Shown one piece after another: positions 1 to 64,000 of a stretch of 64,000 nt of DNA (the first letter of the stretch is position 1; each line of letters begins with the position of its first letter). The stretch comes from an uncultured Pelagibacteraceae bacterium (lineage in GTDB: Bacteria > Pseudomonadota > Alphaproteobacteria > Pelagibacterales > Pelagibacteraceae). The translations under genes were made by a program, and so were the position numbers. Location of the stretch: positions 62,001-126,000 of the forward strand of contig CACFXK010000001.1 of assembly GCA_902570125.1 (NCBI GenBank), read 5' to 3'. The notes beneath the pieces were generated by a model. That model was given only the letters and a program-made list of their open reading frames with translations. It was not told the DNA's origin and searched no databases.

Positions 1-47
1 ACTACCTTTTTATATTCTTCGTAAGTAATTATTAATTTATCAGCCAT
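1..47 (-). CDS. 5' end of a CDS running off the window (N-terminus MADKLIITYEEYKKV...)
   Basis: CAT at 45-47 opens a minus-strand frame with no stop to the window edge; product not identifiable. Confidence 0.4.
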   Translation of the reverse strand, partial: MADKLIITYEEYKKV

Positions 48-90
48 AAAAATTTGGTATCATAAATGAAAATATTAAAAAAGGATAAAT

Positions 91-393
91 ATGAAAACTT
101 ATTGGATAAGTCTATACTTAGAAATCTCAAGCCAGGATAACTTAAAAAAATATGGAGAAAAGGCTGTTCCTATAATAAAAAGTTATGGTGGGAAACCAGT
201 AGTTAGAGGTGGAAAATTAAAGTCATTTAGTGGGCCAAACGTTGTGCGTACTGTAATATGGGAGTTTCCGACTTACAATGATGCCATGTCATGCCATGAA
301 TCAATTGATTATAAATCTGCTTGGACTCATGCAAAGGATACAACTAAGAGAATAATGTTTATTGTTGAAGGAGTAGAACAAGAACAGAATTGA
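91..393 (+). CDS. DUF1330 family protein
   Basis: ~100 aa, VVRGGK...VIWEFPTYNDAMSCHESIDYKSA pattern typical of DUF1330. Confidence 0.8.
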   Translation: MKTYWISLYLEISSQDNLKKYGEKAVPIIKSYGGKPVVRGGKLKSFSGPNVVRTVIWEFPTYNDAMSCHESIDYKSAWTHAKDTTKRIMFIVEGVEQEQN

Positions 394-435
394 TAAAGTA
401 AAAATTGAATCTATAATGATAAATAAAGGAAAATT

Positions 436-723
436 ATGAAAGGTTACGTGGTTTGTGTGTGGGAAAAAATTAATAATGAGGAAAAATTAAAGGAATATGC
501 TCTAAAAGCCAAGATTGCTGCAGATAAATACTCAGGGATATTTATAATTAGAGGTGGAAAAAATAGAACTAATGAGGGAATAAACTCTCCTAGAACAACT
601 GTAGTTGAATTTATAGATTACAACACAGCAATAGAATTTTATGATTCACCTGAATATCAGAAAGCATTAGAAGTTATTAAAGGCCATGCTGTAAGACATC
701 ATCAGATAGTTGAAGGCACTTAA
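436..723 (+). CDS. DUF1330 family protein (paralogue of the preceding gene)
   Basis: IIRGGK...VVEFIDYNTAIEFYDSPEYQKA pattern. Confidence 0.85.
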   Translation: MKGYVVCVWEKINNEEKLKEYALKAKIAADKYSGIFIIRGGKNRTNEGINSPRTTVVEFIDYNTAIEFYDSPEYQKALEVIKGHAVRHHQIVEGT

Positions 724-1343
724 TATTGTATAGGCTCATCGTCTATAGAACGCCATAAATACCAAGTAGCTACGGAACAATATGGAGAAAATCTCTTTTT
801 CAATCGATTTACATAGCTCATAGGTGGTAAATAGCTTTTCCTATAATTGTTTGAAATAGCTCTAAGTAAACCAATATCTTGAACGGGCCATATGTTAGAT
901 CTATTGTAAGTAAATAGTAATATCATCTCTGCAGACCATCTACCTATTTGTCTTAACTCAGATAAATAAAGAATTGCCTCCTCGTCTCCCATTTTTTTTA
1001 TAACTCTTGGATTAAATGTTTTATTTACAAATTTTTTTGCCAACTCTTTAATTCCTCTAACTTTTTGTCTGCTTAAACCACATTTTTTCAACCGACTCGA
1101 GGTAATGGCATTAACTACTTTTGGATTTATCTTTCCTCTACATTCTTTTTTAAACTTTAAAAATACAGAATTTGCTGCAGCGACACTTATCTGTTGTCCT
1201 ATTATACTTTTACATAAAGATAAAAAAATATTTTTTCTTGTTGTTAAGGTTTTATCTTTATATTTAGAAATAAGTTTCTTCATTATCTTATCCTTAGAAA
1301 GATAGTTTACTGCCTTTGACCAATAAATCGGAGGTTTACTCAT
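720..1343 (-). CDS. DNA-3-methyladenine glycosylase II-like HhH-GPD protein
   Basis: IIGQQISVAAANSV and LRQIGRWSAEMILLF..WPVQDIGLLRA: HhH-GPD with catalytic Asp. Confidence 0.85.
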   Translation of the reverse strand: MSKPPIYWSKAVNYLSKDKIMKKLISKYKDKTLTTRKNIFLSLCKSIIGQQISVAAANSVFLKFKKECRGKINPKVVNAITSSRLKKCGLSRQKVRGIKELAKKFVNKTFNPRVIKKMGDEEAILYLSELRQIGRWSAEMILLFTYNRSNIWPVQDIGLLRAISNNYRKSYLPPMSYVNRLKKRFSPYCSVATWYLWRSIDDEPIQY

Positions 1344-2217
1344 TTTTAAAAATTAAGTTTGGTTTTTTCAAATAGATTTCTCTTCTAAATATAATTAATG
1401 AAGATAACACTACAAGTAATGAACCCAATAAAGTTTTATAAGATGGTATTTCATTCCAAATAAAATAACCAAACACAATTGCAAATACTAAGCTTAAATA
1501 CTTAAGTGGGGTAACTAAAGAAACTTCTGAAAGTTTGTAAGATTGTCCAAGTAGTAAATTAGCAATACCTCCAAGCAAACCAATCATACACAAAAAAATA
1601 AAATCTATTAATGTAGGCATTACCCATCCAAATGGAATTGTAAATAAACCTAAAATAGATATCGCTACTGAAAAATAAAAAGAAATAAGCCAAACTGGTT
1701 CAGATGTAGATAACTGCCTGATAGCAATTGCTACATATGACATTCCTAAACAAAAAATTATTGGATAAATATAATAAAAATTTAAATTTGAAATACCTGG
1801 TTGTGTAATAATTATTACTCCAAGAAAACCAATTAAAACTGCTAACCAACGATACTTACCGATTTTTTCTGACAAAAAATAGATAGATAAAATTGTTGCA
1901 AAAATCGGTGCTGCAAAAGAAATACCTACTACAGTTGCTAGTGGTAAATTTCTTAGTGCAATAAATACTGATACTATTGCCATTAATCCCGCAGCACATC
2001 TAAAGAAATGTAATTTAGGTCGATCTGTTTTATAAAAATTTGAGTAGTTTTCTTTTGGTATTAAAAAAAATATAGGTATTAATCCACAAATTCCTCTAAA
2101 AAAAAGAACTTCACCAACAGGATAATTATCAGACCACTTAACAAGTACATCCATCATTGAAAATGCACACACAGACAGAAACATGTACAAAAAGCCTAAT
2201 TGATTTCTAGATAACAT
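1336..2217 (-). CDS. EamA/DMT family transporter
   Basis: ~10 hydrophobic segments, two EamA repeats (GFLYMFLSVCAFSMMDVLVKW; FRGICGLIP). Confidence 0.85.
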   Translation of the reverse strand: MLSRNQLGFLYMFLSVCAFSMMDVLVKWSDNYPVGEVLFFRGICGLIPIFFLIPKENYSNFYKTDRPKLHFFRCAAGLMAIVSVFIALRNLPLATVVGISFAAPIFATILSIYFLSEKIGKYRWLAVLIGFLGVIIITQPGISNLNFYYIYPIIFCLGMSYVAIAIRQLSTSEPVWLISFYFSVAISILGLFTIPFGWVMPTLIDFIFLCMIGLLGGIANLLLGQSYKLSEVSLVTPLKYLSLVFAIVFGYFIWNEIPSYKTLLGSLLVVLSSLIIFRREIYLKKPNLIFKNE

Positions 2218-2251
2218 GGATTAGATTATATTATTATTATAACATTAATCT

Positions 2252-2695
2252 ATGGAAATAGCAGTTTTAGCTTTGGGATGTTTCTGGGGTCCAGAAAAAA
2301 AATATGGACAATTAGATGGCATCTACAGAACAGAGGTTGGATATTGTGGAGGAAACAGTCCAAATACAAATTATAGAGAAGTTTGTACAGGAACAACTAA
2401 TCATGCGGAAGCTGTAAAATTAGAATTTGATCCTGAAGTTATTACATACGAACAAATAATTAAGAAATTTTTTGAATTTCATGATCCAACTACACTAAAC
2501 TCTCAAGGTCCTGATTTTGGAACACAATACAGAAGTGAGATATTCTACCTTAATGATGAACAAAAAAATATTGCTCAAAAAGTGATTGATGATGTAAATA
2601 AAAAGTTATCTGGAAAAGTGGTAACTAAGCTATCTGAGTTGAAAAATTACTGTACTGCTGAAGAGTATCATCAAAAGTATTTAGAAAAAAGATAG
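2252..2695 (+). CDS. msrA: Peptide-methionine (S)-S-oxide reductase
   Basis: ALGCFWGPEKKY, GYCGG..NTNYREVCTG.TNHAEAVKLEFDP. Confidence 0.93.
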   Translation: MEIAVLALGCFWGPEKKYGQLDGIYRTEVGYCGGNSPNTNYREVCTGTTNHAEAVKLEFDPEVITYEQIIKKFFEFHDPTTLNSQGPDFGTQYRSEIFYLNDEQKNIAQKVIDDVNKKLSGKVVTKLSELKNYCTAEEYHQKYLEKR

Positions 2696-2696
2696 A

Positions 2697-3512
2697 ATGT
2701 CACTGGTATCATCAGATTGGTTGGAAAATAATCTTAGTGCAGTAAAAATAATCGACTGTTCGTGGCATATGCCAGGAATTGACAGAAATCCAAGAGAGGA
2801 ATACATGAAAAATCATATTCCAGAAGCAATTTTTTTTGATTTAGATGAAAACTCAAATCAAAACACAGATTTACCCCACATGCTTCCTCCAAAAGAAAAA
2901 TGGGAAGGGATAGTATCTTCAATGGGCATATCAAATACCGATAGAATTATAATTTATGATAACTCTGATGTTCTAAGTTCATGTAGAGGTTGGTACAATT
3001 TTATTTATTTTGGTCATGATAAACACCTAGTAAGTGTTTTAGATGGTGGTTTAAAAAAATGGTTAATTGAAAATAGGAAAACAACAAGTGAAAAGACAAT
3101 TTTAAACAACTCAAACTACACAGCAACAGAAAATAAAAATCTGGTAAAAAGTATTCTTGAAATAAATGAAAACATCGAACAAAAAAATTTTACAATAATC
3201 GACGCTAGAAGTAAGGAAAGATTCAATGGAAGTGTTCCAGATCCCAGGAAGAATGTGAGAAGTGGATCTATTCCAAACTCTGTATGTCTTCCATTTAAAG
3301 AAATTATAAATAGCTCAGACAACACTTTTAAAGATGTAAGTGAGATCTCAAAAAAATTCAGCGAAATTATTGATTTAAATGACGATAAAAGAGTTTTTTC
3401 ATGTGGATCTGGTATAACAGCATGTGTTTTAGGTCTTGCATATTCCCTAGTAAATAATACATATTCTCCTACAGTTTATGATGGTTCATGGGCTGAATAT
3501 GGAAGAATATAA
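2697..3512 (+). CDS. Sulfurtransferase (3-mercaptopyruvate/thiosulfate type, two rhodanese domains)
   Basis: active-site loop CGSGITACVLGLAY; DARSKERFNG. Confidence 0.88.
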   Translation: MSLVSSDWLENNLSAVKIIDCSWHMPGIDRNPREEYMKNHIPEAIFFDLDENSNQNTDLPHMLPPKEKWEGIVSSMGISNTDRIIIYDNSDVLSSCRGWYNFIYFGHDKHLVSVLDGGLKKWLIENRKTTSEKTILNNSNYTATENKNLVKSILEINENIEQKNFTIIDARSKERFNGSVPDPRKNVRSGSIPNSVCLPFKEIINSSDNTFKDVSEISKKFSEIIDLNDDKRVFSCGSGITACVLGLAYSLVNNTYSPTVYDGSWAEYGRI

Positions 3513-3514
3513 AT

Positions 3515-4405
3515 ATGAAAAGATCTACTAAAATAACATCAATAATAGTAATTTTTTTTCTAATTATTGCAGGTGTGATCATTGCTCGGACAATGATTGG
3601 AAACCATTTTAAAAAAAAATTTAGCAAAAGACCACCACCAGGTATTATAGTTAAAACAGTTGAGCAAAGAAAATTTCAAAATATCATTGAAACTTTTGGA
3701 ACAGCCGTTCCGATTAAAACACAGTCATACAATATTGAAAAATACGAAATTCTTGAAGAAATCAAATATAATACCAAAGTTAAGTCTGGTGATGTTATCG
3801 CAAAATTAAAAAATAGAACTATAGTTGCACCTTTCGAGGGTGTAATTGGTAAAAGAAACTTTTCTGATGATATTAATGTTTCGGAAAGTTCTGTTGTAAT
3901 TGATATCGAGGACGCATCTTCTTTATTTATTGATGTTGATGTTCCTGAAGTATTCGCACCATTTGTAAAAAAAGGACTTGGTGTTGATGTAAAATTTTCT
4001 GGCAATAAGGATAAAACTTATAATGGAATAGTAGACTCTTTAGCTAGCAAAATTGATGTTAGCAATAGATCTTTAAGACTTAGAGTTAAGATGCAAAATT
4101 CAAATTCTGAGATTTTGCCTGGTGCTTTAATGGAAGTCACAATAAAATATAATGAGAGAGTTTCATTAGGAATACCAGATACAAGTGTTATTTTAGAAGG
4201 TAACAAGGTTTATATTTACAAAGTAGACAATGAGAATGTAACTAAAAGAGTTGAGGTCACTGTTGGTAACAGAAACAAAGGTTATCTTGAAGTAGAATCA
4301 GGTTTAAACGAGGGTGACATAGTTGTTGCTGAAGGATTAAAAAAAGTAAGACCCAATGGAAAAATTAAACCCATTAAAGATGGCGAAATAAAAAAAAGAA
4401 AATAA
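3515..4405 (+). CDS. RND efflux periplasmic adaptor (membrane fusion protein), unusually short
   Basis: N-terminal TM segment, lipoyl-like IVAPFEGVIGKRN, beta-barrel and C-terminal PDTSVILEGNKVYIYKV; directly upstream of RND pump. Confidence 0.85.
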   Translation: MKRSTKITSIIVIFFLIIAGVIIARTMIGNHFKKKFSKRPPPGIIVKTVEQRKFQNIIETFGTAVPIKTQSYNIEKYEILEEIKYNTKVKSGDVIAKLKNRTIVAPFEGVIGKRNFSDDINVSESSVVIDIEDASSLFIDVDVPEVFAPFVKKGLGVDVKFSGNKDKTYNGIVDSLASKIDVSNRSLRLRVKMQNSNSEILPGALMEVTIKYNERVSLGIPDTSVILEGNKVYIYKVDNENVTKRVEVTVGNRNKGYLEVESGLNEGDIVVAEGLKKVRPNGKIKPIKDGEIKKRK

Positions 4406-4419
4406 AAGTAAATAATTAA

Positions 4420-7400
4420 ATGTATTTAACTGATGTTAGTATTAGGAGACCTGCATTGTCATGGGTACTATCCTTAATATTAGTAGTCTTTGGAACTTTT
4501 GTTTTTTCAAAGTTACCTGTAAGAGAACTCCCCTCTGGTCTGCAACCCCCTGTGGTTCAAGTTCAAGTAGAATATGCCTCAGCGTCAGCTCCAATTGTTG
4601 ATGAAGAGGTAACTCAAGTAATAGAGGAAGTCATAGGTGGTGCAGAGGGAATAAAAAATATAGACGCTAAATCAGAAAATGGAAAAAGTACTATAAATAT
4701 CGAATTTGATACTGATATTGACCTTGATAATGCAGCAAACGATGTAAGGGAGAGAGTTGCAAGAATTGTCGGAAGATTACCAGCTGAGTCTGAGGCTCCA
4801 AGAATACTTAAACAATCTGCGGGTTTTACAACTACAATGTGGCTTGCTTTATCCTCAGAAACCTGGAGCGATCTTGAGCTTGGAGATTACGCAGAACGAT
4901 ATTTAGTTGATCAGTTTTCTAGCATTAAAAATGTTGGCCGAATAAGAACAGGTGGCCTTAGAGAACAGAGTATAAGAGTATGGATAGATCCAATCAAATT
5001 AGCTGCAAATAATTTAACTATTCAAGAAGTAGAAAGATCTTTAAGAAATGAAAATGTTCGATTACCCGCAGGCACACTTGAAGCTGAAAATATAGATTTA
5101 ACGATCAATATCGATAAATCATACAATGACTTAGAAAAACTTAAGGAGCTCCCAATTAAGAAGGCTAAAGACAATATCGTAAGACTATCGGATATTGCAA
5201 ATTTAGAATTAGGCCCTGTCACAGAGAAAGTTTTATTTAGAGCTCAAAGTAAAGGAGCATTAAATCTAAAAACCATGGGTATAGGAATTTATGCAAGAAG
5301 CGGGGCTTCAACTGTTGAATTATCAAAAGATGTTGAAAAAAAAATCGAAGAAATTAAAAAAACTTTACCTGGTGACTTAAATTTGGAAATAGCTTTTAAT
5401 AGAGCTACTTATATTGGCGAAGCAATTAATGAAGTTTATAAAACTTTAGCCATAGCCTTTATACTTGTTGTAATAATAATTTATTTATTTTTAGGAAACT
5501 TAAAAGCAGTAATTGTTCCCGCAATTGCTTTACCTGTAAGTCTAATTGCTACATTCTTAGGTTTATATATATTTGATTTATCTATTAATATATTTGTCTT
5601 ATTAAGTTTTATATTGGCAATAGGAATTATTACCGATGACTCAGTCATTATGACTGATGCGATATATAGAAGAATTGAAAATGGTGAGACACCGTTAGTA
5701 GCGGCATATAAAGGCTCAAAACAAATTACATTTGCAATTATAGCAACAACCCTTATTTTGGTAGCAGTATTTTTACCTTTAATTTTTATTGAAGGTATTG
5801 CTGGAACTTTATTTAAAGAAACTGCAATAGCGCTCTCATTTGCAATAGTAGTGTCATCATTTGTTGCTCTAACACTTTCACCAATGTTAGGTAGTAAATT
5901 TCTTGATAAAAAGAAAAAGTCCAATTTCTTAACAAGAGGATTTGATAAATTTTTTCAAGGCTTTTTAAAATTTTACACTGAGACATTAGGATTTTGGATG
6001 AACAAGAAGAAAACAATAATAACATTCATAATTTTTATTATAGTTGCCTCTGGGGGTTTGTATAACTACACAAAAAAAGAATTGTTGCCATTAGAAGATC
6101 GCGGAGTTTACTTAGTTATAGGATTTACTGATGAGGGAAGTTCATTCCAATATACTCAAAAAAGGGCGGAGGATGTTGAAAAAAGACTAATTCCACTGCT
6201 TGATAGCGATAATAGTCCATACAATAGATTTTTAATGATAGTTCCTGGTTTTGGCTCTGAAAATAGCTTCTTAATTATCTCACTTTTAGATAATTGGAAA
6301 AATAGAAAACAAAATTCTCAAACAATAATGAGACAAGCGATTGGAAAAATAGTCACGGTACCTCAAACATTAGCTTTTCCAATTTCTCCTCAATCTATAA
6401 GAGTTTCTAGTTACAATAAGCCTGTTCAAATGGTTATTTATGGAAATACCTATGAAGAACTAGAACAAATACAATCTCAAGTTATTAGAATGTTAAGAAA
6501 GAACAGAAATTTATCAAGACTTGAGTCTGACTACACTAGAAATAAACCTGAGGTAAGTATAAAAATAAATAAAAATAAAGCAAAAGACTTAGGTATATCA
6601 ACTGAAGCGATTGGTCAAACTTTAGAAACTTTGTATGGAGGTAAAACGGTCACAAAATTTAATAAACTTGGAAAAGAATACCCAATTATTTTACAACAAT
6701 ATTTAGAAGATAGAAAAAATAAAGAAAGTTTGAGTAAAATATTTGTTCGATCAGAAAAAACCGGTAATTTAGTTTCTCTATCTAATCTTGTTGAGTTTAA
6801 AGAAAAAGGAACAGCTAGTAAGTTATCAAGATATAATAGACAACGTGCTGTAACAATATCAGCTAACATAAGTGAAGGTTATACTTTAGCAGAAGCGATT
6901 AAATATTTAGAGGAAACCATGACAAATGTTGCTCCGGATAAACAAATTACTTGGAAAGGAAAGTCTGAAGAATTAAAAGAAACCAGTAATGAACTTTATA
7001 TTATATTTGCTTTAGCATTATTAACTGCTTATCTTGTAATGTCAGCTACTTTTAACTCATTTATCCACCCATTTATAATTATATTAACTGTTCCACTTGC
7101 AGTGTTTGGAGGATTAGTATTTATTTTATTCTTAAATTCATCAATAAATATATTTTCACAAATAGCCTTAGTAATACTAATAGGAATTTCAACAAAAAAT
7201 AGTATTCTTATAGTTGATTATGCTAATCAATTGAGAACAAAAGGTAAAGATATTGAAAAAGCCGTAAAAGAAGCCTGCAGTCTAAGATTTAGACCAATTA
7301 TTATGACATCCTTAAGTACAATGATTGCGATGTTGCCTTTGGTTATTGGAAATATTGGACCAGGTGCTGGAGAAGGTTCGAGGCTTGCTGTAGGTGCAAC

Positions 7401-7530
7401 TATACTTGGTGGAATGATAATTTCTACATTCTTCACTTTATATGTAACTCCGACTATGTATTTAACTTTAGCGAAAAATACGAAGAGAATTGATGCAGTT
7501 GATATAGAGCTTAAAAAACAATTAAACTAA
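4420..7530 (+). CDS. RND family efflux transporter permease (AcrB-like)
   Basis: 1036 aa; TM4 GIITDDSVIM Asp pair and TM10 GISTKNSILIVDYANQLR Lys present. Confidence 0.93.
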   Translation: MYLTDVSIRRPALSWVLSLILVVFGTFVFSKLPVRELPSGLQPPVVQVQVEYASASAPIVDEEVTQVIEEVIGGAEGIKNIDAKSENGKSTINIEFDTDIDLDNAANDVRERVARIVGRLPAESEAPRILKQSAGFTTTMWLALSSETWSDLELGDYAERYLVDQFSSIKNVGRIRTGGLREQSIRVWIDPIKLAANNLTIQEVERSLRNENVRLPAGTLEAENIDLTINIDKSYNDLEKLKELPIKKAKDNIVRLSDIANLELGPVTEKVLFRAQSKGALNLKTMGIGIYARSGASTVELSKDVEKKIEEIKKTLPGDLNLEIAFNRATYIGEAINEVYKTLAIAFILVVIIIYLFLGNLKAVIVPAIALPVSLIATFLGLYIFDLSINIFVLLSFILAIGIITDDSVIMTDAIYRRIENGETPLVAAYKGSKQITFAIIATTLILVAVFLPLIFIEGIAGTLFKETAIALSFAIVVSSFVALTLSPMLGSKFLDKKKKSNFLTRGFDKFFQGFLKFYTETLGFWMNKKKTIITFIIFIIVASGGLYNYTKKELLPLEDRGVYLVIGFTDEGSSFQYTQKRAEDVEKRLIPLLDSDNSPYNRFLMIVPGFGSENSFLIISLLDNWKNRKQNSQTIMRQAIGKIVTVPQTLAFPISPQSIRVSSYNKPVQMVIYGNTYEELEQIQSQVIRMLRKNRNLSRLESDYTRNKPEVSIKINKNKAKDLGISTEAIGQTLETLYGGKTVTKFNKLGKEYPIILQQYLEDRKNKESLSKIFVRSEKTGNLVSLSNLVEFKEKGTASKLSRYNRQRAVTISANISEGYTLAEAIKYLEETMTNVAPDKQITWKGKSEELKETSNELYIIFALALLTAYLVMSATFNSFIHPFIIILTVPLAVFGGLVFILFLNSSINIFSQIALVILIGISTKNSILIVDYANQLRTKGKDIEKAVKEACSLRFRPIIMTSLSTMIAMLPLVIGNIGPGAGEGSRLAVGATILGGMIISTFFTLYVTPTMYLTLAKNTKRIDAVDIELKKQLN

Positions 7531-8132
7531 AATATAATATATTTTTTAGTAGTAAGTGATTTTCGACAATTACTAAGCTGTGCCTTGTATTTCTTAGATT
7601 GATTTTCAACTTTTTTTGCTAAAAGAATAATTTTTTGATTTTTTTTATAATTTTTGTAATTTCCCCAGCCCTCATGATAAGCAACATATTGTTTAAAAGC
7701 ATCATTTTTTGGGATTTTTAGGATCTTTTCTGTTTTGTTTGTATACCAACCAATAAAATCTACACTATCTTTAAATCTTGTCCTAGTTGCATACTTGTTT
7801 CCTGTTTCCTCTTTGTATTGCTTCCAGGTTCCTCTGACTGCTTGAGAATAACCAAAGGAACTTGATGGTCTTTTATAAGGAATAACTTTAAATAATTTTT
7901 GTCTAGGTGGTTTTGCCAACCAATCGAAATCTGACTCCATTTTAATTATAGCAAGTTGCAAATTAATAGGAGTTCCCCATTTTTGTTCGGTTTTTTTTGC
8001 ATGTTTGTACCAAAGATATCTTTCGGAAAAAATTGAACAGCCATCTGCAGTATTTTTAGGAATTGAGGAGCAACCAGAAAATAGAATAGAAATTAAAAAT
8101 AAATATATAATTTTGTTTCGAATCATTTGCAT
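7527..8132 (-). CDS. SLT-domain lytic transglycosylase-like lipoprotein
   Basis: lipobox LFSGCSS; AIIKMESDF...SFGYSQAVRGTWKQYKEETG...YVAYHEGWGNY. Confidence 0.75.
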   Translation of the reverse strand: MQMIRNKIIYLFLISILFSGCSSIPKNTADGCSIFSERYLWYKHAKKTEQKWGTPINLQLAIIKMESDFDWLAKPPRQKLFKVIPYKRPSSSFGYSQAVRGTWKQYKEETGNKYATRTRFKDSVDFIGWYTNKTEKILKIPKNDAFKQYVAYHEGWGNYKNYKKNQKIILLAKKVENQSKKYKAQLSNCRKSLTTKKYIIF

Positions 8133-8134
8133 TA

Positions 8135-8650
8135 TTATCTATTTTTTTTTCTCCATATCCAAGGATATTCAAATTGCATTTGCCATAAACCCAATGAAAA
8201 TTCTTTTGCAAAAGTCTGATATTTTCTAAATTTACCCTTTGAGTATTTAGGATAATCAAATGCATAACCATTTTTGACCATAAAAACTGATAGGCTTTCA
8301 TTTTTTAAAAAACATTCACCTATTAACCTGCTATATTGATCTTTATTTTTTTCTATTTTGCAATTAACAATCTGATTTCCAATTTTTTCAATGAGCTTAT
8401 CTTTAGATAACTTCCCACATAGAATTTCAACATTATTTAAAACACATGATTGTTTTTTCCCAAAAAAAAAACTTTCTGGAGCATCAATTCCACTAAAGCG
8501 AATTTTTTTATTATTAATCTTAATTGTGTCACCATCTGTAATTTTTGGTTTACCTGAAATTAATAAAAAATTTTGGTCTGAAGATAATAAGTGATTAATA
8601 TTAAATAAGAGGAAAAAAAAACTAATTAAAATCAGTTTTTGCTTTTTCAT
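8135..8650 (-). CDS. Secreted thermonuclease (SNase) family protein
   Basis: signal peptide then ITDGDTIKINNKKIRFSGIDAPES, DQYSRLIGECFL. Confidence 0.88.
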   Translation of the reverse strand: MKKQKLILISFFFLLFNINHLLSSDQNFLLISGKPKITDGDTIKINNKKIRFSGIDAPESFFFGKKQSCVLNNVEILCGKLSKDKLIEKIGNQIVNCKIEKNKDQYSRLIGECFLKNESLSVFMVKNGYAFDYPKYSKGKFRKYQTFAKEFSLGLWQMQFEYPWIWRKKNR

Positions 8651-8930
8651 TTAGTTCATCCATTTTTTTTCGTAAATCTTCATCTGACACATTTTTTTCT
8701 TTCAAATCCTCTTTAATTTTTCGAAAAACGTCTTGATCTCCTGATTCAGCAAAATCTGCTTTTATGACAGATTGAATATATTCTTTTTGTTGATTTGGAT
8801 TAAAATTTAGCATCTGAGAAACCCATTCTCCTAAATATTTGTTCCTTCTAGCGCTAACTTTGAATTGAAGCTCTTGATCGTGAGCAAATTTCTTTTCAAA
8901 ACTTTTTTTTCTATCTTCAAATGAACTCAT
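8622..8930 (-). CDS. DUF1476 / F1-ATPase inhibitor zeta-subunit family protein
   Basis: MSSFEDRKKSFEKKFAHDQELQFKVSARRNKYLGEW is diagnostic. Confidence 0.9.
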   Translation of the reverse strand: MSSFEDRKKSFEKKFAHDQELQFKVSARRNKYLGEWVSQMLNFNPNQQKEYIQSVIKADFAESGDQDVFRKIKEDLKEKNVSDEDLRKKMDELNEKAKTDFN

Positions 8931-8994
8931 TTTAACAAATTAAAAAGATTTCGCTTTATGTCAATCTAATTTAATTTATATTTGTGTTAAGTTT

Positions 8995-9705
8995 ATGAAT
9001 AATTTAATACTTGTTAGACACGGGCAAAGTGAGTGGAACCTGGAAAACCGTTTTACTGGCTGGGTAGATGTAGGTTTAGCTGCAAAAGGCAAGCTAGAAG
9101 CTTGTAAGGCAGGGGAGTTAATTAAAGAATTAAACCTTGAATTATCTTATTTTTACACATCCTTACAAACAAGATCGATTGAGACACTTAATTTAATACT
9201 CAATACCATGAGAATTAAAAATCAAGATGTTGTTAATGCTTGGGAACTAAATGAGAGACACTATGGAGCATTAACTGGTTTAAATAAAGATGAAATGAAA
9301 AAACATTATGGAGAAGAAAAAATTCATACTTTTAGAAGATCCTGGGACAACCCACCAGAACCACTTAAAAAAACAAGCCCATATCATCCTTTGAATATTA
9401 ATATATATAAAAATGTTCCAAAAGATAAAATTCCAGATACAGAGTCATTAAAAAATACTTATGAAAGAGTAATACCTTTTTATAAAAAAAATATTGAACC
9501 TAAATTAGATAAAAATATTATTATATCGGCTCATGGAAATTCGATTAGGTCATTATGTAAATACTTATTTAATTTAGATAATGAAAATATTTCGAGCTTA
9601 GAAATACCTACTGGCAATCCTTTATTGATTGAAACTGAAAAAGGAAAGATTAAGAATGTAAGATATTTAGATAAAGATAGAGCAAAAGATCTTTTAGTTT
9701 TCTAA
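8995..9705 (+). CDS. gpmA: 2,3-bisphosphoglycerate-dependent phosphoglycerate mutase
   Basis: LVRHGQSEWNLENRFTGWVDVGL; NERHYGALTGLNK. Confidence 0.95.
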   Translation: MNNLILVRHGQSEWNLENRFTGWVDVGLAAKGKLEACKAGELIKELNLELSYFYTSLQTRSIETLNLILNTMRIKNQDVVNAWELNERHYGALTGLNKDEMKKHYGEEKIHTFRRSWDNPPEPLKKTSPYHPLNINIYKNVPKDKIPDTESLKNTYERVIPFYKKNIEPKLDKNIIISAHGNSIRSLCKYLFNLDNENISSLEIPTGNPLLIETEKGKIKNVRYLDKDRAKDLLVF

Positions 9706-10412
9706 ATAAATAATTTTTCGTATATTTCAAAATCAGTTAAATGCTTAAATTCACCTTTATGCTCATAACCATAAAGTTTACTTTCTCTCAAAAGAGCATC
9801 CCATATTTCGGATATAGGAAAATAATTTAATTGTTTATGTAATATTAATTCCTTATTAAATATTTGACATCCAGTATATTTAAAATTGTTTATTTTTTCC
9901 TTTAGAAGGATATTTTTTTTTATCTCAAAATCTCCATTAAATCTTTTATCAAAACATGTCGAGTTATTTACAATTAATAAAATGTTTTTAATTTTTCTTT
10001 CAAAGTAAATTTTCTCCATTTTATCAATTGAGTTGATATAACTATCATCCCAAATTGTATCTGGATTAATTACCAGAACATCATTCTCATTAGATTTTTT
10101 TATAAGACTTAGAGTACCACCTCCTGTTCCTAAGATTGTCTCACCATCATCTACAATTTCAATATTTATTGGAAAATTTTTACTATTAATAAAATCAATG
10201 ATCTTTTCTTTTAAATAAAAAACATTAATTTTAATTTTTTCGATTTTTATTTTTATAAGAAAATTAATTGTATTTTCTAATAAGGTTTTATTTTTATAAA
10301 CTATTAATGGCTTAGGTAAACTGTCTGTTATCGGTTGTACTCTCTTGCCAAATCCAGCACAGAGTATTAGGGCAGTTTTAATTTTCATAAGATTTTCTAA
10401 TTTTTCTATCAA
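9702..10412 (-). CDS. Sugar nucleotidyltransferase, MurU-like
   Basis: ALILCAGFGKRVQPITDSLPKPLIVYKNKTLLE; GTGGGTLSL; beside amgK-like kinase. Confidence 0.8.
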   Translation of the reverse strand: MIEKLENLMKIKTALILCAGFGKRVQPITDSLPKPLIVYKNKTLLENTINFLIKIKIEKIKINVFYLKEKIIDFINSKNFPINIEIVDDGETILGTGGGTLSLIKKSNENDVLVINPDTIWDDSYINSIDKMEKIYFERKIKNILLIVNNSTCFDKRFNGDFEIKKNILLKEKINNFKYTGCQIFNKELILHKQLNYFPISEIWDALLRESKLYGYEHKGEFKHLTDFEIYEKLFI

Positions 10413-11328
10413 AATTTTTACTTAAAAGGTAATTTAAGTCTTTAAATATTGGATTATTCAAAGTTCTGTAATCGATCAAATCCCATGCATAAGGTATAAG
10501 TTTAAGATATTGATTTTTTTTATCTCTTACAGATAATCTAGTAAATATGCCAATTATTTTTAAATTCCTTAATACAGATAAGATCTCAAAGTCATTTTTG
10601 AACTTTTTAAGATTATATTTTTTGTTTTTTTTTATGAATTCATCAAAAATATAATTTTTAGTCTTTATGTCTGTTTTAAACCTAACATCATCGATAAGAG
10701 AAGCTAAATCATATGCAATATTACCATATACAGCATCTTGACTATCTATCAGCCCTAAACCTTTTTTAGTAATCATTAAATTAGATATATGAAAATCTCG
10801 ATGTACAAAAACTTTATTTTTATAATAGATATTATTTAGTAATTTTTTAAATATTTTATAAAATTTAATTTTTAAAATCTTAATTTTTCCTCTTTTAACA
10901 TATTTTGGTAAATACCAATCTAAAAATAAATTAGACTCATCTAATAATTTTTTTAATGAATAGTCTGGCACTTTATAATTAGTTTTCAAAAATGTTTTTT
11001 GATATTTAGTTTTTATATTTTTCATTTTGATTAATAAATTTAAAATTTTTTTATAATAAATTTTTTTATTTACTGTTTTTTTTTGAAATTTTTTAAAAAC
11101 TGTTAAATCACCAAAGTCTTCAATCTCAATATAATTATTTTTGTAATTCTGAGATATTAATTTAGGGGCTAAAATATTTTTTTTAATTAATATTTTATTA
11201 ACAGCATCATATTCTAATAAATTACTTTTTTTGTTTTTTACACAATGAACAAGAATATATTTTTTTCCTCTATAAAAATTTCTAAATGATGCATCTCCTG
11301 TTAGTTTTTTTAACTTATTTAAATTCAT
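10378..11328 (-). CDS. Aminoglycoside phosphotransferase-family kinase, AmgK-like
   Basis: VFVHRDFHISNLMITKKGLGLIDSQDAVYGNIAYDLASL kinase motifs. Confidence 0.8.
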   Translation of the reverse strand: MNLNKLKKLTGDASFRNFYRGKKYILVHCVKNKKSNLLEYDAVNKILIKKNILAPKLISQNYKNNYIEIEDFGDLTVFKKFQKKTVNKKIYYKKILNLLIKMKNIKTKYQKTFLKTNYKVPDYSLKKLLDESNLFLDWYLPKYVKRGKIKILKIKFYKIFKKLLNNIYYKNKVFVHRDFHISNLMITKKGLGLIDSQDAVYGNIAYDLASLIDDVRFKTDIKTKNYIFDEFIKKNKKYNLKKFKNDFEILSVLRNLKIIGIFTRLSVRDKKNQYLKLIPYAWDLIDYRTLNNPIFKDLNYLLSKNFDRKIRKSYEN

Positions 11329-11794
11329 TAATTATTTTTTTATTTTTAGAAATTATTGTAAGATAACGCTCAGTATAGCTTTGATTATATTTGAATATTA
11401 AACTAATACTATTTTTAATTTTTATTTTTTTTGCTATTTCGGGCCACTCAATTAAGGTTATTTGTTTTTTTAAATTTTCTTGGATACCTAAGTTATTGAG
11501 CTCTTTTTCATTTTTAATTCTATATAAATCGTAGTGTTTTATTAAAATTTTTTTTATCTGATACTCATTAGTAATATTAAAAGTTGGACTAGGAACTTCC
11601 GATATTTCCTTTCTGTTTTTTCTTTGAAGAGAATTAATAATGTATTTAATGAAAGTAGTTTTCCCTACGCCTAGATTGCCAGTTAAAAGTATGAAATCTC
11701 CTAGATTAATGAACTTACATAAGCGTTCAGCTACAAGTTTAGTATCTTTTTCTTTAGAAATATTTATTTTGCCACTTCTAGTAGCGATAAGCAT
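11315..11794 (-). CDS. tsaE: tRNA threonylcarbamoyladenosine biosynthesis protein TsaE
   Basis: [36 protein letters not shown]. Confidence 0.92.
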
Positions 11795-13064
11795 GAGGCT
11801 TGTATGGTCCCTCTGGTGTTACACTTATATAATCAGCTTGCTCTTTAGATAATGGTGTTAATTTTGCACCAACTTTATCTAAGTGAAGTCTTGCAACCTT
11901 TTCATCTAAGTGTTTAGGAAGCACATAAACTTTATTTTCATAGTTATCTGAATTATTCCAAAGCTCAATTTGAGCAATTACCTGGTTAGTAAATGATGCA
12001 CTCATAACAAAACTTGGGTGACCAGTTCCACAACCTAAATTTACAAGTCTTCCTTCAGCTAACAAAATTAATCTTTTGTCATCTGGGAATGTTATTTCAT
12101 GAACTTGGGGTTTTACTTCATCCCATTTATAGTTTTTTAGAGCTTCAACTTGTATTTCATTATCAAAGTGACCGATATTACATAGAATAGATCTATCTTT
12201 CATAGCTCTCATATGATCTGCGGTTACCACATCTTTATTTCCAGTTGCAGTTACGACAATATCTGCTTGACCAATCATTTCATCCATTAAAACTACTTCG
12301 TAACCTTCCATAGCAGCTTGCAATGCACAAATAGGATCAGTTTCAGTAACTAATACTCTTGCTCCGCTTTGTCTTAAAGATGCTGCACTACCTTTTCCAA
12401 CATCACCAAAGCCTGCTACTATTGCAACTTTTCCTGACATCATTACATCAGTAGCTCTTTTAATTCCATCAACTAAACTCTCCCTACATCCATATAAGTT
12501 ATCAAATTTTGATTTTGTGACTGAGTCGTTTACGTTAATTGCTGGCACTAACAATTGACCTTGTTCTTCCATTTTTTTAAGTGCTAGAACCCCTGTTGTC
12601 GTTTCTTCACTTAATCCTTTTACGCCTTTTAATAAATCTTTATAATCTTTATGCATAAGTGCAGTGAGATCTCCACCATCATCTAAAATCATGTTAGGTA
12701 TCCAATCTTTTTTACCCTCAATTGTTTGTTTTACACACCACCAGTATTCTTCCTCTGTCTCACCCTTCCATGCAAATACTGGGATACCAGCTTTTGCAAT
12801 TGCTGCTGCTGCATGATCTTGTGTTGAAAATATATTGCATGAAGACCATCTACATTCTGCACCTAAATCAACTAGAGTTTCAATCAAAACTGCTGTTTGA
12901 ATTGTCATATGAAGACAACCTAAAATTCTTGCACCTTTAAGTGGATTTTTGCCTTTATATTCGGCTCTAACTGCCATTAATCCTGGCATTTCAGTCTCTG
13001 CTAGAGAGATTTCTTTTCTTCCAAATTCTGCTTCGTTAATATCTTTTACTTTATAATCTGTCAT
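11778..13064 (-). CDS. ahcY: Adenosylhomocysteinase
   Basis: full-length [45 protein letters not shown]-terminal KPHAYRY. Confidence 0.97.
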
Positions 13065-13106
13065 AAGGTAGGGCTTGTAACAACTTTATTTATATTAATC
13101 AACTTT

Positions 13107-14609
13107 TCATTGGGTCGCCGGGAAAATTATTTCAACTTTTGCACCCTTATCTTTATTATTTTCAGCTTTAATTTGTCCATTATGCAATTCAACTAAGTTT
13201 TTCACTATATTTAAGCCCAAGCCAGAGTGTTCTCCAAAATTTTGAGGTCTATTACTGTAAAATCTGTTGAAAATTTTAGTAGTATCCTTCTCATTAAAAC
13301 CAGTCCCCTCGTCAATTACGACAAGTCTTGGCTTGCCTTCTTTGTCTTTGCTGACCTCTACTATAATCTCTTGATTCTCGTCGCTAAAAGAAATTGAATT
13401 TTCAAGTAAATTTGCAATAATTTGTTCTATCCTATTGTTGATACCAAGTATAAAATAATTTTCAGATCCATTAGACTTTAATCTTATTTGTATTTTTCTT
13501 TTTGAATTATAAATATTGTTAAAATCATCAACTACAGATTTTGCAATATCCTTTATATCAATTTTTTGCATTGTTTCTGTGGAAATTACTGCCTCATCTT
13601 TCAGCATTTGAGAATAATCAGTAATCAATCTTTCTATTCTCTCAACATCATGTGATACTATATTAATTAATTTTTCTCTTTTAGTTTTATCCTCTGTTTC
13701 TGAAATTATCTCAGATGCACTTTTTAATGAGGCAAGAGGATTTCTAATTTCATGAAGTAAGTCTGTTGAATAATTTTCAGCAGTTGTAATTCTTTTATTT
13801 AACTCACTAGTCATTTCATCAAGTGATTTTGACAATATTCCTAACTCATCATTTCTTGTTTTAACCCTTTCTATATCTGTTTTTTCGTTACTTTTATCTT
13901 TTATGATTTTTGTATAAGTAACTAAATTTTTAATTGGTTTTAAAAAATATCTATTTAAGACATATGAAAAAATAATGATAACCAAAAGTACCACAAGAGC
14001 TGTTCTAATAATAAAGTTCTCTCTCTCCTCAATTAGTGCAATTATATTATCAGCATTTTCAGATATAAGAATAAAACCTTTGTTATTTAAATTATTAATA
14101 CTCTTAATACTAAAAATAAAAAACTGTCCTTGGATTTGTTTTAAATTTGTTAAAGATTTTTCAGATCCTGATAAATAATACTCATTAAGATCTTCATCAA
14201 AAAATGTTTCATTTTCATTTTCTTGATTATTAAAATTTTTCTCTTTTGGCTCTTCAGTTAATTCTTCAATTAATAACGTTGAGGATGGAATAGATCTTGT
14301 ATCGCCAATCCAATTTAATTTATCATCAAAAAATATTACTCTATCTAGTTTTTCAAAGTATGGAAATCGAGATTTTTTGGAAAACAAAAATTCGCTTATT
14401 CCATACTCATTTAATTTAATATTTGATTTTTCAAGATTTAATATTGTTTGAGTTATTATATTTGTATGATTTTTTTGTTTTTCATTAATCAAATTTTTTT
14501 TAATAGCACCTAAGTAAAAGAACGTGATTATTATTATAAATATAAAGACTACTAGATTAATAAATAAAAATTTCTGTAATATAGAGAGATTTTTTAGTAT
14601 TTTTCCCAT
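13107..14609 (-). CDS. Sensor histidine kinase, ChvG-like
   Basis: two TM segments, HAMP, LLHEIRNPLASLKSASEI H-box, HSGLGLNIVKNLVELHNG ATPase. Confidence 0.85.
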   Translation of the reverse strand: MGKILKNLSILQKFLFINLVVFIFIIIITFFYLGAIKKNLINEKQKNHTNIITQTILNLEKSNIKLNEYGISEFLFSKKSRFPYFEKLDRVIFFDDKLNWIGDTRSIPSSTLLIEELTEEPKEKNFNNQENENETFFDEDLNEYYLSGSEKSLTNLKQIQGQFFIFSIKSINNLNNKGFILISENADNIIALIEERENFIIRTALVVLLVIIIFSYVLNRYFLKPIKNLVTYTKIIKDKSNEKTDIERVKTRNDELGILSKSLDEMTSELNKRITTAENYSTDLLHEIRNPLASLKSASEIISETEDKTKREKLINIVSHDVERIERLITDYSQMLKDEAVISTETMQKIDIKDIAKSVVDDFNNIYNSKRKIQIRLKSNGSENYFILGINNRIEQIIANLLENSISFSDENQEIIVEVSKDKEGKPRLVVIDEGTGFNEKDTTKIFNRFYSNRPQNFGEHSGLGLNIVKNLVELHNGQIKAENNKDKGAKVEIIFPATQ

Positions 14610-14614
14610 AATTA

Positions 14615-15319
14615 TTATTTAACATTCCATCTATATCCACTTCCATATCTTGTTTCAATTGCTGAAAAATCACCATCTACCTTTTTAAATTTTTTTCTTA
14701 TTCTTTTAACATGACTATCAATAGTCCTATCCTCGATATCTGTATCTTCTCGATAAGCTACATCCATGAGCAAGGCTCTCTCTTTAATCATTCCAGGTCT
14801 TTTTGCTAGCTCCTCAACAATTTTAAATTCTGTTGTAGTAAGTTTATCAGGCAATTGTTTACCATCCCACTCACATTCAAGTTGGGAAGGATCTAATTTT
14901 AACTTACCATGAGAAATTACATTTTTATTCTCTTCTATATTGATGTCCTTATCTTTTTTTCTTAATTGCACTTTAATTCTTTCAACTAAAACTTTGGTTG
15001 AAAATCCTCCAGTTTTACCAACAAAATCATCTGCTCCGAGTTTTAAACCACTAACCTCGTCTGTTACTTCATCTTTAGAAGTTAAAAAAATAACTGGCAT
15101 AGAAGTTTTTTTTCTAAGTTTTCTTAGAAGTTCTTCGCCATCCATTCTTGGCATTTTAATATCAATCACAGCAAGGTCTGGTGGTGTTCTTGATAATCCA
15201 ACAAGAGCATTTTCACCATCAATATAAGTTTGAACTTTAAAACCTTCCTTTTCTAAAGCCATCTGGACAGATGTTAACAGATTTCGATCATCATCTACTA
15301 ACGCAATTGTTTGTGACAT
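14615..15319 (-). CDS. OmpR-family response regulator, ChvI-like
   Basis: LVDDDRNLL, VIDIKMPRMDGEELL, C-terminal wHTH TIDSHVKRIRKKFK; adjacent to kinase. Confidence 0.88.
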   Translation of the reverse strand: MSQTIALVDDDRNLLTSVQMALEKEGFKVQTYIDGENALVGLSRTPPDLAVIDIKMPRMDGEELLRKLRKKTSMPVIFLTSKDEVTDEVSGLKLGADDFVGKTGGFSTKVLVERIKVQLRKKDKDINIEENKNVISHGKLKLDPSQLECEWDGKQLPDKLTTTEFKIVEELAKRPGMIKERALLMDVAYREDTDIEDRTIDSHVKRIRKKFKKVDGDFSAIETRYGSGYRWNVK

Positions 15320-15369
15320 AAATTAGATTAAAAATACTAAATTGTTCAGATTAGGGCAATTGTTTGTTT

Positions 15370-18144
15370 TCAATGAAGTTCTCCCCAGTTTTCTCCAATA
15401 TTCATATCGACTAAAAGAGGTATTGAAAATGAGTGAAGTTCGCTATCTTTAACACTCAACATCAAATCCTTAATTAATTTAATACTTTTTTTTGTTTCTT
15501 TTGAGCTTTCTTCGAAAATTAACTCATCGTGTATTTGTAACAACATTTTTAGACTATTATTTTTATTATTAGAGATTTCTTTATTTATCCTGATCATTGC
15601 TAATCTCATTATCTCCGATGCTGACCCTTGAATTGGAGCATTTATCGCTGCCCTCTCCTGAAAATTTCTTACATTGAAATTTTTATCGTTAATTCCAGTG
15701 AGATGTGTTTTTCTTCCAAATATATTACTTACATAGCCACTTTTTCTACAAAAATTTACAGTTGTTTTCATATAATCTTTGATTTCTGGAAATTTTTTAA
15801 AATAAGAATTTAAAAATTCTTCTGCTTCATTGTTCGAAACATTGATTTGTTTAGCTAAACCATATTGTGATATGCCATAAATAATCCCAAAGTTGATTGC
15901 TTTTGCTTTTCTTCTTGTTTCTGAGTCAATTTTATTAATTTCTTTTCCAAAAACCTGACTAGCTGTCAAAGTATGAATATCCTCATTATTTAAAAACGCC
16001 TTTTTCAAATGTTTTACATCTGCTAAATCTGCCAAAATTCTCATTTCAACTTGATTGTAGTCTGCTGAAATCAATTTATTATTTTTTTCAGAAACAAAGG
16101 CTTTCCTTATATCCTTACCATCATCTGATTTTATTGGAATATTTTGTAAATTTGGATCACTAGATGCAAGTCTACCTGTTGTAGTAGCTGCTAACAAAAA
16201 AGATGTATGAACTCTTTTTGTATTTTGATTTATATGTTCTGGCAATGCATCTGAGTAAGTATTTTTAAGTTTACTAATTTGCCTCCACTCCAGGATGAGT
16301 TTTGGAAATTCATAACCTTTAAAAGCTAAGTCCTCTAAAACTGAAGCACTAGTAGCAAAACTTCCTTTCTTTGTTTTTTTTAAAGCTGCTATTTTTAAAT
16401 CGTTATACATTATTTCACCAAGTTGCTTCGTTGATCCAATGTTAAATGTCTTCTTTGAAATCTTAAAAATAGATTTTTCTAATTTTTTAATTTTAGTTGA
16501 AAATTTTGAAGACAGTTTGTTAAGTGAAGATTTATCAAGCTTAATACCTTTTATCTCCATCTCTGCTAGTATTTTAATTAATGGTTTTTCAAATAACTCA
16601 TAAATATTCAATAATTTTTCTGCTTTTAATGATTTTAAAAAAATTTTGTATAATCTAAATGTAATATCTGCATCTTCAGCCGCATAATCTTTAGCTTCAG
16701 ATACATTAACTTCAGAAAAATTAAGTTGTTTTTTACCCGTCCCAACTAAATCTTTAAATTTAATAGTTTTATGACCTAGATGGATCTCTGAAAGAGTGTC
16801 CATATTATGCCTATTTTTACCAGCATCTAGTGTGTAAGACATAAGCATAGTATCTTCCATGGAATTCAAAGTGATTCCGCGGTGATAAAAGACAATAAAA
16901 TCAAACTTAATATTTTGTCCTACTTTTTTTATGCTCTCATCCTCTAAATAATTCTTTAAAATACTTAAGACTTTTTTTTCGTCAAGATTATTTCCACTAC
17001 GGTGATTTAATGGAATGTAACATGCATTTCCAATTCTGTTAGAGATTGAAATACCTACTAACTTTGCTGTATGAGGGTCTAATGAAGTTGTTTCAGTATC
17101 TATTGCAAATTCACCTGTTTCCTCAGATTGTTTCATCCAATCTTCAATTTCCTTCTCATTTTTAATTAATTGATAATTTTTTTTCTTAATTTCCGATATT
17201 TTTTCTGAATGTTTCTCAATATCTTTAGTTAAAGAATTATTTGTATCCCCATACTTTGATATGGCAGAACTCAATAGCCTATTAAATTCCATTTCTCTTA
17301 GAAAAGAATAAAGTTTATTTTGATCAACACTTTTCAATATGAATTCTTCAATTTTATTTTTTACAGGCACATCTTTTTTTAATGTGACAAGTTTTTTACT
17401 AATTATTGCATCGTCCTTGTTATCTATTAAAGTTTCTCTTCTTTTATTTTGTTTTATTTTTGATGCATTATTTAATAAATTTTCTAAAGTTCCATATTGA
17501 TTTATCAATTCAGCGGCAGTTTTAATTCCTATACCAGGTACACCAGGTACATTATCTGTGCTATCACCAGCTAAAGATTGGACATCTATTACTTTTTCTG
17601 GAGTAACTCCAAATTTATTGTGGACATCGTCTTGATTTATAAATTTATTCTTCATTGGATCATAAATTCTCACTCCTTTTTTATAAAGCTGCATTAAATC
17701 CTTGTCTGAAGAAACAATTGTTACCTTTGCACCTAAGTCTAGAATTTTTTCTACATATGTTGCAATTAAATCATCTGCCTCATAATTGATTAACTCAATT
17801 GAAGGTAAATTAAAGGCTTTTACAGATTTCCTGATGTATTCAAATTGAGGAATTAGATCGTCAGGTGCATCAGATCTATTTCCTTTATAGTCTGAATATA
17901 TTTCATTTCTAAAATTTTTTCTAGCAGAGTCAAATATTACTGCAAAGTGTGTTGGTTTTTCTAAATTATCATCTGATTTAGAGTCCTCTAATAATTTAAA
18001 AAGCATGTTGCAAAAACCGCTGACAGCACCAACTGGCAATCCATCACTTTTTCTAGTTAAAGGAGGAAGGGCATAATATGCTCTAAAAATGTATCCTGAA
18101 CCATCTATTAAGTAAAAATGGTCACTTTTTTTAATTTTCTCCAT
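15370..18144 (-). CDS. polA: DNA polymerase I
   Basis: FEN domain, 3'-5' exo FAIDTETTSLDP, polymerase SADYNQVEMRILA and QIHDELIFE. Confidence 0.96.
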   Translation of the reverse strand: MEKIKKSDHFYLIDGSGYIFRAYYALPPLTRKSDGLPVGAVSGFCNMLFKLLEDSKSDDNLEKPTHFAVIFDSARKNFRNEIYSDYKGNRSDAPDDLIPQFEYIRKSVKAFNLPSIELINYEADDLIATYVEKILDLGAKVTIVSSDKDLMQLYKKGVRIYDPMKNKFINQDDVHNKFGVTPEKVIDVQSLAGDSTDNVPGVPGIGIKTAAELINQYGTLENLLNNASKIKQNKRRETLIDNKDDAIISKKLVTLKKDVPVKNKIEEFILKSVDQNKLYSFLREMEFNRLLSSAISKYGDTNNSLTKDIEKHSEKISEIKKKNYQLIKNEKEIEDWMKQSEETGEFAIDTETTSLDPHTAKLVGISISNRIGNACYIPLNHRSGNNLDEKKVLSILKNYLEDESIKKVGQNIKFDFIVFYHRGITLNSMEDTMLMSYTLDAGKNRHNMDTLSEIHLGHKTIKFKDLVGTGKKQLNFSEVNVSEAKDYAAEDADITFRLYKIFLKSLKAEKLLNIYELFEKPLIKILAEMEIKGIKLDKSSLNKLSSKFSTKIKKLEKSIFKISKKTFNIGSTKQLGEIMYNDLKIAALKKTKKGSFATSASVLEDLAFKGYEFPKLILEWRQISKLKNTYSDALPEHINQNTKRVHTSFLLAATTTGRLASSDPNLQNIPIKSDDGKDIRKAFVSEKNNKLISADYNQVEMRILADLADVKHLKKAFLNNEDIHTLTASQVFGKEINKIDSETRRKAKAINFGIIYGISQYGLAKQINVSNNEAEEFLNSYFKKFPEIKDYMKTTVNFCRKSGYVSNIFGRKTHLTGINDKNFNVRNFQERAAINAPIQGSASEIMRLAMIRINKEISNNKNNSLKMLLQIHDELIFEESSKETKKSIKLIKDLMLSVKDSELHSFSIPLLVDMNIGENWGELH

Positions 18145-18194
18145 AATGTAATGATATCTTAATTTTTATAAATGTAATAAATGTATGCCCTCAT

Positions 18195-19124
18195 ATGAAT
18201 AAAAAAAACGTTTTAACTGTTAAAAACTTGAATAAAGTTTATTCAAAAAATGGTTCGAAACAAACTCATGCGCTTAATAATTTAAACTTAGAGGTGAAAG
18301 AAGGTGAAATTTTTGGTCTATTAGGACCAAATGGCGCTGGAAAGAGTACATTTATAAACATATTAGGTGGATCAGTTGTAAAAACTGGTGGTGAAGTAAA
18401 CGTTTGGGGGTTTAACTTAGACAAAAACCCTAGACAAGTTAGAGCCTCTATTGGAATTGTTCCACAAGAGGTAAACTTTGATCCATTTTTTAGTCCTAGA
18501 AAACTCTTAGAGCTTCAAGCAGGACTATACGGAATTAGAGAAAAAGATAGAATTACAGATACTATATTGAAGTTGGTATCATTAGAGGAACAAGCTGACA
18601 GTTATGCTAGAGCCTTATCTGGTGGTATGAAGAGGAGATTACTTGTAGCAAAAGCGATGGTGCATCAACCTCCAATTATAATTTTAGACGAGCCTACCGC
18701 TGGAGTTGATGTGGAGCTGAGAAATACATTGTGGGAAAATGTGAAATCTTTGAACAAACAAGGTGTAACAACAATACTAACAACTCATTACCTTGAGGAA
18801 GCAGAAAAAATGTGTGATAGAATTGGAATCCTTAGTGGAGGAAAATTAGTTGCTTTAGATACGACTAAAAATCTCTTGGAAAGAATTCAAACAAAAATTG
18901 TATATGTCACCACAGATAAAAAAACTAATATCAAGGACAACACTTTTGAATCATTAAAAGTTATATCAAATGACGGAAACAGGTTAGTTTTATCATATGA
19001 GAAGAGTAAACTAAGTATAGACTCAATAATCTCGGAAATTAAAAAACAAGATATAAAAATACAAGATATTTCAACTGATGATGGAGATCTTGAAGATGTA
19101 TTTTTAAGACTTACAAAAAATTAA
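18195..19124 (+). CDS. ABC transporter ATP-binding protein
   Basis: Walker A GPNGAGKST, signature LSGGMKRRLLVAKA, Walker B IIILDEPTAGVD. Confidence 0.93.
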   Translation: MNKKNVLTVKNLNKVYSKNGSKQTHALNNLNLEVKEGEIFGLLGPNGAGKSTFINILGGSVVKTGGEVNVWGFNLDKNPRQVRASIGIVPQEVNFDPFFSPRKLLELQAGLYGIREKDRITDTILKLVSLEEQADSYARALSGGMKRRLLVAKAMVHQPPIIILDEPTAGVDVELRNTLWENVKSLNKQGVTTILTTHYLEEAEKMCDRIGILSGGKLVALDTTKNLLERIQTKIVYVTTDKKTNIKDNTFESLKVISNDGNRLVLSYEKSKLSIDSIISEIKKQDIKIQDISTDDGDLEDVFLRLTKN

Positions 19125-19125
19125 A

Positions 19126-19689
19126 TTATCTAGGAGATCTTTTAGACAGTATTCTTTGAAGAGTTCTTCTATGCATCTTTAGTCTTCTTGCAGTTTCTGA
19201 TACATTTCTGTTACATAACTCAAAAACTCTATGTATGTGCTCCCATTTTACTCTATCCGCTGACATTGGGTTCTCAGGAGGGGCTGGTTTTTGATTTGGA
19301 TCAGCTAAAAGTGCTTTTTCAACATCATCTGCATCTGCTGGCTTAGCAATATAATCAATTGCTCCCTCTTTAATTGCAGCAACTGCAGTAGGAATGTTAC
19401 CATATCCAGTTAACATAATAATTCTACTTTTAATGTTCCCTTTTTGAATTTCTTTTACTACCTCTAGTCCATTACCATCATTTAATCTAAGATCCACAAC
19501 AGCAAATGCTGGACTTTTTGATTTTACGGTCTCAATACCAATTTTTACACTCTCAGCTTGTGTAACTGTAAAACCTTTTTTTTCCATAGCTCTAGCCAAT
19601 CTTTGTCTAAATGGATTGTCATCGTCTACTATCAAAAGCGATTTATCCTCGAAATCACTTAATTTTTGAAGTGGTGGCTGGTTAATCAT
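19126..19689 (-). CDS. regA: RegA/PrrA/ActR-family response regulator
   Basis: VVDLRLNDGNGLEVV; Fis-type HTH NVSETARRLKMHRRTLQRILSKRSPR. Confidence 0.9.
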   Translation of the reverse strand: MINQPPLQKLSDFEDKSLLIVDDDNPFRQRLARAMEKKGFTVTQAESVKIGIETVKSKSPAFAVVDLRLNDGNGLEVVKEIQKGNIKSRIIMLTGYGNIPTAVAAIKEGAIDYIAKPADADDVEKALLADPNQKPAPPENPMSADRVKWEHIHRVFELCNRNVSETARRLKMHRRTLQRILSKRSPR

Positions 19690-19773
19690 AGCCCTTATAT
19701 GGAAGTAAATTTTAATATTTCAATAGCATTATTTACTTTACATTATTAATTATTTCCCATAAATGCTGCATTT

Positions 19774-19812
19774 ATGAAACTTGCATACGTGATATGCAGG
19801 TTTTTTTTGTAA
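19774..19812 (+). CDS. Candidate 12-aa leader peptide MKLAYVICRFFL upstream of the ornithine decarboxylase gene
   Basis: ATG...TAA frame spanning the hairpin and T-tract of the leader; stop at 19810-19812. Confidence 0.35.
   Translation: MKLAYVICRFFL
19780..19808 (+). terminator. Terminator-like hairpin in the decarboxylase leader
   Basis: 8-bp stem CTTGCATA/TATGCAGG (one G-U), loop CGTGA, followed by TTTTTTTT. Confidence 0.55.
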
Positions 19813-19833
19813 ATTTTTTTTAGAGGTGCAGAT

Positions 19834-21012
19834 ATGCAAAAATTTAAGTCAGTTGAGGAATTAGTTAATCAACTGAGACCGACAGGACCTGTTTATTGTA
19901 TTAGAAAAGAGTCAATCAAATTGGCTTCTAAATACTTTCAAAAAAATTTCCCAGGAAAAATACTTTATGCGTTGAAAACCAACCCTCATCCAGTAGTTCT
20001 TAAAACTATTGTTGAAAGCGGGATTAATCATTTTGATGTAGCATCTATAAAAGAAATAGAGGCTATAAGGAAAATAAGTCCAAATGCAAATTGTTCTTAT
20101 ATGCATACAGTTAAAAGTAGAGAAAGCATTAAAGAGGCATATTTTAAATATAATGTTAAGGCCTTTTCTTTGGATACTAAAGATGAATTAATAAAAATTT
20201 TAGAAAGTACAAATTATGCTAAAGACCTAGAGTTATTTGTTAGAGTTTCAGTATCTAATGAACATGCAGAAATTGATTTATCAAAAAAATTTGGAGCAAT
20301 AAATAATGAAGCAGCTGGACTTCTCAGGTTAACAAAACAATATTCTAAAAAAATTGGACTTAGTTTTCATGTTGGATCACAATGTATGCACCCAATATCT
20401 TATTCAAAAGGAATATTTGAAATTAGTAATATAATTAAAAAAACAAAAATTATTCCAGATGTAATTAATGTTGGAGGAGGCTTTCCAACTATTTACCCTG
20501 ATCTTATTCCTCAATCTTTAGAAAAATATTTTGATGAAATTAAAAAAGGTTTAAATAATTTAAAATTAGATAAGCTTCCAGAAATTATATGCGAACCTGG
20601 AAGAGCGATTGTTGCAGAAAGTGGCTCAACAATTGTAAGAATTGATTTAAGAAAAAAACAGAAACTTTATATAAATGATGGAACGTATGGAACTTTGTTT
20701 GATGCTGGAGTTCCCAACATTGTTTACCCATCAAAAATGATAACTGATGGAAGAGTAATCTCCAAGAAATTAACATCTTTCGATTTCTATGGCCCAACTT
20801 GTGATAGCATGGATTATATGAAAGGTCCTTTTGTTTTACCAAACAATATAAAAGAAAATGATTATATAGAGTTAGGACAGCTTGGAGCATACGGATTAAC
20901 TTTTAGAACTAATTTTAATGGATTTTACTCTGATGAAATTTACGAAGTTGAAGATAGTCCAATCATGACGATGTATGACAAAGAAGCAAATAAAGAGTTT
21001 CTTGTTGCTTAA
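19834..21012 (+). CDS. Fold type III PLP-dependent ornithine (or lysine/ornithine) decarboxylase
   Basis: YALKTNPHPVV, EPGRAIVAESG, YGPTCDSMD active-site Cys, GQLGAYG. Confidence 0.9.
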   Translation: MQKFKSVEELVNQLRPTGPVYCIRKESIKLASKYFQKNFPGKILYALKTNPHPVVLKTIVESGINHFDVASIKEIEAIRKISPNANCSYMHTVKSRESIKEAYFKYNVKAFSLDTKDELIKILESTNYAKDLELFVRVSVSNEHAEIDLSKKFGAINNEAAGLLRLTKQYSKKIGLSFHVGSQCMHPISYSKGIFEISNIIKKTKIIPDVINVGGGFPTIYPDLIPQSLEKYFDEIKKGLNNLKLDKLPEIICEPGRAIVAESGSTIVRIDLRKKQKLYINDGTYGTLFDAGVPNIVYPSKMITDGRVISKKLTSFDFYGPTCDSMDYMKGPFVLPNNIKENDYIELGQLGAYGLTFRTNFNGFYSDEIYEVEDSPIMTMYDKEANKEFLVA

Positions 21013-22052
21013 TGTCAGACAATAAAAACCAAACAAGTAATAGAAAAAGTGATTTACTGAGTAAAGAAGTCGAGCATATTGATATAACTTCTTTCGATGC
21101 TAGAAAAATCGTTTCTTCAATGGAAAAAATGTCTTTCGTTTCAAGAGAGACTGCAAATGCTGCAAATATTTATAATGAAATGATAAAAGATAAAGATTGT
21201 ACAATTTTTTTAACACTTGCAGGATCAACGTCTGCTGCGGGATGTATGCATATTTACAGAGATTTAGTTAAATATAATATGGTAGATGCAATAGTAGCTA
21301 CTGGTGCTTCAATTATTGATATGGATTTCTTTGAGGCACTTGGTTTTAAGCATTATCAGGGATCACAGTATCAAGATGATACAGAGTTAAGAAATAACTA
21401 CGTTGATAGAATATATGATACTTACATTGATGAGGCAGAGCTTCAGATGTGCGATAAAACCATAGGGGAAATTGCAGATCAATTGGAGCCCAAAAGTTAT
21501 ACATCAAGAGAATTTATAAAAGAAATTGGTAAATATCTTAAAACTAATGCAAAAAAGAGAGACTCATTAATAGAAGTTGCCTATGACAATAATGTTCCAA
21601 TTTTCTGTCCTGCGTTTACTGATTCAAGTGCTGGATTTGGACTTGTGATGCACCAAGAAAGAAATCCAAAAAATCATATTACAATTGACTCAATACGAGA
21701 GTTTAGAGAATTAACTGAAATTAAAATAAAATCTAAGGGATCAGGGCTTTTTATGATTGGAGGAGGTGTACCAAAAAATTTTATTCAAGACACTGTCATA
21801 TGTGCTGAACTTTTAGGTAAAGATGTTGACATGCATAAATATGCTATCCAAATAACAGTTGCTGACTCTAGAGATGGAGCATGCAGTAGTTCAACATTAA
21901 AAGAGGCAAGCTCATGGGGCAAAGTAGATATTACTAAAGAGCAAATGGTTTTTGCAGAAGCAACAAGTGTATTACCCTTAATAGCAAGTGACGCCTATCA
22001 TAAAGGTGAATGGAAAAATAGAGAGAGAAAAAATTTTTCCAAGATATTTTGA
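21012..22052 (+). CDS. Deoxyhypusine synthase-like protein (putative homospermidine synthase)
   Basis: TLAGSTSAAGCMHIYRDLV, CPAFTDSSAGFGLV, EASSWGKV catalytic Lys region. Confidence 0.88.
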   Translation: MSDNKNQTSNRKSDLLSKEVEHIDITSFDARKIVSSMEKMSFVSRETANAANIYNEMIKDKDCTIFLTLAGSTSAAGCMHIYRDLVKYNMVDAIVATGASIIDMDFFEALGFKHYQGSQYQDDTELRNNYVDRIYDTYIDEAELQMCDKTIGEIADQLEPKSYTSREFIKEIGKYLKTNAKKRDSLIEVAYDNNVPIFCPAFTDSSAGFGLVMHQERNPKNHITIDSIREFRELTEIKIKSKGSGLFMIGGGVPKNFIQDTVICAELLGKDVDMHKYAIQITVADSRDGACSSSTLKEASSWGKVDITKEQMVFAEATSVLPLIASDAYHKGEWKNRERKNFSKIF

Positions 22053-22055
22053 TTA

Positions 22056-22937
22056 ATGATCAAAAAAATCAAAATCGGTTTAATACAAAGCAAATCTTTA
22101 GGTACAGTTCAGTCTAATATTGATCTAGCTATAAAAAATATTAAAAAAGCTGCAAAAAAAAAGGCAAAGATAATATGTCTTCCAGAGCTGTTTTTGTCTA
22201 ATTATTTTTGCCAAACAGAAAGTCATTCAAACTTTAAATTGGCAGAAAAAATTCCAGGAACAACCTCTAGAATATTTTGTGATTTAGCAAAGGAGCTTGG
22301 TGTTGTATTAAATATTACGATGTTTGAAAAAAAAACACCTGGGTTTTATCATAACACTAGTATCATTGTTAATGAAAATGGTAATATTTTGTCTAAATAT
22401 CGTAAGATGCACATACCTGATGACCCAGGCTATTATGAAAAATTTTATTTCAGTCCTGGAGACCTTGGATTTAAAAGTGTTAAGACAAAATTTGGAAAGA
22501 TAGGTCCTCTCATATGCTGGGATCAATGGTTCCCCGAAGCAGCTAGATTAACGGCTTTAAAAGGGGCTCAAATTATTTTTTATCCTACTGCTATTGGATG
22601 GCATCCAAAAGAAAAAAGAAAGTTTGGAAAATCTCAATTAGATTCTTGGATCACAATGCAAAAATCTCATGCTATTGCTAATGGAACTTATGTGGCTGCT
22701 ATAAATAGAGTTGGGATAGAAACAAAAGGTAAGAAAAAAATTGAATTTTGGGGTAATTCAATGGTGATAGATCCTAGTGGGAAAGTAATTGCAAAAGCAG
22801 GAAATAAAAAAGAGGATATTTTAGTTTGTGAAATAGATTATAAAAAAATAGATACTGCTAGGCAGCACTGGCCTTTTTTAAGAGACAGAAGAACTGAATT
22901 TTATAAAGACATTCTCAAAAATCCTGAAGATGAATAA
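22056..22937 (+). CDS. aguB: N-carbamoylputrescine amidase
   Basis: RKMHIPDDPGYYEKFYFSPGD..ICWDQWFPEAARL nitrilase-family signature. Confidence 0.92.
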   Translation: MIKKIKIGLIQSKSLGTVQSNIDLAIKNIKKAAKKKAKIICLPELFLSNYFCQTESHSNFKLAEKIPGTTSRIFCDLAKELGVVLNITMFEKKTPGFYHNTSIIVNENGNILSKYRKMHIPDDPGYYEKFYFSPGDLGFKSVKTKFGKIGPLICWDQWFPEAARLTALKGAQIIFYPTAIGWHPKEKRKFGKSQLDSWITMQKSHAIANGTYVAAINRVGIETKGKKKIEFWGNSMVIDPSGKVIAKAGNKKEDILVCEIDYKKIDTARQHWPFLRDRRTEFYKDILKNPEDE

Positions 22938-23994
22938 AAAAATAAATGAATTTAGAATGCCAGCAGAATGGGAGCCTCAAAAATCAGTTTGGATGGCTTG
23001 GCCTCATAATAAAAATGATTGGCCTGGATTATTTGAAAAAATTCCAAATGTAGTTGGAAAAATAATCAAATATTTAACAAAACATCAAAGAATAGATTTA
23101 TTAGTCAATAATACTAAAAGTATTGATACCACAAGAATATATTTAAAAAAAATAGGTTGTAACATATCTAACATTAAATTTCATAAACTAAAGACAGACA
23201 GGCTTTGGTTAAGAGATTCTGGACCAATATTTTTGGTCAACAAGCAAATTAGAAAAAAGACCATGCTTAATTTTAAATTTAATGCTTGGTCAAAATATAA
23301 AAATTTCAGAAATGATAATAAAATTAATAACTATATTAGTAGCTATTTAAATATTGAAAGTATTTTACCTAAGAAAATAAATTCAAATAAATTTCAAAGA
23401 GTAGTGATGGAGGGAGGTGCGTTTGATAATAATGGATATGGATCCATATTGTTAACAAGAGAATGCTTATTAAGCGTTAAACAAGAGCGAAATAAAGGCT
23501 TCAAAAAAATTGACTATGAAAATCTGTTTTCAAAATATTTAAATGCAAAAAATTTTATTTGGCTTAATAAAGGAATTGTTGGAGATGACACACACGGTCA
23601 TATCGACGATATTGCAAGATTTGTATCAAAAAGTACAATTATGATAGCTATAGAAAATAATAGATCAGATAAAAATTACAAAGCTCTTAAAGAAAATTTA
23701 AAAATATTAAGTAATTGTTATGATGAAAATGGAAAAAAATTTAAAATTATCAAGATTCCTATGCCAAGCCCAGTTATCATAGACAAAACTCGTGTCCCAG
23801 CAAGTTATTTAAATTTTTTCATAAGCAATAAAATAGTCTTGGTTCCAGTATTTAATGTAAAAGAAGACAAAAAGGTATTAAAAATTTTTAGAAAATTTTT
23901 TACAAACAGAAAAGTTATTACTATTGATTGTAGTGATTTAATTTGGGGTTTTGGAGCTATTCACTGCATGACTCAACAAGAGCCAAAAATTTGA
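22930..23994 (+). CDS. aguA: Agmatine deiminase
   Basis: MPAEWEPQKSVWMAWPHNKNDWPG; VVMEGGAFDNNGYGSILLTRECLL; HGHIDDIARF. Confidence 0.92.
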   Translation: MNKKINEFRMPAEWEPQKSVWMAWPHNKNDWPGLFEKIPNVVGKIIKYLTKHQRIDLLVNNTKSIDTTRIYLKKIGCNISNIKFHKLKTDRLWLRDSGPIFLVNKQIRKKTMLNFKFNAWSKYKNFRNDNKINNYISSYLNIESILPKKINSNKFQRVVMEGGAFDNNGYGSILLTRECLLSVKQERNKGFKKIDYENLFSKYLNAKNFIWLNKGIVGDDTHGHIDDIARFVSKSTIMIAIENNRSDKNYKALKENLKILSNCYDENGKKFKIIKIPMPSPVIIDKTRVPASYLNFFISNKIVLVPVFNVKEDKKVLKIFRKFFTNRKVITIDCSDLIWGFGAIHCMTQQEPKI

Positions 23995-23995
23995 G

Positions 23996-24544
23996 TTAAG
24001 CAGCTTTTAAAGTACCTAATAATAATCTAAAAGGTACCAACATAACTAAAGCAACAAAAATCTTAACGGCTAAATCTCCTAAAGAAAGTGTTACCCAAGG
24101 TATTCCTGTTCCATAAAATGAAATTGAAAAGAATAAGAATGTATCAACTGTGGAACCAATTAATGAAGATGCAAGGGGTGCAATAAACCATTTTTTTTGT
24201 CTTAATTGATCAAATATTTGAACATCCAATAATTGAGCGATAATAAATGCTGTTCCTGAACCAATTGCTATTCTTACTGAGATTAAATCAGCAAAATTTG
24301 TTGAGAAAATTAGTGTAAATAAAATACCTATTGTAAATCCTATATATACAATTTTTCTAGCAACTAATTTACCAAAAGATCTATTTGCCAAATCAGTTAT
24401 TAAAAAGGCTACTGGATAACTGAATGCTCCATATGTAAGAATTTCTTGAAGACCGTAATATTGAATTGGAAATTGAACTAAATAATTAGATGCTAAGACA
24501 ACCAATCCCATTAAAAATGAGAGTGTTAAAAATACTCTATTCAT
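23996..24544 (-). CDS. Queuosine precursor transporter-like VUT family protein (YhhQ/DUF165)
   Basis: YGAFSYPVAFLITDLANRSFGKLVARKIVY. Confidence 0.85.
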   Translation of the reverse strand: MNRVFLTLSFLMGLVVLASNYLVQFPIQYYGLQEILTYGAFSYPVAFLITDLANRSFGKLVARKIVYIGFTIGILFTLIFSTNFADLISVRIAIGSGTAFIIAQLLDVQIFDQLRQKKWFIAPLASSLIGSTVDTFLFFSISFYGTGIPWVTLSLGDLAVKIFVALVMLVPFRLLLGTLKAA

Positions 24545-24825
24545 TATGCTGTTTTACTAACTAAGGATTTTTTAATTTTTTTTAGTCTTAATGATAAATC
24601 TCTAGACTTAGCTGAAATAAGAAATTGGTCAAAACTACCTTTTTTATCTACTGATCTAACACCAGCATTTGAGACGGTTAATCTTAAGCTTCTCTTAAGT
24701 AACTCACTTTTAAACTTAACTTTTTTTAGATTTGGAAGAAATCTTCTTTTAGTCTTATTGTTAGCATGACTAACGTTATGACCTTTGAGTGGAATTTTTC
24801 CAGTAATTTCGCATTTTTTTGACAT
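24544..24825 (-). CDS. rpmB: Ribosomal protein bL28
   Basis: MSKKCEITGKIPLKGHNVSHANNKTKRRFLPNLKKV. Confidence 0.96.
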   Translation of the reverse strand: MSKKCEITGKIPLKGHNVSHANNKTKRRFLPNLKKVKFKSELLKRSLRLTVSNAGVRSVDKKGSFDQFLISAKSRDLSLRLKKIKKSLVSKTA

Positions 24826-24837
24826 AAATTATGAGCC

Positions 24838-24866
24838 TGTATAGGATCTGAATCTTATCGCGTCAA
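24838..24866 (-). promoter_or_regulatory. Candidate sigma70-type promoter for rpmB
   Basis: minus strand TTGACG-17 nt-TATACA upstream of rpmB. Confidence 0.6.
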
Positions 24867-24868
24867 GA

Positions 24869-25909
24869 TTAATTTTTGGTTCCAATAGCCTCTGAAACAT
24901 TTTTAAACCCCTTATTTTTTAATAAATCAATTAATTCTTTACTTATTTTTGAAGCTATACGAGGACCTCTATACACCATTCCAGTATATAATTGAACGAG
25001 TGTTGCACCAGAAGTGATTTTTTCAAAAGCATCTTGTCCAGTGCTAACACCACCCACACCTATTATTTTTGTTTTATTTTTAAGAATTTTATAAAATTTA
25101 GAAATTGCCTCGTTTGAAATCTTTTCAATTGGTTTTCCTGACAGTCCACCTTTTTCCAATTTATTTATATTTTTTAAATTTTCTCTATTCTTGTCTGTGG
25201 TGTTGGAAACAATAATAATTCCTATTTCTTGATCCATAATAATCTTAGATACTTCATAAATTTGATCATCATTAAGATCAGGTGAAACTTTGATTGCTAG
25301 TGGAATATTTGTATTTAACTCTTTTTTTTCATTTTTTAGTTTATCAATCAATGAATTTAGTTCATCCTGGTTATGAAAGTCTCTTAAATTTTCTGTATTT
25401 GGTGAGGAAATGTTTATAGTTATATAATCAGCTAAATTATAAAATTTACGAAAACAAATTAAATAATCATCGACTCTATTAGTTGAATTTTTATTTGGTC
25501 CAATATTTATTCCTAAAAAACCTTTTTTATTATTTTCCTTAATTCTCTTACTAATTTGTTCTGAACCAGAATTATTAAAACCCAATCTATTTATAAGAGC
25601 TTCATCTTCTTCAAGTCTAAAAACTCTTGGTTTAGGGTTACCAAATTGGGGTTTTGGGGTAATTGTCCCTACTTCGACAAAACCAAATCCAAGATTAAAC
25701 AGAGGATTATATACTTCAGCATTTTTATCAAACCCAGCAGCAACACCAATTGGTGAAGACAATTTTTTTTCACAAAAAGTCGTTTCTAAAATATGATTAT
25801 CTTTGGGTTTTGAGTAAGGAATATTATTTAATTTTAGTGCTTTTATTGCTAAAGAATGAGCCACTTCAGGGCTAAATTTAAAAATTAGTGGTCTTAAGAT
25901 ATTAAACAT
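24869..25909 (-). CDS. pyrD: Dihydroorotate dehydrogenase (quinone), class 2
   Basis: GVAAGFDKNAEVYNPLFNLGFGFVEVGTITPKPQ; ISSPNTENLR. Confidence 0.95.
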   Translation of the reverse strand: MFNILRPLIFKFSPEVAHSLAIKALKLNNIPYSKPKDNHILETTFCEKKLSSPIGVAAGFDKNAEVYNPLFNLGFGFVEVGTITPKPQFGNPKPRVFRLEEDEALINRLGFNNSGSEQISKRIKENNKKGFLGINIGPNKNSTNRVDDYLICFRKFYNLADYITINISSPNTENLRDFHNQDELNSLIDKLKNEKKELNTNIPLAIKVSPDLNDDQIYEVSKIIMDQEIGIIIVSNTTDKNRENLKNINKLEKGGLSGKPIEKISNEAISKFYKILKNKTKIIGVGGVSTGQDAFEKITSGATLVQLYTGMVYRGPRIASKISKELIDLLKNKGFKNVSEAIGTKN

Positions 25910-27470
25910 TTTCTAATTTACTTTTTATTAATTCTTTAGTTTCTTTAACTCCAAAAAAGCTAATAAAAAAACCAAATCTTGGTCCATTTTCTACCCCAAA
26001 AACTACCTCATATATTAACTTGAACCAATCACGCAAATTTTCTTTATAGCCATTCTCTTTGCCGACTGTATAAATGGTAGTCTGAATATCCTCTGGTTTC
26101 ATTGCGTCATCGCAGTTATCTAAAGAATTTACTAAAGCGTCTAAAGCAATTTTTTCGTTTTTATTTGGTTTTTTATAAATCTTTTTAGATTTTATAACAT
26201 CGTTAAAATATTTAATTGCATAAGATACTAACTTGTCAAAAATTGGATGCATATCCTCATTAATATCTTTCTTATATTTCTTAACAAATTTCCAAAGTAA
26301 TTCTTTATTATCAGCATTGCTGGTCTCTACTAAATTTAATAGCATTGAGAAGGACATAATTGAATTTTCCTTTGGTATTTCTGAATTATGAACATGCCAA
26401 ACGGGGTTCATTAGTTTTTGAAGTTCGTTTTGAGTTTTACCTTTTTCGATAAAATCAAGATATTCATCGACAGCTTTTGGTACTACCTCTCTATAAAGTT
26501 TTTTTGCTCTTTTTGGATTTTGGTACATATACAAGGAGAGACTTTCAGGTGATGCATACTCTAACCATTGATCGATTGTAATACCATTTCCTTTTGACTT
26601 AGATATTTTTTCTCCTTTTTCATCTAAAAATAACTCATATGCAAAGCCAGATGGATTTGACTTGCCTAATAGTTTTATAATTTTTGTAGATAAAATTGCA
26701 CTCTCAGTCAAATCTTTTCCATACATTTCAAAATCTACATCAAGGGCATACCATCTCATAGCCCAATCTACTTTCCATTGTAATTTACAATTTCCATCTA
26801 AAATACTTTGTTCTAATTTTTTGCCATTATTATCAAAAATTATTTTTGAACTTTTAGTATCTAGCTCTGAGACTGGAATCTCTAATACTATCCCTGTATC
26901 TGGACATATTGGTAAAAATGGAGAATATGTTTTTTGTCTTTCTGTGCCAAGGGTAGGAATAATTATATTCATTATTCCCTCATAATTTTTTAAAATTAAT
27001 TTTAATGTATCATTGAAAAAACCAGACTTATATAAAATTGATGAACTTTTAAAACTGTATTCAAACTTAAATTTATCTAAGAAATTTTTTAACATTTCAT
27101 TATTATGTTCGCCAAAACTGTTAAATTTTCCAAATGGATCTGGAACTTGAGTTAAGGGTTTATGAAGATTTTCTTCAAGTTTTTCAGGATTGGGAATATT
27201 TTCAGGAACTTTTCTAAGTCCATCCATATCATCAGAAAAAGTAATTATTTCTTTAGGGAGATCTGATAAATGATTTAAAGCATTAACAATCATTGAGGTT
27301 CTTGCCACTTCAGCAAAGGTGCCAATGTGAGGTAAGCCGCTGGGACCATATCCTGTTTGAAGAATAATTTTCCCCTTATTTTCAATATTTTTTTTTCTCT
27401 CTCTTAGAAGCTTTTTAGCTTCAACAAAGGGCCATGCGTTTGTTTTGTCTATGTTGGTTTTATCTATCAC
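25902..27470 (-). CDS. lysK: Class I lysyl-tRNA synthetase
   Basis: GYGPSGLPHIGTFAEVARTSM and KISKSKGNG class I signatures. Confidence 0.93.
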   Translation of the reverse strand: MIDKTNIDKTNAWPFVEAKKLLRERKKNIENKGKIILQTGYGPSGLPHIGTFAEVARTSMIVNALNHLSDLPKEIITFSDDMDGLRKVPENIPNPEKLEENLHKPLTQVPDPFGKFNSFGEHNNEMLKNFLDKFKFEYSFKSSSILYKSGFFNDTLKLILKNYEGIMNIIIPTLGTERQKTYSPFLPICPDTGIVLEIPVSELDTKSSKIIFDNNGKKLEQSILDGNCKLQWKVDWAMRWYALDVDFEMYGKDLTESAILSTKIIKLLGKSNPSGFAYELFLDEKGEKISKSKGNGITIDQWLEYASPESLSLYMYQNPKRAKKLYREVVPKAVDEYLDFIEKGKTQNELQKLMNPVWHVHNSEIPKENSIMSFSMLLNLVETSNADNKELLWKFVKKYKKDINEDMHPIFDKLVSYAIKYFNDVIKSKKIYKKPNKNEKIALDALVNSLDNCDDAMKPEDIQTTIYTVGKENGYKENLRDWFKLIYEVVFGVENGPRFGFFISFFGVKETKELIKSKLENV

Positions 27471-27556
27471 TTTTAATTAAACAGCATATAAAATAACGTT
27501 TTTAATAATTCTTATAGAGTTGAAATTTATTTACCATAAAATAATGTCCAATCAAA

Positions 27557-29005
27557 ATGTCCAATTATAAAACAGTTTTTTTTACCTTAGGAATTTTACA
27601 AATTATTTTAGGTTTATCGATGATTGCGCCAATTTTAACGCAGTTTTTTTATGATGAAATTGACTCTAGTTTTATAAGTTCTGGAATTGTAACTGTTATA
27701 TTTGGAATTCTCTTTTTACTATCAAATTTAGATCATGATAAAAAAATTAGCTTACCTCAGGCATTTCTTTTAACAGCATTATCTTGGTTGAGTATTGCTA
27801 TTTTTGGTTCACTTCCATTTATATTTTCTGAGATAAATTTAAGTGCTACAGACGCTTTTTTTGAGAGCATGTCAGGTATTACTACAACTGGATCAACTAT
27901 AATCACCAATTTAAATGAAACTCCAAAAAGTATCTTACTTTGGAGGGGAATGCTTCAATGGTTAGGTGGAATTGGTATTATCGTTATGGCAATTACTTTA
28001 ATGCCGCTAATGAATATTGGTGGAATGCAACTGTTTATTATATCTACAAGCGATACCCCAGAAAAAATTTTACCTAGATCAAAAGAAATAGCATTTAGAC
28101 TGATCTTGGTATACTCAGGATTAACTTTTATATGTGCATTGTTTTATAAAATATTTGGAATGAACTTTTTTGATAGCATAGTTCACTCAATGACAACAAT
28201 TGCAACAGGGGGTTTCTCAAATTATAATGAGTCTATTGGATATTTTGATAGTTCACTTATTGAATTTACATCAATTATATTTATAATTTTAGGAAGTATT
28301 CCATTTATCGCATATATCAAATACTTAAATGGAGACAAAAAAATATTTTTTAACGATACACAAATTAAAACTTTTATAAAGATTGTCCTTTTTTCAATTC
28401 TTTTAATGTATCTATATCTACTTACAAAAAATGAAAGTTTTTTTGATACCAGTATTAGGTCAGTTGCATTTAATGTAATATCAATTTTAACTGGAACCGG
28501 TTATGTAACTCAAAACTTTAGTGATTGGGGTCAATTCCCATTAATCTATTTTATTATTCTTATGTTTATTGGTGGTTGTGCAGGCTCAACAGCTTGTGGG
28601 ATTAAAATATTTAGAGTCCAAATTTTATTCCAGTTTATTTCTGTACAACTAAAGAAAATAATTTATCCAAGAGGTATATTTAAAATAAAATACGAAAATA
28701 ATAATATTGATGAAAAGTTTTTAGCATCTATTATTTCCTTTATTTTTTTATATATCGTAATTTTTTTTATTATAACTGCTCTTTTATCAACAAGTGGTTT
28801 AGATTTGACAACCTCAATATCTGCTGCTGCAACATCGATATCAAATGTAGGACCTGGTTTAGGTGATATTATTGGTCCAAATGGTAACTTTTCTAATTTA
28901 TCTGATTTTTCAAAATGGATTTTAAGCTTAGCGATGATTTTAGGTAGATTAGAGTTGTTTGCTGTACTAGTATTGTTTATTCCATCATTTTGGAGAAAAT
29001 ATTAA
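27557..29005 (+). CDS. trkH: TrkH-family potassium uptake protein
   Basis: ESMSGITTTGSTI, GGIGIIVMAITLMPLMNIGGMQLF, MTTIATGGFSN selectivity-filter motifs. Confidence 0.92.
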   Translation: MSNYKTVFFTLGILQIILGLSMIAPILTQFFYDEIDSSFISSGIVTVIFGILFLLSNLDHDKKISLPQAFLLTALSWLSIAIFGSLPFIFSEINLSATDAFFESMSGITTTGSTIITNLNETPKSILLWRGMLQWLGGIGIIVMAITLMPLMNIGGMQLFIISTSDTPEKILPRSKEIAFRLILVYSGLTFICALFYKIFGMNFFDSIVHSMTTIATGGFSNYNESIGYFDSSLIEFTSIIFIILGSIPFIAYIKYLNGDKKIFFNDTQIKTFIKIVLFSILLMYLYLLTKNESFFDTSIRSVAFNVISILTGTGYVTQNFSDWGQFPLIYFIILMFIGGCAGSTACGIKIFRVQILFQFISVQLKKIIYPRGIFKIKYENNNIDEKFLASIISFIFLYIVIFFIITALLSTSGLDLTTSISAAATSISNVGPGLGDIIGPNGNFSNLSDFSKWILSLAMILGRLELFAVLVLFIPSFWRKY

Positions 29006-30378
29006 TGTCTGAAACAAAACAAAGCTGGGTTGACTCATTATTAGTATATAAAGATATAAGAATGTTAAGAATATTGCTTCTAGGAGCAATAAGTGGTTTT
29101 CCATGGGTATTAATTGCAAGTAGCTTAAGTCTTTGGCTAAAGGAAGAGGGATTAAGTAGATCAACAATTGGTTGGGCAGGATTAATATTTGGAGTTTATG
29201 CTTTTAATTATTTATGGGCTCCAATAATTGATAGAATACAAATTCCACTTTTGACAAAAAAATTAGGACATAGACGAGGTTGGATTGTCTTAATGCAATT
29301 AATCATTTTACTCAGCTTGATAGTTTGGAGTTTTATAAATCCTACACAAAATTTAGCACTTTTGATTAGTGTTGGATTAATAATTGCAATAGCTTCAGCA
29401 ACCCAAGATATAACTGTTGATGCGTTGAGAATTGAACAAATTGACGCAAATGAGGGGAAATCCATGGCAGCAGGTGCAGCTATGGCAGTAGTTGGTTGGT
29501 GGACTGGTTATAAATTAGGAGGCGTTGTAGCACTATTTACTGCTGAATTTTTTCAAAATATGGGAGTAGCAGATTATTGGCAAGCTACTTTTTTAGTTTT
29601 AGGTGTTTTAATTATTTTAATGAATATTTGTTTGATGTTTGTTCATGAACCAATTGATAATAACAGACAAAATAATCAAAAAGAAACAGATCAAATGATT
29701 ATAAACAAACTTGGATCAAGTAATGTTTTAACAAATTTTATTGCTTACATTTCGGGAACTATTGGTGGACCAATAATAAGTTTTTTTAAAAAAAATGGTT
29801 TTGCAATTGCAGTTGGGATATTAGGATTTGTGTTTTTATTTAAAATAGGTGAGGCATTTTTAGGACGTATGTCTATTGTTTTTTATAAAGAAATTGGATT
29901 TTCAAAAGGACAAATAGCAATTTATTCTAAAGGATTAGGATGGATAACAACCGTAGTTTTCACTTTAATAGGTGGTGTAATGGCGATGAGAGCTGGAACA
30001 GTCAAAACTATGTTTTTTGCTGGAGGTTTGATGGCTGTAACTAATTTACTTTTCGCATTATTGGCCTGGACAGGTAAATCAGAATTATTATTTGCAATTG
30101 CTGTGATAGCTGATGATATAACAGCTGCATTTGCAACAGTTGCATTTGTTGCTTTTATTTCTTTATTAGTAGATAGGACCTACACGGCAACCCAATATGC
30201 ATTATTAGCATCCATTGGAACTGCTGGAAGAACTACCCTCGCCTCTTCATCGGGTGCGCTAGTAGATTGGCTAAATGGAGACTGGGGTACATTTTTTATA
30301 ATAACAACTGTAATGGTGATACCATCACTAATTTGTCTTTGGTTTATAAGGAATAAAGTTAAAATTGGTGCAAAATAG
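28990..30378 (+). CDS. AmpG-family (PAT) MFS permease
   Basis: GAISGFPWVLIASSLSLWLKEEG..YAFNYLWAPIIDR..LGHRRGWI. Confidence 0.85.
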   Translation: MEKILMSETKQSWVDSLLVYKDIRMLRILLLGAISGFPWVLIASSLSLWLKEEGLSRSTIGWAGLIFGVYAFNYLWAPIIDRIQIPLLTKKLGHRRGWIVLMQLIILLSLIVWSFINPTQNLALLISVGLIIAIASATQDITVDALRIEQIDANEGKSMAAGAAMAVVGWWTGYKLGGVVALFTAEFFQNMGVADYWQATFLVLGVLIILMNICLMFVHEPIDNNRQNNQKETDQMIINKLGSSNVLTNFIAYISGTIGGPIISFFKKNGFAIAVGILGFVFLFKIGEAFLGRMSIVFYKEIGFSKGQIAIYSKGLGWITTVVFTLIGGVMAMRAGTVKTMFFAGGLMAVTNLLFALLAWTGKSELLFAIAVIADDITAAFATVAFVAFISLLVDRTYTATQYALLASIGTAGRTTLASSSGALVDWLNGDWGTFFIITTVMVIPSLICLWFIRNKVKIGAK

Positions 30379-31120
30379 CTATTTCTGTAAGAATTCCTAT
30401 TTAAACGTTTATGAGCTGGCCTCAAAGAAATCAAATATAAGTACACAATTAATTTACGGTGAAAAATTTAGGATAATTGGAAAAGAGAATGATTTTTTTA
30501 AGATCAGAACTGATTTTGACAATTACTTAGGTTTTATAAAAATTAAAAAATTTAATAAAGTTTTAAACAAATCTCACAAAGTCAGTATATTAAAATCAAA
30601 GATTTATAATAAACCAGAAAACAATATTAAATTTTTAACAAAAAAATACCTTCCATTTTCATCTGAAATTCAGATTATAAGTAAAAAAAATAACTTTGTA
30701 ATGTTTGAAAAGAATAAATGGATAAAGTTAAATGAATTACAAAGATTAAATAAAAGAAATTATAATTTTAGTAAAATATTAAAACTTTTTTTGAATATTA
30801 AATATAAATGGGGTGGCAAAACTTTTGATGGTATTGATTGTTCGGCATTACTCCAAATTTTTTATAAATATAACCATAAGTTCTTTCCTAGAGATACAAA
30901 AGATCAAGTTAAAATCAAAAAAGGTGTTAGCAATAAAAGAGTTTTAAAGAAAGGAGATATTATTTTTTGGAAAGGACATGTTGCAGTTTGTTTAAATACA
31001 AAAGAATTAATTCATGCATATGGTCCAAGAAAAAAAGTAATAATAATGCCAATAATAAAAACCATTAAATTAATTGAAAAAACTACAAATTTAAAAGTGG
31101 TTAAAATTATATCGATTTAG
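30365..31120 (+). CDS. NlpC/P60 family peptidase with N-terminal SH3-like region
   Basis: YKWGGKTFDGIDCSALLQIFY; GDIIFWKGHVAVCL; ELIHAYG. Confidence 0.87.
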   Translation: MVQNSYFCKNSYLNVYELASKKSNISTQLIYGEKFRIIGKENDFFKIRTDFDNYLGFIKIKKFNKVLNKSHKVSILKSKIYNKPENNIKFLTKKYLPFSSEIQIISKKNNFVMFEKNKWIKLNELQRLNKRNYNFSKILKLFLNIKYKWGGKTFDGIDCSALLQIFYKYNHKFFPRDTKDQVKIKKGVSNKRVLKKGDIIFWKGHVAVCLNTKELIHAYGPRKKVIIMPIIKTIKLIEKTTNLKVVKIISI

Positions 31121-32016
31121 TTTTGATCTCTTCCAAAATCTGGCTTCGCTATATCTTGTTTTAAATTCAATATTTGCTGTCTTACTTTTTTTGAATTAAC
31201 TAATTTTTTTCTCAATGTATTGTCGTCTAAATTTTTAATATTTTTTTTAAAAGATTTTAAATTTTTGATAAATAAGTTTATTGCACTAACAACATTTTTT
31301 TTGTTATTAAAAAAAATATCTCTCCACATTATTTCGTTTGATGCAGCTATCCTTGAAAAATCTCTTAACCCCCCTGCACTAAATTTAATTATATCTTTTT
31401 TTTGAGTTTTTTGAAAATCTTGGGCGGTCTTTATTAAATTGTAAGCTATTAAGTGGGGTAAATGACTTGTAATTGAAAATATCTTATCATGAACTTTCTC
31501 ATCCATAATTATTACTTTTGAACCAATCTTTTTCCAAAAATTTACCAATTTTTTCTGTTTAACTTTGTTTTTGTCACTAAAAACTATACACCATTTATTA
31601 ATAAATAGACTTTTACTTCCATACTTTGGTCCACTTACCTCTGATCCAGATATCGGATGACTCATAATCCAGTCAAGTGACTTTGGAATACTCTTATTTT
31701 TTAATTTTTTAATATTTTCCTTTGTAGAGCCTACATCGGTAATTAAAGATTTTTTACTTAAATACTTATTTAAATAGGGGATAACTGTTTCATACTGACT
31801 CATAGGAGTAGCAAGTATAACAAGATCAATATCTGAAATTTTATTATCTAGTTTCTTTAAAATAATTATTCTTTTATTTATTTTTTTGATTTCTCTAATA
31901 TTTTTTTTTGATTTTTCGAAAACAAAAAAGTTTTTAGAAGTTTTATTATCTATAGATGCTCTTAAAATTGAAGATCCAATTAATCCACAACCGACGATTA
32001 ATATATTTTTAAACAT
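31117..32016 (-). CDS. tyrA: Prephenate/cyclohexadienyl dehydrogenase
   Basis: NILIVGCGLIGSSILRA; DVGSTKENI; SHPISGSEVSGP. Confidence 0.9.
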   Translation of the reverse strand: MFKNILIVGCGLIGSSILRASIDNKTSKNFFVFEKSKKNIREIKKINKRIIILKKLDNKISDIDLVILATPMSQYETVIPYLNKYLSKKSLITDVGSTKENIKKLKNKSIPKSLDWIMSHPISGSEVSGPKYGSKSLFINKWCIVFSDKNKVKQKKLVNFWKKIGSKVIIMDEKVHDKIFSITSHLPHLIAYNLIKTAQDFQKTQKKDIIKFSAGGLRDFSRIAASNEIMWRDIFFNNKKNVVSAINLFIKNLKSFKKNIKNLDDNTLRKKLVNSKKVRQQILNLKQDIAKPDFGRDQN

Positions 32017-33094
32017 TTTTAAAAATTTTTTTCATCTGTTTAATTAAAAGTATATTTTCTTTCACATTTCCAATTGTAAGCCTTAAACAATTTTTAATAC
32101 CATACGAATTCATCTCTCTAAGAATAATTCCTGATTTTTCAAGATTTCTCTCAACAAAGCTCGCATTTAATTTACAACGTTTAAAATCTAAAAGAAAAAA
32201 ATTTGGTCCAATTTCATTTGTTTGAATACTATAAGAATTCATTATTTTTTTTATTTTTCTAGCCCAATCTAAATTATGTTTTACAGATTTTTTTATAAAA
32301 CTTTTATCTTTAAGAGATTCAACTGCGCATTCCTGTGCTATCTTATTTACATTAAACGGTGGTTTAATTTTATATAAAGCATCTATAATTTTTTTACTTC
32401 CATAACCCCATCCAACTCTGAGAGATGCAAGACCATAAATTTTTGAAAAAGTTCTTAATATAAATACATTATTTTGATTTTTAAAAAGTTCCAAGCCTGA
32501 TCTATAATCTTTATTTAACATATATTCAAAATATGCATCGTCGACTACCAATAAAATTTTTTTATTTAATCGCTTCCTTAGCTCTAATAGTTGATTTTTA
32601 GAAATATATGTGCCTGTAGGATTATTTGGATTAGCTATAAATACAATCTTTGTTCTTTTAGTTGTTTTTTTTAAAATTTCATCGTTTGATACTTTAAAAT
32701 TTTTTTCTTTAGAAAATATAACTTTTGCTCCTACTATTTTTGCATAAATTCTGTACATTAAAAAACTGTACTCTGGCACGACTACTTCATCTCCTTTGTT
32801 CAAAAATAACTGACAAAGCATTTGAATAATTTCGTCAGATCCAGATCCACAGATAATCTTATTTTGATTGCAATTGTATTTTTTTGAAATTTTGGATGTT
32901 AATTCCTTAAATTTTCCATCCGGATACTTTGATATATTATTTTTGGATTTTATTATTGCTTTATTAGCATTTTTACTCATGCCTAAGGCTGATTCATTAG
33001 CTGATAGTTTTATAATACTTTTTTTTTTAATTAAGAAGGATCTTCCAGGCTTGTAGACCTCTAGGTTTAATTTTCTAAATAATGGAGTATTCAT
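32009..33094 (-). CDS. hisC: Histidinol-phosphate aminotransferase
   Basis: KLSANESALGMS; ANPNNPTGTYI; RTFSKIYGLASLRVGWGY. Confidence 0.9.
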   Translation of the reverse strand: MNTPLFRKLNLEVYKPGRSFLIKKKSIIKLSANESALGMSKNANKAIIKSKNNISKYPDGKFKELTSKISKKYNCNQNKIICGSGSDEIIQMLCQLFLNKGDEVVVPEYSFLMYRIYAKIVGAKVIFSKEKNFKVSNDEILKKTTKRTKIVFIANPNNPTGTYISKNQLLELRKRLNKKILLVVDDAYFEYMLNKDYRSGLELFKNQNNVFILRTFSKIYGLASLRVGWGYGSKKIIDALYKIKPPFNVNKIAQECAVESLKDKSFIKKSVKHNLDWARKIKKIMNSYSIQTNEIGPNFFLLDFKRCKLNASFVERNLEKSGIILREMNSYGIKNCLRLTIGNVKENILLIKQMKKIFKNV

Positions 33095-33158
33095 GATGCT
33101 TAGTTTTATTAATAAATAGTCAGATAATTAGATAATACAATCAATAATTCTAAAAAAA

Positions 33159-33185
33159 TTGACATCTAAAAAGCTATCTTATAAA
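33159..33185 (+). promoter_or_regulatory. Candidate promoter for the metX transcript
   Basis: TTGACA-15 nt-TATAAA just upstream of the SAM-II-like element. Confidence 0.5.
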
Positions 33186-33194
33186 AGCTTTTTT

Positions 33195-33240
33195 GCGCTG
33201 ATTTAACTGAATTGCGAGCGCTTTAAAAAACCTGCTAAAT
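33195..33240 (+). promoter_or_regulatory. SAM-II riboswitch aptamer (probable)
   Basis: GCGCTGATTTAACTGAATTGCGAGCGC...CCTGCTAAAT matches the recalled SAM-II consensus GCGCUGAUUUAACCGUAUUGCAAGCGC...GCUAAA; precedes metX. Confidence 0.88.
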
Positions 33241-33278
33241 AAGTTTTTTTTCTCACAATTCATTTCAGCAAAATTTTT

Positions 33279-34412
33279 ATGAGCAGTTTAAATAAAATGA
33301 AGAATATAATTATTGAGAAAACTATTAAGCTTGATTGTGGTAAAGAAATATCGAACTTTCCATTAGCTTATGAGACTTATGGAAATCTTAATGAGAAGAA
33401 AGATAATGCTATATTAATTTTTCATGCGTTAACTGGCGACCAGTATGCTTCAGGCATCAACCCAATTACAAAAAAAGATGGTTGGTGGAACTATGCAGTT
33501 GGTCCAGGTAAGTCATTCGATACTGATAAATTTTTTGTTATCTGTGCAAATGTTATTGGTGGATGTATGGGATCCTACGGACCAGGAACTATTGATCCTT
33601 TGACCAATAAACCTATAGGTACAAATTTTCCTGTAATTACAATTAACGATATGGTTAACGCACAATACAATCTATTAGATTACTTAAAAATAGAAAAATT
33701 ATTTGCAGTTGCTGGCGGCTCCATGGGTGGAATGCAAGTTTTACAATTCGTATCAAACTTTCCGAATAAGGCTAAAGTAGCTTTGCCAATTGCTTGTACC
33801 GCTAGTCATTCAGCTCAAAATATTGCTTTTAATGAACTTGGAAGGCAAGCAATAATGTCTGATAGCAATTGGAAAGAGGGATTGTATTATGAAAAATCAA
33901 TAAATCCAGATAAAGGTTTGGCTGTGGCTAGGATGGCTGCTCATATCACGTATTTATCAAAACAAGGTTTACAAGAAAAGTTTGGAAGGAATCTTCAAGA
34001 AAGATCTGATTTAAAATTTGGATTTGATGCTGACTTTCAAATTGAGAGTTATTTGAGATATCAAGGTTCTGTATTTGTAGATAGATTCGATGCAAATAGT
34101 TATTTGTATATCACAAGAGCAATGGATTATTTTGATTTAACTAAACAATATGGAGGAAACCTTTCCAAAGCATTTAAAGATACCAAAACAAAATTTTTCA
34201 TCATTTCCTTTACCTCTGATTGGTTATACCCAACCTCTGAGAATAAAGATATTGTAATAGCGCTTAATGCAATTGGTGCTGATGTTGGTTTTGTAGAAAT
34301 AAAAACCGACAAAGGGCACGATTCCTTTCTATTAGAAGTACCAGATTTTTTAAATACTATTAAAAATTATTTAAATACAACTTATTCTAAAATCAATGAA
34401 AAAAGAATTTAA
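33279..34412 (+). CDS. metX: Homoserine O-acetyltransferase (MetX family)
   Basis: YETYGNLNEKKDNAILIFHALTGDQYASG; AGGSMGGMQVLQF; KGHDSFLLE. Confidence 0.95.
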   Translation: MSSLNKMKNIIIEKTIKLDCGKEISNFPLAYETYGNLNEKKDNAILIFHALTGDQYASGINPITKKDGWWNYAVGPGKSFDTDKFFVICANVIGGCMGSYGPGTIDPLTNKPIGTNFPVITINDMVNAQYNLLDYLKIEKLFAVAGGSMGGMQVLQFVSNFPNKAKVALPIACTASHSAQNIAFNELGRQAIMSDSNWKEGLYYEKSINPDKGLAVARMAAHITYLSKQGLQEKFGRNLQERSDLKFGFDADFQIESYLRYQGSVFVDRFDANSYLYITRAMDYFDLTKQYGGNLSKAFKDTKTKFFIISFTSDWLYPTSENKDIVIALNAIGADVGFVEIKTDKGHDSFLLEVPDFLNTIKNYLNTTYSKINEKRI

Positions 34413-34992
34413 AGTTATTTCTAAGTTTATTGAGGAAAAATCAAGAGTCTTGGACGTTGGATGTGGTGATGGAATTTTGATGGAATATCTATTAAAAAAT
34501 AAAGTGGTAGATGTAAGAGGACTTGAAATTTCTAAAGAAAAAGTAAAAAAATGTTTATCTAAAGGTTTAGCTGTTATTGAAGGTGACGCAGAGAACGATT
34601 TAAAGCAATTTCCAGATTTATCATTTGATTTCGTAATATTAAGTCAAACTCTTCAAGCATTTATGAGCCCAGAAAATGTTATTGAAAATTTATTACGAGT
34701 AGGAAAAAAGGTAATTGTTACAATTCCAAATTTTGGACATTGGAAAGTTAGATTAGATTTGCTATTAAAAGGAGAAATGCCAGTTACAAAGAATTTACCT
34801 TATCAATGGTATAATACACCCAACCTACATATGTGTACAATTCAAGACTTTTATAATTTTTGTAACAACAAAAGAGTTAATATTTATAAATCAATTTCTT
34901 TAAATGGAGAGAAAATTTCAAATATTACAACTTCAAATTTAAAATATAAAAACCTAATATCTGAATTAGGTATTTTTTTATTAGAAAAGTAA
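34396..34992 (+). CDS. metW: Methionine biosynthesis protein MetW
   Basis: RVLDVGCGDGILMEYL; FDFVILSQTLQA; downstream of metX. Confidence 0.93.
   Translation: MKKEFKVISKFIEEKSRVLDVGCGDGILMEYLLKNKVVDVRGLEISKEKVKKCLSKGLAVIEGDAENDLKQFPDLSFDFVILSQTLQAFMSPENVIENLLRVGKKVIVTIPNFGHWKVRLDLLLKGEMPVTKNLPYQWYNTPNLHMCTIQDFYNFCNNKRVNIYKSISLNGEKISNITTSNLKYKNLISELGIFLLEK
34953..34977 (+). terminator. Intrinsic-terminator-like hairpin inside the 3' end of metW
   Basis: CCTAAT-ATCTGA-ATTAGG followed by TATTTTTTT. Confidence 0.5.
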
Positions 34993-34993
34993 A

Positions 34994-35713
34994 ATGAAAA
35001 TAGAAATTATAAAATGTTTAGAAGATAATTTTTCATATTTATTAATTGATGAGTTAACAAAGTCTGCCATTGTAATAGATCCTAGTGAAGCAGAGCCTGT
35101 TATAAATAAAATTGAAAGTCTTAATCTAAAATTAAAATTCATAATGAATACTCACCATCATTATGATCACGTTGGAGGCAATAAAGAGCTCAAGAAATTA
35201 TATAATGCTAAGGTTATAGGTTTTAATGAGGATAAACATAGAATTCCTGAAATAGATATATCCTTAAAAAATAATGAAACTTGGAAAGACGGTATGTTTG
35301 AAGCAAAGGTTTTTCATATTCCAGGACATACTTTAGGCCATATATGTTTCTATTTTTTTAATGAAAATGCATTATTTTCTGGAGATACATTATTTTCATT
35401 AGGTTGTGGAAGAGTGTTTGAGGGCACTCATAAACAGATGTTTAATTCTTTACAGTTGTTAAAGAATTTACCAATTGAGACAGAAATTTATTGTGGACAT
35501 GAATATACATTAAAAAATTCAGATTTTTGCCTAAAACATGATCCAGAAAATAAAGCTTTAATTTCGAAAATTGAGTTTATAAAAAATCGACTGGAAAAAG
35601 GTCAGCCAACTATTCCATCGACACTTGAAGAAGAGCTACAAACTAATATTTTTTTAAGATCTAAAAATGTTGAAAACTTTTCAAAATTGAGAGAATTAAA
35701 GGATAATTTCTAG
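34994..35713 (+). CDS. gloB: Hydroxyacylglutathione hydrolase (glyoxalase II)
   Basis: NTHHHYDHVGGNKEL; HIPGHTLGHI; GDTLFSLGCGRVFEGT. Confidence 0.95.
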   Translation: MKIEIIKCLEDNFSYLLIDELTKSAIVIDPSEAEPVINKIESLNLKLKFIMNTHHHYDHVGGNKELKKLYNAKVIGFNEDKHRIPEIDISLKNNETWKDGMFEAKVFHIPGHTLGHICFYFFNENALFSGDTLFSLGCGRVFEGTHKQMFNSLQLLKNLPIETEIYCGHEYTLKNSDFCLKHDPENKALISKIEFIKNRLEKGQPTIPSTLEEELQTNIFLRSKNVENFSKLRELKDNF

Positions 35714-35723
35714 CTTATTCAGC

Positions 35724-35751
35724 TTGACTAAAATAGGGCCCTGACTATATT
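35724..35751 (+). promoter_or_regulatory. Candidate sigma70-type promoter for rplU-rpmA
   Basis: TTGACT-16 nt-TATATT in the short intergenic gap before rplU. Confidence 0.55.
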
Positions 35752-35778
35752 GCTGATAATTAAAAATTAGGATCGTTA

Positions 35779-36189
35779 ATGTCATACGCAGTTATACAAA
35801 CAGGTGGAAAACAGTACAAAGTCTCAGCTGGTGAAATAATTAAAATAGAAAAATTAGCTGAGTCAAATCCTGCTACTAAAGTGGAATTTAACGAAATTTT
35901 AGCTTATGGAGATGATAAGAGCATTGAATTAGGTGCACCCACTGTTGATGGTGCGAAAGTTGAAGCTGAACTATTAAAAAATGGCAAAGAAAGAACTGTT
36001 CTAATTTTTAAAAAAAGGAGAAGAAAAAATTCAAGACGTAAAAACGGACACAGACAACAGTATTCACTAATAAGAATTAACAAAATTTTTTCAAAAGATG
36101 GTAAAGTTTTATCAGAGGCTGAAAAGATGAAAAAAAGCGAAGTTGTAGTTAAAGAAGCTAAAAAAGAAAAAACTGAGGCTTCAAAATAA
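35779..36189 (+). CDS. rplU: Ribosomal protein bL21 with Lys/Glu-rich C-terminal tail
   Basis: MSYAVIQTGGKQYKVSAGEIIKIEKL; KKRRRKNSRRKNGHRQQYSLIRI. Confidence 0.96.
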   Translation: MSYAVIQTGGKQYKVSAGEIIKIEKLAESNPATKVEFNEILAYGDDKSIELGAPTVDGAKVEAELLKNGKERTVLIFKKRRRKNSRRKNGHRQQYSLIRINKIFSKDGKVLSEAEKMKKSEVVVKEAKKEKTEASK

Positions 36190-36200
36190 ATAGGTAATTT

Positions 36201-36455
36201 ATGGCAACAAAAAAAGCAGGTGGATCATCGAGAAACGGAAGAGATAGTGCAGGCCGAAGACTAGGAGTAAAAAAATATGGTGGTGAATTAGTGATACCTG
36301 GAAATATTATTGTAAGACAAAGAGGCACTAAAATTTTTCCTGGGGAAAATGTTGGAATGGGTAAAGACCACTCAATTTTTTCTGTTGTTAAAGGAAAAGT
36401 AGTTTTTAAAAAAAGTAAATCAGACAGAACTTACGTATCAGTAAAGCCTAATTAG
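36201..36455 (+). CDS. rpmA: Ribosomal protein bL27
   Basis: [28 protein letters not shown]. Confidence 0.97.
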
Positions 36456-36482
36456 TAAACAGCTAATTAATTCTGTAAAATC

Positions 36483-37466
36483 ATGAAATTTCTAGATCAA
36501 GTTAAGATATTTATAAAAGCTGGAGAAGGTGGATCTGGTTCTCCTAGTTTTAGAAGAGAAAAATTTATTGAATTTGGAGGACCTGACGGAGGCGATGGAG
36601 GAAAAGGTGGTTCTATTATTCTTGTGTCAGAGAGAAATTTAAACACACTGATTGATTTTAGATATCAACAGCATTTTAAAGCTGCGCGAGGCAGAGATGG
36701 GAGTGGGAAAAATAAAACAGGAAGAGGAGGAGAAGACTTATATTTAAAAGTACCGATTGGAACACAAGTATTTGAGGAAGATAATAAAACTCTGATATTT
36801 GATTTCAAGGAGGAAAATGAAAAATTTGTTGCAGCTATAGGTGGCAAAGGAGGTTTTGGTAACACAAGGTTTAAATCATCAACAAACAGAGCTCCAAAGA
36901 AATTTACCAAAGGTGCAGTTGGTGAGGAATTTTGGATATATTTACAACTCAAGACAATTGCTGATATAGGAATCATTGGATTACCGAATGCAGGAAAATC
37001 TAGCTTATTAGCATCATTAACAAGTGCTACTCCTAAAATTGCAAATTATAAATTCACCACTATAAATCCAAATCTTGGTGTCGCAATGTATGACGATAAA
37101 GAGATAACTTTAGCAGATATTCCAGGATTAATTGAAGGAGCACATCAAGGAACAGGATTAGGGATTAAATTTTTAAAACATATTGAAAGATGCAAAGCAC
37201 TTTTGCATCTAATTGATATATCAGAAAATGATTTAATTAACTCGTATCTTCAAGTAAGGGATGAAATGGGTAAATATAGTTCAGAGCTATTAAAAAAGCA
37301 GGAAATAATAGTGTTTAACAAAATAGACCTAATTGATGAGAACGAAATAAAAGAAAAAATAAATGATTTTGAAAAAATTATCAAGAAATCCGCTTTTACA
37401 ACATCAACACTCGATAAAAAATCAGTATCTGATATTAAATCAACATTGCTTAATTATGTATCTTAA
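36483..37466 (+). CDS. obgE: GTPase Obg
   Basis: Gly-rich Obg fold; GLPNAGKSSLLASLTSATPKIANYKFTTINPNLGV. Confidence 0.96.
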   Translation: MKFLDQVKIFIKAGEGGSGSPSFRREKFIEFGGPDGGDGGKGGSIILVSERNLNTLIDFRYQQHFKAARGRDGSGKNKTGRGGEDLYLKVPIGTQVFEEDNKTLIFDFKEENEKFVAAIGGKGGFGNTRFKSSTNRAPKKFTKGAVGEEFWIYLQLKTIADIGIIGLPNAGKSSLLASLTSATPKIANYKFTTINPNLGVAMYDDKEITLADIPGLIEGAHQGTGLGIKFLKHIERCKALLHLIDISENDLINSYLQVRDEMGKYSSELLKKQEIIVFNKIDLIDENEIKEKINDFEKIIKKSAFTTSTLDKKSVSDIKSTLLNYVS

Positions 37467-38565
37467 GGACTCAAAGACTGTCGTTATAAAAATTGGATCA
37501 TCTTTATTGATTAATGAAAAAAAAATTATCAGAGAAAAATGGTTGTTAGAATTTGCAAAAGATATTCAACATCTAAAAAAATTAAAAAAAAATATAATTT
37601 TGGTTAGTTCAGGAGCGATTGCTTTAGGATGTAAAAAATTAAAATTAAGTAAAAAAAAATTGAAACTTGATAAAAGTCAGGCAGTAGCATCAATTGGCCA
37701 AATTGAGTTAATGAATCTTTTTAAAAAAACTTTTAATAAGTCTAAAATCAATCTTTCTCAAATTTTGCTAACACTTGAGGATACAGAAAAAAGAAGAAGG
37801 GCTATTAATGCAAAAAGAACTTTTGAGAATTTATTTAGTCTTGGTTTTATTCCAATAGTAAATGAAAATGATAGTATAGCCACTTCTGAGATTAAGTATG
37901 GAGATAATGATAGACTAGCTTCTAGGGTTGCACAAATATCAAGTGCAGATTGTTTAATTTTATTATCTGACGTAAATGGTCTTTACTCTAAAGATCCAAA
38001 ATTAGATAAAAAAGCTAAATTAATTCGTGAAATAAAAAATATTGATCAAAATGTAGAAAAGTTAGCAACAAATAAAACTGGAGAATTTGGGTCTGGTGGA
38101 ATGAAAACGAAGATTGATGCTGCTAAAATTTGTCAATTCTCAGGGTGTCATATGGCGATTGCTAATGGCTTAATAAATAGACCAATTCAAAAAATTTTAA
38201 CTAAAAATATATGTACTTGGTTTTTACCTAAAATCTCAAAATTAGATGCGAGAAAAAAATGGATTATAAGTTCAGTTTCTCCAAAGGGAAAAATAGTTAT
38301 TGATGAAGGTGCGTTATCCGCTTTAAATAATGGGAAAAGTTTATTAGCTGCAGGGATTAAGGATGTTCAAGGTAGTTTTAGCAAAGGTGATCATATCAAA
38401 ATCCTAAACAATAATATGACCGAATTTGCCAGAGGATTAAGCAGTTTCTCTTCAGAAGAAATTTTGAAAATTAAAGGTAAACACTCTAATAAAATAAATG
38501 ATATTTTAGGTTATGTTTCAAAATCAGAAGTTATTCATAAAGATGATATGGTATTAATCAAATGA
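37456..38565 (+). CDS. proB: Glutamate 5-kinase (start trimmed from ORF-track 37363)
   Basis: MYLKDSKTVVIKIGSSLL; GDNDRLASRVAQI; C-terminal PUA domain. Confidence 0.92.
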   Translation: MYLKDSKTVVIKIGSSLLINEKKIIREKWLLEFAKDIQHLKKLKKNIILVSSGAIALGCKKLKLSKKKLKLDKSQAVASIGQIELMNLFKKTFNKSKINLSQILLTLEDTEKRRRAINAKRTFENLFSLGFIPIVNENDSIATSEIKYGDNDRLASRVAQISSADCLILLSDVNGLYSKDPKLDKKAKLIREIKNIDQNVEKLATNKTGEFGSGGMKTKIDAAKICQFSGCHMAIANGLINRPIQKILTKNICTWFLPKISKLDARKKWIISSVSPKGKIVIDEGALSALNNGKSLLAAGIKDVQGSFSKGDHIKILNNNMTEFARGLSSFSSEEILKIKGKHSNKINDILGYVSKSEVIHKDDMVLIK

Positions 38566-39809
38566 GCAAAACTTTAGAAAAAATTGGTTCAAATGCAAAA
38601 ATTGCTTTTCAAAACAAAATAAGTAATAAAAGAAAAAATAAAGTATTAAATTATTACATTCAACTCATTTTAAAAAACCAAAATAGAATTTTGGTCGAAA
38701 ACGCAAAAGATATAAAAATTGCCAAATCTAAAAAACTTAAAGAGAATTTAATTAAAAGACTTGCTCTTAATAATGATAAAATAAGAGCAATTATTAAGTC
38801 AATTAAAACTATTTCAAAATTTAAGGATCCAGTAGATGTTGATATAGAAACCTGGAAAAGACCAAACGGCTTAAAACTAAAGAAGGTATCAATTCCAATT
38901 GGTATTATTGGTGTAATTTATGAAAGTAGACCAAATGTTACTTCAGATGTATCCACACTTTGTTTTAAATCTGGAAACTGTGTAATATTAAGAGGAGGAT
39001 CTGAGGCTTACTTTAGTAATAAAATTTTAGCTAATCTTTTTAGAAAATCTTTAGAAAAAAATAAAATAAATAAGAATTTTGTTCAGTTTATAGAGAATAA
39101 AAATAGAAAACTGGTCGACTACATGCTGTCAAAAATGTCAAAATATATTGATGTTATTATTCCAAGGGGTGGAAAAAGTCTTGTAAAAAAAGTTCAAGAT
39201 TTATCCTCTGTTCCTGTAATTGGTCACCTTGAAGGCATGTGTCATACATATATTGATAAAGATGCTAATCTTAAGATGGCAAAGAAAATATTAATCAATG
39301 CTAAGTTGCGCAATACTAGCATTTGTGGAGCTACTGAGACACTCTTAATACATAAAAATAAATCTAAAAATGTAAATGAGATATTATATGAACTCACTGA
39401 AAGAGGTTGTTATATTTATGCTGATAGAAAAATTTCTAAATTGTTTAACGGGAATTCAAAATTAGCAAATAATAAAACATGGTCGAAAGAACATTTATCT
39501 GCAAAAATATCTGTAAAATTAGTAAACAATATTAATGATGCAGTAAATCATATTAATAAATACGGAACAATGCATACTGATGCCATAATTACAAATAATA
39601 AAATTTCTGCAAAATTTTTCATGAAAAATGTTAAAAGTTCGATAGCTATTCACAATTCTTCAACACAGTATGCTGATGGAGGAGAATTTGGTTTTGGAGG
39701 TGAGGTTGGAATTTCAACAAATAAACTTCCACCAAGAGGTCCTGTTGGACTAAACCAGCTAGTTAGTTACAAATATGAAATATATGGATCTGGACAAACA
39801 AGGAAATAA
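38562..39809 (+). CDS. proA: Gamma-glutamyl phosphate reductase
   Basis: PIGIIGVIYESRPNVTSDVSTLCFKSGN; GFGGEVGISTNKLPPRGPVGL. Confidence 0.95.
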   Translation: MSKTLEKIGSNAKIAFQNKISNKRKNKVLNYYIQLILKNQNRILVENAKDIKIAKSKKLKENLIKRLALNNDKIRAIIKSIKTISKFKDPVDVDIETWKRPNGLKLKKVSIPIGIIGVIYESRPNVTSDVSTLCFKSGNCVILRGGSEAYFSNKILANLFRKSLEKNKINKNFVQFIENKNRKLVDYMLSKMSKYIDVIIPRGGKSLVKKVQDLSSVPVIGHLEGMCHTYIDKDANLKMAKKILINAKLRNTSICGATETLLIHKNKSKNVNEILYELTERGCYIYADRKISKLFNGNSKLANNKTWSKEHLSAKISVKLVNNINDAVNHINKYGTMHTDAIITNNKISAKFFMKNVKSSIAIHNSSTQYADGGEFGFGGEVGISTNKLPPRGPVGLNQLVSYKYEIYGSGQTRK

Positions 39810-40320
39810 AAAAAAAATTGGTATTCTTGGTGGGACTTTTGATCCAGCACATAAAGGACATTTAAGTATCTCTAAAGAAGCAAAAAAAAGATTTGAGATT
39901 GATAAAATTATTTGGGCGGTAACCAAAAAAAATCCATTTAAAGGAAAAAGTAGTTTAAGTTTAAATAAAAGAATTAATTTAGCAAAAAAAATTGCTCAAA
40001 AAAATCTATTTATAAAAGTTAAATATTTTGAGGATAAAATTAAATCAAATAGAACAATTGACCTGATAAAGTATATAAAAAAAAATAATAAAAAGACTGA
40101 TATTTATTTTATAATGGGAGCAGATAGTTTGATTAATTTTCACAAATGGAAAAATTCTGATTTAATTTCGTCTATTTGTAACATTCTAGTATTTGATAGA
40201 GACAGATATAAGGCTAAATCATTAAGTTCTAGAAGCTTTAAAAAATATAATAAGAAAAGCTTAAAATTTATAAAATTTAATAAGGTCAATATTTCATCTT
40301 CTAAATTAAGAAAAATTTGA
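39775..40320 (+). CDS. nadD: Nicotinate-nucleotide adenylyltransferase
   Basis: GILGGTFDPAHKGHLSI; GADSLINFHKWK; exact start uncertain (39775 or 39784). Confidence 0.9.
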   Translation: MKYMDLDKQGNKKKIGILGGTFDPAHKGHLSISKEAKKRFEIDKIIWAVTKKNPFKGKSSLSLNKRINLAKKIAQKNLFIKVKYFEDKIKSNRTIDLIKYIKKNNKKTDIYFIMGADSLINFHKWKNSDLISSICNILVFDRDRYKAKSLSSRSFKKYNKKSLKFIKFNKVNISSSKLRKI

Positions 40321-40337
40321 TACTCTTTTATTAATTA

Positions 40338-40688
40338 ATGGACAAAATCTCTTCTCTTCACAAAGATGTGGTAAATCTCTTAGATGCAAATAAAGCCCTA
40401 GATATTGTTTCAATAGATTTAGATGGGAAATCATCAATAGCTGATCAAATGATAATAGCTAGCGGAACGTCTTCAAGACATATCCAAGCTTTATCAGAGC
40501 AAGTGTATGAATACTTGAAAAAAAATGGTGTAAGTAATTGTAAAATTGAAGGAAGAGAAAGTAGTGATTGGAAACTTGTAGATGGAATAGATCTTATTAT
40601 TCATATTTTCAATCCTGAAAAAAGAAAATTTTATGAATTAGAAAAAATATGGTCTGAATTAATTCCTAAAGAAAAAGTAATTATATAA
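40338..40688 (+). CDS. rsfS: Ribosome silencing factor RsfS
   Basis: DQMIIASGTSSRHIQALSEQV; DGIDLIIHIFNPEKRKFYELEKIW. Confidence 0.93.
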   Translation: MDKISSLHKDVVNLLDANKALDIVSIDLDGKSSIADQMIIASGTSSRHIQALSEQVYEYLKKNGVSNCKIEGRESSDWKLVDGIDLIIHIFNPEKRKFYELEKIWSELIPKEKVII

Positions 40689-41830
40689 TGAAAAAACTTA
40701 AAACATATTTTTCATTATTTTTTATTTTTTTTTTCGTTAATAATATTGTTAGCGCATCAGAAGAGAATGATATCTATAAAAAAATAGATGTTTTTTCAGA
40801 GGTCTTAGATAAAATTAATAAAGAATTTGTTGATGAGGTGAACCAAAGTGATGCAATGGATGCTGCAATCAATGGTGTTCTTCAATCTTTAGATCCTTAT
40901 TCTGCTTATATGTCACCAGAATCTTATCAAAGTATGCAAACGGAAACGAGTGGTGAATTTGGAGGACTTGGAATTGAAGTGAGTATGGAAGCTGGAGTTA
41001 TAAAAGTAATAACTCCTATGGACGACTCACCTGCAGCTGAAGCAGGAGTTAAAGCTGGTGATTATATTGTAAGAATTAATGATATTCAGGTTCAAGGTAA
41101 ATCTTTAAGTGAAGCAGTTGATATCATGAGGGGTCCTGTTGGATCAGATATTGAAATAACAGTTAGAAGAAGGGGTGAACGAAAGGCATTAGTTTTTAAT
41201 ATTACTAGAGAAAAAATTAAAGTTTCATCAGTAAAATCTGAGATATTGAATAATCAAACTGGTTATTTAAGACTTACCTCTTTTAATGAAAATAGTAGTG
41301 GTCAAATTAGAGATAAAATTAAAGAGTTTAAAAATAATGAAAATGTTAAAAATTATATTTTAGATTTGAGAAATAATCCTGGTGGACTACTTTCTCAGGC
41401 AATTAAAATTACAGATTTTTTTATAGATAGTGGAGAAATTGTCTCAACTAAAAGTAAAAGAAAATACGAAAGTAGGAAATTCTTTGCAAGAAAAGGTGAT
41501 ATAATAGATGGTAATACAATTGTTGTCTTAATAAATTATGGTTCAGCATCTGCATCTGAAATTGTAGCAGGGGCGCTAAAGGATCACAAAAGAGCAATAA
41601 TAATTGGAGAAAATAGCTATGGTAAAGGCTCTGTACAATCAATCATTCCTCTCAAAAATAAAGGTGCAATAAGATTGACTGTATCTAAATATTATCTTCC
41701 ATCTGGAAAATCTATATCAGAAATAGGTGTTTCCCCTGATATTGAGATAGCTGAAGGATCTGATGACTTTAGGCTTAATACTGATACAGATAATCAACTT
41801 CAATTCGCTCTAGAGCTTTTAAACGGCTAA
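40688..41830 (+). CDS. ctpA: S41 family C-terminal processing peptidase
   Basis: PDZ domain, DLRNNPGGLL, NYGSASASEIVAGALKDH, SYGKGSVQ. Confidence 0.94.
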   Translation: MKKLKTYFSLFFIFFFVNNIVSASEENDIYKKIDVFSEVLDKINKEFVDEVNQSDAMDAAINGVLQSLDPYSAYMSPESYQSMQTETSGEFGGLGIEVSMEAGVIKVITPMDDSPAAEAGVKAGDYIVRINDIQVQGKSLSEAVDIMRGPVGSDIEITVRRRGERKALVFNITREKIKVSSVKSEILNNQTGYLRLTSFNENSSGQIRDKIKEFKNNENVKNYILDLRNNPGGLLSQAIKITDFFIDSGEIVSTKSKRKYESRKFFARKGDIIDGNTIVVLINYGSASASEIVAGALKDHKRAIIIGENSYGKGSVQSIIPLKNKGAIRLTVSKYYLPSGKSISEIGVSPDIEIAEGSDDFRLNTDTDNQLQFALELLNG

Positions 41831-41831
41831 A

Positions 41832-42311
41832 ATGAAAGAGAAATATAAAAATTTACCACTTAGAAGTGGTGTTGGGATAGTTGTTTTAAATAAAGAAAAC
41901 AAAATTTTTGTGGCAAAAAGAATAGATAATAAAAAAAACTTTTGGCAAATGCCACAAGGTGGGGTTGATAAGGGTGAAGACTTTTATGAGGCTGCAATTA
42001 GAGAATTAAAAGAAGAAACTAGTATTAAATCAGTAAGTTTAATTAAAAAAATTGATGGCTTACTTACCTACCATTTACCAAATGAATTATTAGGAATTAT
42101 TTGGAAAGGTAAATTTAAAGGTCAAAAACAACAATGGTATATAATGAGATTTAAAGGCGATGAAAAAGAAATTAATATTAATACAAAACATCCAGAATTT
42201 CTTGAATGGAAATGGGTAGATCCAGATAAAATTACTGAACTTGTGGTAGAATTTAAACTACATGTATACGAAAAAATTCAAGAAGAAGTAAAAAAAATTT
42301 TAGTTAATTGA
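41832..42311 (+). CDS. rppH: RNA pyrophosphohydrolase
   Basis: MPQGGVDKGEDFYEAAIRELKEETSI Nudix box. Confidence 0.93.
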   Translation: MKEKYKNLPLRSGVGIVVLNKENKIFVAKRIDNKKNFWQMPQGGVDKGEDFYEAAIRELKEETSIKSVSLIKKIDGLLTYHLPNELLGIIWKGKFKGQKQQWYIMRFKGDEKEININTKHPEFLEWKWVDPDKITELVVEFKLHVYEKIQEEVKKILVN

Positions 42312-42691
42312 TTTTAATACTTCAAGTTTTTGATCAAGCAAATATTTTTCCTGATCATTTATATCAGGCTTATTAAGTTCTTCCTCAGCAGATTTCTGAA
42401 TTTCTGAAATTTTTTCTTTATCAATGTCTTTTAAATTTAAAATAAGACTTGTAAGTATAGAAAGATTATTATCTTTAAATTCAATTATTCCATCATTTAC
42501 ATAAAAACTTTCCTCGCCAGACTTTGAAAATATTTTAATTATTCCTGGTTTTAAAAACGAAATAATAGAAATATGGTCTTTTAAAATCCCTATCTCACCT
42601 TCAAATGCAGGAACAACTACCTCGGTGACATCATTTTTTGATAAAAATGATTTTTCAGGGTTTACTATTTCTACAGAATATTCTTCGCTCA

Positions 42692-42692
<1 letters not shown>
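42300..42692 (-). CDS. atpC: F1 ATP synthase epsilon subunit
   Basis: SVEIVNPEKSFL..VVVPAFEGEIGILKDH. Confidence 0.93.
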
Positions 42693-44988
<2,296 letters not shown>

Positions 44989-44994
44989 TATTTT

Positions 44995-46530
44995 TTATGA
45001 ATTAAAATCTTTCTTAAGTTGTAAAATAATCTCATTCAATTCTTTCTCTTTATCATCTTCAAGTTTCCCTGAGGCTGTGATTGACTCAATGATATGTGGC
45101 TTTTCAGCTTTACATTTTTCAATAATTTTATTCTCAAAACTTGAAATATCCTTTTGTTCAATATCATCAAGATGTCCTCTAACTCCACAAAATACAGAAA
45201 TGACTTGTTCTGCAACTGTCATGGGAGAATATTGGTTTTGCTTTAATAGTTCAGTTAATTTTGAACCTCGGTTGAGTAATTTTTGAGTAGATGCATCAAG
45301 ATCTGAACCAAATTGTGCAAATGCAGCCATTTCTCGATATTGAGCCAATTCTAATTTCATCGACCCTGAAACTTTTTTCATGGCCTTTGTCTGGGCAGAG
45401 GATCCTACTCTTGATACAGATAAACCAACGTTAATTGCTGGTCTTATACCTTGGTTAAAAAGTTCAGTTTCAAGGAAAATTTGTCCATCAGTAATTGAGA
45501 TCACATTTGTTGGTATAAATGCAGAAACGTCACCTCCTTGAGTCTCAATGATTGGAAGAGCTGTCAAAGAACCACCTCCATGTTCATCACCTAATTTTGC
45601 TGCTCTTTCAAGTAATCTACTATGTAAATAAAATACATCGCCAGGATACGCCTCTCTCCCAGGGGGTCTTCTTAACAATAGAGACATTTGTCTATAAGCG
45701 ACCGCTTGTTTTGATAAATCATCATATATTATTAAAGCATGCATTCCATTATCTCTAAAATATTCACCCATAGTACATCCAGTGTATGGAGCTAAAAACT
45801 GAAGTGGTGCTGCATCTGATGCTGTTGCTGCAACTATTGTTGTGTATTCCATTGCACCAGCTTCTTCTAATGTTTTTTCAATCTGTCTAACTGTAGATCT
45901 TTTTTGACCTACGGCTACATAAATACAATATAATTTTTTCTTCTCGTCACCTGAATCGTTAATTTTTTTCTGATTTATAATAGCGTCAATAGCTACTGCT
46001 GTTTTACCAGTTTGTCTATCTCCAATAATTAATTCCCTTTGTCCTCTTCCAATTGGAACTAGACTATCAATTGATTTGAGACCAGTCTGCATTGGTTCAC
46101 TAACAGATTTACGTGGAATTATACCTGGAGCTTTGACTTCAACCCGACTTCTTTTTAAGTTTTTATCTAATGCACCTTTTCCATCAATTGGGTTTCCTAA
46201 ACCATCAACTACTCTACCAAGTAATTCTTTTCCAACTGGTGTATCAACAATCGCACCAGTTCTTTTTACAGTATCACCTTCCTTTACCGCTTTATCATCA
46301 CCAAAAATTACAACACCTACATTTTCACTTTCTAGGTTCAATGCCATTCCTTTCGAGCCATCCGAAAATTCTACCATTTCTCCAGCTTGAACATTATCTA
46401 ATCCATAAATTCTTGCTATACCATCTCCAACTGATAAAACTTGGCCAACCTCAGTAACCTCAGCTTTATCTCCAAATTTTTTAATTTGTTCTTTTAATAT
46501 TTTCGTAACTTCTGAAGGATTTATTTCCAT
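44995..46530 (-). CDS. atpA: F1 ATP synthase alpha subunit
   Basis: [15 protein letters not shown]; full-length alpha subunit. Confidence 0.98.
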
Positions 46531-47088
46531 TTAAGCCTCTATCATTGTATTTTCGATTTGTTGTAATTTATTTTTAATAGAGGTATCTACCATAATACTA
46601 CCAACTTGAATTACTAAACCTCCAATTAAACTTTTATCATATTTATAGTCTAATTTTATTTTCGCATTAAAATTTTGAGATAATTCATCTTTTATTTTAC
46701 TTACTTGTTCTCCTGACAATTCTTTAGAAGAAATTAGTTCAGCTACTACTTCTCCTCTTTTTTTGGAGCAAGTATCTACAAAATCTTGAAGAATTGTTTT
46801 TACGTAAAAAAATCTTCTTTTAGATATTAGAAAACCTAAAAATTTTGATAATAAAGAATTTAATTTATAATTATCAACAATCTTATTAATTACATCCTGA
46901 AGTTCATTTACAGAGTTAGTTGGATCTTTTATTAATGAACTAAAATCTTTGCTCTGATCTATTAATTTTAATAAAGATATTGATTGTTCTTCTACTTCAT
47001 CTACTGAATTATTTTCTTTAGCTAATTCATATAGTGCTAAAGAATATCTACCTGCTGTAGTAACTGAAAAACTGTTATTTTTGCTCAA
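46531..47088 (-). CDS. atpH: F1 ATP synthase delta subunit
   Basis: AGRYSLALYELAKEN; IGGLVIQVGSIMVDTSIKNKLQQI; first gene of F1 operon. Confidence 0.94.
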   Translation of the reverse strand: MSKNNSFSVTTAGRYSLALYELAKENNSVDEVEEQSISLLKLIDQSKDFSSLIKDPTNSVNELQDVINKIVDNYKLNSLLSKFLGFLISKRRFFYVKTILQDFVDTCSKKRGEVVAELISSKELSGEQVSKIKDELSQNFNAKIKLDYKYDKSLIGGLVIQVGSIMVDTSIKNKLQQIENTMIEA

Positions 47089-47121
47089 TTTCGACTCTTT
47101 ATTTTAGAAGATTTTTTGGAT

Positions 47122-47150
47122 TAAGTAGCATATGAGTAAGATGTCTTCAA
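47122..47150 (-). promoter_or_regulatory. Candidate promoter for atpHAGDC
   Basis: minus strand TTGAAG-17 nt-TACTTA in the priA-atpH gap. Confidence 0.35.
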
Positions 47151-47185
47151 GCATCAGATTAACAAATTAATATCTATTTTGTCTC

Positions 47186-49141
47186 TTAATTAAAGGTTAT
47201 TGGATCAACATCAACCGTTAGTTTTATTTCATTAGATAATTTGTGCTTATTTAATATTTCAGCCAACTTATTTTGTATTTTTGAGCCTTTTTTTGACCTT
47301 ATTAAAAGCCTTTGTCGGTATTTTCCTTTAACTCTATAAATAGGTGCATTCACTGGTCCTAAAACTTTATCATCGAGAGAATTTAAGAGCACTTGTTTTA
47401 AATTTTGAGACTCTTCTTCTAATTTATTTTCTTTTGAAGCTGTGAGTATTAATGAAACAAATCTTTCAAATGGTGGAAGATTATTTTTTTCTCTTAACTT
47501 CAATTCATTATCTAAAAAAATAAATGGGTCATGGTGAGTAATTTGATTTATGATATTTTGATTAATACCAAGAGTTTGAAAATATACTTTAGCAGGTTTA
47601 CCAGTCCTTCCCGCTCTTCCAGATAACTGGTGGTAAAGTTGAAGATTTTTTTCAGCTGTTCTAAGATCGTGGCCATTAGATGTTAAATCAATATCTAAAA
47701 CAACAATGCAATTTAAATTTGGAAAATGAAAACCTTTCGAAATCAATTGTGTCCCAATTAAAATATCAATTTCACCATTTACTATACTTTCAAGTTGATC
47801 TTTGGAAGACTTTTTGTTCATGGTATCACTTGAAAAAATAGATATTTTTTTGTCAGGAAATAATATCTTTACTTCCTCCGCGACTCTTTCAACACCTGGA
47901 CCACTAAAAACAAAATCACAAGTGTTTCCTTTACAACAATTTCTATTTAATTTACTTTTGAAACCACAATAATGACAAAGTAAAATATTTTTTCCTTTAT
48001 GATATACTAAATTTATAGAACAGTTTGGGCAGGAGTATACTTTTACACAATTTTTGCATAGAGCATAAGGTGCAAAACCCCTTCTATTCATAAAAAACAA
48101 AACTTGATCATTTTTTTTTAAATGATCTTTAACTTTTTTCAAAGTTTCAATGGCAATCCATGATTGTTTATTTAATCCACTATTGTTTAAATCAATTATT
48201 TCAAATGAAGGAAGATTAGCATTTTTATATCTTTTTGTTAATCTTGAGATAGAATATTTATTTTTTTTTATATTAGCATAAGTTTCTATTGAAGGAACAG
48301 AAGTGACAAGATTTATTGGAATATTTTCAAAATTAGCTCTGGATATTGCCATATCTCTTGCATTATAAATTATCCCCTCATCTTGCTTAAATGATTGATC
48401 ATGCTCTTCATCAACTATTATTAGTCCTATTTTCTTAAATGGAAGAAATAAAGATGACCGAGCTCCAATAACAACTTTTACATTCCCAGATGAAACACCG
48501 CTCCAAACTATTTTTTTTGTTTTTGGAGTTATTCCAGAATGCCAAATTGCAGCTCTAAACCCAAAAAACTCCTCAAATTTTTTTTCAAATTGCGCAGTAA
48601 GTCCAATTTCTGGCAGCAAAATCAAGGCTTGATGGCCTTTTTTTAAAATTTCCTCTATTTGCTTAAAATATACTATAGTTTTCCCTGATCCAGTTGTGCC
48701 TTGGAGAAGATGAACTCTGAACTCATTATTTTTTTTTAACATTTCTCTAAACACTTTCTCTTGCGCACTAGAAAGGTCAAAATTTTGAGTAATTCTTTTT
48801 CGATTAAATATTTGATACTCTTTGTCATCAAGCTTCGGTATTGCATCTCCACTAAGTAGATGTAGTTTTAAGCACATACCCACAGGAACTAAATTATAAC
48901 TTGAAAACCAATTTAGAAATTTTATTGTCTCGATTTTAAGAGGATCTATACTAATAACAGATTTAATTTTTTTGAGTTTAAATTTTTTTTGAACCTTTTT
49001 TTCAAATGTATTCCAAACAACACCAGTTAAATCTTTTTTACCAAAGGATACTTTTACATAAGTTCCTATATTTAATTTTTCATCACTTTCATATGTAAAA
49101 GGATGGTTAAAAATATTTGGTAAAAGAACTTGATACTCCAT
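47186..49141 (-). CDS. priA: Primosomal protein N' (replication restart helicase)
   Basis: LLQGTTGSGKTIVYFKQI; VDEEHDQSFKQDEG; zinc-binding CxxC clusters. Confidence 0.95.
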   Translation of the reverse strand: MEYQVLLPNIFNHPFTYESDEKLNIGTYVKVSFGKKDLTGVVWNTFEKKVQKKFKLKKIKSVISIDPLKIETIKFLNWFSSYNLVPVGMCLKLHLLSGDAIPKLDDKEYQIFNRKRITQNFDLSSAQEKVFREMLKKNNEFRVHLLQGTTGSGKTIVYFKQIEEILKKGHQALILLPEIGLTAQFEKKFEEFFGFRAAIWHSGITPKTKKIVWSGVSSGNVKVVIGARSSLFLPFKKIGLIIVDEEHDQSFKQDEGIIYNARDMAISRANFENIPINLVTSVPSIETYANIKKNKYSISRLTKRYKNANLPSFEIIDLNNSGLNKQSWIAIETLKKVKDHLKKNDQVLFFMNRRGFAPYALCKNCVKVYSCPNCSINLVYHKGKNILLCHYCGFKSKLNRNCCKGNTCDFVFSGPGVERVAEEVKILFPDKKISIFSSDTMNKKSSKDQLESIVNGEIDILIGTQLISKGFHFPNLNCIVVLDIDLTSNGHDLRTAEKNLQLYHQLSGRAGRTGKPAKVYFQTLGINQNIINQITHHDPFIFLDNELKLREKNNLPPFERFVSLILTASKENKLEEESQNLKQVLLNSLDDKVLGPVNAPIYRVKGKYRQRLLIRSKKGSKIQNKLAEILNKHKLSNEIKLTVDVDPITFN

Positions 49142-50509
49142 TTATTTTAACCAATCATACTTATTTTCATATTCTTTAAACAAATAATAATATCTTGAAT
49201 ACTTATTTTTATTATAATCTCTGATCTTATTTCTAATTTGAGTATTGCTTGTAGTTCTTACATCTAAGTTTTTTCTATTGTAAAATTCTAAAACTTCTGG
49301 TTTCCAGTTCAATTTACAAAATTCAAATATTTCCTTAGATACTCGCTCTTTATTAAGTGTTAAATCTTCTAATGACATGTCTAAAATAATTTTTGGATAT
49401 TTTTTTTTAAAATAATGAATAATTTGTCTGTAATTATCAATATAAGTAATAATATTTTCGATGGTATGGGTCCATGATAATTTTGGAAGTAAAGATTGGT
49501 AAATCCCAATAATTGCATCTTTTAGATTTCTATGACAATGTATAAATTTCGCTTTTGGAAAAATATTTAATATAAAATCTATGTTATGAAAATTCTCTAA
49601 TGATTTATCTACAAAAAATTTTACACTGTTATTAATTAATGAAAATTGAGAATATTTTTTATGAATAAAACTCTCAAAATCATTTAATTTAAATCTATAA
49701 TTTTCAAAATTTTTAGTGTTAGACAAAATGTATAAAGAAAGCTGATTTATTACACCCATATTTATAAATGCACTTTCTCCAAATGATGGGATATTTTCAT
49801 CTGATGATGTAAGGATTGCTTCAATTAAAGTTGATCCTGATCGTGGTAAACCAATAATAAATATTGGGGAAATATTACTAAAATAATTTTTTTTTTGGTC
49901 ATTGTTCACATAATCAGGACGATTATAAAGCTCAGTTATAACATTAAAATAATATTTCCGTGATTGTAAATTGTACTCTTTAGAAAAATCAAAGCAAAGT
50001 TGATGAGAATTTTTCAATAAAACAATTTCATTATCTAGGTTTTTTTCTTGTTTTTCTTTTTTAGATAACAAGAATTCTGATAAAGATTTTACTAATTTAT
50101 TTGATTTTGAATCATTATTAATCTGCAAAATTGTGTTGTAATGATTTGTATTTAAAAATTTTGAATCTAAGGTGTAAATTCCATAATATGCTCTGATATC
50201 ATATTTATTAATATCAATAACTTTTAAATAATTTGATAACGATTTTTTTATATCACCTCTAGACTGTTCTAAAAATGCTATCTTGAGATATGTATTAAGT
50301 GACTTATTGTCAATTTTTATACATTTTTCAAAATATTTTAGACTTTTTTTTAAATTTCTTAATTCGAAATTTACCATTGCAAGATTGTAATTTAACTCAA
50401 GACTATTATTATTTTTTTTTTGTTCTAAAAAAAATTTTTCTGCATCTTTAAAATTTTTTTGTGAAAAAAGTTTTTTACCTAATTCTAAACTCATGCTAAA
50501 ATATAACAC
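49142..50509 (-). CDS. TPR-repeat sulfotransferase family protein
   Basis: N-terminal TPRs; PAPS site IIGLPRSGSTLIEAILTSS; likely start at internal Met (50494). Confidence 0.88.
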   Translation of the reverse strand: MLYFSMSLELGKKLFSQKNFKDAEKFFLEQKKNNNSLELNYNLAMVNFELRNLKKSLKYFEKCIKIDNKSLNTYLKIAFLEQSRGDIKKSLSNYLKVIDINKYDIRAYYGIYTLDSKFLNTNHYNTILQINNDSKSNKLVKSLSEFLLSKKEKQEKNLDNEIVLLKNSHQLCFDFSKEYNLQSRKYYFNVITELYNRPDYVNNDQKKNYFSNISPIFIIGLPRSGSTLIEAILTSSDENIPSFGESAFINMGVINQLSLYILSNTKNFENYRFKLNDFESFIHKKYSQFSLINNSVKFFVDKSLENFHNIDFILNIFPKAKFIHCHRNLKDAIIGIYQSLLPKLSWTHTIENIITYIDNYRQIIHYFKKKYPKIILDMSLEDLTLNKERVSKEIFEFCKLNWKPEVLEFYNRKNLDVRTTSNTQIRNKIRDYNKNKYSRYYYLFKEYENKYDWLK

Positions 50510-50547
50510 TAATTGAATTGAATCTGTATATAATGATAGATAAAAAA

Positions 50548-51942
50548 CTATGAATGAATTTGTCTTTTATCAACAGATAATGCAGCTTCTTTAATTGCTT
50601 CAGAAAAGGTGGGATGAGCATGACAAGTCCTTGCTATATCTTCAGAGCTAGCGCCAAACTCCATTGCAATTGACATCTCTGCAATCATTTCGCCTGCATG
50701 AGGACCAATTATATGTACACCTAAAACTTTATCTGATGTACTTTCAGCCAATATTTTTACAAACCCCTCAGGTTCATTTATTGCTTTAGCCCTTGAGTTA
50801 GCCATAAAAGGAAATTTACCAACCTTATAGTTTATTTTTTTTTCTTTTAATTCTTCCTCATTTTTACCAACATAGGCTACCTCTGGTGAAGTATAAATTA
50901 CACCTGGTATGACATCATAATTCACATGACCAGACTGTCCAGCAATTAATTCTGCAACAGCTATTCCTTCCTCCTCAGCTTTGTGAGCTAACATTGGTCC
51001 ATCTATAACATCTCCAATTGCATAAATATTTTTAACATTCGTTTCAAAATTTTTATTAACTTTTATTTTTCCTTTTTTATCAAGATTTACACCCATTTTT
51101 TCTAAATTTAATTTATCAGTGTAGGGTTTTCTTCCAACAGAAATTAAAACTACATCAGCTTCAATTTTATTTTTTGAGCCTTTATTAGAAGTTTCTATTA
51201 TTACTCCTTGTTCATTTTTAGTAATTTTTTCAACTTTAGTATTTAATTCAAATTTAATATTTTGCTTTTTTAAAATTTTCATAAATTCATTTGAAATTTC
51301 TTTATCAAGTCCTGGAGTAATGTGATCTAAATATTCTATGACGTGAACCTCAGTTCCCAATCTTGACCAAACAGAACCCATCTCCAATCCAATATACCCA
51401 CCCCCAACAACAACCATTTTTTTTGGAAGTTTAGAAATATTAAGAGCCCCTGTTGATGAAAGAATTTTTTTTTCATCAAAATCTATTCCTGGAAGAGATA
51501 AAGGCTCTGATCCTGTGCTTATTATAGTTTTATCAGTTTTAATTTTTATTTCTGATTTATCATTTTTGACTAATATTTCATTTTTTTCATTAAATGATCC
51601 TACCCCTTTAATGTAAGTAACTTTGTTTTTTTTAAATAAAAACTCAACTCCTTTTGTAAGTGTAGCAACAGAACTTTCTTTATTGCTCATCATTTTTTCC
51701 AGATTTAGCTTAATTTCACCAGTTTCAATGCCAATATTAGAGAAATTTTTAGCTTTATGAAAACTTTCAGACATATTTAGCAGGCTTTTAGAAGGAATAC
51801 ATCCTATATTAAGACAAGTGCCTCCCAAAGATCCTCTGGACTCTATACATGCGGTTTTTAATCCTAATTGTGATAATCTAATTGCACATACATATCCTGC
51901 AGGTCCTCCACCAATTACAGTAACATCAAATTTTTCAGCCAT
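50548..51942 (-). CDS. lpdA: Dihydrolipoyl dehydrogenase
   Basis: GGTCLNIGCIPSKSLLNMSE; follows sucAB. Confidence 0.96.
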   Translation of the reverse strand: MAEKFDVTVIGGGPAGYVCAIRLSQLGLKTACIESRGSLGGTCLNIGCIPSKSLLNMSESFHKAKNFSNIGIETGEIKLNLEKMMSNKESSVATLTKGVEFLFKKNKVTYIKGVGSFNEKNEILVKNDKSEIKIKTDKTIISTGSEPLSLPGIDFDEKKILSSTGALNISKLPKKMVVVGGGYIGLEMGSVWSRLGTEVHVIEYLDHITPGLDKEISNEFMKILKKQNIKFELNTKVEKITKNEQGVIIETSNKGSKNKIEADVVLISVGRKPYTDKLNLEKMGVNLDKKGKIKVNKNFETNVKNIYAIGDVIDGPMLAHKAEEEGIAVAELIAGQSGHVNYDVIPGVIYTSPEVAYVGKNEEELKEKKINYKVGKFPFMANSRAKAINEPEGFVKILAESTSDKVLGVHIIGPHAGEMIAEMSIAMEFGASSEDIARTCHAHPTFSEAIKEAALSVDKRQIHS

Positions 51943-53264
51943 TAAATATTTAAAAATAATCTTCTAGGGTCCTCTAAATTTTCTTTAACAGTTTTTAAGA
52001 ACGACACGGACTCCTTTCCATCGATAATTCTATGATCATATGACAAGGCCAAGTACATTATTGGTTTTATCTTTATCTCACCATTATCATTTACTGGTCT
52101 TTCAACAATATTATGCATACCTAATACACCTGATTGAGGAGGGTTTAATATTGGTGTTGAAAGCATGGAACCATATACACCTCCATTACTAATTGTAAAT
52201 GTACCTCCTTGTAAGTCCTCAATTGTTAAACTACCTGAGTTTGCTTTTTCAGATAATTTTTTTATTTCTTTTTCTATTTCAGCAAATGACATCTCATCTG
52301 CATTTCTAAGCACTGGAACTACCAAACCTTTTTCGGTTCCAACAGCGAAACTAATATTATAATAATTTTTATAAATTATGTCTTGATCTTCAATCTCAGC
52401 GTTAATTGCTGGAAATAATTTTAATCCTACGACACAAGCTTTAACAAAAAATGACATTAGACCCAGCTTTATCCCATATCTGCTTTTGAAATCTTCTTGA
52501 TTATCTTTTCTCATTGCCATAATCCCAGACATATCTACCTCGTTAAAAGTAGTTAACATTGCTGCATTCTCTTGAGCCTGTTTTAATCTTTTTGCAATTG
52601 TTTGTCTTAAACGTGTCATTTTAATTCTTTCTTCTTCACCATATTGAATTCTTCTTTGGTTGGGTTGTGGGTTGGCTCCCATCATGGTAATTAGATCACC
52701 TTTTAAAATTCTTCCCGCTTTACCTGTACCTTTTACATTATCTACGTTGATATTTTTTTCTGTAACAATTTTTCTTACAGCAGGTGAAAGAATAATTGGC
52801 TGTTGTGATGTTTCCTCAATTTCTACTTCCTCAGTTAAAAGTAAAGGCTCTTCTTCTGTTAGCGCCATAGAATTATCTTCAGTTAATACTAATGGTTCTT
52901 CTAACTTAGTTTGAGATTTTTTTTCTATATCTAAATTAATTACATTGCTTTTCTGATCTATAAATTCTTTGTCTTCATTATCCTCAAGTTGTTTTTTGCT
53001 TTCAGGTATATTTTTAGTTTCAACATTGCCCTGAGAAATTGAGCCCAAAACAGCTCCAACTTCAACTGTATCTCCATCTTTAAAACTAATTTCTGATAAT
53101 GTACCACTAATAGGGGAAGGAACTTCTAAATTTACTTTATCAGTTTCTAGTTCAACTATTGCTTCATCAGCCTCAACTGTTTCACCTTCTCTTTTCAACC
53201 ATTTAGAAACTGTTGCTTCTGTAATACTTTCACCTAAAGTAGGGACTAAAATTTTTTCACTCAT
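51942..53264 (-). CDS. sucB: 2-oxoglutarate dehydrogenase E2 (dihydrolipoyl succinyltransferase)
   Basis: lipoyl domain [14 protein letters not shown]; catalytic [12 protein letters not shown]. Confidence 0.95.
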
Positions 53265-56143
53265 TAGTTAAATACTTCATTTATAATTTCTTGTTGCTCA
53301 ATTTGATGCCTTTTAGCGTATCCAGTTGCTGGTGATGCATCAGGACTTCTTCCAATGTAAGAAATCTCTTTATTTTTAGCTTTAATGGTATCCAATGTCC
53401 ATTGTATATAATCTCTCACTGAAAACCATGCACCCATATTTTTTGGCTCTTCCTGACACCAATAAAAATTAGCATTTTTAGCATATGGTTTAAGTTCTTT
53501 TACCAAACTCTTTGCTGGAAAAGGATAAAGTTGCTCTATTCTAAACATCACCACATCATCTCTTTTTAACTTTTCTCTAGCATTTAAAAGATCAAAGTAT
53601 ACTTTTCCTGAACAAATTATAACTTTTTTAATTTCACTAGATTTTTTTAATTTTATAAATTTTTTAGATTGATCGCTTAATGCATGATCCCACATTATCC
53701 GGTGAAATGATGTTTGCTTACTAAAATCATCAATGGTTGAAACACAAAATTTGTTTCTTAATAAAGATTTAGGCGTCATAATTACAAGTGGTTTTCTAAA
53801 ATCACGGTGTATTTGTCTACGCAAAGCATGAAAATAATTTGCTGGAGTTGTACAATTCATAACTTGGAGATTATCATTTGCACACAATTGTAAAAATCTT
53901 TCAAGTCTAGCGGAAGAATGTTCTGGTCCCTGACCTTCATAGCCATGAGGTAATAACATAATTAACCCTGAAGCTCTTTGCCATTTTCTTTCACCAGAAG
54001 AGATAAATTGATCGATTATAACTTGCGCACCATTAGCAAAATCACCAAATTGAGCTTCCCAAAGAGTAAGAGTATTTGGTTCAACTAAACTATATCCATA
54101 TTCAAATCCTAAAACAGCAAGTTCTGACAAAAAACTATCAACAATTTCAAATTTTCTTTGATGTTTTGAAATATTATTTAATGGAATATATCTAGAGTTA
54201 TTCGTTTGGTCTCTTAAAACTGAATGTCTCTGACTAAATGTTCCTCTTCCAGAATCTTGTCCTACAAATCGAACTGGAAAACCCTCAACTAATAATGAAC
54301 CAAAAGCTAATGACTCAGCAGTAGACCAGTCAATATTTAAACCATCGTCGACTGATTTTTTTCTACTTTGCAAAATTTTGCTAATAGTTTTGTGAATATT
54401 TATTTCAGATGGAACGACATTTATTTTATCCGAAATATTTTTAAGTATTTTTTCATCTGCTCCAGTAATTCCTCTTTTATCTTTCCCTTTTTTAGGTTTA
54501 TAGCTAGACCATGCTCCCTCGAACCATTCAATTTTAGGATTATAATCTTTAGCTGTCTTAAATTGATCATCTAAAAGATCTTTAAATATTTTGATTTGAT
54601 CATTTAAATCTTCTTTAGATATTAAATTTTCATTAATAAGCTTAGATCCATATATATTTGCAGTTGATTGATGTGATCTAATTTTTTTATACATCAATGG
54701 TTGAGTGAATGATGGCTCATCTCCCTCATTATGTCCAAATCTTCTGTAACAAACTAAGTCGATGACTACATCTCTATTAAACTTTAATCTAAATTCAGTT
54801 GCAATTCTTGCGCCATAAACAACTGCTTCTGGGTCATCTCCATTAACATGGATGATAGGCGCATCAACCATTTTCGCAATATCTGATGGATGTGGTGAAG
54901 ATCTTGCAAACCTTGGGCTTGTAGTAAATCCTATTTGATTATTAACTATTATATGAATAGTTCCACCTGTATTATGTCCAGGTAAACCCGACATTGCAAA
55001 ACATTCGGCAACAATACCTTGTCCTGCAAAAGCAGCGTCACCATGTATTAAAATGGGAATTACTTTATTTCTCTCAGTATCTTTATGAAAAAATTGTTTT
55101 GCTCTAGTCTGTCCCAATACTACTGGATTAACTGCTTCCAAATGCGAAGGATTGTCTGTTAAACTTACATGAACAGAATTTCCATCAAATTCTCTATCTG
55201 ATGAAGCTCCCAAATGATATTTCACATCACCAGCACTGTCTTCGTCGGTATTATTTAATTCACCAGCAAATTCATTAAATATTCTTTTGTAAGATTTTTG
55301 TAAAACGTTAGCTAAAACATTTAGTCTTCCTCTGTGAGACATTCCAATTTTAACCTCTTTAATCTTGAACTGGCCCCCTATTTTTATAATTTGTTCTAAA
55401 CCTGGGATTAAACTTTCGCCACCGTCTAAACCAAATCTTTTAGAGCCAACATATTTAGTATGAAGAAATTTCTCAAATCCTTCGGCTTGAATTAATTTGT
55501 TTAAAATTGCACTTTTACCATTTTCAGTAAATTTTAACGCATTTTCATCTTTTTCTACTCTGTCCCTAAACCATTTTCTCTCTGTTGGATTTGATATATG
55601 CATGTATTCATAACCAATTGAGCCACAATAAATTTTTCTAAGTACAGATAAAATTTCTCTTATGTTTGAATACTCTTTATTTAAAACACCATCTAAATAT
55701 ATTTGCTTATCATAATCTTCTTTACTAAAACCATAATTTTCTGGATGCAACTCATCTAAATATTCACTTTCTCTTATTTCAAGTGGGTCTAGCTTAGAAA
55801 GTAGATGTCCTCTTTGTCTATAAGATCTAATAAGCGAAACAGCTCTTATTGAATTACTATTACCAGCTATTAAATCAACCTGATTAACTTTTAGCCCAGA
55901 ATTTTCTTTTTTAGAGTCTGTGTTTTCTCTAATTTTTACTTTTTTTGGACTCCATGAAGGACCTTTTATCTCTTTAACAACAGTTTCTAGGTCTTCACCG
56001 ATATCAAGAAAATATTCTTTCCAAACAATTGGAAGACCAGGATCTTTATTTATAAATTTTACATACATTTGCTCAATAAAAGCATTATTTGACTTATTTA
56101 AAAATGAAGTCTTTTTGTACTCAAGATTTTTGGATGCTGACAT
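53264..56143 (-). CDS. sucA: 2-oxoglutarate dehydrogenase E1
   Basis: [29 protein letters not shown]; 959 aa. Confidence 0.97.
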
Positions 56144-56178
56144 TTTTATTATTTAAGTATTATACAAACAAAATGTTA

Positions 56179-57054
56179 TCAATTAGACAATTTATTTAGT
56201 AGCGTTTTTCCAATATCAGAGGGAGAATTTGCAACTGTAATACCGCAATCTTCCATGATTTTTATCTTTTCTACAGCATTTCCCTTACCACCTGAAATAA
56301 TAGCTCCAGCATGTCCCATTCTTCTTCCTGGTGGAGCAGTTACACCAGCTATAAATCCAACTATTGGTTTTTTAATTTTATGATTTTTAACAAACTCCGC
56401 AGCTTCTTCTTCAGCAGTGCCACCTATTTCTCCAATCATTAAAATAGATTCAGTCTGGTCGTCATTTAAAAATAGATCAAGGCAATCAATGAAATTGGTT
56501 CCATTAATTGGATCTCCACCAATTCCTATACATGTTGATTGACCAAGATTGTTCTCGGTTGTTTGAGCAACTGCCTCATAGGTAAGTGTTCCTGATCTTG
56601 ATACAATTCCAACTGAACCTTTTTTATGAATATTACCTGGCATTATTCCAATTTTACATTCATTAGGTGTAATTATTCCTGGACAGTTTGGACCAATTAA
56701 TCTGGAGTTAGAATTTTGTAATTTTTTTTTTACTTTTAACATATCTAGAATTGGTATTCCTTCGCTTATACAAACAATTAATTCAATAGATGCATCTATA
56801 GCTTCAATTATGGCTGATGAAGCAAACTTTGCAGGTACATATATCATCGTTGCATCCGCACCAGTCGCATCTTTCGCTTCTTTAACTGTGTTAAACACTG
56901 GTCTTTCTAAGTGAATTTGTCCACCTTTTTTTGGTGTTACTCCTCCGACTAAGTTTGTTCCATATTTAATAGATTGTTCAGAGTGGAAAGTACCATGAGA
57001 CCCTGTAAAACCTTGGCAAATTACTTTTGTATTTTTATCAATTAATACTGACAT
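56179..57054 (-). CDS. sucD: Succinate-CoA ligase alpha subunit
   Basis: [43 protein letters not shown]. Confidence 0.97.
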
Positions 57055-58214
57055 TATTTTATTGCCTCTACAACTTTTTTTGCAGCATCAGATAAATCAT
57101 TTGCAGATATAATTTTTAAACCCGAATTATTTAATATCTTTTTTCCTTCTTGAAAGTTTGTTCCTGCTAATCTTACTACTAACGGTACTTTAATTTTAAT
57201 TTCTTTTGCTGCATCTATAACACCTTGCGCAAGTACATCACATCTCATAATTCCACCGAAAATATTTATCAATATTCCTCTAACATTTTTATCTGATAAA
57301 ATAATTTTGAATGCAGCAGAAACTTTTTCTTTTGATGCTCCACCTCCTACATCTAAAAAATTTGCAGGCTCCTCACCATAAAGCTTTATTATATCCATTG
57401 TAGCCATTGCTAATCCTGCACCGTTTACCATACATCCTATACTTCCATCTAATTTTATATATGCCAAGTCATGTTTACTTGCTTCAATTTCAGTGGCTTC
57501 TTCCTCATTATAGTCTCTTAATTCTTGAATCTCCGGATGTTTAAATAGTGCATTTTCATCAAATGTCATTTTTGCATCAAGACAAACTACTTTATTTTCT
57601 TTCGTTAAAATAAGTGGGTTAATTTCTACTAAATTTGCATCATTTTCTATGAACAATTTATAAATTGCTTTTATTAAGCTTATAGCTTCTGAAGCAGAAT
57701 TATCATCTAATTTAAAAACCTTAATAATTTTCTTACAATCAACCTCTGAAATTTCTTGGTTAAAATCGACTTTAGTTGTTAAAATTTTTTCAGGTGTATT
57801 TTGGGCAACTTCTTCAATGTTCATTCCTCCTTGATCACTTGAAATAAATGCAATTTTTGAACTTGCTCTATCAACTAGGCAAGAAAGATAAAATTCTTTA
57901 CTAATATTAGATACCTCCTCAACATATAGTCTTTTTACTTCTCTACCTAAGGGTCCTGTTTGATGAGTAATTAGATTTTTGCCAAGCAAAATATTTGCTT
58001 CTTTTTCTAAATTTTCTAAATTATCAACAATTTTTACTCCACCAGCCTTACCTCTACCACCAGCATGAATTTGAGCTTTAAGAACATACTTATCAGTTTT
58101 CAATTCTTTAGTTTTTTGCAAAAGATCGGATACATTAAATGCAAATACTCCCTCAGGTACATTCGCTCCATACTTTTTTAGAATTTGTTTTGCTTGGTGC
58201 TCGTGAATATTCAT
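57054..58214 (-). CDS. sucC: Succinate-CoA ligase beta subunit
   Basis: [35 protein letters not shown]. Confidence 0.97.
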
Positions 58215-59183
<969 letters not shown>

Positions 59184-60677
59184 TTATTTCATTGTTGGCA
59201 TGATAAACTCAGGATTAGATCTAATTCCTGATGGCCATCTGGAGGTAATTGTTTTTAATTTAGTATAAAATTTTACTCCTTCCATACCATGTGTTCCACT
59301 ATCTCCAAATAAAGACCTCTTCCATCCTCCAAAACTATGAAAAGCCATTGGAACTGGTATTGGAACATTTATTCCTACCATTCCAACTTGAATTTTGCTT
59401 GCGAATGTTCTTCCTGCATCCCCATCTCTAGTATAAATGCTAACTCCATTTCCATATTCGTGCTCATTAATCATTTTTGTAGCCTCTTCAAATGTTTTTA
59501 CCCTAACCACAGATAAAACTGGTCCGAATATTTCTTCTTTATAAATTCTCATATCAGTAGTCACATGATCAAAAAGACACCCACCAATATAAAAACCATT
59601 TTCATAGCCCTGCAATTTCAAATTTCTTCCATCAAGAACAAGTTTTGCTCCTTCTTTAACTCCTAGATCTACATAGCCTTTTACTTTTTCCAAATGTTCT
59701 TTGGTTACTAAAGGGCCCATCTCGGATGATTTATCCATACCAGGTCCAATTTTTAATGCTTCGGCTTTTTTTGATAGTCTTGATACTAACTCATCACCTA
59801 CATCACCGACAGCTACTGCCACTGACTGCGCCATACATCTTTCTCCAGCTGAACCATATGCAGCACCCATTAAACCATTTACGGCACCATCTAAATCACA
59901 ATCTGGCATTACAACTAAATGATTTTTTGCTCCACCTAATGCTTGAACTCTTTTTTCATTTTTAGCTGCATTTTCATAAATGTACTTAGCAATAGGAGTT
60001 GATCCAACAAAACTTACAGATTTAATATTTTGATTTGTTAATATCGCATCAACAACCTCTTTATCACCATTTACAACATTAAAAACTCCCTCAGGAAGAC
60101 CAGCTTCGTGAAGTAGTTCTGCCAATTTCATCGGACATGAGGGATCTTTTTCTGATGGTTTTAAAATAAAACTATTACCACATGCTATAGCTAATGGAAA
60201 CATCCACATGGGTACCATTGCTGGAAAATTAAATGGGGTTATGCCGGCTGCAACTCCCAAAGGCTGTCGCATTGAATAACTATCAACGTTTGTTCCAACA
60301 TTTTCAGAAAACTCTCCTTTAAGCAAGTGTGGAATTCCACATGCAAACTCTACAACTTCTAATCCTCTTATTAATGATCCCTTAGCATCCTCATAAACTT
60401 TTCCATGTTCTGAGACTATTAGTTTTGTCAGTTCATCAAAATTTTTCTCTATAAGCTCTTTGAATTTAAACATTATTCTTGCTCTTTGAAGTGGAGGGTT
60501 TAATGACCAAGTCTCAAAAGCTTTTTGTGCAATTTCTACTGCACCATCTAAATCTGCTTTTGAGGCTAAAATAACCTCAGACTCTTGTTCCCCGGTAGCA
60601 GGGTTAAAGATTTTTCCTTTTCTCTCTGAATTACCTGATATTACTTTTCCACCAACAAAATGTTTGATTAAATTCAT
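59184..60677 (-). CDS. mmsA: CoA-acylating methylmalonate-semialdehyde dehydrogenase
   Basis: GITPFNFPAMVPMWMFPLAIACGNSFILKPSEKDP; GSAGERCMA active Cys. Confidence 0.94.
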   Translation of the reverse strand: MNLIKHFVGGKVISGNSERKGKIFNPATGEQESEVILASKADLDGAVEIAQKAFETWSLNPPLQRARIMFKFKELIEKNFDELTKLIVSEHGKVYEDAKGSLIRGLEVVEFACGIPHLLKGEFSENVGTNVDSYSMRQPLGVAAGITPFNFPAMVPMWMFPLAIACGNSFILKPSEKDPSCPMKLAELLHEAGLPEGVFNVVNGDKEVVDAILTNQNIKSVSFVGSTPIAKYIYENAAKNEKRVQALGGAKNHLVVMPDCDLDGAVNGLMGAAYGSAGERCMAQSVAVAVGDVGDELVSRLSKKAEALKIGPGMDKSSEMGPLVTKEHLEKVKGYVDLGVKEGAKLVLDGRNLKLQGYENGFYIGGCLFDHVTTDMRIYKEEIFGPVLSVVRVKTFEEATKMINEHEYGNGVSIYTRDGDAGRTFASKIQVGMVGINVPIPVPMAFHSFGGWKRSLFGDSGTHGMEGVKFYTKLKTITSRWPSGIRSNPEFIMPTMK

Positions 60678-60701
60678 GATTGAAATTATTTAATTAAGTA
60701 A

Positions 60702-61472
60702 TCAAGCTGTTGCAAGCATTTTCTTTATCTCTGCAATAGCTTTTGCAGGATTTAAGCCCTTGGGACAAGCATTTGTGCAATTCAAGATAGTATGACATCT
60801 GTAAAGTTTAAGTTCATCAGCAACTTTTTTAAGTCTTTCTTTTCTATCTTCATCTCTACTATCAATTATCCATCTATAAGCCTGAAGTAAAACAGCTGGA
60901 CCTAAATACTTTTCACCGTTCCACCAATAACTTGGGCAAGACGTTGAACAACATGCACACATTATACATTCATACAATCCATCTAATTTTGCTCTGTCAT
61001 CTTTAGATTGAATATTTTCTTTATCATTTACTTTTGAGGTTTTTAACCAAGGTTCAACGGACTCGTATTGTTTATAAAGAGTGCTTAAGTCTCCAATTAA
61101 ATCTTTCAAAACTTTTAAATGTGGTAATGGATAAATATCGATATCTCCATTTAATTCAGAATGAGATTTGGTACACGCTAGACCATTCTTTCCATTCATA
61201 TTCATTGCACATGACCCACATACTCCATGAGCGCAAGATCTTCTATAAGCAATAGACGGATCTATTTCATTTTTAATTTTGTTTAAAACATCAAGCACTT
61301 TAGATGAACAATTATCCATATCAACTTCATAGGTATCAAGTCTTGGATTTTCATTTGTAGATGGATCCCATCTATAAACATTTACTTTTCTAATATTTTT
61401 TGAACCTGTTTTATCTTTGTAGTATTGACCTTTTTCTACCTTTGAGTTTGCAGGTAAATTTAATTGAACCAT
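60702..61472 (-). CDS. sdhB: Succinate dehydrogenase iron-sulfur subunit
   Basis: [39 protein letters not shown]. Confidence 0.97.
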
Positions 61473-63247
61473 TAATATACTCTTTCCTGTGGAGGAAAAT
61501 ATTGTACATCATTTGTAAGTGTTGATCTATGAACAGGTCTGTAATTAATTTTAGTTTTTGAACCATTGCACCAAGACAGAGTATGTTGCATATAGTTCTC
61601 ATCGTCTCTCTTTGGAAAATCTTCTCTTGCATGGGCTCCTCTGCTTTCTTTTCTATGATACGCAGAATCCATTGTAGTTATTGCTTGTCTTATTAAGTTA
61701 TCAAATTCTAGAGTTTCAACTAAATCCGTGTTGAATATTAATGATTTATCTTTTACAGAAAGAGAGTCCATTCCATCATAAGGTCTTCTAATTTCATCAA
61801 TGCCTTCTTTTAATGTTTTCTCAGTTCTAAATACAGCACACTTTGATTGCATTGTCTTTTGCATTGAAAGTCTTAGTTCAGATGTTGGATTTGAACCTTC
61901 TGAGTTTCTTAATTTATCAAATCTATCTAAACATCTATCCGTTTCATTTTTATCAATTTCTTCATGCTTCATTCCGGGTTTTACTAACTCTGCTGCTCTT
62001 TTCGCTGCAGCTCTTCCAAAAACTACTAAATCTATTAATGAATTTGAACCTAATCTATTTGCACCGTGAACAGAAACACATGCTGCTTCGCCAATAGCCA
62101 TTAACCCGGGTACAGTTTTTTCAGATCCATTTAATGTAAGAACCTCTGCTTTATAATTTGTTGGTATTCCACCCATATTATAATGCACTGTGGGTACTAC
62201 TGGTATAGGCTCCTTGGTTACATCAACGTTTGCAAATAATTTAGATGCTTCTGATATTCCTGGAAGCCTCTCATCTATAACTTTTGGGTCCAAATGATCA
62301 ATATGAAGATGAACGTGATCTTGTTCTTTTCCTATACCTCTGCCTTCATTAATTTCTACTGCAATTGATCTACTCACGACATCTCTAGATGCTAAATCTT
62401 TTGCTTTAGGAGCGTAACGCTCCATAAATCTTTCTCCTTTTGAATTTACTAGATAACCACCTTCTCCTCTTACACCCTCTGAAATTAATGTTCCATGACC
62501 ATAAATACCTGTAGGATGAAATTGTACAAATTCCATATCTTGTAATGGTAATCCAGCTCTTAAAGCCATAGCATTTCCATCTCCAGTGCACGTATGAGCT
62601 GAAGTAGCTGAGTAATACACTTTTCCATAACCACCTGTTGCTATAATTGTTGTATGGGACTTAAATCTGTGAATTGTTCCATCATTAAGGTTCCAAGCAA
62701 TTATACCTTTGCATGCTCCGTCTTTCATTATCAAATCTAGTGCGAAGTATTCTATAAAAAATTCGGTATTATGTTTTAAAGCTTGTCCATACAATGTGTG
62801 AAGTATTGCATGTCCAGTTCTATCTGCTGCTGCACAAGTTCTTTGCACAGTCTCATTTCCATAGTTTTTTGTCATGCCACCAAAAGGTCTTTGATAAATT
62901 TTGCCATCATCTGTTCTGCTAAATGGAACTCCATACTTTTCTAATTCTAGAACAGCGGCTGGCGCTTCCTTACATAAATATTCTATAGAGTCCTGGTCTC
63001 CTAACCAATCAGCACCTTTAACAGTGTCGTACATATGCCATCTCCAATCATCTTCACCCATATTTCCAAGTGCTGCTGAAATACCACCTTGTGCTGCGGA
63101 GGTATGGCTTCTGGTTGGGAACACTTTAGAGACACATGCAGTTTTTAATCCCGCTTCACTTAATCCTACAGCTGCTCTTAGCCCAGAACCACCTGCACCT
63201 AGAACAACAACATCATATTCATGATCAATAATTTTGTATGCACTCAT
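61472..63247 (-). CDS. sdhA: Succinate dehydrogenase flavoprotein subunit
   Basis: [37 protein letters not shown]. Confidence 0.97.
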
Positions 63248-63249
63248 AA

Positions 63250-63573
63250 CTATAAACTAAATATTAAGATAATGATTAATAATGGAAATACTATAGCAAA
63301 GATATTTAAAGATTTATTTGCGGCATTTTTGATTTTTTGATCTTCGATATAGTCCTCAAAAACCTCACTAATACTTAGTGCAGAGAAAAAATATGCAAAA
63401 ATCAAAAAAAGACTTAACAAAAACTTTGAAGGTTGAGAAGACACAAACAGTAATACCTGTTCAAAGCCTTTGTCGTAAATAAAAGCTAGATTAATCGCAA
63501 ACCATAGCATTAATGGCACTAATATTGCTGAACTTACTTTTAAGAACAACCATTTTTTTGTAACTGATCCCAT
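63250..63573 (-). CDS. sdhD: Succinate dehydrogenase membrane anchor subunit
   Basis: three hydrophobic segments; position between sdhC and sdhA. Confidence 0.85.
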
Positions 63574-63956
63574 TAAATTAAAACTCTTCCAATAATAAAG
63601 ATTATTACAGTAAGTGGAAATGATCCGATTAGCACAATTAATCCTGTTATTTTTGTAGTTTTTTGCTCAAAACCATAACCTAAATCCATAAACAAATGTC
63701 TTATTTCACTAAGCATTTGAAATGAAAAAGACCAAATAATTCCAAGACAAAAAAATTTGCCTAAAAAAGATGATAAGAACAAATTAATATTCTGATAACT
63801 CTGTTCACCCAATAATAAAGAGGCTATCCATATACCTATTAAAGTTATAGTGAAAAAGTTTATTATACCAGTTATTCTGTGTGAAATTGAAACCAGTGAG
63901 GAAATGTGCCAATTATAAATTTGTATATGTGGCGATATTGGATTTTTATTTTCCAT
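63573..63956 (-). CDS. sdhC: Succinate dehydrogenase cytochrome b556 subunit
   Basis: PISPHIQIYNWHISSLVSISHRITGII; RHLFMDLGYG. Confidence 0.92.
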   Translation of the reverse strand: MENKNPISPHIQIYNWHISSLVSISHRITGIINFFTITLIGIWIASLLLGEQSYQNINLFLSSFLGKFFCLGIIWSFSFQMLSEIRHLFMDLGYGFEQKTTKITGLIVLIGSFPLTVIIFIIGRVLI

Positions 63957-64000
63957 AAAAATCTTTTTCTACTAAAGCCTCAGCAATTTCAACTGCATTA
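63946..64000 (-). CDS. 3' end of an upstream CDS (C-terminus ...NAVEIAEALVEKDFYGK), overlapping the sdhC start
   Basis: open minus-strand frame from the window edge ending TAA at 63948-63946, 11-nt overlap with sdhC. Confidence 0.4.
   Translation of the reverse strand, partial: NAVEIAEALVEKDFYGK

Follow-up and report, generated by a model that had tools for sequence, protein, structure and literature searches.

The decarboxylase locus

The window, a 64,000-nucleotide stretch of a single contig, comes from a SAR11 host (Pelagibacteraceae), and the decarboxylase that it encodes shares 98% identity with proteins from single-cell genomes of uncultured Pelagibacteraceae. This decarboxylase is the first gene of a cluster with deoxyhypusine-synthase-like, N-carbamoylputrescine amidase-like and agmatine deiminase-like genes (Table 1). 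Its closest solved structures are lysine/ornithine decarboxylases; based on the protein sequence, the label “ornithine decarboxylase” is unproven, as the Asp that normally binds the substrate is not conserved. Residues encoded at 20670-20740 (plus strand), ..GTLFDAGVPNIVYP, align with the specificity-helix acidic residues ..GSFSGLMFDDARYP of a solved lysine/ornithine decarboxylase. Judging from its gene content, the cluster (19834-23994, plus strand) may produce homospermidine from agmatine, in which case the decarboxylase could be an arginine decarboxylase. The 1,9-bis(guanidino)-5-aza-nonane synthase couples agmatine, a reaction described as caldomycin synthesis (PMC10981699).

Upstream of the cluster, a gene for an ActR/PrrA/RegA-type redox response regulator (19126-19689, minus strand) is transcribed divergently and has a 144-nt intergenic region in common with the polyamine genes. 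Because this upstream gene is divergent, the hairpin in the decarboxylase leader is not the terminator of a same-strand gene directly upstream. A decarboxylase fragment with 78% identity, a partial match, is found on a 4.6 kb contig of a viral collection (IMGVR_UViG_3300006341_000161); it may be a pelagiphage gene or may belong to a misassigned cellular contig.

Table 1. Genes, promoter elements and leader features at the decarboxylase locus, with positions in the window.
Feature	Position	Strand	Basis or remark
-35 element TTTACA	19737..19742	+	CTTTAC in 133 of 139 distinct leaders; ATTTACA in the remaining six
-10-like element TAAATG, 17 nt after the -35 element	19760..19765	+	Conservation at fixed distance: T0.88 A0.93 A0.93 W T0.78 G0.79
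12-codon frame proposed as uORF	19774..19812	+	Rejected as a conserved coding feature
Hairpin P1, AAACTTGCATA-cgtga-TATGCAGGTTT, 11 pairs, at the 5' end of the expected transcript	19777..19803	+	Covariation
U-tract 1 (T8), overlapping the base of P1	19801..19808	+	T7-10 in 138 of 139 leaders; six columns invariant
Spacer GTAAA between the tracts	19809..19813	+	(G/A)TTAAA in most of the genus
Candidate helix P2, 5' strand UAAAUUUUU	19810..19818	+	Complementary to 19838-19846
U-tract 2 (T8), immediately 5' of the Shine-Dalgarno sequence	19814..19821	+	Conserved across leaders
Shine-Dalgarno sequence AGAGG, within the putative P2 loop	19822..19826	+	Sequence; conserved G-rich block at this place
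Decarboxylase, fold-III PLP, ornithine/lysine decarboxylase-like	19834..21012	+	Pfam PF02784/PF00278; putative controlled gene
Candidate helix P2, 3' strand AAAAAUUUA, inside decarboxylase codons 2-5	19838..19846	+	Codon 3 AAA and codon 4 TTT in 138 of 138
Deoxyhypusine-synthase-like gene, 1,9-bis(guanidino)-5-aza-nonane synthase family	21012..22052	+	NF002699, 576.9 bits (cut-off 500)
N-carbamoylputrescine amidase-like gene	22056..22937	+	TIGR03381, 294.7 bits (below the cut-off of 410)
Agmatine deiminase-like gene	22930..23994	+	NF010070/TIGR03380, below cut-off

Promoter and layout of the leader

We compared 139 distinct orthologous leaders from one SAR11 genus, together with an added set of 48 leaders from four sister genera and single examples from others. 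Within the genus, 138 of the 139 leaders have the same layout, in which a promoter is followed by hairpin P1, T7-10, (G/A)TTAAA or a near variant, T7-9, the Shine-Dalgarno (SD) sequence and the ATG. The exception to this search pattern, L041, carries ATTAGA in the tract, and pairing with the coding sequence (CDS) is still possible there through G.U. Leader L147 is a loose match to the pattern and is without the usual tract upstream of the SD.

The promoter consensus across leaders is TTTACA-N17-TAAWTG, and in most of them the distance from the C of CTTTAC to the start of P1 is 40-42 nt. Based on this spacing, and with a -10 element that is not canonical, the transcript probably starts at 19771-19774, 2-5 nt before P1. 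With the expected start so close to P1, neither a sensor nor an upstream open reading frame (uORF) with its own SD would fit. The segment CTGCAT comes after the -10-like element and before the expected start; it is therefore probably not transcribed, or makes up the very first bases of the transcript. In the window, the -10-like element is overlapped by a perfect dyad of 8 bp, CATAAATG-CTG-CATTTATG (19758-19776, plus strand), of which mainly the TAAATG half is kept in relatives.

A covarying hairpin at the expected 5' end

The original prediction described an 8-bp hairpin (CTTGCATA, 19780-19787; CGTGA, 19788-19792; TATGCAGG, 19793-19800) followed by T8 (19801-19808); these elements are all present, but the stem is longer, with 11 pairs. 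Within the single sequence, we found one terminator-like site compared with 0.1 expected in 300 bases; however, there was no excess of such sites over 20 kb (5 found, 6.5 expected), and the leader of the window folds only 1.2 standard deviations better than shuffled sequences. Since this single-sequence support is weak, it is conservation that establishes the hairpin.

P1 has two classes of arms with unrelated sequences, TTGCATA/TATGCAA and GTTTTT/AAAAAC, and within each class the arms remain complementary; 8 of the 11 pairs have double-sided changes. Across a 67-sequence alignment, 88.7% of the cells in P1 are paired, compared with 72.4% after shuffling and 29-64% after sliding; 125 cells are changed on both sides, compared with 51 in shuffles; and the covariation score is 0.467 compared with 0.200, a value that no shuffle reached. 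The non-Watson-Crick pairs in the 67 distinct P1 stems are 81 G.U and no A.C, and allowing G.U extends the stem in 42 of the 67, whereas allowing A.C extends it in two. On the gene tree, the changes in P1 comprise 78 that are double-sided, 44 that are one-sided yet still pair, and 18 that break a pair, compared with ~238 breaking changes for shuffled arms; these counts are biased upward, as the stems had been chosen for pairing. On this comparative evidence, P1 is a real RNA helix on the plus strand.

A covariance model of the element identified matches in 111 of 298 family genomes, one in each save for one extra weak match. All but one of these matches are in the same genus, and the element occurs only before the decarboxylase. 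We rejected a regulon, as the next-best matches of the model in a subset of genomes were ordinary terminators before an A/T-rich start, or chance. A 20-base pattern of the tract is rare at other sites; the two sites that were checked against open reading frames (ORFs) are antisense in coding genes, and the rest look like chance.

Complementarity between the leader and codons 2-5

The leader segment UUAAAUUUUU complements AAAAAUUUAA in codons 2-5 of the decarboxylase, and we refer to the helix that these strands could form as P2. On the leader side, (U)UAAAUUUUU is the most conserved part of the whole leader; its partner in the CDS is AAAAAUUUA(A). A complement of at least 9 bp is present in 136 of the 139 leaders by Watson-Crick pairs, and in 137 of the 139 when G.U is counted. 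For 55 ORFs of the window, the same measure gave mostly 4-5, with one at 9; this background includes the decarboxylase itself, presumably the one that reaches 9.

Codon 3 is the sole always-AAA column among 20 conserved lysine columns of the decarboxylase, and codon 4 is the sole always-TTT column among 14 conserved phenylalanine columns. The third base of codon 5 lies just outside the complement, and of the lysine columns this codon varies most (49.6% AAA). Such a synonymous pattern across codons 3-5 is what a leader-CDS helix would impose, although the comparison was made after the pattern had been seen and codon bias contributes to it. The two strands of P2 are both nearly invariant within the genus, and P2 itself is without covariation. 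Conservation of the amino acids (M-x-K-F) and codon bias may account for part of the constraint.

Predicted occupancy of P2 is ~0.55 at 10-25 °C in the genus and 0.25 at 20 °C in the window, and folds with P2 forced are 0.7-1.3 kcal/mol above the minimum. From conservation, we infer that P2 may form in the cell. A sharp RNA thermometer was rejected, as the predicted occupancy drops only from 0.56 at 10 °C to 0.45 at 37 °C. We also rejected a candidate compensatory change in P2 in g16 (L217), which was lost once its close relative L235, with an identical leader but a different CDS, was added.

Leaders of the sister genera

The promoter is recognisable in the sister genera, and the core of U-tract, UAAA and U-tract recurs. 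In g12 and g14, this core sits in the loop of P1 (AAGCUUUU..AGAAGCUU, AAGGUUUUUU..AAAAAACCUU) and no U-tract follows P1, which suggests that the shared role of P1 is not termination. The SD of these two genera is located in the loop of a second hairpin, UGUGU:ACACA; in g12 this hairpin hardly varies and is hence uninformative on covariation. The SD-loop hairpins of g13 (AUUAAU:AUUAAU, GUGUA:UACAC and UGUUU:AAACA) change in sequence and keep their pairing, and their own partners outscore swapped partners in 300 of 300 draws. Three g13 leaders are without the AAA. Covariation around the SD is confined to the sister genera, where the 3' arm differs from that of P2. Across the leaders compared, hairpins by which the SD is presented or hidden recur in several genera, whereas the terminator-like layout does not. 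In L227 (SAR11 genus g19), a far stronger leader hairpin (AGUUGUUUUUUUU/AAAAAAAACGACU, loop AGGGGAUUUUUUUCAUG) replaces P1.

Upstream frame and alternative pairings

In addition to the hairpin, the original prediction included a uORF from the ATG at 19774 to the TAA at 19812 (MKLAYVICRFFL) and two pairings that would compete with the hairpin, namely TTGCATA (19781-19787) with TATGCAA (19833-19839), which covers the start codon, and CTGCAT (19766-19771) with ATGCAG (19794-19799). All of these letters and coordinates are correct, and both pairs of segments are complementary. However, whereas 39 of the 40 leaders in the nearest clade (decarboxylase at least 91% identical) have the ATG of the uORF, only 16 of the 98 others do. 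Even within the near clade the frame is often broken: many copies stop after 4-5 codons, and a relative with 98% identity encodes just MKLA*. In total, 14 of the leaders that have the ATG encode only MKLAY* or MKLA*.

The longest run that pairs the 5' arm with the start region averages 6.78, compared with 6.75 for swapped partners; in the window, this pairing would disrupt the hairpin, at a cost of ~9 kcal/mol. For the upstream CTGCAT with the 3' arm, the corresponding values are 4.59 and 4.49, and this segment is probably untranscribed. Based on these comparisons, both alternative pairings are at chance level, with no co-evolution. A possible identity with the speF motif was not borne out either, as RF00518 gave no match at its gathering score in the window and none at E values up to 10 in 19600-19950. 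The alignment of orthologous leaders, which had been suggested as a check, upheld the hairpin arms, which covary, but not the uORF frame or the alternative pairings. What persists of the predicted leader control is a conserved structured leader with a hairpin and then a U-tract, for which a role in control is likely; the peptide and the three-way switch are not conserved.

Proposed action of the leader

We tentatively interpret the element as a conserved RNA in the 5' untranslated region of the polyamine operon, specific to the SAR11 lineage, whose action is on the mRNA and most likely on the initiation of translation; we give this reading a little less than an even chance. Transcription would begin a few nucleotides before P1, such that the mRNA opens with the hairpin, and P1 would protect the 5' end and keep the start region from misfolding. 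The segment of U-tract, UAAA and U-tract would pair with codons 2-5 to form the A-U helix P2, with the SD and the AUG in its loop, and ribosome loading would compete with this helix. Stabilisation of P2 (by cations including polyamines, by low temperature or by a protein on the U-tracts) would lead to less decarboxylase synthesis, and melting of P2 or occupancy by ribosomes would lead to more. Both the translational effect and the signal are putative. We give little credence to a narrower version, in which cationic polyamines stabilise the all-A-U helix and so block the ribosome-binding site on the mRNA for their own synthesis, with no aptamer, peptide or protein involved, within a leader of ~62 nt.

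An unlikely but serious alternative is a constitutive leader, in which P1 is a stabiliser of the 5' end of the mRNA, the U-tracts are a single-stranded landing site for the ribosome (S1 protein), and the outcome is steady, efficient expression. U-rich sequence immediately 5' of an SD is a translation enhancer, the position of P1 2-5 nt after the expected start is the classical place of a 5' stabiliser, and the predicted P2 is just marginally stable. However, such a leader predicts neither the AAA in the middle of the tracts, the 9-11 bp of CDS complementarity and the synonymous-site pattern, nor the covarying SD-loop hairpins of the sister genera. The CDS complementarity would also be left unexplained if the two U-tracts were a binding platform for a small RNA or a U-binding protein (Hfq or a cold-shock protein) that represses or activates the mRNA, which we consider improbable even though the core of tract, UAAA and tract is the most conserved part of the leader, recurs in several genera and at times sits inside the P1 loop.

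Transcription attenuation, in which P1 and U-tract 1 would be a promoter-proximal intrinsic terminator that yields an RNA of ~35 nt and whose read-through depends on a factor or on conditions during early elongation, seems quite unlikely to us. The site was found by a terminator scan, and its layout of A-run, stem and T7-10 is present in 138 of the 139 leaders of the genus; however, the stems are weak, with a median of -7.6 kcal/mol at 37 °C (weakest, -1.9) and in many cases one G-C pair, compared with -14.6 to -19.3 kcal/mol for four ordinary terminators from the same family or order (a fifth site in the window, terminator-like but shorter, is at -6.6 kcal/mol). The missing U-tract after P1 in g12 and g14, the alternative pairing that is not conserved, and the lack of room for a sensor between the start and the hairpin also argue against attenuation. 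In the speFL-like model of the original prediction, a uORF through a terminator and three exclusive pairings would respond to ornithine or polyamines. The letters for it are present in the window, but with an unconserved uORF whose frame is broken in near relatives, pairings at the level of swapped partners, and one arm that is probably upstream of the transcript start, we regard it as very improbable. Scarcely credible is an operator at the DNA level, with the inverted repeat as the site of a dimeric repressor a little downstream of the start: one leader class does have TTGCATA-N5-TATGCAA, a near-perfect dyad, but the arms of the other class are unrelated, and the presence of G.U without A.C mismatches, together with the replacement of arms between classes, is strong evidence against it.

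SAR11 are the most abundant bacteria of the ocean and its most abundant heterotroph, and to our knowledge few regulators are known in them. A covarying leader that occurs once per genome is a concrete candidate for how SAR11 sets polyamine synthesis, and the leader-CDS helix, if it works as proposed for translation initiation, would be a very small RNA control element. SAR11 cells have strong polyamine uptake and use several polyamines as nitrogen sources (PMC8437039).

Comparison with known leaders

The speF element (RF00518) is found in alphaproteobacteria upstream of COG0019 decarboxylases and begins near the putative transcription start (PMC1273637). The SAR11 leader is similar in being a leader RNA before the same decarboxylase superfamily, in alphaproteobacteria and near a putative start; however, the speF element has conserved blocks across hundreds of nucleotides and a different fold (PMC1273637). 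Its model has 153 positions, whereas the SAR11 leader has ~62 nt from the expected start to the ATG. No Rfam family, speF included, matched the leader, and a search of eight genomes with RF00518 gave no match, but nor did it give one in the control genomes.

The enterobacterial SpeF enzyme belongs to a different fold family. In E. coli and Salmonella, speF is under leader-peptide control (PMC6386406), and both this system and the SAR11 element are leaders of a decarboxylase of polyamine synthesis. The enterobacterial system depends on a leader peptide that is conserved and on alternative RNA structures, neither of which is conserved in the SAR11 leader.

Among structured RNAs of SAR11, the main text of Meyer et al. 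2009 describes motifs associated with rpsB, rpsL, ffh and methionine (PMC2704228); as presented there, these are likewise short cis-regulatory leaders that emerged from SAR11 sequence comparison. The main text of that survey mentions no decarboxylase, ornithine or polyamine leader, and the main texts of later structured-RNA surveys (PMC2864571, PMC6429828, PMC11109978) mention no ornithine or polyamine leaders. The leader RNA is real and SAR11-specific and, as far as the main texts of the papers that we searched extend, unreported.

The proposed helix P2 would resemble SD-sequestering leaders and RNA thermometers, in which an A-U helix near the start codon holds the SD and AUG in or beside its stem. 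It differs from them in that its 3' strand would be coding sequence, within codons 2-5, and in that its predicted temperature dependence is shallow.
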